Assembly: GCA_017415555.1 (NCBI GenBank)
Contig: JAFQGF010000050.1
Span: forward strand, 1-41,048
Reading direction: 5' to 3'
DNA length: 41,048 nucleotides
From: Akkermansia sp.
GTDB lineage: Bacteria; Verrucomicrobiota; Verrucomicrobiia; Verrucomicrobiales; Akkermansiaceae
The position numbers were made by a program, and so were the translations under genes. Shown piece after piece: positions 1 to 41,048 of this stretch (position 1 is the stretch's first letter; each line of letters opens with the position of its first letter). The notes under the pieces are model-generated. The model was not told the origin of the DNA. It searched no databases and saw only the letters and a program-made list of their open reading frames with translations.

Positions 1-531
1 CACAGAGGGGGCTTTTCCTAAAAGTGATTTCTAAAGTAACCTTATTTACTCTGCTTCAATATATAAACCATCAAGAAAAACGTTCGCTTTGTCAGCTACG
101 CTACACGTTATCCGCCTAATTTCTAATTATGCCAACGCGTTATTATACTTTCGCCCCGCCTTGCGGGGCTTTTGAATTCCTCTCCCCTTCGGTTCGCCAT
201 ACAGCCTGACAAATTGCAGATTGTAAATAAAAACGGTACTCCGTCATAACATTTGCGGAAATTCCGGGCTCGTGAGTTCTCTAAGCTTGAAAAAAGAGTG
301 TAGGGCTGACAACGCCTCCCAGAGAGAAGCAGTATGACTTGTTCTGCGCGGATTTTTCTTTGCCGCAGGAGTATATGCAACTGCCCTATAATACGGATTC
401 TGCGCTGTGGTACTGCAAAATCTCATTGTGAGAGTGCGGGGGGGCTTAAAACTTTTGGCTTGCTATGTCGTGTGGAATATGCTAAATAGTACGGAACCCG
501 TTTGCTATATAGCGAACAGATACAGATAGCC
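1..531. other. Gene-free stretch upstream of the GH2 gene
   Basis: No convincing coding region lies here. Short minus-strand open frames between 123 and 426 have no recognisable motif. The one clear element is an intrinsic terminator at 153-173, listed separately. It implies that a transcript entering from the left, possibly a small RNA or a gene tail outside the window, ends there. A weak sigma70-like pair, TTGGCT (455-460) and TATGCT (478-483) with a 17-nt spacer, could start the GH2 mRNA about 40 nt before its ATG, but both boxes match the consensus poorly. Confidence 0.5.
153..173 (+). terminator. Intrinsic terminator
   Basis: A perfect 7-bp stem (GCCCCGC / GCGGGGC) with a 3-nt CTT loop is followed by TTTTG. 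It reads as a plus-strand terminator for a transcript that begins upstream of position 150 or outside the window. Confidence 0.6.
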
Positions 532-3500
532 ATGAATGCAAAACATATACTCCCACTGATAGCGCTGGGCATTGCAACGGCATATGCCGGTGAACGTGAG
601 ACCTTTGATTTCGGCTGGAAATTCAAGTATTTTGGTGGTTATGACCCGGCGGATGCCGGTTCTCCGACATGGAGCTCCGGCTACCAGGGCGGGCATCCGG
701 CCTCGCATGCTGTGGATGGTAACCTGGAGACTCGCTGGTGTGCTCCTAATTCGAATGCGGGGCATAAGCTTGTGGTGGCACCCGGTTTTGAGGATCCGGT
801 TAAATTGTTTTTGATATACTGGGAAGCTCCCAGTACTTTCGATGTGACGGTCAAAGTGGTGTGCCATGATGAGAGCAAAAACTTTGAGGTGTCCTTTAAT
901 CAGGGGGGGCAGGCTGCAAGTTTTGTGCAAATGCCGGAGCCGAGTTCCATCCGCTATATTATGGTTACAGTGCCGAAAGGGACGCATAGTCGCCAGTGGA
1001 TGAGTGTGCGCGAAGTGCTCTTTACCGGAGCGGATAACACGCCGCTGAAGGTGCGCCATGGCAAACCTGCTGTGGCACACGCTGCTGTGGATGCCAGCGA
1101 AATTGGCTACAAGAGTGTGCAGTTGCCACACGACTGGGCTATTGAAAGTCCCTTCCTGGAGCCGGAGCCGAATGAGACGGGCAAGTTGCCGTGGAACGGC
1201 TGGGGATGGTACCGCAAGAATTTTGATGTGCCTGCGACTTTCGATGCCTCGAAGGAGCGCTGGTATCTGGATTTTGATGGCGTGATGTCGCGACCGCAGA
1301 TTTATGTGAACGGTCAGAAGGCCGGCGAGTGGGCCTATGGTTACAACTCCTTCCGGGTGGATATCACTCCCTTCCTGAAAGCGGGGCAGCAGAATCTGGT
1401 GGCGGTGATGGCGAGCAACCTGCCGCTTTCTACGCGGTGGTACCCCGGCGCCGGTATTTACCGCCATGTGTGGCTGGAGAAGACGGGGCCGGTGCATCTG
1501 AGCAAGTGGCCGACCTATGTGACAACGCCGGAGATAACGGAGGATTCTGCGCAGGTGAAGGTGCAGACCACCGTGGCTAACACGGGCGATACGCCCGCCG
1601 AGATTACCGTGTACCAGCAGGCGGAGGGCGCTGTGGCCGCACCGGCTACCATTACCCTGGCTCCCGGTACGGAAGGGGTGGTGGAGCAGGAATTGCGCCT
1701 TGCTGACCCGCGCCTCTGGAGCTGCGAGACTCCCAATCTCTACAAGCTGGAGACCCGGGTGGTGATGAACGGCACCGAGATTGACACGCACGAGACGACG
1801 TTCGGTGTGCGTACGACGGAGTGGAAGCGCGATGGCTTCTACCTGAACGGCAAGAAGGTGCGTATAAAGGGCGTGTGCGAGCACCACGACCTGGGGGCAC
1901 TGGGAGCAGCTTTCCATACCCGCGCGTATGAGCGTAAGATAGAGAAACTCAAAGAGATGGGCTGCAACTCCATCCGCATGACTCACAATCCGCCTGCTCC
2001 GGAGGTGCTCGACCTGTGCGATAAGCATGGTATCCTGGTGATAGACGAGCTTTTCGATATCTGGAAACGCCAGAAGTATGAGAAGGTGAACGGCTACCAC
2101 ATTTACTGGGATGAGTGGTGGCAGAAGGACGTCCGCAATTTCATGCTGCGAGATCGGAATCACCCCTCCATTATAGCCTGGAGTGGTGGTAACGAAATTA
2201 TGGAGCAGTCCATGACGAACGTGGAAAATATTCGCAAAAATCGTGCCAAGTATAGGAGCCAGGAGGCGTATGAGCGTGCAATCCGCGAAGCCGAAGAATG
2301 GAATGCGTTGAATTTCCGCATCGGTTATAGCCTGCGCGATGAAATTCGCAAGTATGATACGACCCGTCCCTACACGGTGGGGTGTAATGACCAGGATGCG
2401 TGGAGAAACGGCTTTATCGACACTATGGATGTGTACGGCTTCAACTACAAGCCGCATCTTTACGATGACTTCCGCAAGAAGCACCCGGACACGCCGTACT
2501 ACGGCTCGGAGACATGCTCCTGTGTTGGGACGCGAGACACCTACAACTTCCCGCTGAGGTGGGAGGTGGGAGGTGGCTACTTCAAGCCCGGAGCTGTACC
2601 ACACCAGGTGAGTGCCTATGCACTGGCCAGTACGCACTGGGGGTGCTGCCCGGATATAGAGATGTATGCTCACAGCAAGAATCCGGACTTGGCCGGTGAA
2701 TATGTTTGGACCGGTTTCGACTACATCGGCGAGCCTACGCCGTATAATCAGGATGCCTCTATTGAGAACAACATTAAGCACCTGCCCAAGGAAGAGCGCG
2801 AGGCCATTATGAAGGAGTATGAGGCGATGGGCAACCGCGCCGTGAGTCGCAGCTCCTACTTCGGCCTCATCGACCTGGCCGGCTTCCCCAAGGATATATA
2901 CTACCTCTACCAGAGCCAGTGGAATCCGGAGAAGGCTCAGGCTCACATCCTGCCACACTGGAATTGGAAGGGGCACGAGGGGCGCACGACTCCGGTGATG
3001 GTATTCACCAGCGGTGATGAGGCGGAGCTCTTTGTGAATGGTAAGAGCCAGGGCGTGCGTCGGCGAGGCGATGCGCCCACCTTCAGCCAGAAGGACAAGA
3101 GCCTGGTGGTGAGCAAGAATCAGTACCGATTTACCTGGGAGAATGTTATCTATGAACCCGGCACCGTTGAGGTGGTGGTGAAGAAGAACGGCCAGCCCTG
3201 GGCAACGGCCAAGCGCGTCACGACGGGAGACCCCGCCGCTGTGAAGGCCGAGGTGGATCGTTCCGTTATTGTCGGCGATGGCCGCGATCTTTCCTTTGTG
3301 GAGCTGTCGCTGGTGGATGCTCAGGGGAATGTGGTGCCCACGGACAGTCGCCGAGTGAGCTTCTCTATCGACGGGCCGGCAGAGCTTGCCGGTTTCTGCA
3401 ATGGAGACCCCACGGACTGGACCTGCATGCAGGACAAGAATCAGCGCTTCTTCAACGGACGCCTGCTCGCGGTGGTGCGAGGCAAGCGCGGTGAGAGTGG

Positions 3501-3576
3501 TGCTGCTACAATCACCGTGAAGGCTAATGGCCTGCCGGAGATGACTGTTCCTGTGACGGTGGAGCCTGCGAAGTAA
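532..3576 (+). CDS. Secreted GH2 family beta-galactosidase-type glycosidase with discoidin-like domain
   Basis: Probably removes terminal beta-linked sugars, most likely galactose, from host or dietary glycans outside the cytoplasm. The protein has 1014 residues from the ATG at 532. A TTG 30 nt upstream is open in frame but would put charged residues before the signal peptide. Residues 1-19 form a signal peptide ending AYA. Residues about 40-175 look like an F5/8 type C (discoidin/CBM32-like) fold, with SHAVDGNLETRW near its start. The GH2 sugar-binding, immunoglobulin-like and TIM-barrel domains follow. The acid/base is E555 in GGNEIMEQ after RDRNHPSIIAW. The nucleophile is probably E660 in YYGSETCS. 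A DUF4982-like beta domain (ELFVNGKSQG) and a last Ig-like domain close the chain. Having the binding domain at the N-terminus, before the GH2 fold, is less usual. The exact sugar cannot be read from sequence; galactosidase is the best guess, glucuronidase the alternative. Confidence 0.88.
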   Translation: MNAKHILPLIALGIATAYAGERETFDFGWKFKYFGGYDPADAGSPTWSSGYQGGHPASHAVDGNLETRWCAPNSNAGHKLVVAPGFEDPVKLFLIYWEAPSTFDVTVKVVCHDESKNFEVSFNQGGQAASFVQMPEPSSIRYIMVTVPKGTHSRQWMSVREVLFTGADNTPLKVRHGKPAVAHAAVDASEIGYKSVQLPHDWAIESPFLEPEPNETGKLPWNGWGWYRKNFDVPATFDASKERWYLDFDGVMSRPQIYVNGQKAGEWAYGYNSFRVDITPFLKAGQQNLVAVMASNLPLSTRWYPGAGIYRHVWLEKTGPVHLSKWPTYVTTPEITEDSAQVKVQTTVANTGDTPAEITVYQQAEGAVAAPATITLAPGTEGVVEQELRLADPRLWSCETPNLYKLETRVVMNGTEIDTHETTFGVRTTEWKRDGFYLNGKKVRIKGVCEHHDLGALGAAFHTRAYERKIEKLKEMGCNSIRMTHNPPAPEVLDLCDKHGILVIDELFDIWKRQKYEKVNGYHIYWDEWWQKDVRNFMLRDRNHPSIIAWSGGNEIMEQSMTNVENIRKNRAKYRSQEAYERAIREAEEWNALNFRIGYSLRDEIRKYDTTRPYTVGCNDQDAWRNGFIDTMDVYGFNYKPHLYDDFRKKHPDTPYYGSETCSCVGTRDTYNFPLRWEVGGGYFKPGAVPHQVSAYALASTHWGCCPDIEMYAHSKNPDLAGEYVWTGFDYIGEPTPYNQDASIENNIKHLPKEEREAIMKEYEAMGNRAVSRSSYFGLIDLAGFPKDIYYLYQSQWNPEKAQAHILPHWNWKGHEGRTTPVMVFTSGDEAELFVNGKSQGVRRRGDAPTFSQKDKSLVVSKNQYRFTWENVIYEPGTVEVVVKKNGQPWATAKRVTTGDPAAVKAEVDRSVIVGDGRDLSFVELSLVDAQGNVVPTDSRRVSFSIDGPAELAGFCNGDPTDWTCMQDKNQRFFNGRLLAVVRGKRGESGAATITVKANGLPEMTVPVTVEPAK

Positions 3577-3596
3577 AATTACTTTGCAAGATGAAT

Positions 3597-3638
3597 ATGC
3601 ATCAGCCCCGCAATATAACAGTTGCGGGGCTGATGCAT
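3597..3638. terminator. Perfect 17-bp inverted repeat after the GH2 gene
   Basis: Arms 3597-3613 and 3622-3638 are perfectly complementary over 17 bp, around an 8-nt loop (TATAACAG). The stem core is GCCCCGCAA. No T-run follows on either strand, so it may be a factor-assisted terminator or an mRNA 3'-end stabiliser. It separates the GH2 stop from the next promoter at 3647. Confidence 0.6.
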
Positions 3639-3646
3639 AATTCGCA

Positions 3647-3675
3647 TTGACCTCTGTAAAAAGGTGGAGTACAAT
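3647..3675 (+). promoter_or_regulatory. Sigma70-type promoter for the lipoprotein hydrolase, predicted leaderless start
   Basis: TTGACC (3647-3652), a 17-nt spacer and TACAAT (3670-3675). Each box matches the consensus at 5 of 6 positions. The -10 box overlaps an upstream ATG at 3674, so transcription should begin near 3682-3683, at the next in-frame ATG. Confidence 0.6.
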
Positions 3676-3682
3676 GTCGGCC

Positions 3683-5323
3683 ATGATGCGTTCCGTACAG
3701 AAAATGTGGAGTGGAGTGCTGCTGGCGGTGCTATTGGCCGGGTGTGCTGCGCCGCTGGTGCCGCCGGCGCGAGTGGACCGGGCTGAGCGTGTGCAGGAGC
3801 CGGACGCAGAACTGCTGCGGGAGATGCGAGCGGATTGGTTTGCCCTGCAGGAGCCGGGGCTGGACAATGCGGAATATAGTCGGTTGGTGAACCGCTACAA
3901 TCGGGCGCTGTTGCTGCTGCTGCGTCGGTACAGGGCGGACATGCTGCAAGCATTTGCGCGGGGCGACATGGATTACATGATACCCGGGGTGGCGCTGGAG
4001 CACGCCGGGACGGGGATTCCGGTGCCGCTGCGAGATGTGTACGAGGATATGGTGCCGGCCTGGGATATACGGACGCATTCGTTGCAGGAGCACTTTACCG
4101 TGCCGGGGATTGGTGTGCCTATGGTTGGGATTGTGCCGGCGGAGAAGGTGGATAAAACGGGGCAGGAGTTTCATATCCGTACGCGTGGTACCGTGAGCAC
4201 CCTGACGGCAGTGATGGAATTTCCCCGGCGCGAAGGTGGAAAACCCGTGTTGCGACTGCTTGCCCGCAATGACCACGACACGATTCTGCTGCGCGGCCAG
4301 AAACACCAGTTGGCGGCAGATTTCTCCGCAGCCATTGAGATATATTGGAACCTGACGCGCGTGAAAGAAGACCGTATGCTCGGGCTGTTGCGGCCGCAGC
4401 AACTGCGCGATGTGAGCGGCCTTTCCTGCATAGAGGCATATGATGCGGACAAAATTCCGGTTATTCTGACGCATGGGCTGATGTCCAGTGCCGGCACGTT
4501 TGATAACCTTGTTAACAGGTTATTGTGCGACCCGCTCATCCGTAGGAATTTCCAGTTCTGGTATTACAATTATCCCACCGGAGTGACCTGGACGCTGACG
4601 GCCGCCCATTATCGGCAGGCGCTGGAGGACGTGCGGCGGCATCTGGACCCGGAGAAGAAAAACCGCAATTGGGATAATATGGTTGTTGTCGGGCATTCCA
4701 TGGGTGGACTTATCACGCATTACAGCCAGTGCACGGAGCCGTGGCTGCTGCTGAAGGGGCACCCGCATGTTGCACCATACATGAATGCACGCTATGTGGA
4801 CGAGAAATTGCCGATATCCGGTGGGGAAGAATTGCAGAAGGCGTTTTTCTTCCGTCCGGTGAAGGCCGGAATGGTCGTGTACATGGCGACACCGCACCGT
4901 GGAGCCCCGATGGCGCGCTACCGCATCGTGACGGCTCTGATGAAACTAGTGGAGTTGCCGCAGAACCTGGTGAATGAGGTGGTGAACATAGCCACTCTGC
5001 AGCAGGATATGGTGCTGCTGAATCCCGGTAAGCTGGCTGAAGCATTAACCAGTGTGAATCAGCTGGCGCCGGACAGCTATTCCATACAGGGCCTGCAGGG
5101 ACTTGCCGTGCGGGATGTGCCGATGCATTCCATCATCGGCGACAGAGGGAAGGGGAATACGCCGAGAAGCTCGGATGGTGTTGTGCCCTACTGGTCCAGC
5201 CATTTCCCGGCGGGGAGCGAAACGATTGTTCCCGCTGACCATTCCGTGCAGGATGTGCCGGAAACAGCAGCTGATCTTACGCGCGTGCTGGCTGAGTATC
5301 TGAAGCGCCTGGGGAGACTGTGA
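3683..5323 (+). CDS. Lipoprotein alpha/beta hydrolase (lipase/esterase-like)
   Basis: An exported serine hydrolase, probably anchored in a membrane by lipid. Its substrate is unknown; an ester or acyl group is likely. With the ATG at 3683 the protein has 546 residues. An N-terminal signal ending in the lipobox LLAGC gives a lipidated cysteine near residue 20. The hydrolase fold starts around residue 255 (PVILTHGLMSSAGTF). The nucleophile is S339 in GHSMGG. The probable acid and histidine are the Asp of SSDGVVPYWSSH and the His of PADHSVQD near the C-terminus. The first 230 or so residues match no family I recognise. An alternative ATG at 3674 has AAGGTGG 7 nt upstream, but a good promoter covers that ATG, so 3683 is preferred. 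The gene stands alone between an inverted repeat and a convergent neighbour. Confidence 0.8.
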   Translation: MMRSVQKMWSGVLLAVLLAGCAAPLVPPARVDRAERVQEPDAELLREMRADWFALQEPGLDNAEYSRLVNRYNRALLLLLRRYRADMLQAFARGDMDYMIPGVALEHAGTGIPVPLRDVYEDMVPAWDIRTHSLQEHFTVPGIGVPMVGIVPAEKVDKTGQEFHIRTRGTVSTLTAVMEFPRREGGKPVLRLLARNDHDTILLRGQKHQLAADFSAAIEIYWNLTRVKEDRMLGLLRPQQLRDVSGLSCIEAYDADKIPVILTHGLMSSAGTFDNLVNRLLCDPLIRRNFQFWYYNYPTGVTWTLTAAHYRQALEDVRRHLDPEKKNRNWDNMVVVGHSMGGLITHYSQCTEPWLLLKGHPHVAPYMNARYVDEKLPISGGEELQKAFFFRPVKAGMVVYMATPHRGAPMARYRIVTALMKLVELPQNLVNEVVNIATLQQDMVLLNPGKLAEALTSVNQLAPDSYSIQGLQGLAVRDVPMHSIIGDRGKGNTPRSSDGVVPYWSSHFPAGSETIVPADHSVQDVPETAADLTRVLAEYLKRLGRL

Positions 5324-5354
5324 CGGAGAAGGGGGGCTTTCTGCTATTGCACGG

Positions 5355-5387
5355 AAAACGCCCGCCCCCGCAGAGCGGAAGCGGACG
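5355..5387 (-). terminator. Terminator of the Sel1-repeat gene
   Basis: Read on the minus strand, CGTCCGC pairs with GCGGGCG (one G-U pair). An inner CCGC/GCGG stem stacks inside it, and TTTT follows (5358-5355). It sits between two convergent genes and fits the minus-strand gene best. Confidence 0.5.
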
Positions 5388-5420
5388 TAACACCACACAA
5401 GTACAGACTCAGCTGTACCC

Positions 5421-5909
5421 TTACATCCCGGAGCTCTGTGACTGCTCCTGAGAGGTTTTTTCTGCGGCCTCCTTCTCGGCTGCCTTCTTCTTCATGCAGT
5501 CCTTGCAGTGAGCCATGATTTCTTTTGCCTTTTCGGGGTTTTTCTCGACACCCTTACCATTAGCGTACATATTGGCAAGAGCATAGCATGCCGTGGGGTT
5601 GCCCTCCTTGGCTGCTTTTTCGAGGCCGGGGAGAGCCTTGGTATACATTTCCTTGGCCTTTTCCGGGTCCTTGGGGGTGTTGTTTATGCCGGAGTCGGTA
5701 ATCCAGGCAATGGCATATTGCGCGATAGGATCGCCGTTGGCTGCTTCTACGGTGATTGTTTCGATGTCCAGCCAGCACTGGTCGTCGCACTTGGCGGCGT
5801 TAGCGCCATTTGTGCAGCAGGCTGCGTCGGTTTTGGCCGGAGTTGCTTCTGCACCGGCGGCTACAAAGCCGCTGAGTGCAACCATGGATATGAGTGCAAA
5901 TGTCTTCAT
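5421..5909 (-). CDS. Secreted Sel1-repeat protein
   Basis: A small exported helical-repeat protein of 162 residues, probably a protein-protein interaction scaffold; its partner is unknown. The ATG at 5909 starts a classic signal peptide (MKTFALISMVALSGFVAAG); a GTG two codons upstream is a poorer choice. After a cysteine-rich stretch with four cysteines (CCTNGANAAKCDDQC) come two Sel1-like units. The first contains GDPIAQYAIAWITDSG and the second GNPTACYALANMYANGKGVE, each followed by a PEKAKE helix. The C-terminus is a lysine/glutamate-rich tail with two further cysteines (CKDC). It is convergent with the lipoprotein hydrolase and divergent from the tRNA-Thr/tuf operon. The 13-bp palindrome ACTGATAATCAGT (5969-5981) lies in the divergent spacer and could be an operator, which is unproven. 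Confidence 0.75.
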   Translation of the reverse strand: MKTFALISMVALSGFVAAGAEATPAKTDAACCTNGANAAKCDDQCWLDIETITVEAANGDPIAQYAIAWITDSGINNTPKDPEKAKEMYTKALPGLEKAAKEGNPTACYALANMYANGKGVEKNPEKAKEIMAHCKDCMKKKAAEKEAAEKTSQEQSQSSGM

Positions 5910-6030
5910 AGGCACCCAATTTGCCCCTACCGAACAAAAATTTCAAGAGAAAAATCTAAAATTGTATAACTGATAATCAGTCTGTTGGACGAGGATAGCA
6001 GAAAAAAGTGATTTTTTTTAGTTTTTGTTG

Positions 6031-6057
6031 TTGACATCGTGGAGAAAATATTATAAA
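6031..6057 (+). promoter_or_regulatory. Promoter of the tRNA-Thr/tuf operon
   Basis: A perfect TTGACA (6031-6036) is preceded by a T-rich tract like an UP element. TATAAA lies at 6052-6057 with a short 15-nt spacer; TAAACT at 6054-6059 gives 17 nt. It is the only strong promoter seen before the tRNA-tuf-secE-nusG block. Confidence 0.55.
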
Positions 6058-6103
6058 CTCTCCCCGCTTTCATGTTCCTGCCGGAACAACAAGAGCCAAT
6101 AAC

Positions 6104-6175
<72 letters not shown>

Positions 6176-6227
6176 TTTTTTCGGCTCATGCAAGAATAAG
6201 CAGCCCAAAAAACTATTTCATACTATT

Positions 6228-7409
6228 ATGGCCAAAGAATCATTCCAGCGCACCAAGCCCCACGTGAACGTGGGTACGATCGGTCACGTTGACCATGGCA
6301 AGACTTCCCTTACCGCTGCAATTACCAAGGTTCTTGCAGAGCAGGGTAAGGCTGAGTTCAAGGCTTACGACCAGATTGACGGTGCTCCCGAGGAGCGCGA
6401 GCGTGGTATCACCATTTCCACCGCTCACGTTGAGTACGAGACCGACAGCCGCCACTATGCACACGTGGACTGCCCCGGTCACGCTGACTATGTGAAGAAC
6501 ATGATCACCGGTGCTGCCCAGATGGACGGCGCTATTCTGGTGGTGTCCGCCGCTGACGGTCCCATGCCCCAGACCCGTGAGCACATCCTGCTTGCCCGTC
6601 AGGTGGGTGTTCCCTACATCGTTGTGTTCATGAACAAGATGGACCTCGCTGACCCCGAGCTCGCTGAGCTTGTGGAGATGGAGATCCGCGACCTTCTTTC
6701 CTCCTACGAGTTCCCGGGCGATGATATTCCGATTGTTGCCGGTTCCGCTGTGAAGGCTCTGGAGGGTGACCCCGAGTACACCGCTAAGATTCTGGAGCTC
6801 ATGAACGCTGTGGACGAGTACATCCCGACTCCCGAGCGTCCCACTGAGAAGCCCTTCCTGATGCCCGTGGAGGACGTGTTCTCCATCTCCGGCCGTGGTA
6901 CTGTGGCTACCGGTCGTATCGAGCGTGGTATCATCAACAAGATGGAGGAAGTTGAAATCGTGGGTATCAAGCCCACTGTGAAGACCTCCGTGACCGACAT
7001 CGAAATGTTCCGCAAGCTCCTCGACAAGGGTGAGGCTGGTGATAACGTGGGCGTGCTGCTCCGCGGTATCAAGAAGGAGGACATCGTTCGTGGTCAGGTG
7101 ATTGCTAAGCCCGGTTCCGTGACTCCCCACACTGAGTTCGAGGCAGCCGTTTACGTGCTGACCAAGGAGGAAGGTGGTCGTCACACCCCGTTCTTCAACA
7201 ACTATCGTCCCCAGTTCTACTTCCGTACGACGGACGTGACCGGCACCGTGACTCTGCCCGAGGGTACTGAGATGGTGATGCCCGGCGATAACGTCACGAT
7301 TGGTGTTGAGCTTATCACCCCCGTAGCTATGGAGGAGGGTATGCGCTTCGCTATCCGTGAGGGTGGTCGCACCGTGGGCGCCGGTAAGGTTGCCAAGATT
7401 AAGGCCTAA
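6228..7409 (+). CDS. tuf: Translation elongation factor Tu
   Basis: The GTPase that brings aminoacyl-tRNA to the ribosomal A site in the cytoplasm. Its 393 residues are the usual length. The G-domain motifs are GHVDHGKT (P-loop, about residues 19-26), [15 protein letters not shown] (switch II, with the GTPase His in PGH) and NKMD. Domains 2 and 3 follow (e.g. [17 protein letters not shown]). The start is the ATG at 6228, directly after an AT-rich leader with no Shine-Dalgarno. The gene sits between tRNA-Thr and tRNA-Trp, as in many bacteria. It is probably cotranscribed with tRNA-Thr from the TTGACA promoter at 6031. Confidence 0.98.
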
Positions 7410-7461
7410 TCGGTCCAGATAAAACTTAACCATGGGGGCTGCGAGCACTAGCAAGCAGCTC

Positions 7462-7520
7462 CTGACTGAAAGAGAAGGGCGTTTGCCCACCCGATAGTGG
7501 GCAACGCCTCTTCCCGTCAG
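7462..7520 (+). other. Long stem-loop between tuf and tRNA-Trp
   Basis: The outer arms CTGAC (7462-7466) and GTCAG (7516-7520) enclose a near-perfect inner stem. In it GAAGGGCGTTTGCCCAC (7474-7490) pairs with GTGGGCAACGCCTCTTC (7497-7513) with a few bulges. There is no T-run. It may be an RNA-processing signal that frees tRNA-Trp from the tuf mRNA, or a factor-dependent terminator. Confidence 0.5.
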
Positions 7521-7543
7521 TCGAAGAAACAGAGCAAGGTAAA

Positions 7544-7616
7544 AGGGTATTAGCTCAATTGGTAGAGCAGCGGTCTCCAAAACCGCGTGTTGGGAGTTCG
7601 AGTCTCTCATACCCTG
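7544..7616 (+). tRNA. tRNA-Trp (anticodon CCA)
   Basis: A full cloverleaf: acceptor AGGGTAT / ATACCCT, D-stem GCTC/GAGC, anticodon stem GCGGT/ACCGC with loop CTCCAAA (anticodon CCA), and T-stem GGGAG/CTCTC with one G-T pair. CCA is not encoded. It lies between tuf and secE, a common bacterial order. Confidence 0.95.
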
Positions 7617-7675
7617 CTGACCTTCCTCTTTTTTTTTCTCAATTTTTCCCCTGAACTCACAAACAATACCGCAGC

Positions 7676-7903
7676 ATGTTCCGCAAGATTTCTCAGTACA
7701 TATCCAACGTGAAAAGCGAGCTGAAAAAATGCTCCTGGCCGTGGGAGAGTGACCCGAAGGTGAAAGGGTTTAAAAAGTTTCGTGAGTTGTCCGGTTCTAC
7801 CATCATGGTATTAATTGCCATGGTGCTTCTTGGCGCTTATGTTGCCTTCTTTGATTACATTATGGCCAGCGTGACCAACTGGCTGATTATGCAGCTTTCC
7901 TGA
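7676..7903 (+). CDS. secE: Preprotein translocase subunit SecE
   Basis: The small essential clamp subunit of the SecYEG channel in the inner membrane. The protein has 75 residues with a single transmembrane segment (about residues 42-66, STIMVLIAMVLLGAYVAFFD). Ahead of it is the conserved amphipathic region with the KKCSWPW motif (SecE proteins carry K-V-x-W-P at this point). The length fits one-TM SecE proteins. The ATG at 7676 follows tRNA-Trp by about 60 nt, and nusG follows after 49 nt. The tRNA-Trp-secE-nusG order supports the call. Confidence 0.95.
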   Translation: MFRKISQYISNVKSELKKCSWPWESDPKVKGFKKFRELSGSTIMVLIAMVLLGAYVAFFDYIMASVTNWLIMQLS

Positions 7904-7952
7904 GACGGCGTAAGCCTGATGTTCTACCAGTCGATTTCTGATTTCCCGATTT

Positions 7953-8603
7953 ATGTCCCGCCCGTACGATAGAAAGAATGGCTCTGCAGCTCGTGTGACC
8001 CCCGCTGCAAAGGACCAGTGGTATGTGCTGCACGTGCTTTCCAACAAGGAGCGCCGCGCTGTGGAGAACCTGAAGCGCCTCTTTAAGGAGGACGAAGAGA
8101 TGGGGGCTCTGGTGCAGAGCGACCCCCTCGTACCCACGGAGAAAGTGGAAGAGGTACGCAATGGCAAGAAGTATGTGCAGGAGCGCAAGCTCTATCCCGG
8201 CTATGTGTATCTCAATTTTGCACTGCGTCGTGCAGATGGTACGCTCAATAATGACGCCTGGTACAAGATACAGGCTGTGGATGGCGTTATCAGCTTTGCC
8301 TGTGGCCGCAACAAGGAGCCGCTTCCCATGTCCGCCAAGGATGTGCGCGACCTGATGAGCGAGATTGAGCGCCGCAGCGAGGGACCGCGCCAGAAGATTG
8401 TCTTCAACGTGAAGGATGAGGTGGTAGTGCTGGAAGGTGCCTTCCAGGGCGAGCACGGAATCGTGGAAGAGGTGGACGCCGAGCGTGGCAAGCTGCGCGT
8501 GGGCGTGACGATGTTCGGCCGCTCCAATCCCCTGGATCTGGACTACACGCAGGTACAGCTTGTGCCTGAAGAGGAGCGCGGCAAGGCTGAGCTGCCCAAG
8601 TAA
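7953..8603 (+). CDS. nusG: Transcription antitermination/termination factor NusG
   Basis: Binds RNA polymerase, increases processivity and couples transcription to translation or Rho. The protein has 216 residues, somewhat longer than the roughly 180 of E. coli. The N-terminal NGN domain begins with WYVLHVLSNKERRAVENL and contains KLYPGYVYL. The extra length is an acidic insert near residues 45-70 (KEDEEMGALVQSDPLVPTEK). The C-terminal KOW domain contains VKDEVVVLEGAFQGEHGIVEE. The N-terminal extension of about 22 residues (SRPYDRKNGSAARVTPAAKD) is basic and probably disordered. It lies 49 nt after secE and 80 nt before rplK. Confidence 0.95.
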   Translation: MSRPYDRKNGSAARVTPAAKDQWYVLHVLSNKERRAVENLKRLFKEDEEMGALVQSDPLVPTEKVEEVRNGKKYVQERKLYPGYVYLNFALRRADGTLNNDAWYKIQAVDGVISFACGRNKEPLPMSAKDVRDLMSEIERRSEGPRQKIVFNVKDEVVVLEGAFQGEHGIVEEVDAERGKLRVGVTMFGRSNPLDLDYTQVQLVPEEERGKAELPK

Positions 8604-8628
8604 TTTTTCCGCAATGAAAATCTTCTCG

Positions 8629-8662
8629 CTGCTGTGGTGACACATGTGTGTGATTGCAGCAG
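8629..8662 (+). other. Hairpin in the nusG-rplK spacer
   Basis: CTGCTG (8629-8634) pairs with CAGCAG (8657-8662) around a loop containing the palindrome CACATGTG. It is a possible leader structure for L11-L1 autoregulation, but no T-run is present and similarity to known L1-binding sites was not established. Confidence 0.3.
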
Positions 8663-8683
8663 TAAAACAAAACAAACAAAACC

Positions 8684-9109
8684 ATGGCAAAAGAAGTAAT
8701 CAAAACCATCAAACTGCAGATTCCTGCCGGTGCCGCGAATCCTTCGCCGCCCGTGGGTCCTGCACTTGGTCAGGCCGGTGTCAACATCATGGGCTTCTGC
8801 AAAGAGTTCAACGCCAGAACTCAGAAGCAGGCTGGTGATGTGCTTCCCGTCGTGATCACCGTTTACAAGGACAAGTCCTTCGACTTCATCACCAAGCAGC
8901 CCCCGGCAGCTAACCTCATTAAGAAGGCCGCCGGCATCAAGTCCGGCTCCGGCGAGCCGAACAAGAAAAAGGTTGCCAAGCTCTCCAAAGAGAAGCTGAT
9001 GGAGATTGTAAACACCAAGATGCCCGACCTCAACACAACGAACCCCGAGGCCGCTGCCCGCATTATTGCCGGTCAGGCTCGCCAGATGGGTGTGGAGGTT
9101 GAGATGTAA
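8684..9109 (+). CDS. rplK: 50S ribosomal protein L11
   Basis: Binds the GTPase-associated centre of 23S rRNA with L10 and L12. The protein has 141 residues, the usual size. It shows the N-terminal signature [22 protein letters not shown] and [15 protein letters not shown], and a C-terminal RNA-binding domain ([16 protein letters not shown]). The ATG follows an A/C-rich leader (AAACAAAACC) with no Shine-Dalgarno. It is the first of the four ribosomal-protein genes rplK-rplA-rplJ-rplL. Confidence 0.97.
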
Positions 9110-9162
9110 CCCCTTCTGCAGGAGGGAATATATTAATAACCCGAACGTACTGCTAAACTCAT

Positions 9163-9864
9163 ATGTCCAAAAAACGCTCAAAGCGCTATAATGAGGCAGC
9201 CAAGCTGGTGGATTCCACCAAGTCTTATGCTGTCGATGAAGCCGTTGCGGTCATGAAGAGCTTCCCCGCTCCCAAGTTTGACCCCACGGTCACGGTGTCC
9301 TTCCGTCTGACGGTGGACCCCCGTAAGTCCGACCAGATGGTGCGTGGCTCCGTTTCTCTGCCCCACGGTACTGGTAAGAATGTTCGTGTCATCGTCTTCG
9401 CTCAGGGTGAGGCTGCTGCCGCTGCCCTCGAGGCCGGTGCGGAGAAAGTCGGTCTGGAGGATCTCATCAAGGAGATTCAGGGCGGCTATCTTGACTTCGA
9501 CAGCGCAATCGCCACTCCGGACGCCATGGCCCAGGTGCGTAAGATTGCCCGTGTGCTCGGCCCGCGTGGTCTGATGCCCAACCCCAAGACCGGCACCGTG
9601 ACGGACGACACCGCCAAGGCTGTTCGCGAGGTGAAGGCCGGCCGTGTGGACTTCAAGGTCGACAAGAACGCCAACATCTCCGCCGCTGTGGGTAAGCTCT
9701 CCTTCGATAACGAGAAGCTCGTGGAGAACGCCCGCGCCTTTATCTCTGCTGTAGTGAAGGCTCGCCCCTCCGGTGCTAAGGGTGCCTACATCGCAGGCGC
9801 CACGATGTCCAGCTCCATGAACCCGGGTCTCTCCCTGAGCCAGGTAGAGTTCTCCAAGCTGTAA
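9163..9864 (+). CDS. rplA: 50S ribosomal protein L1
   Basis: Forms the L1 stalk that helps release E-site tRNA; in many bacteria it also represses its own operon by binding the mRNA leader. The protein has 233 residues, the normal length. Family motifs are [15 protein letters not shown] at the start, [19 protein letters not shown], and [17 protein letters not shown] around residues 125-145. The gene lies 53 nt after rplK and 21 nt before rplJ. There is no clear Shine-Dalgarno. Confidence 0.97.
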
Positions 9865-9885
9865 CACTGAACCCCAGATACGAAC

Positions 9886-10416
9886 ATGAGTACTGAAAAG
9901 AAAGTGAACGCAGATAAGACCATCATCATCGATGAGCTGAAGGCCAAGGTGAATGCCTCCCCCTTCCTGCTTGTCATTGATTATACCGGTGTGACTGTGC
10001 CCGAGTTCACCCAGCTGCGCGCTGCCCTGGCTACGGCCGGTGCTTCCTGCGTAGTTGCCAAGAACACCTTCATGGCTAAGGCCGTTGCCGAGGCCGGTCT
10101 GCCCGACATCAGCGCTGCCCTCAAGGGCCAGACTGCTTATGTGATGGGTGACAGCGACGTTTGCGCCGCTGCCAAGGCTATCAACACCTTTGCCAAGGCC
10201 AGCAAGAAGGCTGCTTACAAGACAGGTATTCTTGACGGCGCTGAGCTCTCCCCCGAGAAAATCAAGGCTCTCGGTGATCTGCCCAGCCGCGAGGTTCTGC
10301 TCGCCACTCTTCTTGGCACCATCAACGGTGCCGGTTCCGCCCTCGCACGTGTCATCCAGGCATATGTCGACAAGGAAAATGGTGGCGCAGAGCAGGAAAA
10401 TGCGTCTGCAGAGTAA
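9886..10416 (+). CDS. rplJ: 50S ribosomal protein L10
   Basis: Anchors L12 dimers to the ribosome as the base of the L12 stalk. The protein has 176 residues. The N-terminal domain contains FLLVIDYTGVTVPEFTQLRAAL and NTFMAKAVAEAG. LPSREVLLATLLGTINGAGSAL precedes the C-terminal helix that binds L12. The start ATG lies 21 nt after rplA with no Shine-Dalgarno. The 152-nt gap to rplL contains two hairpins and may set the higher L12 expression. Confidence 0.96.
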   Translation: MSTEKKVNADKTIIIDELKAKVNASPFLLVIDYTGVTVPEFTQLRAALATAGASCVVAKNTFMAKAVAEAGLPDISAALKGQTAYVMGDSDVCAAAKAINTFAKASKKAAYKTGILDGAELSPEKIKALGDLPSREVLLATLLGTINGAGSALARVIQAYVDKENGGAEQENASAE

Positions 10417-10432
10417 AAAAAGACTTGACCAG

Positions 10433-10466
10433 AGGGCGGCGGTGTGGTACACCCTCTCCGCCGCCT
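10433..10466 (+). other. GC-rich hairpin after rplJ
   Basis: GGCGGCGG (10435-10442) pairs with CCGCCGCC (10458-10465), and the loop carries an inner GTG/CAC pairing. An A-rich tract follows, not a T-run, so it is not a classic terminator. It is more likely an attenuator or RNA-processing site between rplJ and rplL. Confidence 0.5.
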
Positions 10467-10513
10467 GAAAAAATAGGCTCTTTGTCGGCTCTACGGCCGG
10501 TAAGAACTTAAAT

Positions 10514-10532
10514 GGATGGGGAGCCCCCATCC
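10514..10532 (+). other. Second hairpin in the rplL leader
   Basis: GGATGGGG (10514-10521) and CCCCATCC (10525-10532) form a perfect 8-bp stem with a 3-nt loop, 36 nt before the rplL ATG. It could hide or stabilise the translation start region, or mark a processed 5' end for rplL mRNA. Confidence 0.5.
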
Positions 10533-10568
10533 GCGACTTAGAACCAATTAAAACACATAGATACTACA

Positions 10569-10940
10569 ATGGCTGATCTCAATACAATCGCTGAGGAACT
10601 CGGCAAGCTGACCATCCTGGAGGCTGCTGAACTTGTTAAGATGCTCGAAGAGAAGTGGGGCGTTTCCGCCGCTGCTCCCGTGGCTGCTGCCGGCCCCGTT
10701 GCCGCTGCTGAGCCCGTAGAGGAGAAGACCGACTTCGACGTAGAGATTACGGAGGCTGGTGCCAGCAAGATGAACGTCATCAAGGCTGTCCGCGTCATTA
10801 AGGCCGGTCTCGGTCTGATGGACGCCAAGAAGCTCGTTGAGTCTGCTCCCTCCATTCTGCTTGAGGGCGTGTCCAAGGAGGAGGCCGAGAAGGCCAAGGC
10901 CGAGCTCGAGAAGGCCGGCGCCAAGGTCACTATCAAGTAA
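10569..10940 (+). CDS. rplL: 50S ribosomal protein L7/L12
   Basis: The multicopy stalk protein that recruits translational GTPases. The protein has 123 residues. The N-terminal dimerisation domain is about residues 1-35, followed by a flexible Ala/Pro/Val hinge (residues 36-56). The globular C-terminal domain has [20 protein letters not shown] and ends in [10 protein letters not shown]. The ATG is preceded by AT-rich sequence without Shine-Dalgarno. Confidence 0.97.
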
Positions 10941-10951
10941 CCTTTCATCCC

Positions 10952-10990
10952 GCGAGAGCAGGGGAGGATTGTGTCCTCCCCTGCATTCGC
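10952..10990 (+). other. rplL-rpoB intergenic attenuator-like hairpin
   Basis: GCAGGGGAGGA (10958-10968) and TCCTCCCCTGC (10974-10984) form a perfect 11-bp stem with a TTGTG loop. Outer GCGA/TCGC arms extend it. No T-run follows. In E. coli an attenuator at this place sets the ratio of ribosomal protein to RNA polymerase subunits; a similar role is inferred here. Confidence 0.55.
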
Positions 10991-11090
10991 GTCAAGTTAT
11001 GCCGGGGTGTCGCGGTCTGGGCTCCCAAGGTGTTAAGTATAAATGATATATGACACAAAAATATCATCAGACCACAAGAATGAGCAGGCA

Positions 11091-11184
11091 GTAGAACCGA
11101 CCCGGGAAGGTGACGACTCCGCGTGTGCGCGTATGCGCGCCATTCCGGGTCGGTTTTACCAGACGTAAACCGATCCGCACCCGG
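11091..11184 (+). promoter_or_regulatory. rpoB leader with mutually exclusive stem-loops
   Basis: Segment B (11143-11159, TTCCGGGTCGGTTTTAC) can pair with upstream segment A (11091-11108, 17 pairs with one bulge and one G-U). It can also pair with downstream segment C (11165-11177), which begins GTAAACCGATCC, giving about 13 pairs and a 5-nt loop. Both structures cannot exist together. They end about 40 nt before the rpoB ATG at 11218. This is the layout of an attenuator or switch; no known riboswitch was recognised. Confidence 0.5.
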
Positions 11185-11217
11185 ACATGGGTGCACAACA
11201 TCATCTCCGCCAACTCC

Positions 11218-15303
<4,086 letters not shown>

Positions 15304-15313
15304 ACCTGTAACC

Positions 15314-15339
15314 GCTACCCGCCCCCGCGGGCGGGTAGC
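15314..15339 (+). other. rpoB-rpoC intergenic hairpin
   Basis: GCTACCCGCCC (15314-15324) and GGGCGGGTAGC (15329-15339) form a perfect 11-bp stem with a CCGC loop. A short T5 run begins about ten nt later. It is a strong structure inside an operon, so partial termination or mRNA stabilisation is more likely than full termination. Confidence 0.55.
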
Positions 15340-15369
15340 AAACCGAACTTTTTAAAACTTAACTCTTAT

Positions 15370-18300
15370 ATGTCTTACATTGACCTTAACAACGAGAAGC
15401 CTAAAAACTTCGACCAGGTTTGCATCACCGTTGCCAGCCCGGATAACATCCTGAGCTGGTCCAGCGGCGAGGTCAAGAACCCTGAGACCATCAATTACCG
15501 TACGTTCAAACCGGAGAAGGGTGGCCTTTTCTGTGAGCGTATTTTCGGGCCGACGCGCGACATGGAATGCTCCTGCGGCCGCTACAAGCGAGCCAAGAAC
15601 AAGGGCATGGTGTGTGACCGCTGCGGTGTGGAAGTAACTTCTGCCCGCGTGCGTCGCGAGCGTATGGGCCACATCGAGTTGGCTGTGCCCGTAACGCACA
15701 TCTGGTTCTACAAATGTATGCCCAGCCGTATCGGCCTCATGCTGAACCTCACCGCCCGCGATCTTGAACGTGTGATTTACTACGAGGATTACATCGTGAC
15801 GGACGCCAAGGGTGTCAATGGCATTGAGCGCGGCATGATTCTGACCGAGGAAGAATACGAGGATCTGCAGGAGGATTATGGTGATGATGCACCGGAGGCC
15901 GGCATGGGTGCCGCCGCTATTCAGCGCCTGCTTGCCACCATCAATCTGGACGCCCTCATTGATGAACTGCGCCAGGAGATGGAGAAGACTAACTCCAAGC
16001 AGAACAAGCGCAAGATTGCCAAGCGTCTTCAGCTGGCTCAGGGCTTCAAGAACAGTGGTTGCCACCCCGAGTGGATGGTGCTCACCATACTGCCCGTCAT
16101 TCCTCCGGATCTGCGTCCGCTCGTTCCGCTGCCCGGTGGCCGTTTCGCTACCTCCGACCTCAACGACCTCTATCGCCGCGTAATCAACCGTAACAACCGT
16201 CTGAAGGAGCTTGCTGCTCTGCAGACCCCTGAGGTGATTAAGCGCAACGAAATGCGTATGCTGCAGGAGGCTGTGGACGCCCTGTTCGACAATGGTCGTC
16301 ATGGCCGTCATGTGACGGGTGCGGGCAATCGTCCCCTCAAGTCCCTTTCCGATATGCTGAAGGGCAAGAGTGGTCGTTTCCGTCAGAACCTGCTGGGTAA
16401 GCGTGTGGACTACTCCGGTCGTTCCGTGATTGTTATTGGTCCGAACCTGCGCATGAATCAGTGCGGTCTTCCCAAGAAGATGGCTCTGGCTCTGTTTGAA
16501 CCCTTCATCATCCACCGTCTGAAAGAGCTTGGCTATGTGCACACCGTGCGCTCTGCCAAGAAGATGATTGACCGCAAGGAGTCTGTAGTGTGGGATATTC
16601 TGGAGGAGGTGACCAAGGGGCACCCCGTGTTCCTGAACCGTGCTCCAACGCTGCACCGACTTTCCATTCAGGCCTTCGAGCCTGTGCTGATTGAGGGTAG
16701 CGCCATCCGTCTGCACCCGCTTGTGTGTACGGGTTACAACGCTGACTTCGACGGTGACCAGATGGCTGTGCACGTGCCGCTGAGCGTGGAGGCTCAGCTG
16801 GAGGCTCGCTTGCTCATGCTGGCTCCCAACAACATCTTCTCCCCTGCTTCCGGTAAGCCCATCAGCACGCCGTCTCAGGATATCATTCTGGGGTCCTACT
16901 ACCTCACGCACACTCGTGCCAAGGTGGTGAAGGAGAATGAGGATAATCAGAACTTGCTGCCGCTCTTCGAGTCTATTTCCGAAGTGGAGTTCGCCATTGC
17001 TGCCCGCAAGATTGGCTACCACCAGTGGATTCGCCTCAAGAACCCGGATTACGGCAAGACCGGTCGCGCGTTCGACCGCCTCTCCTTCAACCAGGAGAAT
17101 GTGAATCGCAAGACAATCGTGACTACTGCCGGCCGTGTGCGTTTCAACGAAATCTGGCCCAACGAGATTGGCTACATCAACCGCAACGTCGGCAAGAAGC
17201 AGCTGGGTGAAATCATCTGGCGCTGCTACCAGACCTGTGGTCAGGCCAAGACCGTGGAGACCCTCGATGCCCTCAAGTCCCTGGGTTACAAGGAGGCTAC
17301 GCGCTCCGGTTGCTCCATCGGTATTGTGGACATGGTAGTGCCCGAGCACAAGAATGAGCTTATCGCAGCTGCCTACGACGAGGTGACGAAGGTGACCGAG
17401 CAGTACGAGGAAGGTCTTATCACCAACGGCGAGCGCTATGAGAAGGTGGTGAATATCTGGTCCTCCACGACGGATGCCATTCAGAAGGAGCTTTACACCA
17501 AGCTGGAGTACAACGATGGCTCCGCCGTGGCCAACCCGCTCTACATGATGGTGGACTCCGGTGCTCGTGGTAACAAGGCTCAGATTAAGCAGCTCTCCGG
17601 TATGCGTGGTCTTATGGCCAAGCCGAGTGGTGAGATTATCGAGCGCCCCATTACCTCCAACTTCCGTGAGGGTCTGAGCGTGCTGGAGTACTTCATTTCC
17701 ACCCACGGTGCCCGTAAGGGTCTGGCCGATACCGCTCTTAAGACGGCTGACTCCGGTTACATGACCCGTAAGCTGGTGGATGTGGCTCAGGACGTGATTG
17801 TGCGCGATGAGGATTGCGGTACCGACAATGGTATCACCATGACCGCCATCTATGACGGTGATGACGAAATCGCCAGCCTCTCCATGCGCATCTATGGTCG
17901 CGTGACCTGCGATGATATTTACGACCCGACCTCTCACGAGCTTATCGTGGGCAAGAACGAGATTATCACCGACGAGGCCGCTAAGCGTATCGAGAAGGTG
18001 GGTATCGAGAAGGTCAAGGTGCGTTCCGTGCTCACTTGCGAGCTTACCAAGGGCTGCTGCGCTAAGTGCTACGGCCTGAACCTTGCCACCGGCAAGAGCG
18101 TGAAGGTGGGTGAGGCCGTTGGTATCATCGCTGCTCAGTCCATCGGTGAGCCCGGTACTCAGCTTACCATGCGTACCTTCCACGTGGGTGGTACGGCTTC
18201 TGCCTCTACCAGCCGCCCCGAGTATGTGTCCAAGACCGATGGTCAGGTCATTTACGACGAAAACCTGCGCGGTCGCTGCGTCGAGGACGAGAACGGCAAT

Positions 18301-19644
18301 AACGTGGTACTTTGCAAGAACGGCAGCGTGAAGATTTACGATGCTGAAGGCAAGGAGCAGGAGTCCTACCAGCTTACCATGGGTGCCGTGCTGCATGTGA
18401 AGGATGGCCAGAACATCGAGGCCAAGACCCTCATCGCGGAGTGGGATCCCTACGCCATCCCGGTGATTGCCGAGGTGGGTGGTCAGGTGGAATACGCCGA
18501 CATGATTGAGGGTATCACCTGCCGCACTGAGAGTGGGCACACCGAGTCCGGTAAGGGTACTACGGTTATCATCGACCACCGCCAGGACCTGGCTCCCCGC
18601 ATTATTGTGCACACGGCCAAGCCCGGCAGTGCCAAGGACCAGCCGCGCGTGTACTCCATTCCCACGGGGGCATACCTTGCCGTCAACAACAAGCAGAAGA
18701 TTTCTGCCGGTACGCCCATCGCCAAGACCCCCCGCAAGGTGCAGAAGACGAACGATATTACAGGTGGTCTGCCCCGTGTGGCAGAGCTCTTCGAAGCTCG
18801 TCGTCCCAAGGATACCTGCACACTGGCCGAGATGGATGGTATCGTCGCCATTGATGACGCCATGATTCGTGGCAAGAAGGTGGTGACGGTGTATCGCGAT
18901 GCCGAGGCCAAAGAGGCTGCCGGCAAGAGCCGCCGCCGCTCCTCCAAGCTGGAAACTCACGATGAGAATGAGGGCGCTGTGTCCATTAAGCACCTCGTGC
19001 CTATGGACCGCCACATCATTGTACACGATGGTGACTATGTGCGTGCCGGTGAGCCGCTTTCCGACGGCTCCGAGGCTTCCGACGAAATCCTCCGCATCTG
19101 TGGCAAAGAGGCTCTGCAGGAGCACCTCGTCAACAAGGTGCAGCAGGTGTACCGCGTACAGGGTGTGGAGATTAACGACAAGCACGTCGAAATCATCGTA
19201 TCCCAGATGCTGCGCAAGGTGCGCGTGAAGGATCCGGGCGATACCGGTCTGCTCTGGGGTGATGAGGTGGATCGCACGACGCTGGCTCGCATTAACCGCG
19301 AGACGGTTGCCATGAACGGCCGCCCCGCCGACAGCGAACCCATCCTCCTGGGTATCACCAAGGCCTCCCTCAAGACGGATTCCTTCATCTCTGCCGCTTC
19401 CTTCCAGGATACCACCCGCGTGCTTACCGAAGCCGCTACCCTGGGTAAGGTTGATACGCTGGAGGGCTTCAAGGAGAATGTTATTCTGGGGCACCTTATC
19501 CCGGCCGGTACCGGTTTCGACAAGTACCGCAACATTGTGGTGGAACCCGCACCCGGTGCTTCTCCCATCCCCCGTGCCGTATGGGAGACGGAAGAGGAAT
19601 TCTCCACTGCAGAGGAGACCATCTCTGTGGGGTCCGAGGATTGA
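15370..19644 (+). CDS. rpoC: DNA-directed RNA polymerase subunit beta'
   Basis: Largest RNA polymerase subunit, carrying the catalytic Mg2+ site. The protein has 1424 residues, close to E. coli length. The catalytic motif [12 protein letters not shown] is at about residues 457-468. The N-terminal zinc site is [20 protein letters not shown]. The second zinc site uses CGTDNG with [13 protein letters not shown]. The bridge/trigger region follows the GLRGLM-type segment ([13 protein letters not shown]). The start ATG at 15370 has AT-rich upstream sequence without Shine-Dalgarno. The gene ends before a strong terminator at 19667. Confidence 0.98.
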
Positions 19645-19666
19645 TAACCTCCGCAAGCTGAACTTC

Positions 19667-19706
19667 CGCCCCGGCCGCACGTCTGTGTAGGCCGGGGCGA
19701 TTTTTT
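19667..19706 (+). terminator. Intrinsic terminator of the rpoBC operon
   Basis: CGCCCCGGCC (19667-19676) pairs perfectly with GGCCGGGGCG (19690-19699), and six Ts follow at 19701-19706. It marks the end of the long gene-expression block. Confidence 0.88.
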
Positions 19707-19738
19707 GATGCCTGCTCGTGTCATAATGAGTACCGGGC

Positions 19739-19766
19739 TTGCTTTTTCTTGGAATGTGTGTAAAAT
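19739..19766 (+). promoter_or_regulatory. Probable leuA promoter
   Basis: TTGCTT (19739-19744), a 16-nt spacer and TAAAAT (19761-19766). The -10 matches 5 of 6 positions; the -35 is weak. Transcription would start near 19773, leaving a leader of about 27 nt. Confidence 0.45.
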
Positions 19767-19799
19767 ACAAGTTCCTTAATCAACAACACAACAATAGCA

Positions 19800-21359
19800 A
19801 TGAGCGACAAAGTATTATTCTTCGACACCACGCTGCGCGATGGTGAACAGTGTCCGGGAGCTTCCATGAATCTCCGCCAGAAGCTGGAGGTAGCACGTCA
19901 GCTCGAGAAGCTAGGTGTGGATGTGATTGAGGCCGGTTTCCCCTGTATTTCCGATGGCGACTTTGAGTCTGTGCATACGATTGCGCGTACGGTGAAGAAG
20001 TGCCGCATTGCGGGCCTGGCACGTTGTGTGGAGAATGACATTCGCCAGGCAGCTGCCGCTGTGGCTCCTGCCGGAGACCGCGCGCGCATCCATGTATTCC
20101 TGGCTACCAGCCCGCTGCACCGCGAGTTCAAGCTCAGGAAGAGCAAGGAGGAAATTCTGGAGATGGCAGTAGCCGGTGTGAAGCTGGCCAAGAGCCTGGT
20201 GAGTGATGTGGAGTTCTCTGCTGAGGATGCCAGCCGAACGGAGCATGATTATCTGGCTCAGGTGGTGGAGGCCGTCATCGAGGCCGGTGCCACCACGGTG
20301 AACATTCCGGATACAGTAGGCTTTACTACGCCTTCAGAGTACTACACCATCATCAAGTACCTCAAGGATAATGTAAAGAACATCGACCAGGCAATCATTT
20401 CCGTCCATTGTCACAACGATATCGGTATGGCCGTGGCTAATTCTCTGGCAGCCGTGCAGGCCGGTGCCCGCCAGGTGGAGGGCACCATCAATGGCATCGG
20501 TGAGCGTGCCGGCAACACTGCTATCGAGGAGGTGGCCATGGCTCTTTCCACCCGCCCTGAGCCTTTTGGTTTCGAGGCCGGAAGCAAGCCGCACAATCTC
20601 AATACACGCGAGATTGTGAAGACCAGTCGCGTTGTTTCCCGCATGAGCGGTATGCTTGTGCAGCGCTCCAAAGCTATCGTGGGTGAGAACGCCTTTGCCC
20701 ACTCCTCCGGTATTCACCAGCATGGCATCCTGGCCAAGCGTGAGACTTATGAAATCATTGACCCGGTGGAAGTAGGTTGGGGTGAGACGGAGCTACCGCT
20801 TACCAAGCACTCCGGCCGTGCGGCTGTGAAGGCGCGTCTGGAGAAGCTGGGACATACCCTTTCCAACGATGAGTTGACGGCTGTTTTCGAGCGTTTCAAG
20901 AAAGTGGGCGACAGCAAGAAGTTTGTGTACGATGATGACCTCTCTTCCCTTGTGGATGACTCGCTGGACACCAGCAACGGCGTGTGGAAGATGTCCCACA
21001 TTCAGTTCATTGGTGGCGATTCAGCTCGCCCGACAGCCACTGTTACCCTTATTAAGGATGATGAGGAGTATACAGATTGTGCCATTGGTAACGGCCCGGT
21101 GAACGCTTGCTTCAAGGCTATCGACCGCATTACCCAGACGCACGGTGAGCTTGTGGATTACAATGTGCGAGCCACTTCCATCGGTCAGGACGCTCTGGGC
21201 GAGGTAAGCGTGAAGGTACAGTTCGGAGACTGCGAGAATTGCAAGCCCATTTCCGGCAAGGGGGCTGCAACAGACGTTATTGAGGCGTCTGCTCGTGCCT
21301 ATCTGAATGCAGTGAACCGCAATATTACATTCACCTCGCTGGGAATCAGCGCGAACTGA
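19800..21359 (+). CDS. leuA: 2-isopropylmalate synthase
   Basis: Condenses acetyl-CoA with 2-oxoisovalerate, the first committed step of leucine synthesis in the cytoplasm. The protein has 519 residues, as expected for the common bacterial form. Motifs are FFDTTLRDGEQCPGASM (residues 7-23), the metal-binding HCHNDIGMAVANS, and NGIGERAGNTAIEEVAMAL. A C-terminal LeuA regulatory domain follows (residues about 385-510, the site of leucine feedback in the family). Its stop codon overlaps the pth start by one base (TGATG), so the two are probably translationally coupled. The rest of the leucine pathway is not in the window. Confidence 0.95.
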   Translation: MSDKVLFFDTTLRDGEQCPGASMNLRQKLEVARQLEKLGVDVIEAGFPCISDGDFESVHTIARTVKKCRIAGLARCVENDIRQAAAAVAPAGDRARIHVFLATSPLHREFKLRKSKEEILEMAVAGVKLAKSLVSDVEFSAEDASRTEHDYLAQVVEAVIEAGATTVNIPDTVGFTTPSEYYTIIKYLKDNVKNIDQAIISVHCHNDIGMAVANSLAAVQAGARQVEGTINGIGERAGNTAIEEVAMALSTRPEPFGFEAGSKPHNLNTREIVKTSRVVSRMSGMLVQRSKAIVGENAFAHSSGIHQHGILAKRETYEIIDPVEVGWGETELPLTKHSGRAAVKARLEKLGHTLSNDELTAVFERFKKVGDSKKFVYDDDLSSLVDDSLDTSNGVWKMSHIQFIGGDSARPTATVTLIKDDEEYTDCAIGNGPVNACFKAIDRITQTHGELVDYNVRATSIGQDALGEVSVKVQFGDCENCKPISGKGAATDVIEASARAYLNAVNRNITFTSLGISAN

Positions 21360-22012
21360 TGCTGCCTGTCAAAATCATCGTTGGTCTGGGCAATCCCGGG
21401 CGCGAGTATGCCGAGACTCGTCATAATGTCGGGTTTATGGTGCTTGACCTGCTGGCTTCGCATTTTGGTGTGGAGTGGAAGTCGGACAAAGCCCGCAAGG
21501 CAGAGCTGGCAGCCGGTCCCGGGGTGCTGCTGGTAAAACCCCAGACATACATGAATGCCTCCGGCGAGAGCGTAGGCCCCCTGATGCGCTACTACAAATG
21601 GGAACCGGAGCAGGTATTCGTGGTGTACGATGATATTTCGTTCCCTGTGGGAGCCATGCGGCTGCGAGCCGGTGGCTCCGCAGGCGGGCACAATGGAATG
21701 AAGAGCCTTATTGCACACTTGGGTACGGAGAAGTTTCCCCGCCTGCGCGTGGGAATTTCTGCTCCCGGCCAGAGGCAGATGATTAGCCATGTGCTGGGGA
21801 AGTTTGCCCCGGATGAGCGCCCCCTGTTGACGGAGGCTCTGGCTCGCGCTGCGGCTGCCACGCTCATGACTCTCTCCCTGGGCTTCGATGCAGCAGCCAA
21901 TCAGTTTAACATTAAAAAGGAAAAGAAAAAGAAGGAAAAGCCGGCTCCGGCGGAGGCGAATGCCGAAGCTGAGGAGGCTGCTGCTTCCGAACAATCATCA
22001 CTTGAATCATAA
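21359..22012 (+). CDS. pth: Peptidyl-tRNA hydrolase
   Basis: Releases tRNA from peptidyl-tRNA dropped by stalled ribosomes. The protein has 217 residues. It carries IVGLGNPGREYAETRHNVGF (with the catalytic His), LVKPQTYMNASGESV, VYDDISFPVGAMRLRAGGS, and GGHNGMKSLIAHLG. The enzyme core ends near residue 185. After it comes an unusual low-complexity tail: a lysine-rich stretch (KKEKKKKEK), then an Ala/Glu-rich acidic end. The ATG overlaps the leuA stop codon, and the next gene begins 7 nt downstream. Confidence 0.95.
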   Translation: MLPVKIIVGLGNPGREYAETRHNVGFMVLDLLASHFGVEWKSDKARKAELAAGPGVLLVKPQTYMNASGESVGPLMRYYKWEPEQVFVVYDDISFPVGAMRLRAGGSAGGHNGMKSLIAHLGTEKFPRLRVGISAPGQRQMISHVLGKFAPDERPLLTEALARAAAATLMTLSLGFDAAANQFNIKKEKKKKEKPAPAEANAEAEEAAASEQSSLES

Positions 22013-22019
22013 CATTGCC

Positions 22020-22493
22020 ATGAGTGCAAAAGTAAACAACGAACAGCTGGAAATGGTGCGCCGCTGGGCAAGCTATGGGGTGGATTTGAATGGTATTCAG
22101 AAAAATCTCGCGGCCGAATGCGGTGTGCATCTCACCTACATGGAGGTGCGTTTTCTGCTGCTGGATAATGGTATCGAAATAGCCCGCCCGCAGGAGAAGC
22201 CGGCCCCCGCCCCGGCACCTGCTGCACCCGAGCCGCCGCAGCAGGAGCCTCCGCTTCCTCAGTCGGCTGCCACTCCGGCCGCAAATGTGAAACCGACTGT
22301 GACAATTGATGATTTGCAGTTGCCCGGCACGCTGATTTCCGGTAAATGCAGTTTCCCGAGCGGAACGAATGGCGCCTGGCAGATTGACCAGATGGGGCGC
22401 TTTGGCTGGACGGAGCTTAATGGCACACCCACACCGGTGGAGTTGCAGGCCTTCGAGCTCGAATTACGAGGCATTCTCAGCCGGATGAGCTGA
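22020..22493 (+). CDS. Hypothetical protein with helical N-terminus and proline-rich linker
   Basis: I do not recognise this protein (157 residues from the ATG at 22020). Residues about 4-52 are predicted helical and could be a small DNA-binding or helix-turn-helix-like fold (LEMVRRWASYGVDLNGIQKN, then GVHLTYMEVRFLLLDNGIE). Residues about 58-92 are a Pro/Ala-rich linker. The C-terminal 60 residues form a compact segment with GTLISGKCSFPSGTNGAWQI and end LRGILSRMS. No signal peptide or membrane segment is present, so it is likely cytoplasmic. It starts 7 nt after pth and is probably in the same operon. An open frame reaching upstream to 21888 only overlaps pth and is not used. Confidence 0.7.
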   Translation: MSAKVNNEQLEMVRRWASYGVDLNGIQKNLAAECGVHLTYMEVRFLLLDNGIEIARPQEKPAPAPAPAAPEPPQQEPPLPQSAATPAANVKPTVTIDDLQLPGTLISGKCSFPSGTNGAWQIDQMGRFGWTELNGTPTPVELQAFELELRGILSRMS

Positions 22494-22506
22494 GCAATAA
22501 AAATCG

Positions 22507-22668
22507 ATGAAAATAATTCCCAACTACCCACGCGTGTGTACCCTGATGTTAGGTGCCACGATGGCGCAGGCGTTGTAGTTGGATGATAAGGAGCATATAA
22601 TATACCTTGCCAAGCCCCGGAGGCTCGAAGTGGTGGGTGTTCAGCAATCACCCGGAAGTCTGAAAGTA
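22507..22668 (+). pseudogene. Possible broken small secreted protein (signal peptide, then amber stop)
   Basis: The ATG at 22507 starts MKIIPNYPRVCTLMLGATM, then AQAL, which looks like a complete signal peptide with an AQA cleavage site. The very next codon block is a TAG stop at 22576-22578. The same frame stays open afterwards (LDDKEHIIYLAKPRRLEVVG and on) until the hairpin at 22671. This looks like a small exported protein broken by one nonsense mutation, or chance. No homologue is recognised. Confidence 0.35.
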
Positions 22669-22670
22669 AT

Positions 22671-22692
22671 TGAGCCCGCGTCAGCGGGCTCA
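22671..22692. terminator. Hairpin between convergent genes
   Basis: TGAGCCCGC (22671-22679) and GCGGGCTCA (22684-22692) form a perfect 9-bp stem with a GTCA loop. It lies between the plus-strand leuA-pth operon and the minus-strand peptidase gene. There is no T-run, so it could serve either direction weakly. Confidence 0.5.
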
Positions 22693-22703
22693 GTGCGGCA
22701 CTA

Positions 22704-23291
22704 TTACAAACGCGCAAATTGCAGGTGCATCCAATCATATCCGCACGAGCGGCCAAGTGAGGTGGCACCGTGGCTTTCCCATATCTGCCACCAAGGCTCG
22801 CAGTCAGGGTGGCTGAGGGTGGCTCTGGGCGCGCGCGTGGCATAGGAATTGGTGGCCGGAGCAAAGTCGAGGGCAATCCCCCAGGCGTGCATGGAAAGCG
22901 CACTGCTGCCGGTACTGCTGCGGTAGTTATAGGAACCGCCATATATATCGAGCTCCAGGCGGTGGATTTCTGCCTGCCCGTAGTGAGCGAGCACCTCGCT
23001 GAGAGCGTTTTTTACATCCGGGGCAATAAGTTGGTGTACACGTATGGTGTGCACTTGCTTCCCCTCGAAATACAGCGGATAGGGTGGCTCCAGGGCTGTA
23101 AGTTCGTGTTCGCAGCCGGGAGCTCCGAACATGCTTTTGCCGCTGCGGACCTCGGACTGCGTGGGCCATGTGGCATTGGTGCTCAGGGGGATGCCGAGAG
23201 CCTGTTTCAGGGCTCGGAGTGTCTGCGGCCCCACAATGCCGTCGGGTGTCACGCCGATTTTTTTCTGAATGCACGCGATGTCATTTTTCAT
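22704..23291 (-). CDS. Peptidoglycan-binding M15-type peptidase (endolysin-like)
   Basis: A predicted cell-wall peptidase of 195 residues from the ATG at 23291. Residues 1-33 form a PG_binding_1 domain (IACIQKKIGVTPDGIVGPQT, followed by LRAL). The C-terminal half is an M15/VanY-like zinc peptidase with SALSMHAWGIALDFAP (SxHxxGxAxD motif: zinc His and Asp) and the second zinc His in DWMHLQF. There is no signal peptide, which is typical of phage endolysins that need a holin to cross the membrane. The upstream gene is a small one-TM protein whose stop lies inside the start of this gene (11-nt overlap), so the two are translationally coupled. No other phage genes are near. An upstream extension to 23441 in the same frame has no motif. 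Confidence 0.75.
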   Translation of the reverse strand: MKNDIACIQKKIGVTPDGIVGPQTLRALKQALGIPLSTNATWPTQSEVRSGKSMFGAPGCEHELTALEPPYPLYFEGKQVHTIRVHQLIAPDVKNALSEVLAHYGQAEIHRLELDIYGGSYNYRSSTGSSALSMHAWGIALDFAPATNSYATRAPRATLSHPDCEPWWQIWESHGATSLGRSCGYDWMHLQFARL

Positions 23292-23517
23292 AGTTGTTCG
23301 TATCGGGTGAGGTGTGTTCGATGCGGGAAAGCCGTAAGTCCATGCTACGCAGGACATCGACGGTGTGAGCCGCTGTGGTGGACTGCTCGCGGGCGAGCTG
23401 GCGGAAATCGCTGTAAACAAAACACATGAGGCAGAAACCACCGAAGGTGACGACTTCTCTTGTGTATTCTCTCAGCAGACTGAGGTATTCTCGGAATGGT
23501 TTGCACATGAAGCCCAT
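23281..23517 (-). CDS. Small single-TM protein, candidate holin
   Basis: A 78-residue protein from the ATG at 23517; ATG 23508 or TTG 23523 are also possible. It has a short amphipathic N-terminus, one hydrophobic segment (VVTFGGFCLMCFVYSDF, about residues 21-37) and a charged helical tail (RQLAREQSTTAAHTVDVLRS) that could coil. The shape is like small UviB/BhlA-type holins, but no family motif is certain. It overlaps the endolysin-like gene by 11 nt, the usual arrangement of a phage lysis cassette. Function as a holin is inferred from size, topology and neighbour only. Confidence 0.5.
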   Translation of the reverse strand: MGFMCKPFREYLSLLREYTREVVTFGGFCLMCFVYSDFRQLAREQSTTAAHTVDVLRSMDLRLSRIEHTSPDTNNYEK

Positions 23518-23524
23518 ATACAAC

Positions 23525-23560
23525 GGATGCCTCGTTTCTGCAAGAGAAAACGAGGCATCC
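23525..23560 (-). terminator. Inverted repeat ending the lipoprotein transcript
   Basis: GGATGCCTCGTTT (23525-23537) and AAACGAGGCATCC (23548-23560) form a perfect 13-bp stem with a 10-nt loop. It lies just upstream of the candidate holin gene and about 55 nt after the minus-strand lipoprotein stop. There is no T-run. Confidence 0.5.
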
Positions 23561-23615
23561 GCCGAATCTTAACACCCTGCAAGAAAGCTGCCAGGGGTTG
23601 CGAAGTAATTGATAA

Positions 23616-24650
23616 TCAGAGAATCTGAGTCGGAGCCGTGGCCGGGTCTGCGGCCGGAGCCGGTGCAGGGGCCGCTGCAGGAGCCGGGGTGGCAGATGTT
23701 GCGGCAGGGGCTGCAGGAGCCGGGGTGGCAGATGTCGCGGCAGGGGCTGCCGGAGCCGGAGTAGCCGGGGCGGCGGGAGTAGCAGCCTTGGGATCCGGGG
23801 ATGTATAGTATACCTGGCCATCCAGGCTGGCGCGATATCGGCCACCGGGAAGAATGGTAATACCGATGGTCTTGTTGGCATAGTTGGCCGGGGGCATCAC
23901 CTTATAGCGGCGCAGCTCCTTACCGTCCGGAGTGTCCGGGTCACGCACCACTACCGTCAGCTGGCCCTGAATGTTGCGGGGTTCGGAAGGAGGGGTGCTG
24001 ATGTTCTGCCCGGCGAACATATAGCCCACGGGAAACACGTTGTCGGAGTCGTCAAACACTTCCAGGAACAGACGCCCTGTGGTGCCGTTGATGAGCTGTA
24101 CTGCATAGTTGGCCGCAGCACCCGGGGTGCTGGCAGTCTGCGTGGGCTGTGTGGGCATGCCCATTCCCTGCATTTCCGGACCGGTGGGAGCCATGCCGGT
24201 GATATCGCTCATGCCGGGCTGCTGCTGGGCGCTGATGGGCTGACCGGTCATGGGGTCTGTCGTGTAGGCGGGCGCAGGCTGCGGAGCAACAACGGGCGCC
24301 TGCACGGGGACAAGCTGGCCGGTAACGGCATCCATTACATAGAGCTGCTGCTGGGGCTGCTGCACTGCTATGGGCTGGCCGGTCATGGGGTCTACGGTAT
24401 ACACCACCTGTGGGGTGGGCTGAGCAGGAGCCTGGGGCAGGTAGGAACTGGGAGTGTAAGTCGTCGGTTGGGCAGGAGCAGCCGGCTGAACGGCTGCCGC
24501 ACCAGCGTTGGCCGCTGTCTGCACATAAGGATTAGCGGCCGTTGTTACGGCGGGCGGAGTGGCAACCGGCTTGGTGGCCGGCTTCTTCGTCGGGGTGCAG
24601 GCGGAAAGGAGGAGAGCACCACCTGCAACAAGTATAAGGGAGCTCTTCAT
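23616..24650 (-). CDS. Repeat-rich Pro/Ala/Gln lipoprotein
   Basis: A probable surface or periplasmic lipoprotein of 344 residues; its function is unknown. The ATG at 24650 gives a signal peptide with lipobox LLSAC (MKSSLILVAGGALLLSAC). A Pro/Ala/Gln/Thr-rich region follows. It holds three copies of a short motif: VDPMTGQPIAVQQ, MDAVTGQLVPVQ and TDPMTGQPISAQQ. A compact domain of about 110 residues comes next (YAVQLINGTTGRLFLEVFDD to GGRYRASLDGQVYYT). The last 50 residues are Ala/Pro repeats encoded by 36-bp tandem repeats. The upstream frame to 24686 is not used. Its promoter (24658-24686) predicts a leaderless mRNA. Confidence 0.7.
   Translation of the reverse strand: MKSSLILVAGGALLLSACTPTKKPATKPVATPPAVTTAANPYVQTAANAGAAAVQPAAPAQPTTYTPSSYLPQAPAQPTPQVVYTVDPMTGQPIAVQQPQQQLYVMDAVTGQLVPVQAPVVAPQPAPAYTTDPMTGQPISAQQQPGMSDITGMAPTGPEMQGMGMPTQPTQTASTPGAAANYAVQLINGTTGRLFLEVFDDSDNVFPVGYMFAGQNISTPPSEPRNIQGQLTVVVRDPDTPDGKELRRYKVMPPANYANKTIGITILPGGRYRASLDGQVYYTSPDPKAATPAAPATPAPAAPAATSATPAPAAPAATSATPAPAAAPAPAPAADPATAPTQIL
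23677..23749. repeat. 36-bp tandem repeat, two copies, in the lipoprotein gene
   Basis: The block beginning GAGCCGGGGTGGCAGATG occurs at 23681 and again at 23717, exactly 36 bp apart and differing at only one or two bases. It encodes the 12-residue unit APAAPAATSATP twice. It keeps the reading frame, so copy number could vary by slippage or recombination. Confidence 0.75.
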
Positions 24651-24657
24651 GCAGCCG

Positions 24658-24686
24658 ATGCTAGCATATAATGTGTCATAATGCAA
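24658..24686 (-). promoter_or_regulatory. Promoter of the repeat-rich lipoprotein, predicted leaderless
   Basis: On the minus strand: TTGCAT (24686-24681), a 17-nt spacer and TAGCAT (24663-24658). Only 7 nt then separate the -10 from the ATG at 24650, which places the transcription start on or next to the start codon. Confidence 0.5.
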
Positions 24687-24747
24687 GCTTTATATGTCAA
24701 AAATTGTAAAAAAATGGTAAATATTTGCATCATGTCTGATATTTTGC

Positions 24748-24776
24748 TTGTCAAGACGTGCTGTTTGTTGTAAAAT
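24748..24776 (+). promoter_or_regulatory. Promoter of the phosphofructokinase gene
   Basis: TTGTCA (24748-24753), a 17-nt spacer and TAAAAT (24771-24776). Both boxes match 5 of 6 consensus bases. Transcription would start near 24783, leaving a leader of about 67 nt. Confidence 0.65.
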
Positions 24777-24849
24777 ATCCGTGCCTTGCTGCATGGTGTT
24801 GTTTTGCCTGCGGTCGGCATTTTAATCCGTACATCTCGTCATATAAGTT

Positions 24850-26100
24850 ATGAAAGAACTCAAAGGTGCATGCATCATCGGCCAGTCCGGCGGTCCTACC
24901 GCTGTGATTAACGCCAGCGTTCTCGGCGCTGTGCAGACCGCTCTCAATTCTCCCCAGATTACCCGCGTGCTTGGCGCTGCCCACGGTATTACGGGCGTGC
25001 TCAACGAACAGCTTTACGACATGGGTATGGAGGATCCTGCTGAGCTTGAGCTGCTCAAGTTCACCCCCTCTTCCGCCCTTGGTACCTGCCGTTACAAGAT
25101 GAAGGATCCTGATGTGGATCCCACCGATTACGAGAAGATTCTCGACACCTTCAAGAAGTTTGATGTCCGCTACTTCTTCTACAATGGTGGTAACGACTCC
25201 ATGGACACCTGCAACAAGATTTCCAAGTTCATGCAGAAGTCCGGTTACGAGTGCCGCGTGATGGGTATTCCCAAGACCATCGACAACGACCTCTTCGGTA
25301 CCGACCACTGCCCCGGTTTCGCTTCCGCTGCCAAGTACATCGCCACTTCCTGCATGGAGGTGCAGCACGATGCTTCCTGCTATGATACCGGCATGATTAC
25401 CATTATCGAGGTGATGGGCCGCCACGCCGGCTGGCTCACCGCTGCCAGCGCCCTCGCTAACTATGCCGGCGCAGGTCCCGACCTCATCTACCTCCCCGAG
25501 GTGGACTTCGACATGGAGACCTTCCTGTCCGATGTTGAGAAGCGCTACAATGCTACTTCCAAGTGCCTTGTGGTGGTGTCCGAGGGTATTCACGATGCCT
25601 ACGGTCAGTTCATCTCCCAGGCCAAGACCAACAGCAACGACGGCTTCGGCCACGCCCAGCTGGGTGGCCTGGCCAACAAGCTGGCCGAGGTTGTGCGTGA
25701 GCGCATCCCCTCCGCCAAGGTGCGTGCTATCGAGCCCTCCCTGCTGCAGCGCTGTGCCACACACCTGGCTTCCACCACGGATGCCATGGAGGCCTACCTC
25801 GCCGGTAAGACCGCTGTGCAGGCTGCTGTGAATGGCGACACCGACAAGATGGTGGCTTTCGAGCGCAACGACCTCTACGGTCAGTATGTGTGCAACACCA
25901 AGCTCCTGCCCCTGGAGAGTGTTGCTAACTTCGAGCGCAAGGTTCCCCGCGAGTGGATTAACGCCGCCGGCAACGGCATTGAGCGTGCCTTCATCGACTA
26001 TGCTCTGCCCCTTATCCAGGGCGAGACCGGCATGAAGACTGTTCAGGCTCTGCCCCGCTTCGCCCGCCTTCGCAAGGTGCTGGCCAAGCCCTGCTGCTAA
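24850..26100 (+). CDS. pfp: Phosphofructokinase, probably pyrophosphate-dependent
   Basis: Interconverts fructose 6-phosphate and fructose 1,6-bisphosphate in glycolysis. The protein has 416 residues. It shows the PFK N-terminus IIGQSGGPTAVINAS, the nucleotide/PPi site GGNDSMDT (N115, D116), and the catalytic PKTIDNDLFGTDHCPGF (base D145). MGRHAGWLTAASAL follows. The Asp at the position that is Gly in ATP-type enzymes (GGDGS) is the known mark of PPi-dependent forms, so PPi is the likely phosphoryl donor; ATP use is not excluded. A monocistronic unit is suggested by a good promoter at 24748 and a terminator at 26133. The codons are strongly biased like the ribosomal genes, pointing to high expression. 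Confidence 0.88.
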   Translation: MKELKGACIIGQSGGPTAVINASVLGAVQTALNSPQITRVLGAAHGITGVLNEQLYDMGMEDPAELELLKFTPSSALGTCRYKMKDPDVDPTDYEKILDTFKKFDVRYFFYNGGNDSMDTCNKISKFMQKSGYECRVMGIPKTIDNDLFGTDHCPGFASAAKYIATSCMEVQHDASCYDTGMITIIEVMGRHAGWLTAASALANYAGAGPDLIYLPEVDFDMETFLSDVEKRYNATSKCLVVVSEGIHDAYGQFISQAKTNSNDGFGHAQLGGLANKLAEVVRERIPSAKVRAIEPSLLQRCATHLASTTDAMEAYLAGKTAVQAAVNGDTDKMVAFERNDLYGQYVCNTKLLPLESVANFERKVPREWINAAGNGIERAFIDYALPLIQGETGMKTVQALPRFARLRKVLAKPCC

Positions 26101-26132
26101 GCCCGGTATCGCTTAAATAGCCAAAACTTTAA

Positions 26133-26167
26133 GGCCGCTGTTCACTGAGTGGAACAGCGGCCTTTTT
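26133..26167 (+). terminator. Intrinsic terminator of the phosphofructokinase gene
   Basis: GGCCGCTGTTC (26133-26143) pairs perfectly with GAACAGCGGCC (26152-26162), followed by TTTTT (26163-26167). Confidence 0.9.
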
Positions 26168-26169
26168 GA

Positions 26170-26450
26170 GTGCGACCGACTCGATATGCGCACTGCGATG
26201 AAAGTCCGCGCGGAGCCGCTATGGTGCGGAATCCCAGACCAGAAGAACAAAGCAGCCGACGGCTGTAAGGCTGATTAGCCAAACACAGAGTGTTTGCCCC
26301 TGCAAGGGTGAGTGCCCGTGGGGCGGGCGTGAAGCAACTGCGGGGGGGTAACGAACCGTGGGAAAGGAAGTTCGAGGGGAAATCCCGACTGTACGAACAG
26401 AAATTGTATATAAGGCCGGAAGGATGGAAGAGGTTGCCAAAGTGCCGAAA
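26170..26450 (+). mobile_element. Group II (IIC-like) intron 5' remnant, no ORF
   Basis: The sequence begins GTGCGACC, the usual group II intron 5' end, two bases after the T-run of the phosphofructokinase terminator. Group IIC introns are known to insert directly after terminator hairpins. Domain I-like features follow: a stem capped by GATGAAAGTCC (26208-26218) like the GGGUGAGAGUCCC element of IIC introns, the short stem-loop GGCTGTAAGGCTGATTAGCC, and the tract GCAAGGGTGAGTGCCCGTGG. At about 26407 comes TATATAAGGCCGGAAGGATG, then GAAGAGGTTGCC. This order resembles my memory of the Oceanobacillus iheyensis intron. No domain V and no reverse transcriptase were found, so the element is probably truncated. 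The 3' limit is only approximate. Confidence 0.5.
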
Positions 26451-26519
26451 TTCGATACATCATTTCCGAATTTACCGCAGACTCGTTTCCAAATGTTGAG
26501 ACTACCAATAAGCAGGTAT

Positions 26520-26536
26520 CAGCATTCTCTATGCTG
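26520..26536 (+). repeat. Inverted repeat arm, left
   Basis: CAGCATTCTCTATGCTG is the exact reverse complement of the right arm at 26666-26682. Each arm is itself a small hairpin (CAGCAT/ATGCTG) whose 5-nt loop is inverted between the copies (TCTCT and AGAGA). Confidence 0.75.
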
Positions 26537-26604
26537 TATTTGCGAGAAAAATCGAAACATAAATACGTTAGAGTAACTCAGCACTCTTAAAACGTCCTTA
26601 GATG

Positions 26605-26637
26605 AAAATTATTCATCCTGTGCAAGTGAATAATTTT
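26605..26637. terminator. AT-rich hairpin within the inverted-repeat segment
   Basis: AAAATTATTCA (26605-26615) and TGAATAATTTT (26627-26637) form a perfect 11-bp stem. Its 3' side runs into TTTTT (26634-26638). It is weak because it is AT-rich. It could stop read-through into the downstream gene, or bind a protein. Confidence 0.45.
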
Positions 26638-26659
26638 TAATGATATTCCGACTTTTCGC

Positions 26660-26688
26660 TTGCATCAGCATAGAGAATGCTGTATACT
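26660..26688 (+). promoter_or_regulatory. Promoter of the PEP-CTERM gene with repeat arm as spacer
   Basis: TTGCAT (26660-26665) and TATACT (26683-26688) are separated by exactly 17 nt, and those 17 nt are the right inverted-repeat arm. The -35 matches 3 of 6 positions and the -10 matches 5 of 6. The -35 lies inside the segment bounded by the repeats and the -10 lies outside it. Confidence 0.5.
26666..26682 (+). repeat. Inverted repeat arm, right
   Basis: CAGCATAGAGAATGCTG, exact reverse complement of 26520-26536; the two arms flank a 129-bp segment. Confidence 0.75.
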
Positions 26689-26792
26689 ATGCTCAGCGAC
26701 TCCGGACTGATAATCGAGTCTCCCATCGCGCGAGGGGACGGACGAACCAGAAAGAGTCATCTCTAACCACACAAAAACAAAATCTTACAATC

Positions 26793-27527
26793 ATGAAAAA
26801 GCACATAATCACTCTCTTGATGCTGTCCGGCGTTTCTATGGCAGCTGAACAGCAACTCACGCTGGAAACGACCAGTAACATGCATTTTGATGAATCTAAA
26901 GGATTTTATCTGGATGATAGTAATTCCGGCATAAAATGGAGCGGCGGGAGCAGCGGTGATAGTTTGACTTCATGGAAGCTGGCTTTCACCTACACCGCGG
27001 CGGAGTCGATTTCGGCGCCGGCGCGTCTGTTTGGCACCAATGGTGGTGGTAGCGCTGCAGGATATACCATCGATGTTATTAGTACTAAGCAGATTTCATT
27101 TAACTGGTACGATGTTAAAGGTATTGGTACTCTTAGTGATGTTACGGTTACTGCGGGGCAGGCTGTCGACATTGTTTTGACGTTTGTTGCAGATGTGAAG
27201 TTGGTGAATGATGTTGAGAACGTGGTGGGTGGTACTTATACTCTGTTTGCTTCCACTACGGATGCCAATAAGATTACTACAAGCAACTCGCTTTCATATT
27301 CCATCGAGGCCGTAGGGAGCAATACATTAGAAAACGCTATTGCTGCGTCAGATTTGGAATACGCTAATAAATCAAGATTGTGGGTTACACAGTCATCTAT
27401 AGATAATGGAGAAATTTCCAACATTGCCTTGTACAAGTTGGAGGATAGACTCATCCCCGAACCCACCACGGCCACGCTTTCCCTGCTGGCTCTCTGTGGC
27501 CTAGCCGCACGCCGTCGTCGCAAGTGA
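26793..27527 (+). CDS. Secreted PEP-CTERM sorted protein
   Basis: An exported, probably surface-anchored protein of 244 residues; its function is unknown. The ATG at 26793 starts a signal peptide (MKKHIITLLMLSGVSMAA). An upstream open frame to 26640 runs through the promoter and is not used. The middle is Ser/Gly/Thr-rich and predicted all-beta, compatible with a LamG/concanavalin-like lectin fold (ARLFGTNGGGSAAGYTIDV). The C-terminus is a PEP-CTERM signal: PEP at residues 222-224, a hydrophobic stretch (ATLSLLALCGLAA) and RRRRK. An exosortase would process it; none is in the window. A strong terminator follows. The upstream promoter may be phase-variable (see findings). Confidence 0.75.
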   Translation: MKKHIITLLMLSGVSMAAEQQLTLETTSNMHFDESKGFYLDDSNSGIKWSGGSSGDSLTSWKLAFTYTAAESISAPARLFGTNGGGSAAGYTIDVISTKQISFNWYDVKGIGTLSDVTVTAGQAVDIVLTFVADVKLVNDVENVVGGTYTLFASTTDANKITTSNSLSYSIEAVGSNTLENAIAASDLEYANKSRLWVTQSSIDNGEISNIALYKLEDRLIPEPTTATLSLLALCGLAARRRRK

Positions 27528-27581
27528 AATGCCCGGTGGGCGTAGGCTAACCGAAGCCCCATCATTGAATTGAAAACGAGT

Positions 27582-27642
27582 CCGTTGCACTCTTGAGAAG
27601 TCGAAGACCCGGTGTAGACTCTCAAGAGTGCAACGGCTTTTT
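27582..27642 (+). terminator. Terminator of the PEP-CTERM gene
   Basis: CCGTTGCACTCTTGAGA (27582-27598) and TCTCAAGAGTGCAACGG (27620-27636) form a perfect 17-bp stem with a 21-nt loop. CTTTTT follows (27637-27642). Confidence 0.85.
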
Positions 27643-27702
27643 GCAGTGCTAGCCTCGTTGTGTCCGAAGCCGTGGCGCACGGTGCGGGGAGATGACAGAA
27701 TC

Positions 27703-28266
27703 TTACTCCTGCACGGCTTTATCCAGCCGCTTCTGAATATTGTATTTCTTGTCCAATGCGTTCCAGAGAGTATTGTGGAAATCGCGGGCACGCACGGAGG
27801 AGCAGTCGCCGATGTAAACGCCGAACTCTTCTGCCGGGCAGAGGGAGATGGGAAGCTCGTATCCGTTGCAGCGCAATTCTAAGCGCATCCAGTAGTCCAG
27901 CGTATCACCATGTTCCACTGTGGTGCGTTCTGCTGCCAGTTGCTGCAGCGTGGTGTGGGAGATGTGGCCGATACTGACCCACTCCGACTCAGAGGGCGCC
28001 GGAGAGATGCACCAAGAGAAGGAGCCATCGTCTTTCTCTGTGGCGGCATGAAACCAGAGTTCTGCTCCGTTTTCTGCCTGCAACATGGGTGCCAGGGCTT
28101 GTTCCAGGGCGGATTGCTGTTGCTCGTTCATCGGGGTAAAGCGTGTTTCTGCAGCCATGAGTGGCGGTTCTTCCTGCGGGGCCGGGGTGCTTGTGTGAGA
28201 GCAGGCTGTAGCCAGCAACATCATGGCCGCGCTATTGAAGGAAATGTAGTGTAACGTGCGTTTCAT
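27703..28266 (-). CDS. Hypothetical lipoprotein
   Basis: I do not recognise the family. The protein has 187 residues. The N-terminal signal ends in the lipobox LLATAC (cysteine near residue 22), followed by a short Ser/Thr/Pro linker. The rest is a single compact domain containing GAELWFHAATEKDDGSFSWC, TLDYWMRLELRCNGYELPIS and a basic C-terminal helix (FHNTLWNALDKKYNIQKRL). It starts 8 nt after the GH84 stop and is almost certainly in that operon. A role at the cell envelope with glycan degradation is possible but inferred from position only. Confidence 0.7.
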   Translation of the reverse strand: MKRTLHYISFNSAAMMLLATACSHTSTPAPQEEPPLMAAETRFTPMNEQQQSALEQALAPMLQAENGAELWFHAATEKDDGSFSWCISPAPSESEWVSIGHISHTTLQQLAAERTTVEHGDTLDYWMRLELRCNGYELPISLCPAEEFGVYIGDCSSVRARDFHNTLWNALDKKYNIQKRLDKAVQE

Positions 28267-28274
28267 GGCCGGGT

Positions 28275-31103
28275 TCAGTGGACGAAGATGACCTCGTAGG
28301 TATACTGCCCTTCCTGTTGCGGGGCACAGATGCGGAGCTGGCCGTCGCCCGTGGGTGCGGCAAATTCCTTCATGTATTCGTTACCTCCGGTGGGCTGTGC
28401 GTCATTGATGGTGTAATCTGCTGTACCGACTACAATGATTTTTTTGGTGTTGAGGGGCAGAGGCATGCTCAGCTTCAGCTCAGCTTTGCCGTTGTTGTAG
28501 AAGGTTGTGAGGTCGCCATCGGTGAGCAGAACCGGGTTAAGGTCTGCCTGTTCGCGGCTCAGACCCAGGCGGAAGTAGGTGAGCTTGATTTCCTGCGCGA
28601 GGTTTCCCTTATGTGTCAGACGCACGGCTGTAATGGCTTTGTTCGGCAGCTGCTCTTTTTCGAATATGAGCCATTCGCCCTCTGCCACGCCCCGCACAGT
28701 GCTCTGCGTGCCGTCTGTATGGGTGAGGGTGATTTCTGCCCAGTTGGGCAGCTCGGTATTTCCCAGATTGAGCAGCATGTTCTGCGGCATTATCGTGCCG
28801 GGTATCTGCAGCTCAATATACTCCCCCGGGGCCATGGAGAATACCTCCATGATGCGGTTGATGCCGATGTGCTCCTCATTCCGGTATGCGGACAAAACAG
28901 GTGCTTTCGCCAGCTTGTGGGCTGTGTAGGGGGGCAGGGTGCGGTTAATCGAAAACTCTCTGAGGCAGACGGGGGCTGCCGGGGCTTCCGTTACTCTGTA
29001 GCGCAGCATGGCGGCTTGTGCAGGTTGCTCCGCGGTATTGAGCACCAGGGTGTTGCCGCTGAGCGGGGCGCCTATGGGCTGCCAGTCGCGGCCATTGGCA
29101 GAGATTTCGAACTGCCCCTTGCCCAGGGGCGTGTTGCGCCCGGTACTCAGGACGATGCTGAATATATCTGTCGGTTCTCCGAAGTCCAGGCAGAGGGTAT
29201 CGCCTACATGCAGACGGTGCACTTCGTCTTTCCCTGCCTCCGGGGTGCCGGGGCGGGGCGATACTGTGGAGTTGATGCTGAAGGTGGGGGCGGTATGCCG
29301 ACGCCCGGAGATTTGTGCCAGAATGGGTGCATTGAGGTAGCACAGGGTATCCATCATAGCGGGGGTCATGTGGTACATCGCCACCTCAGTATCTTTCAGG
29401 TACACGGTGCCGTCCGGCGTCCATTCGTCGCGCAGGGTGTTTTCCATGTCGGCATGGAGTCGCACGGCCTGGAAAAAGTTCTGCGTGCGCGTGGTGGTGT
29501 CTGTGGAGCGGATGGATTTCATGGCGTAGGCCCCGGCGCGCCCGGCAAGGATGAACTGCGAAAGCCAGGGGGCAATATCTTTTTGAAGCTCTGCGGTATC
29601 TGCTGCGTTTTGCAGGGTGAGGCCGGCGTTCTCCATGCGTTCGAATTCTGCTTGAAGGGTAGCGGCATCAGCGGTATTCGGTTTGCCGTCCATCAGCGAT
29701 TTTCTGTAGGCGGCAGAGACCGGGGCAAACTGCGCGGATTCTTCGCGCAGGTATTTGTGTGTGTTGGGTAGCAGGTAGGAGTTGTGGTCGCAGAAGCACT
29801 GCATGGCCTCCGTGCTATCGGGGTATAGGCGTGCAATGCCGGCACGCCAGGATTTGTCGGATTCAAAACCGGTGATGTTCCAGGTATAGTCCGCCACCCC
29901 GAATATGCCGACCTTGCTGGCCTCAGCGTGTTCCATGGGGTTGGCCACAAAGCCGCTCATGGCAGATTTCATTTCCGGCTCCGTGCCCAGCCCGTAAGTG
30001 CGCCCCATGGAAATGCGGCTGCGTTTGAAGTCGTTACAGGGCCAGTTCCACCAGATGAAGGTAGGGCGTTTTACCTGCTCATTCACCCACTGCTGGCCGG
30101 AGAGCGTGATGTCGTGCACCACGGTGTCACCGGTCCACATCACGGGGATGCTCTTATCCAATCCGGTGCCGAGGGTATTGAGAAACTTTTCGTTTGTCCA
30201 GGCCTTGTTGTAGCCGGTGGGGCACATGATAAGTGTTTGGTTGACGTCCGGGTGTTTGCGGATGAAGTGCTCGAGGATGTAGTTGCAGAGCTGCACCTGG
30301 CGCTCTGCCTTGCCGATTTCGCCGCTGGAGTCGTCTACTAGGACGCCGAAATCGCGCACCCCCAGCTCATACATGAGTTGCAGCTTGTGACAGAGGGCGT
30401 TCAACTGGTTTTTGCCTTCGTTTTCCTCCCATTTCACGGTATTGGCCGGGTGAATAGCCCATACGAAGCGTACATGGTTGCGGCGGGCATGCTGTACCAG
30501 TTGGCGGATTTCTTCGGCTTTGTCGACCGGGTAGGGCTCGTAGCAGCCCAGGCCGTGGTGGTACGGGTCATCCTTCGGGGCGTAGATGTAGGTGTTCAGC
30601 TTGTTACGACCGTAGAAATCGAACTGCGCTTTTCGCGCTTCGAAGCTCCAGGGGGCTCCATAGTATCCCTCTACGGTGCCTCGGAATGGCAGATCCGGCC
30701 AGTCGAGGATGCTGCCCAGAGGCAATTTGCCCTGCCGAGCTACCTCTGCCAGCGACTGCTCCGGGAATGGGTCTCGCTGGGCACATTGAGCACCTTTTAC
30801 GCCTTGCAGCAACTGGCTGAGTGTCTGTTTGGCGTAGTGCAGGGCTTCTTCCGAGTTAGCCCAAACACTGAGCTTGCCGGGCATGATGTGCAGGGCGTAT
30901 GCCCCCACATTGTCTGCCGGAATCTGCGCCCACATACCATCCCGGCTATCCGGGCGGCGCATGTTTATCTGCACGTCGGTAACGCGAGTGTCGGCGTCCA
31001 GCAGCGTGACCTGTTGGGGGGTGGGGAAAATATCGTGCATGGTAACGGCAGACAGGGGGGCACTGAAAAGCGCCAGGCTTGCAAGGAAGTGGTGTCGATT
31101 CAT
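28275..31103 (-). CDS. Secreted GH84 beta-N-acetylglucosaminidase
   Basis: Removes beta-linked N-acetylglucosamine from glycoproteins such as mucins, outside the cytoplasm. The protein has 942 residues from the ATG at 31103. A signal peptide is visible (MNRHHFLASLALFSAPLSA). An N-terminal alpha/beta domain (about 25-135) precedes the GH84 barrel. The barrel begins with the hallmark RGTVEGYYGAPWS (residues 141-153) and YIYAPKDDPYH. The catalytic pair is D257-D258 in VLVDDSSG, used for substrate-assisted catalysis in this family. A helical domain follows, then an F5/8 type C-like domain (about 660-750, with FEISANGRDWQPIG), and a further beta domain. Family members include hyaluronidase-like and O-GlcNAcase enzymes, so the exact substrate is not fixed. 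The start overlaps the HAD gene stop by 4 nt (ATGA). Confidence 0.9.
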   Translation of the reverse strand: MNRHHFLASLALFSAPLSAVTMHDIFPTPQQVTLLDADTRVTDVQINMRRPDSRDGMWAQIPADNVGAYALHIMPGKLSVWANSEEALHYAKQTLSQLLQGVKGAQCAQRDPFPEQSLAEVARQGKLPLGSILDWPDLPFRGTVEGYYGAPWSFEARKAQFDFYGRNKLNTYIYAPKDDPYHHGLGCYEPYPVDKAEEIRQLVQHARRNHVRFVWAIHPANTVKWEENEGKNQLNALCHKLQLMYELGVRDFGVLVDDSSGEIGKAERQVQLCNYILEHFIRKHPDVNQTLIMCPTGYNKAWTNEKFLNTLGTGLDKSIPVMWTGDTVVHDITLSGQQWVNEQVKRPTFIWWNWPCNDFKRSRISMGRTYGLGTEPEMKSAMSGFVANPMEHAEASKVGIFGVADYTWNITGFESDKSWRAGIARLYPDSTEAMQCFCDHNSYLLPNTHKYLREESAQFAPVSAAYRKSLMDGKPNTADAATLQAEFERMENAGLTLQNAADTAELQKDIAPWLSQFILAGRAGAYAMKSIRSTDTTTRTQNFFQAVRLHADMENTLRDEWTPDGTVYLKDTEVAMYHMTPAMMDTLCYLNAPILAQISGRRHTAPTFSINSTVSPRPGTPEAGKDEVHRLHVGDTLCLDFGEPTDIFSIVLSTGRNTPLGKGQFEISANGRDWQPIGAPLSGNTLVLNTAEQPAQAAMLRYRVTEAPAAPVCLREFSINRTLPPYTAHKLAKAPVLSAYRNEEHIGINRIMEVFSMAPGEYIELQIPGTIMPQNMLLNLGNTELPNWAEITLTHTDGTQSTVRGVAEGEWLIFEKEQLPNKAITAVRLTHKGNLAQEIKLTYFRLGLSREQADLNPVLLTDGDLTTFYNNGKAELKLSMPLPLNTKKIIVVGTADYTINDAQPTGGNEYMKEFAAPTGDGQLRICAPQQEGQYTYEVIFVH

Positions 31104-31759
31104 GTTGTCAGTGTATTGAGAAGTGGTGCCAGTTCGGCAAAGTTGTTCAGACGGTATTCCGGGGCAAGTGCCAGGCAGGCGGCTTCGTCTGCTGTGGCAT
31201 GGCTGCTCCACGCAGCATTGATGATAGGCACGCCTACGCTGTGGCAAAGTTCGATGTCGCTGGGAGCATCGCCCACATAGATAATGTCCTCCGGGCGGAG
31301 CTGCCAGGCATCCATGGCGCGTTTCAGGTTGTCGGCCTTGGCGTTGTAATAGGGGTCGCCGTAGAGCAGCAGGTCAAATACTCCATCCATGCCGTATTTT
31401 TTCAGGGTCGGTTCGGCCGTGTAGTATTCTTTGCCGGTGAGCAGTGCCAGTTTCAGCCCACGCATCTTAAGGGTTTTCAGCAATTCCGTCGCTCCGGGAA
31501 AGGGGGTGGGTGCAAGTTCATCGTGCCGCTCGCAATAGATGCGCACAAAGGTATCGATGGGGAGCTCGGGGGCATCCGGGTTCATATTCAGCAGCCCGCC
31601 CAGAACACCCCGGTCGCTCAGCCCGAAGTAACTCACTACTTCTTCCGCAGTGGGTGTCCGGCCGGTCAGCTCACACACGGTGGTGCGGTAAGCTTCAATA
31701 CACAGCGTGAGCGTGTCGCCCAGTGTGCCGTCCATGTCGAATATGATTCCCTTGAGCAT
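31100..31759 (-). CDS. HAD-family phosphatase (phosphoglycolate phosphatase-like)
   Basis: A cytoplasmic hydrolase that removes phosphate from a small metabolite. The protein has 219 residues from the ATG at 31759. HAD motif I is GIIFDMDGTLGDTL (nucleophile Asp), motif II is the Thr of LALLTGKEYY, motif III is a Lys near NAKADNLKRA, and motif IV is IIYVGDAPSDIEL. A helical cap lies between motifs I and II, as in the Gph/PGMB class. The substrate cannot be told. It is first in an operon with the GH84 gene (4-nt overlap) and the lipoprotein. The promoter is at 31777-31804. A frame extending to 31804 is open but lies on the promoter. Confidence 0.85.
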   Translation of the reverse strand: MLKGIIFDMDGTLGDTLTLCIEAYRTTVCELTGRTPTAEEVVSYFGLSDRGVLGGLLNMNPDAPELPIDTFVRIYCERHDELAPTPFPGATELLKTLKMRGLKLALLTGKEYYTAEPTLKKYGMDGVFDLLLYGDPYYNAKADNLKRAMDAWQLRPEDIIYVGDAPSDIELCHSVGVPIINAAWSSHATADEAACLALAPEYRLNNFAELAPLLNTLTT

Positions 31760-31776
31760 AAAAACTAAGTCCGGGT

Positions 31777-31804
31777 ATTCTACCAGAAAATAATTGCATG
31801 GCAA
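31777..31804 (-). promoter_or_regulatory. Promoter of the HAD-GH84-lipoprotein operon
   Basis: On the minus strand: TTGCCA (31804-31799), a 16-nt spacer and TAGAAT (31782-31777). Both match 5 of 6 bases. The predicted leader before the ATG at 31759 is only about 10 nt. Confidence 0.6.
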
Positions 31805-31831
31805 GAGGCAAGTGCGACAGCCAAATGCAAT

Positions 31832-31848
31832 GGTGCGGACGACGCACC
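31832..31848 (-). terminator. Small hairpin after bioG
   Basis: GGTGCG (31832-31837) and CGCACC (31843-31848) form a 6-bp stem with a 5-nt loop, 37 nt after the minus-strand bioG stop. No T-run is present; it is a weak candidate for ending the fucU-queD-bioG transcript. Confidence 0.35.
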
Positions 31849-31884
31849 GGAATAATGATACCCTTTCGTTTTAGCCGGGGCTGC

Positions 31885-32541
31885 TTATATCAGCTCGTTG
31901 AGCACAATTCCGGCGTCGGTAAAGGGGTAGTGGTAGCTGTCGAACTCCGTGCCAAGTCCTACCGTGGACCAGTAATCCCACATGCGGGCAGGTGGGAATA
32001 TCTCATCCTTGTCGGCAATGTAGGCTCGGTGCCAGGTGAGATGCGCCGCCGAGTAGTCCTTGGCCTGGTCGGAGAGGTTGATCAGCTCATTCACCTTCTC
32101 ATCGGCGCTGCGGTCGGGGTAGGGGCCATCCGGGATGTAGCGGCCTTCGGCTGCGGCTCCCGTGGCGGCGAATGCGTTTTCTCCGCCACTACGGGCAATC
32201 GTCTGCATGCTGCGCAGCACGACTTTGAGGCGCATACCCCAACGCGGGTCAACCGGGTAGGGGGTGCCATTGAGTGCTACCGCCCGGTATAGGGGAAGCT
32301 CCCGGCAGCATTGCTCTGCCACCCATACGCCAAAGGACCAGGCAAAGAGGAAAATGCGGCGGTAGCGTGCGAAGTCTTCGGCACGGAACGGCTCCGGCTT
32401 CCCGCTATGGTTGTGGCACGCCAGTACATCGTATCCCGGCGGGGCGATGTGTAGCACGGCATTCGGCGTGGCTGCCCATCCCAGCAGGAAGATAATGACA
32501 TCCTGGTTCTCTGATGATTGTCTGAGCCAGTCTTTTTCCAT
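31885..32541 (-). CDS. bioG: BioG-like pimeloyl-ACP methyl ester esterase (DUF452)
   Basis: In biotin synthesis BioG cleaves the methyl ester of pimeloyl-ACP to close the BioC/FabH-type route. The protein has 218 residues, the usual size for DUF452 proteins. It shows the N-terminal FLLGWAATPNA oxyanion region, the nucleophile Ser in FLFAWSFGVWVAE, and the family signature ALNGTPYPVDPRWG. No signal peptide is present, so it is cytoplasmic. It is the last gene of a three-gene minus-strand operon, 12 nt after queD. No other biotin genes are in the window, so the pathway link rests on the family alone. Confidence 0.8.
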   Translation of the reverse strand: MEKDWLRQSSENQDVIIFLLGWAATPNAVLHIAPPGYDVLACHNHSGKPEPFRAEDFARYRRIFLFAWSFGVWVAEQCCRELPLYRAVALNGTPYPVDPRWGMRLKVVLRSMQTIARSGGENAFAATGAAAEGRYIPDGPYPDRSADEKVNELINLSDQAKDYSAAHLTWHRAYIADKDEIFPPARMWDYWSTVGLGTEFDSYHYPFTDAGIVLNELI

Positions 32542-32553
32542 GGGGCCGGATGG

Positions 32554-33006
32554 TTATTCTCCGTATTCTGCCCAGCTGGAGGAAGTCTCCCACACGCGCA
32601 CACGCTCCAGTCGCACACAGTCACGCACCGGGTAGGCCGTGCCTATGCCCTGTGAGGCGCGGGTGAGAGCCTCTTGTGCGTAGCGGAAGACGGTGTGAGC
32701 CATGGCTTCGCTGGTGGGATCCTGGCGGTCGAAGGGGATGATGCGGTCGCCGTAAATGTGGCGGAACTCCTCGTAGTGTGGGTCTTCCGTGTTCATGCAG
32801 AGCGAGTGGTCGAATTGCTCCAGAAACGTGCCCATCATCTCCTTGATGGCCTTGAAGTCCAGCACCATGTCGTTTTCGTCCAGCGTTTCTGCCGCGAAAA
32901 CAAGCTCGACACTGCGCGTATGCCCATGCGGGAACGCGCAGCTGCCGGGGTGCTTGGAGAGAAGGTGACCACTCTCCAGCTCAATTGTTTTGCAGATGCG
33001 GTACAC
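32554..33006 (-). CDS. queD: 6-carboxy-tetrahydropterin synthase / PTPS family
   Basis: Makes 6-carboxy-5,6,7,8-tetrahydropterin from dihydroneopterin triphosphate, an early step to queuosine; pterin synthesis is the alternative for this family. The protein has 150 residues. The zinc ligands are H14 (ESGHLLS) and H27 and H29 (FPHGH), with catalytic C23 just before. FDHSLCMNTED and the closing VWETSSSWAEY are also family features. The start is a GTG at 33006 with AAAGGG a suitable distance upstream, a rare clear Shine-Dalgarno here; no ATG fits. It lies 7 nt after fucU and 12 nt before bioG. No other queuosine genes are visible. Confidence 0.85.
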   Translation of the reverse strand: MYRICKTIELESGHLLSKHPGSCAFPHGHTRSVELVFAAETLDENDMVLDFKAIKEMMGTFLEQFDHSLCMNTEDPHYEEFRHIYGDRIIPFDRQDPTSEAMAHTVFRYAQEALTRASQGIGTAYPVRDCVRLERVRVWETSSSWAEYGE

Positions 33007-33013
33007 GACCCTT

Positions 33014-33433
33014 TCAGCAAACTGGGGTTACACCCTTTTTGAGGATGATGTTGCCATACTTGGCGGTCTCGCCTGTCACCACAACGGCATAGGCCTTTTT
33101 AGCGCGCTCGTAGAAGGCGTAGCGCTCCTCGCGCTCAATCTCGCCCTCGTAGCCCAGCGCGGCACGGTATTTCGCCTCCACTGCGGGATCCAGCGTATCG
33201 CCGGGTACTGCCTCCATCATGATGACGGGGGTGGCATAGGCATCCAGTTCGAAGAGGGGGATGATGCCTGCCAGCAGGGTATCCACGCCAAGTCCATCCG
33301 CGCGCACCACGGTGCAGTTGAAGGTGTGCCCCGGAAAGTGGGCATCGGAGAACACTATCTCGTCCCCATGACCCATCTCGGCCAGGATTTTGAGAAGTTC
33401 GGGGGAAATTACAGGAGAAATGCCTTTTAACAT
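33014..33433 (-). CDS. fucU: L-fucose mutarotase (RbsD/FucU family)
   Basis: Speeds interconversion of alpha and beta L-fucose so that fucose isomerase can act. The protein has 139 residues, normal for the family. It begins [20 protein letters not shown] and continues with [14 protein letters not shown], holding the conserved H22 and D30. A C-terminal YGNIILKKG motif closes the active site. RbsD (ribose) is the related alternative, but the MLKGI...P start and the length favour FucU. It is the first gene of the minus-strand operon with queD and bioG. Its promoter is at 33443-33471, only a few nt before the ATG. The role fits a mucin-fucose user. Confidence 0.88.
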
Positions 33434-33442
33434 AACGCCACA

Positions 33443-33471
33443 ATGCTACCACATTTTTTGCCCGCTGGCAA
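33443..33471 (-). promoter_or_regulatory. Promoter of fucU-queD-bioG, nearly leaderless
   Basis: On the minus strand: TTGCCA (33471-33466), a 17-nt spacer and TAGCAT (33448-33443). Nine nt separate the -10 from the fucU ATG, so the leader should be about 2-4 nt. Confidence 0.55.
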
Positions 33472-33513
33472 TAGAGATTTTGGATTTTGGTTTTTTGGGC
33501 GGAAAAATCGAAA

Positions 33514-33535
33514 GCCGACGCTTCATTACGTCGGC
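33514..33535 (-). terminator. Terminator overlapping the tyrA stop codon
   Basis: GCCGACG (33514-33520) and CGTCGGC (33529-33535) form a 7-bp stem whose loop contains the tyrA stop codon. On the minus strand it is followed by TTTCGATTTTT. It is a compact terminator at the 3' end of the operon. Confidence 0.6.
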
Positions 33536-34413
33536 GGGTTGTCGTCTTTCAGAATGGTTTCGCGGGTTTCTTTGGCGCCGGTGAGCCAGCGCAGTACGCC
33601 GGCTTTGTCCTGGTCTTCCAGCAGGAAGATGAGGCGGTGTAAATCGTTGACACAGTTGGTGAGCACTTCTCGCACGGCAACGTCATTTTCCCACAGAATA
33701 TCTGCCCACATGCCGGCTGAACCGGAACACACGCGTGTGGTATCCCGGAATCCACTGGCGGCCAGACGTTGGAGGTCGGAAAGTGGGACGTCCCCCGGCA
33801 GGGCGTTGCGAGCTGCCAGGGCGGCCATGATGTGGGGCATGTGGGAGATACGAGCCACGGCGCGGTCGTGGTTTTTGGGTTTCATGCTGTAGGTGTGGCA
33901 ACCGAGGGCCTGCCAGAATGCGGCGAGGCGTTCTTCCATGTCGGCCGCTACGCCATGGGGATTGGTGATGGCTACAGTAGCCCCTTGCAACAGGGTGGGA
34001 GTGGCGTGCTCCAGCCCCTGGCGCTCCGCTCCAGCCATGGGGTGCGAGCCGATGAACATGCGGCCGCGCTCAGTAAGCATGTCGCCCGTGGTGCGGTGTA
34101 CATAGGCCTTCACAGAGCCTACATCTGTAACAAGTGCTTTGCGGTCGATGCAGGGCAGGATGAGGCGGGCTAATTCCTCAAAGGCGCCGATGGGGGTGGC
34201 AAAGATGATAAGCTCTGCCCCCATTGCTGCTTCCTTGGCATCTGTATATGTGTGAGTAATACCCAGTTGGCGGGCGAGTGCCAGCGGTTGTTCCCGGCGG
34301 GCCCAAAGGCGCAGCTCACACTCCGGCAGATTGTCGCGCACAGCCAATGCTACAGAACCGCCCAGGAGCCCGGGGCCGTAGATACAGATTGTGCGGAACG
34401 GGGGCTGTGCCAT
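33526..34413 (-). CDS. tyrA: Prephenate dehydrogenase
   Basis: Oxidatively decarboxylates prephenate to 4-hydroxyphenylpyruvate in tyrosine synthesis; arogenate use is possible. The protein has 295 residues, without chorismate mutase or ACT domains. The Rossmann NAD site is ICIYGPGLLGGSVA (residues 9-22). The family motifs FATPIGAF, VTDVGSVK and IGSHPMAGAERQG (catalytic His region) follow, then a helical dimerisation domain with ASGFRDTTRVCSGSAGMW. It starts 7 nt after the upstream lipoprotein gene and is probably cotranscribed with it. The terminator overlaps its stop codon. Confidence 0.93.
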   Translation of the reverse strand: MAQPPFRTICIYGPGLLGGSVALAVRDNLPECELRLWARREQPLALARQLGITHTYTDAKEAAMGAELIIFATPIGAFEELARLILPCIDRKALVTDVGSVKAYVHRTTGDMLTERGRMFIGSHPMAGAERQGLEHATPTLLQGATVAITNPHGVAADMEERLAAFWQALGCHTYSMKPKNHDRAVARISHMPHIMAALAARNALPGDVPLSDLQRLAASGFRDTTRVCSGSAGMWADILWENDVAVREVLTNCVNDLHRLIFLLEDQDKAGVLRWLTGAKETRETILKDDNPPT

Positions 34414-34420
34414 GGCGTTA

Positions 34421-35071
34421 TCAGGGGACGATGAACTTAAAGTTTGTTCCCTTAACCTTCAGCACTTTGCCGCTGGGATGCACCTTGCCCGTTTTGGGGT
34501 CGATGATGCGGATGGTCTTGGTGGTGTCCAGCGGATTATACACGCGGATGGGGTCGCCTTCCACACGCATAGCTACGGGGATGGGGCCGGTATTGGTGAT
34601 AAGTTTGGGGTCGGTGGGCGTAGAGGCCTGGCCGGCTGCACTCGGTGTCGGCGGGGTGACGGTGGATACTGTGGGGGGCTGCACCGCTGCCGGCTGGGGG
34701 GTGAGTGTCGGCGGGGTAAAGGACTGGGTGATGTGAGAGGAGGTAGCAGGGGCTGCAGGCTGAATCGCAGGACGCACCGCCGGTGCCACAGGCTGGGTAA
34801 CTGCCGGGCGTACGGTTGGCTGTGTTACGGGCATGTAGCCCATGGGTTGCTGCGGCGCGGGGGTGAGTGCCGGGGCTGTGGTGGTGGATACCCAAGTGCC
34901 GGGGGGAGTCATCGGCTGGGGGACGGCAGGCTGCTGCACGACCGGAGCCACGGCTTGTCGGCGCGGCGTGTAAGGCATCTCCGGCACGGGGTTGGAGTCG
35001 TATACGCAGGAACTGAGCACGCAGCTGCTGAGTGCCATGGGGAAAAACTTGCGGATTGCTGAGATATTCAT
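34421..35071 (-). CDS. Proline/threonine-rich lipoprotein
   Basis: A predicted exported lipoprotein of 216 residues with no family that I recognise. The N-terminus is a signal peptide ending in LSSC (cysteine near residue 22). Residues about 30-145 are a low-complexity Pro/Gln/Thr/Val/Ala stretch, probably an extended cell-wall spacer. The C-terminal 65 residues form a small domain (IPVAMRVEGDPIRVYNPLDT and ending LKVKGTNFKFIVP). It resembles in layout the lipoprotein at 23616-24650, which also has a Pro/Gln-rich spacer. It is first in an operon with tyrA (7-nt gap), with a promoter at 35099-35127. Confidence 0.7.
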   Translation of the reverse strand: MNISAIRKFFPMALSSCVLSSCVYDSNPVPEMPYTPRRQAVAPVVQQPAVPQPMTPPGTWVSTTTAPALTPAPQQPMGYMPVTQPTVRPAVTQPVAPAVRPAIQPAAPATSSHITQSFTPPTLTPQPAAVQPPTVSTVTPPTPSAAGQASTPTDPKLITNTGPIPVAMRVEGDPIRVYNPLDTTKTIRIIDPKTGKVHPSGKVLKVKGTNFKFIVP

Positions 35072-35098
35072 ATACAGAAAGAGCTTCCTATTAGGGAG

Positions 35099-35127
35099 AC
35101 TTTAGTTTTTTTCTGTTCAAAAGTCAA
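35099..35127 (-). promoter_or_regulatory. Promoter of the lipoprotein-tyrA operon
   Basis: On the minus strand: TTGACT (35127-35122), a 17-nt A-rich spacer and TAAAGT (35104-35099). It would give a leader of about 20 nt before the ATG at 35071. Confidence 0.5.
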
Positions 35128-35156
35128 CCGTAAAAAGCGTATTCTGCGCTTTGTGC

Positions 35157-35185
35157 TTGAAAAATTGTTGTGTGGGGAGTAGAAT
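35157..35185 (+). promoter_or_regulatory. ispG promoter, predicted leaderless
   Basis: TTGAAA (35157-35162), a 17-nt spacer and TAGAAT (35180-35185). The ATG at 35192 lies only 6 nt after the -10 box, so transcription should begin at or next to the A of the start codon. Confidence 0.6.
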
Positions 35186-35191
35186 ACAGTC

Positions 35192-36934
35192 ATGAGCTCA
35201 CTCCTGCATTGTCCTGATCTTTTCTCCTACAACCGCCGCCTGACCCGTGAGGTACAGGTGGGAAATCTGGGGCTGGGTGGGAAAAATCCCATTCGCATTC
35301 AGTCCATGCTCACAGCAGCTACGCTTGATACGGCGGCTTGTGTGAAAGAGGCCCTGGCTCTGGCTGAGGCCGGGTGCGAAATCATACGTCTGACCGCTCA
35401 GACAAAGGTGCACGCTGCGAATCTGGAGCATGTGGCACGAGAGCTCAGGGCTGCCGGTTGCCGGGTGCCGCTGGTGGCGGATATTCACTTCAAACCCGAT
35501 GCCGCAATGGAGGCCGCCAAGTGGGTGGAAAAAATCCGCGTGAACCCCGGCAACTTCATCGATAAGAAGAAGTTTGTGGAGCGTGATTATACGGACCTGG
35601 AATACGAGGAGGAGCTGGAGCGCGTGCGCAAGGCCTTCACTCCGCTGGTGCTTTTCTGCAAGGAACATGGGCGAGCCATGCGACTGGGGGCAAATCATGG
35701 TTCGCTGTCGGATCGCATTCTGAACCGCTATGGCGATACACCCGAAGGTATGGTGGAGAGTGCGCTGGAGTTCGCCCGCGTGGCGCGCGAGCTGAACTAT
35801 CACCAGCTGGTATTCTCCATGAAGTCCTCCAATGTGAAGGTGATGATTCAGGCGTACCGCTTGCTGACCAAACGCCTGGCAGAAGAGGGGGCTGATTGGA
35901 ATTACCCCATCCACCTTGGTGTGACGGAGGCCGGCGAAGGCGAGGACGCTCGCATTAAGAGTGCTACGGGTATCGGTTCTCTGCTGGCAGATGGTATTGG
36001 TGATACGCTGCGTGTTTCGCTTACGGAAGACCCGGTGTATGAGATTGCTCCCGGCTTTGAGCTGGCCGCTCCCTATCAGCCGGATGCTGCCCATTCCTCG
36101 ATGCCATTACCGGAGGCCGAGGCCCCTTTCGACCCCTTCTGCTACAGCAAGCGTAAGGCAGAGCTTATTACTGTGAATGGCGTGACGCTTGGCTGGAACG
36201 AGCCTGTGCGCGTGGTGCTGCCGCAGGTTGCCTGCGAAGCTCTCAATCCGGCAGAAATGAAAGACTTTATGCCCGAGCTGGCGTACGAAACCTGTGGCGC
36301 AGTTGAGGTAGACCCATGCAATGCAGCAGATGTGGCCGCTCTGGCAGACGCCCCGGCGACTCTGGTTACGGTGAAGGATGGCGTGCAGATGCCCGTGCCC
36401 CAGGCATTCCGCCTGCTGGCGGCTCTGGTGCCTGCCCGACACAGCATCCTGCTCAAGGACACGCTGGGAGTTGATGATAAGTTGAGTGCCCCCATGGCCG
36501 GTGGGCTCAACATCGGCTCCCTGTTGTGTGATGGCATTGGCAATGCTGTTCTGATTCGTCGGGAGAAAGACCCGGCCAAGGCTGCCTATCTGGCGTTCAA
36601 TGTGTTGCAGGCCGCCGGTGTGCGCCTCTCCAAAACCGAGTATGTTTCCTGCCCGTCCTGTGGTCGCACGCTCTACAATATCCAGGAAGCCTCGGCTCGC
36701 ATCCGCAAGGCTACAGGCCACCTCAAAGGCATCAAAATTGCAATCATGGGCTGCATTGTCAATGGCCCCGGCGAAATGAGCGATGCCGACTTCGGCTATG
36801 TAGGGGGTGCTCCCAACAAGATTAATCTCTATGTGGGGCACACTCCCGTTGAGTTCAATATCCCCCAGGAACAAGCAGTGGAGCGCCTCATCGAGCTCAT
36901 CCGCTCCCACGGCCGCTGGGTAGACCCCGCATGA
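35192..36934 (+). CDS. ispG: 4-hydroxy-3-methylbut-2-en-1-yl diphosphate synthase, long form
   Basis: A [4Fe-4S] enzyme that makes HMBPP from MEcPP, the penultimate step of the MEP isoprenoid pathway. The protein has 580 residues, much longer than the roughly 370 of E. coli. It is the three-domain form known from plants, chlamydiae and Bacteroidetes, with an extra domain between the TIM barrel and the Fe-S domain (about residues 290-455). The barrel has VQVGNLGLGGKNPIRIQSM and VADIHFKPDAAMEA. The cluster ligands are C487 and C490 (SCPSCGRT) and C521 (MGCIVNGPGE), with the Glu of NGPGE nearby. There is no Shine-Dalgarno, and the promoter suggests a leaderless mRNA. Confidence 0.95.
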   Translation: MSSLLHCPDLFSYNRRLTREVQVGNLGLGGKNPIRIQSMLTAATLDTAACVKEALALAEAGCEIIRLTAQTKVHAANLEHVARELRAAGCRVPLVADIHFKPDAAMEAAKWVEKIRVNPGNFIDKKKFVERDYTDLEYEEELERVRKAFTPLVLFCKEHGRAMRLGANHGSLSDRILNRYGDTPEGMVESALEFARVARELNYHQLVFSMKSSNVKVMIQAYRLLTKRLAEEGADWNYPIHLGVTEAGEGEDARIKSATGIGSLLADGIGDTLRVSLTEDPVYEIAPGFELAAPYQPDAAHSSMPLPEAEAPFDPFCYSKRKAELITVNGVTLGWNEPVRVVLPQVACEALNPAEMKDFMPELAYETCGAVEVDPCNAADVAALADAPATLVTVKDGVQMPVPQAFRLLAALVPARHSILLKDTLGVDDKLSAPMAGGLNIGSLLCDGIGNAVLIRREKDPAKAAYLAFNVLQAAGVRLSKTEYVSCPSCGRTLYNIQEASARIRKATGHLKGIKIAIMGCIVNGPGEMSDADFGYVGGAPNKINLYVGHTPVEFNIPQEQAVERLIELIRSHGRWVDPA

Positions 36935-36971
36935 GGGAGAAGTTTCTGGAAACAATAAATTTCTGCAGGTT

Positions 36972-37994
36972 ATGGTAAGAATTAAGGTAGTAGGCAGACG
37001 CATAGATGATTCTATTCTCGGGATGCTGCCGTCCTTTGAGCATAATGGATGTATTTTTTCGGCAAATCCGGATTTCAAAGACTATGACTGGCTGGTTGTG
37101 TACGATGAAATATACAAGACGACAAAATCTATTTCATCGGAGTATGTGGATTTGGAGTGCCCACGCGAGCATACTATTCTCGTGACGGTGGAGCCCCCTT
37201 CCATTAAGGTTTATCCGCGTAGTTATACCAGCCAGTTTGAGTACGTGCTCACCACGCACTCTCCAGAGCAATTGCCGCATCCCAATCATCGTTACAGTGA
37301 GGGCGGGCTTTGGTGGTGCGCTGATTATCCTCTGGACGAGGCTTTTTCCATGCCTGAGTATGAGAAGACAAAGTGTTTGAGTACTGTGTGTTCTGCCAAG
37401 CAGCAGACTCATACCTTGCACCAGACTCGCTATAATCTGGTAAAATACATATCCGAGAATGTGCCTGAGCTGGATTGGTTCGGCTATGGTGTTATTCATC
37501 TTGAAAAGAAGTATGTCGCGCTTTCTCCGTATCGTTATCACATTGCTATGGAGAACTACATAGCCCCCTATCATTGGACGGATAAAATTTCGGATCCTCT
37601 GTTGGGGTTGTGTCTTACTTTCTATGCCGGAGATCCCTGTCTGCCGGAAGTTTTCCCGGCGGATTGTTATATTCCCATACCGGCGGATAATCCGGAAGAA
37701 GCGTGTCGCATTATAAAAGAGGCGATAGCTAATCATGAGTACGAGAAGCGTTTGCCGGCCATACGTGAGGCTCGTCGGCTTATGATTGAGAAATATAATT
37801 TCTACAGTCGCATAGCTGCTGTCGTTCATGAGGCTCAGGCAAAGGAAGGTGATAATCCTCCTGCTGCGCGCCCCTGTCGCTTTAAGGGGCGCCATCTCCT
37901 GCGCCGCAATCCCATAAATGCTTTGGCGGAAGTGTGGGAGACACTCAAGGTAAAGATGGCTCTGAAGCGAATCAGAAAGCAGCGGGGCTTCTGA
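36972..37994 (+). CDS. GT10-like glycosyltransferase (fucosyltransferase-type)
   Basis: Probably transfers a sugar, perhaps fucose from GDP-fucose, to a surface glycan or LPS. The protein has 340 residues. The best evidence is the segment LSPYRYHIAMENYIAPYHWT, then DKISDPLLGLCLTFYAGDP. It follows the family-10 donor-site pattern (YKFxLAFENS...DYVTEKLxxAL...PVxxG). The N-terminal half is more divergent, with WLVVYDEIYKT and VTVEPPSIKVYPRSYTSQF. The C-terminal 40 residues are basic. There is no signal peptide, so it should act at the cytoplasmic face. The ATG lies 37 nt after ispG, and its own terminator is at 38017. Exact donor and acceptor are unknown. Confidence 0.65.
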   Translation: MVRIKVVGRRIDDSILGMLPSFEHNGCIFSANPDFKDYDWLVVYDEIYKTTKSISSEYVDLECPREHTILVTVEPPSIKVYPRSYTSQFEYVLTTHSPEQLPHPNHRYSEGGLWWCADYPLDEAFSMPEYEKTKCLSTVCSAKQQTHTLHQTRYNLVKYISENVPELDWFGYGVIHLEKKYVALSPYRYHIAMENYIAPYHWTDKISDPLLGLCLTFYAGDPCLPEVFPADCYIPIPADNPEEACRIIKEAIANHEYEKRLPAIREARRLMIEKYNFYSRIAAVVHEAQAKEGDNPPAARPCRFKGRHLLRRNPINALAEVWETLKVKMALKRIRKQRGF

Positions 37995-38016
37995 AATAGC
38001 GTGTAAGTTTTATCGG

Positions 38017-38045
38017 GAGGGGCGTTGAGGGCGCTCCTCTTTTTT
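38017..38045 (+). terminator. Terminator after the GT10-like gene
   Basis: GAGGGGCG (38017-38024) and CGCTCCTC (38032-38039) form an 8-bp stem with one G-U pair and a 7-nt loop, followed by six Ts (38040-38045). An open frame starting at a TTG in the loop is therefore not the start of the next gene. Confidence 0.75.
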
Positions 38046-38117
38046 GTGCCGGGGGTGGGGGCTGCTCGTTTTTTGCTTGCATATCCCGCAAAGTATGAGA
38101 TACTAGGGGTAGAAGCT

Positions 38118-40787
38118 ATGCAAGTGGAAGCTGAACATTATTACAAAGAACCCACCCGCAAAGAGTGGAGCGGGTTTTGGACGCTTGTGGCCGTGCAGGC
38201 TGTTAATGCCTTTAATGAGAAGGCGGTGCAGTTTCTGTTGATTCCTCTTGGGGTGTGGTTGTGGGGTACGGCCGGTAGTGATTTGGAGTATTTCCTGGGT
38301 GCCATATTTGTGTTGCCCTATATATTGTTTTCTCCTCTTGTGGGGTGGTTGGCAGACTGTTTCTGCAAGACTCGCATCATTCAGGTGATGAGTATACTGC
38401 AGATAGTGGTAATGGGCTGCATGCTTTTCTGCTTCTATCAGCATGATATGCGGGCCTCCATCATCTGGTTTGCGGTGTTTGCCACGCAGGCCACGATTCT
38501 GAGCCCGGCAAAGAAGGGTATTGTGAAGGACTTGTTAGGTTCCCGCTATATCGGTTTTGGCTCCGGCATTATCGAAATCAGCCTGGTGTTTGTTCTGCTG
38601 CTGGCGCAGATAGGTGTGTTCTTCTGGTTTAGCTATCTGCTGGAGGCGTACAATGTGGAGCTGGGGCCGATTGTAGCCGAGCAGGAGGCCGGTTGGAGTG
38701 CTGTGAAGTTTCCTACCTGGGTGTTTGTGGGGGTGGCTGCTGTGGTGTCTGTGTGCGCGTTCTTCCTGCCCCGGTATCCCAGCAAACCTAATAAGCCCTT
38801 TGCGTGGAGCCTTTTTTATGAGCACTTTGTGCAGGTGAAGTATCTGTGGAAAGACCGCGAGTTGCGCCTCAGCGAAATTGGTATTGCATATTTCTGGAGT
38901 CTGGCCGGTTCTCTGTTCCTGATTCTGATTCAGATAGCTAAGGAGATGGCGGCGGCGGATCCATCGGTGGATTTCTCCATGCAGTGTGGTATTCTGATGG
39001 CCTGGCTGGGTGGCGGTGTGGTGATTGGTGGTGCCGTGGCCTCTCTGCTGTGCCGTGGTAAGAATGAGTTGGGGCTCATTCCTTTCGGGGCGATAGGTAT
39101 TACCATCAGTACCTTCATGCTGACGATGCTGGAAGTGGATTCCCTGGCCAGTAATATCTTCCTTACTCTCACCGGCGCGTTTGGGGCGGCCTATCTTGTG
39201 CCGCTCAACGCATTCTTGCAGGATAATTGCGACCCCGCCAATCGCGGTAACATTATCGCCGCCGGCAACCTTATCGATAACCTCATGGGGTTGGTGGCCG
39301 TGATTATCATGTGGCTGATGAATAACTACGGAGCCGGACCGCGGGATCAGTTCCTCGTGCTGTTCCTTCTCAGTGCTTTCATCATGGTGACTTCGCTGCG
39401 ACTTATTCCGCAGGAGTTTATTCGCATGGTGGGCATTTGGTGCATGAAGTTCTTCTACCGCCCTCGTGTACTGAATATTGATCGAATTCCTCCTGTTGGG
39501 GGGGCTCTTATCGTGTGTAATCACGTTACGTACGGGGATGCGCTTTTCCTCACCATGATTTGCCCCCGTCCTATACGTTTTGTGGTTGCGGAGGAGTTCA
39601 TGGCCGCCAAATTGCTGGGGTGGGTGCTGGAAATTTTCAATTCCTTGCCCATTTCAAGCAAAAATCCCCGCGAGGCCATTATGAAGGCTGCCAAAGGGAT
39701 TGAAAAGGGCGACCTGATCTGCATTTTCCCCGAGGGGCAGCTTACCCGCACCGGTTGCCTTACCCCGATCAGGAGAGGGATGGAGATGATTGCGCGCAGA
39801 GCCCATGCCCCGATTATCCCGATATTCATGGATGGTCTGTGGGGGAGCATTTTCTCGTATTACCGCAACCGTTTCTTCTATACCTTACCGTTTAAGCTGC
39901 CGCGCCATCTGCCGTATGGGTACACGGTATCGGTGGGCGAGCCCATGCATGAGGATTTTAATTCTCCCGCTGTTCTGGCTGCGTTCCGTGAGTTGTCTGC
40001 CGGTTGTCTGGAAACATCCGGTGGCGGCAGCCGCGAGGAGCTTCTGCGTCTGCTGGAGATGCGCGGGCGCAGGCCCATAGTGCATTGGCCGGGGGGCTCG
40101 CTCAATGGTTTCCAGATTGCGGGAGCTGTTATCAGTCGCCAGGTGCCGGAGGATTGTCCGGCGCCGGGGCGCAAGTGGTTGGAACTGCTGATTGAGGGCA
40201 CGCGCGACCTTGTGCGCTTGCACCGCCTGTGGATGAATGTGGAGCAGGTTCGACGCGTTAATGCGCTCAAGGAAGGTCGTCACTGGCTGTTGACTTCTGT
40301 GGGGCATGATGAGCCTCATGAGCTGGTGTTGTCCGTGCTCTGGCCCATCATCACCCGTACACCTGTGTATCTCATCGAGAGCTCGGATGAGGTGATTGAG
40401 AATCGTATTTCTCAGATTGTGGGTAGTGGTCACATGCGCCGTATTCTGCTGAAGGCGATTCCGCCGCGCCAGATGCCGTTCTACGATTTCAGCAACGGGC
40501 CGGATATTTCCACGCCCAACATGCGCTGGCGTCCTTGTTATGCCACGCCCGATGGCATCATCATCTCCATGAGTATGGTGCATAGCGTGTTTAAGCTGGC
40601 AGATGGCACGGTGCAGCTGGGTGTGCGCCCGCGTACCCGCGGCCTTCTGCTGCCATGCTTCCGGGTGCAGGGGAATGGTAGTATGGAAGAGGGGGTGGTG
40701 CTCAGTGGCCCCAGTCTGGCTGCGACTTATACCTGCTCCTCCAAGTTGTATCTCGACGAAAGCGGCTTCCTGAAGCAATTGTTCTGA
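38118..40787 (+). CDS. MFS transporter fused to acyltransferase (LplT-Aas-like), with degenerate ligase domain
   Basis: Probably flips lysophospholipids across the inner membrane and reacylates them. The protein has 889 residues from the ATG at 38118, which has AGGGGT upstream (38105-38110); a TTG further up lies inside a terminator. Residues about 10-430 are an LplT-like major facilitator domain with about 12 hydrophobic segments (e.g. VNAFNEKAVQFLLIPLGVWL). Residues about 440-640 are a PlsC domain with NHVTYGD (H469, D474) and FPEGQLTRTG. The last 240 or so residues align in layout with the acyl-ACP synthetase part of Aas but lack the AMP-binding YTSGTTG motif. They look decayed or repurposed (GHDEPHELVLSVLWPIITRT). 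A weak promoter TTGCAT-16 nt-GATACT (38077-38104) lies just upstream. Confidence 0.8.
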   Translation: MQVEAEHYYKEPTRKEWSGFWTLVAVQAVNAFNEKAVQFLLIPLGVWLWGTAGSDLEYFLGAIFVLPYILFSPLVGWLADCFCKTRIIQVMSILQIVVMGCMLFCFYQHDMRASIIWFAVFATQATILSPAKKGIVKDLLGSRYIGFGSGIIEISLVFVLLLAQIGVFFWFSYLLEAYNVELGPIVAEQEAGWSAVKFPTWVFVGVAAVVSVCAFFLPRYPSKPNKPFAWSLFYEHFVQVKYLWKDRELRLSEIGIAYFWSLAGSLFLILIQIAKEMAAADPSVDFSMQCGILMAWLGGGVVIGGAVASLLCRGKNELGLIPFGAIGITISTFMLTMLEVDSLASNIFLTLTGAFGAAYLVPLNAFLQDNCDPANRGNIIAAGNLIDNLMGLVAVIIMWLMNNYGAGPRDQFLVLFLLSAFIMVTSLRLIPQEFIRMVGIWCMKFFYRPRVLNIDRIPPVGGALIVCNHVTYGDALFLTMICPRPIRFVVAEEFMAAKLLGWVLEIFNSLPISSKNPREAIMKAAKGIEKGDLICIFPEGQLTRTGCLTPIRRGMEMIARRAHAPIIPIFMDGLWGSIFSYYRNRFFYTLPFKLPRHLPYGYTVSVGEPMHEDFNSPAVLAAFRELSAGCLETSGGGSREELLRLLEMRGRRPIVHWPGGSLNGFQIAGAVISRQVPEDCPAPGRKWLELLIEGTRDLVRLHRLWMNVEQVRRVNALKEGRHWLLTSVGHDEPHELVLSVLWPIITRTPVYLIESSDEVIENRISQIVGSGHMRRILLKAIPPRQMPFYDFSNGPDISTPNMRWRPCYATPDGIIISMSMVHSVFKLADGTVQLGVRPRTRGLLLPCFRVQGNGSMEEGVVLSGPSLAATYTCSSKLYLDESGFLKQLF

Positions 40788-40814
40788 TTCTATCCGTAAA
40801 AATTGACTTTTTAT

Positions 40815-40853
40815 CCGCACGAGCAGGGGAAACTTGTTCGTGCGGCTTTTTTT
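40815..40853 (+). terminator. Terminator of the MFS/acyltransferase gene
   Basis: CCGCACGA (40815-40822) pairs with TCGTGCGG (about 40838-40845), with further weaker pairs inside, followed by seven Ts (40847-40853). Confidence 0.85.
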
Positions 40854-40909
40854 GTGACCCGAAGCAATAAAAATAAAATTGAAAATTCAATGTCTTATAA
40901 AAAAGGCTG

Positions 40910-40969
40910 CAAAAAAATGAAAAATTTTTGAAAAATACGCTTGACGTGCGGCGATGTTTCGTGTATACT
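40910..40969 (+). promoter_or_regulatory. Strong promoter with UP-like element for an unseen RNA
   Basis: TTGACG (40941-40946), a 17-nt spacer and TATACT (40964-40969), each 5 of 6 to consensus. An A/T-only tract (AAAAAAATGAAAAATTTTTG) sits immediately upstream and resembles an rRNA-type UP element. The transcript would start near 40976, run into a CCCCGACACGGGG hairpin (40978-40990), and continue past the window end. No ORF is visible in the first 70 nt, so a stable RNA (rRNA leader or small RNA) is likely. Confidence 0.65.
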
Positions 40970-41048
40970 TTGCGGCACCCCGACACGGGGCAGCCCGAAA
41001 GAGCGAGCGATACGCTGCAAGATGCGACGCAAACGAACGGCCGGGCGA

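Follow-up and report, generated by a model that had tools for sequence, protein, structure and literature searches.

Our study reports on a predicted split promoter in a gut Akkermansia sp., in which a short putative recombination site doubles as the promoter spacer. The window, which is the whole stretch of DNA analysed here (41,048 nucleotides, contig JAFQGF010000050.1 of assembly GCA_017415555.1), is contig C65 of our genome G000, an assembly of 2.0 Mb that is 79% complete. From sequence comparison we consider it highly probable that positions 26520-26682 constitute an ON/OFF promoter switch for the gene at 26793-27527, and that this switch is likely flipped by a tyrosine recombinase. Previous knowledge of phase variation in Akkermansia concerns the human species and a single motif; the second and third motifs described below distinguish other groups within the genus.

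A predicted split promoter in front of a PEP-CTERM gene

The features of the element and of its predicted target are as follows.

26520-26536, no strand: left arm CAGCATTCTCTATGCTG, predicted recombination site with half-sites CAGCAT/ATGCTG and centre TCTCT
26537-26665, no strand: invertible interior of 129 bp, predicted to be in the ON orientation at present
26537-26542, minus strand: hexamer CAAATA, read from the sequence, which would take the -35 place after inversion (OFF)
26660-26665, plus strand: -35 box TTGCAT, abutting the right arm; the position of TTG is conserved across elements
26666-26682, no strand: right arm CAGCATAGAGAATGCTG, predicted recombination site and 17-nt promoter spacer, from the exact repeat and the box positions
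26683-26688, plus strand: -10 box TATACT, outside the invertible segment; the position of TA...T is conserved across elements
26683-26792, plus strand: leader, 110 nt from the arm and including the -10 box; predicted 5' UTR with a hairpin, from length conservation and stem complementarity
26793-27527, plus strand: gene for a PEP-CTERM protein of 244 aa, the predicted target of the switch, from PF07589 and NF038120 profile scores

The two arms are 17 nt long, lie 129 nt apart and are 100% complementary as inverted repeats, as a first-pass annotation of this DNA had described. Each arm reads CAGCAT-N5-ATGCTG, and because the half-sites are palindromic, only the centre, TCTCT on the left and AGAGA on the right, reveals the orientation of an arm. 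The same annotation had recognized that the right arm is exactly the 17-nt spacer between TTGCAT and TATACT, and that inversion would bring CAAATA to the place of the -35 box; the coordinates of boxes and arm agree with both statements. The promoter so formed aims at the open reading frame starting at 26793. TTGCAT shares three of its six bases with the sigma-70 -35 consensus, and a promoter scan of the window sequence did not report the TTGCAT/TATACT site. Read outward, the bases flanking the arms are ATACCT on the left and TATACT on the right, which bears out an earlier caution that the repeat does not extend beyond the arms; outer flanks of this kind fit a -10 box on one side only.

The T-ending hairpin that had been noticed within the segment (26605-26637) does fold in the window sequence (z -2.5). 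Its reading as a conserved terminator was rejected: no pair kept a two-sided change among 12 homologues, and no terminator-like site was found. Upstream of the element, positions 26165-26463 resemble the 5' part of a group II intron (RF02001, Rfam match 26342-26510, 30.2 bits with a gathering score of 32). This part lies behind an inverted repeat at 26131-26164, which follows a phosphofructokinase gene, and it has homologues in 51 of 76 Akkermansia genomes, many of which end at 26463 among the matches listed.

The downstream gene had been annotated as that of a PEP-CTERM surface protein, and its profile scores point the same way. The protein, with the C-terminal end RLIPEPTTATLSLLALCGLAARRRRK, scores 20.1 bits against PF07589, just below the Pfam cut-off of 20.7, and 19.6 bits against NF038120 (cut-off 80), the latter over its C-terminal part only.

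Recurrence of the element, matched centres and box positions

We searched 76 Akkermansia genomes for two exact CAGCAT sites 115-145 nt apart and found 55 elements in 26 genomes, five of them in the window's own; a reversed control pattern gave no match in any of the 76. This recurrence, set against the empty control, places the arm pair of the window beyond chance. Three near-exact elements (L233, L234 and L261) were left outside the 55-element counts, and their loops match too. The half-sites are constant and the N5 centre differs among elements; within an element, the two centres are reverse complements of each other in 53 of 55 cases, as compared with a mean of 2.0 and a maximum of 9 in 5,000 shuffles. 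The identical central (overlap) region expected of a pair of tyrosine recombinase sites is thus present in these 53. The first-pass annotation had warned that only the 5-nt loops could prove inversion, a difficulty that the set as a whole resolves. Read from outside, the first centre base is T in all 55 elements. In one genome, G064, the centre TTTGA is common to five of nine elements, which weakens a strict reading of the centre as an address.

The positions of the promoter boxes are held across the set. A hexamer starting with TTG abuts the inner side of an arm at one end in 46 elements, at both ends in 1 and at neither in 8; when TTGA or TTGAC is allowed one base off, exactly one end qualifies in 53 of 55, and the same rule shifted 4 bases inward is satisfied by 7. 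TA...T stands directly outside an arm in 52 of the 55, as against at most 10 at each of the offsets 1 to 8. Since the -35 box abuts the arm on the inside and the -10 box on the outside, the arm is the 17-nt promoter spacer, and promoter function is predicted to depend on the orientation of the segment. If true, this use of the site as spacer would explain how a single conserved 17-bp palindrome serves both the recombinase and RNA polymerase. In seven of the 55 elements, among them L251 (G040:C44), L226 and L252, TA...T is present outside both arms; such elements may be selectors between two genes.

Among the 45 elements with a single -10 flank, a PEP-CTERM-like reading frame starts within 400 nt on the -10 side in 35, and in 4 further elements that side runs past the end of the available stretch. 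The leader, measured from arm to gene start and detected by script, is 107-111 nt long in 32 of 42 cases. An alignment-free comparison of 36 leaders was chosen because RNAalifold, which recovered no more than 7 pairs, 6 of them retaining a two-sided change, misaligned the outer stem. It gave a mean stem score of 16.6, as compared with 13.8 when the 5' and 3' sides were exchanged between leaders (300 swaps, sd 0.48, maximum 15.4). Judged by these scores, a covarying hairpin can form in the leaders; the leader of the window itself does not fold better than its shuffles (z -0.53). By eye, a palindromic loop (GCGCGC, TGCGCA or AGCGCT) is seen near the tip of the leader hairpin.

A recombinase family with adjoining repeats

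That the window carries no invertase gene had been noted before, and it is so: none of the seven PF00589 matches of the genome, which are spread over six contigs, lies on the window's contig, and the serine recombinase profile PF00239 has no match in the 79%-complete genome. A search for a recombinase elsewhere in the genome, which the first-pass annotation had advised, yields a candidate invertase, a tyrosine recombinase of 332 aa at C10:26637-27632, with a repeat of its own upstream that has the CAGCAT/ATGCTG half-sites. In this repeat one outer half-site is degenerate and the first centre base departs from the T seen in every element of the set. When the stretches around the recombinase genes on C10, C40, C63, C62, C54 and C32 were compared, CAGCAT-like pairs with matched centres were found on C10 only. 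A second perfect 17-nt inverted repeat, CATCTTTCGGAATGCTG, with copies 140 nt apart, also lies near the C10 recombinase (G000:C10, L264:4852-5025).

On this evidence we lean towards the C10 enzyme as the invertase. There is a real possibility that a different recombinase acts on the switch, which would otherwise be as described here; examples are the enzymes encoded on C32, C54 and C62, or one that the assembly lacks. Seven PF00589 matches on six contigs leave several enzymes to choose from, and with the genome only 79% complete a further recombinase may be missing. C10-type relatives also occur in genomes that have no such sites: among the matches listed, relatives at 69-71% identity are found in G004, G015, G017, G047 and G049, none of which has a CAGCAT pair, so that C10-type recombinases and CAGCAT pairs do not correspond one to one. 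Against another enzyme stands the restriction of CAGCAT-like matched-centre pairs to C10 among the recombinase stretches of the six contigs. The recombinase genes on C40 and C63 start with AAAGA-type repeats, and that on C62 has no repeat scoring at least 11 at its start; for C32 and C54, CAGCAT-like pairs alone were counted.

The C10 family has matches in 75 of the 76 genomes, with up to 21 matches in one, among those listed. From 96 recombinase loci we tested 79 genes (frame of at least 250 aa, non-identical, at least 230 nt upstream), and 56 of these have an inverted repeat scoring at least 11 at the gene start. The repeats flank 109-163 bp and end between -30 and +60 nt of the frame's first Met. 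The same score was reached in 2 of 158 gene-body controls and in none of 158 shuffled upstream windows, and at a score of 13 the count was 43 genes against no gene-body window, which demonstrates the linkage of such repeats to recombinase genes. Their half-sites are ATGCTG in 26 cases, ATGCT in 7 more, AAAGA in 6 and others in 17. With the type of half-site linked to recombinase genes in this way, the question of the invertase is directly testable.

In 41 of 56 of these recombinase-linked repeats a -10 box lies at the end far from the recombinase, and in 2 at the end facing it, with a background of 5.7%; by sequence, 31 of the 41 would be OFF, 7 ON and 3 are unclear. Because the -10 box is on the far side, such a switch would control the far gene and not the recombinase. 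This is in line with a remark in the accessible part of PMC11892184 that an inverton does not, as a rule, regulate an invertase close to it.

Half-site labels placed on the recombinase tree agree with it partially, requiring 37 changes as compared with a shuffled mean of 44.8; the labels were assigned by text pattern, the 23 of 79 genes that lacked a repeat of score 11 were treated as a separate group, and near-copies inflate the clustering. The AAAGA label clusters (2 changes, as low in none of 500 shuffles), ATGCTG does so less (16 changes, 1 of 500 as low), and the ATGCA and 'other' labels show no clustering (500 of 500 as low). Before the recombinase genes of L299 and L303 there are arms that look hybrid, combining an outer TCTTT-type and an inner ATGCTG-type half-site in one arm. 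Seven aligned recombinases keep R205, K232, D279, R282, H305 and Y315. The Asp at D279 is invariant in this alignment (A2); in XerD-type and most tyrosine recombinases the position is occupied by the His of the HxxR motif.

We scanned ten of the far genes, chosen by eye. The matches include a GtrII glucosyltransferase, a family 2 glycosyltransferase, an HsdM-type methylase, a C5 methylase, two Mrr/ResIII restriction proteins (one with an ISP coupler), a radical SAM protein, an amine oxidase and Sel1/TPR proteins; one gene had no match. Recombinase-linked repeats at L210, L302, L315, L336, L281 and L305 precede restriction or DNA-modification genes (ISP/IIG type, HsdM, C5 methylase) and glycosyltransferases. 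A -10 box beside the arm is present at L281 and L305. By the rule that we applied, it is found at none of the four loci L210, L302, L315 and L336, which weakens the case for their modification-restriction genes as phase-variable.

Both orientations among relatives

The first-pass annotation had proposed comparing related genomes for the two orientations, and both are found. The flanks of L224 (G006) and L228 (G018) are collinear, with 86% identity over 157 bp and 85% over 165 bp, and the interior aligns at 82% over 164 bp in the inverted sense; a comparison of L236 (G065) with L228 agrees. These inversions are between species, and concern an element type other than the window's at a different locus. 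Whether the copies are orthologous or paralogous, their alignments demonstrate that the interior of L224 is flipped relative to its flanks when compared with L228. Orientation was also judged against a single -10 flank, which allowed 48 of 58 elements to be placed. Among these, nine of ten interiors homologous to the window's have the opposite orientation and one (L230) the same. By sequence, 12 of the 55 elements would be ON and 29 OFF, with 14 unscored; in the window's genome, the window element would be ON and the other four OFF. With the segment found in both orientations among relatives and the split promoter held in most of the 55 elements, the invertible promoter first suggested for this site is supported.

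These observations bear on two readings without a switch. A miniature transposon with terminal inverted repeats, which carried a promoter and was inserted before several genes, would account for the scattering of copies, about 160 bp long and inverted at their ends, and for the homology of several interiors; we nevertheless regard it as very unlikely. The ends of a transposon would be constant, whereas the arm centres here vary among elements and match within them, so that the constant terminal repeats of a miniature element are absent. In addition, the -10 box keeps a fixed place outside the repeats, the gene mostly starts 107-111 nt away, and interiors flip between collinear flanks. Least credible of all is a static promoter between paired palindromic operator sites of a regulator, a reading suggested by the palindromic form of each arm and its conserved half-sites, since a regulator needs no exact reverse-complement centres between its two sites and a static promoter would not occur in both orientations relative to the -10 box.

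Our sequence analysis suggests a model for the activity of the predicted promoter switch. A recombinase of the C10 family, most likely the C10 enzyme itself, would pair the two arms, and their matched centres would permit strand exchange between them. Recombination would then invert the 129-bp interior. The -35 box, TTGCAT, which forms the final hexamer of that interior, would thereby be brought up to the stationary -10 box (TATACT) outside it or be moved away from it. In the present orientation the promoter would be complete and the switch ON; in the inverted orientation CAAATA would occupy the -35 place, the promoter would be lost and the switch would be OFF.

Site types across the genus

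The motif CGGATT..AATCCG is that of the A. muciniphila invertons described by Jiang et al. 2019, as quoted in the accessible part of PMC13343947. According to the available portion of PMC11892184, PEP-CTERM genes are enriched near A. muciniphila invertons ('group 138'), and phase variation of the A. muciniphila cps1 locus has been shown by reads, PCR and phenotype (PMC13343947). With an N5 centre and a spacing of 115-145, the published motif was found in none of the 76 genomes. A looser pattern (centre 3-7, spacing 140-170, half of the second arm) was found in 39 of 76, with N3 centres among the matches listed. The window's genome has no match to the CGGATT pattern, and the arms of the window carry CAGCAT/ATGCTG in place of the published half-sites.

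The site types are largely separated among genomes. The CAGCAT pair is absent from all 14 genomes with at least five forward CGGATT matches, and of the 26 genomes with CAGCAT elements, 8 show a CGGATT match once or twice on a strand and the other 18 lack one. A third site type, TCTTT-N3-AAAGA, occurs in 12 of 76 genomes; none of the six genomes with at least three TCTTT elements has a CAGCAT pair, and G064 has nine CAGCAT pairs and one TCTTT-type element. Centres match in all 24 CGGATT elements examined (five genomes), of which 20 have TTG one base from the arm at one end and 9 have TA...T one base outside. Because TTG sits one base off the arm, a 17-nt spacing is possible with the 15-nt CGGATT arm. 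In TCTTT elements (four genomes) the centres match in 19 of 25, the mismatches arising from overlapping pairs of neighbouring sites, and the -35 and -10 boxes are both less regular in this type. At L405, L410, L411, L413 and L414, TCTTT sites stand in tandem with alternating centres such as TCA/TGA.

A. muciniphila is thus already known to have invertons close to PEP-CTERM genes, and CAGCAT and TCTTT are further dialects of site. Neither site is named in the accessible parts of PMC11892184, PMC13343947, PMC3048395 and PMC8278651. As far as our literature searches show, Jiang et al. 2019 being outside them, three things are new: the two dialects CAGCAT and TCTTT, the geometry of the split promoter, and a recombinase family whose genes have repeats beside them. 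We tentatively propose, as a reading that falls just short of an even balance, a genus-wide addressable promoter-switch system with largely exclusive dialects. In such a system the half-sites would name the recombinase, the centre would pair partner sites and the site would be the spacer, and an amplified recombinase family, in which most members have their own adjacent switch, would phase-vary genes for surface proteins and glycans and perhaps for DNA modification.

Comparison with known systems

The fimS switch of E. coli is an element of about 314 bp with the promoter inside, adjoined by the genes for FimB and FimE. Like the switch predicted for the window, it is a promoter segment with short inverted repeats that is inverted by a tyrosine recombinase; unlike fimS, the window's element has no recombinase gene on its contig. 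In the invertible promoters of Bacteroides, at capsule loci, the segment contains the promoter in full and is acted on by the serine recombinase Mpi. Orientation set by recombination at inverted repeats and the control of surface structures are common to these promoters and the predicted switch of the window, which differs in that the -35 box alone lies inside and in that no serine recombinase was found in the genome. By sequence, the nearest solved relatives of the candidate family are Xer-type recombinases (PDB 1a0p, XerD, and 4a8e), the nearest PDB match being a distant one to XerD with a best E of 1.6e-9.

The CGGATT invertons of A. muciniphila differ from the window's element in their half-sites and in an arm of 15 as compared with 17 nt. 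They belong to the same genus, have short palindromic inverted repeats that enclose 144-167 bp and, according to the accessible part of PMC11892184, likewise have PEP-CTERM genes nearby.
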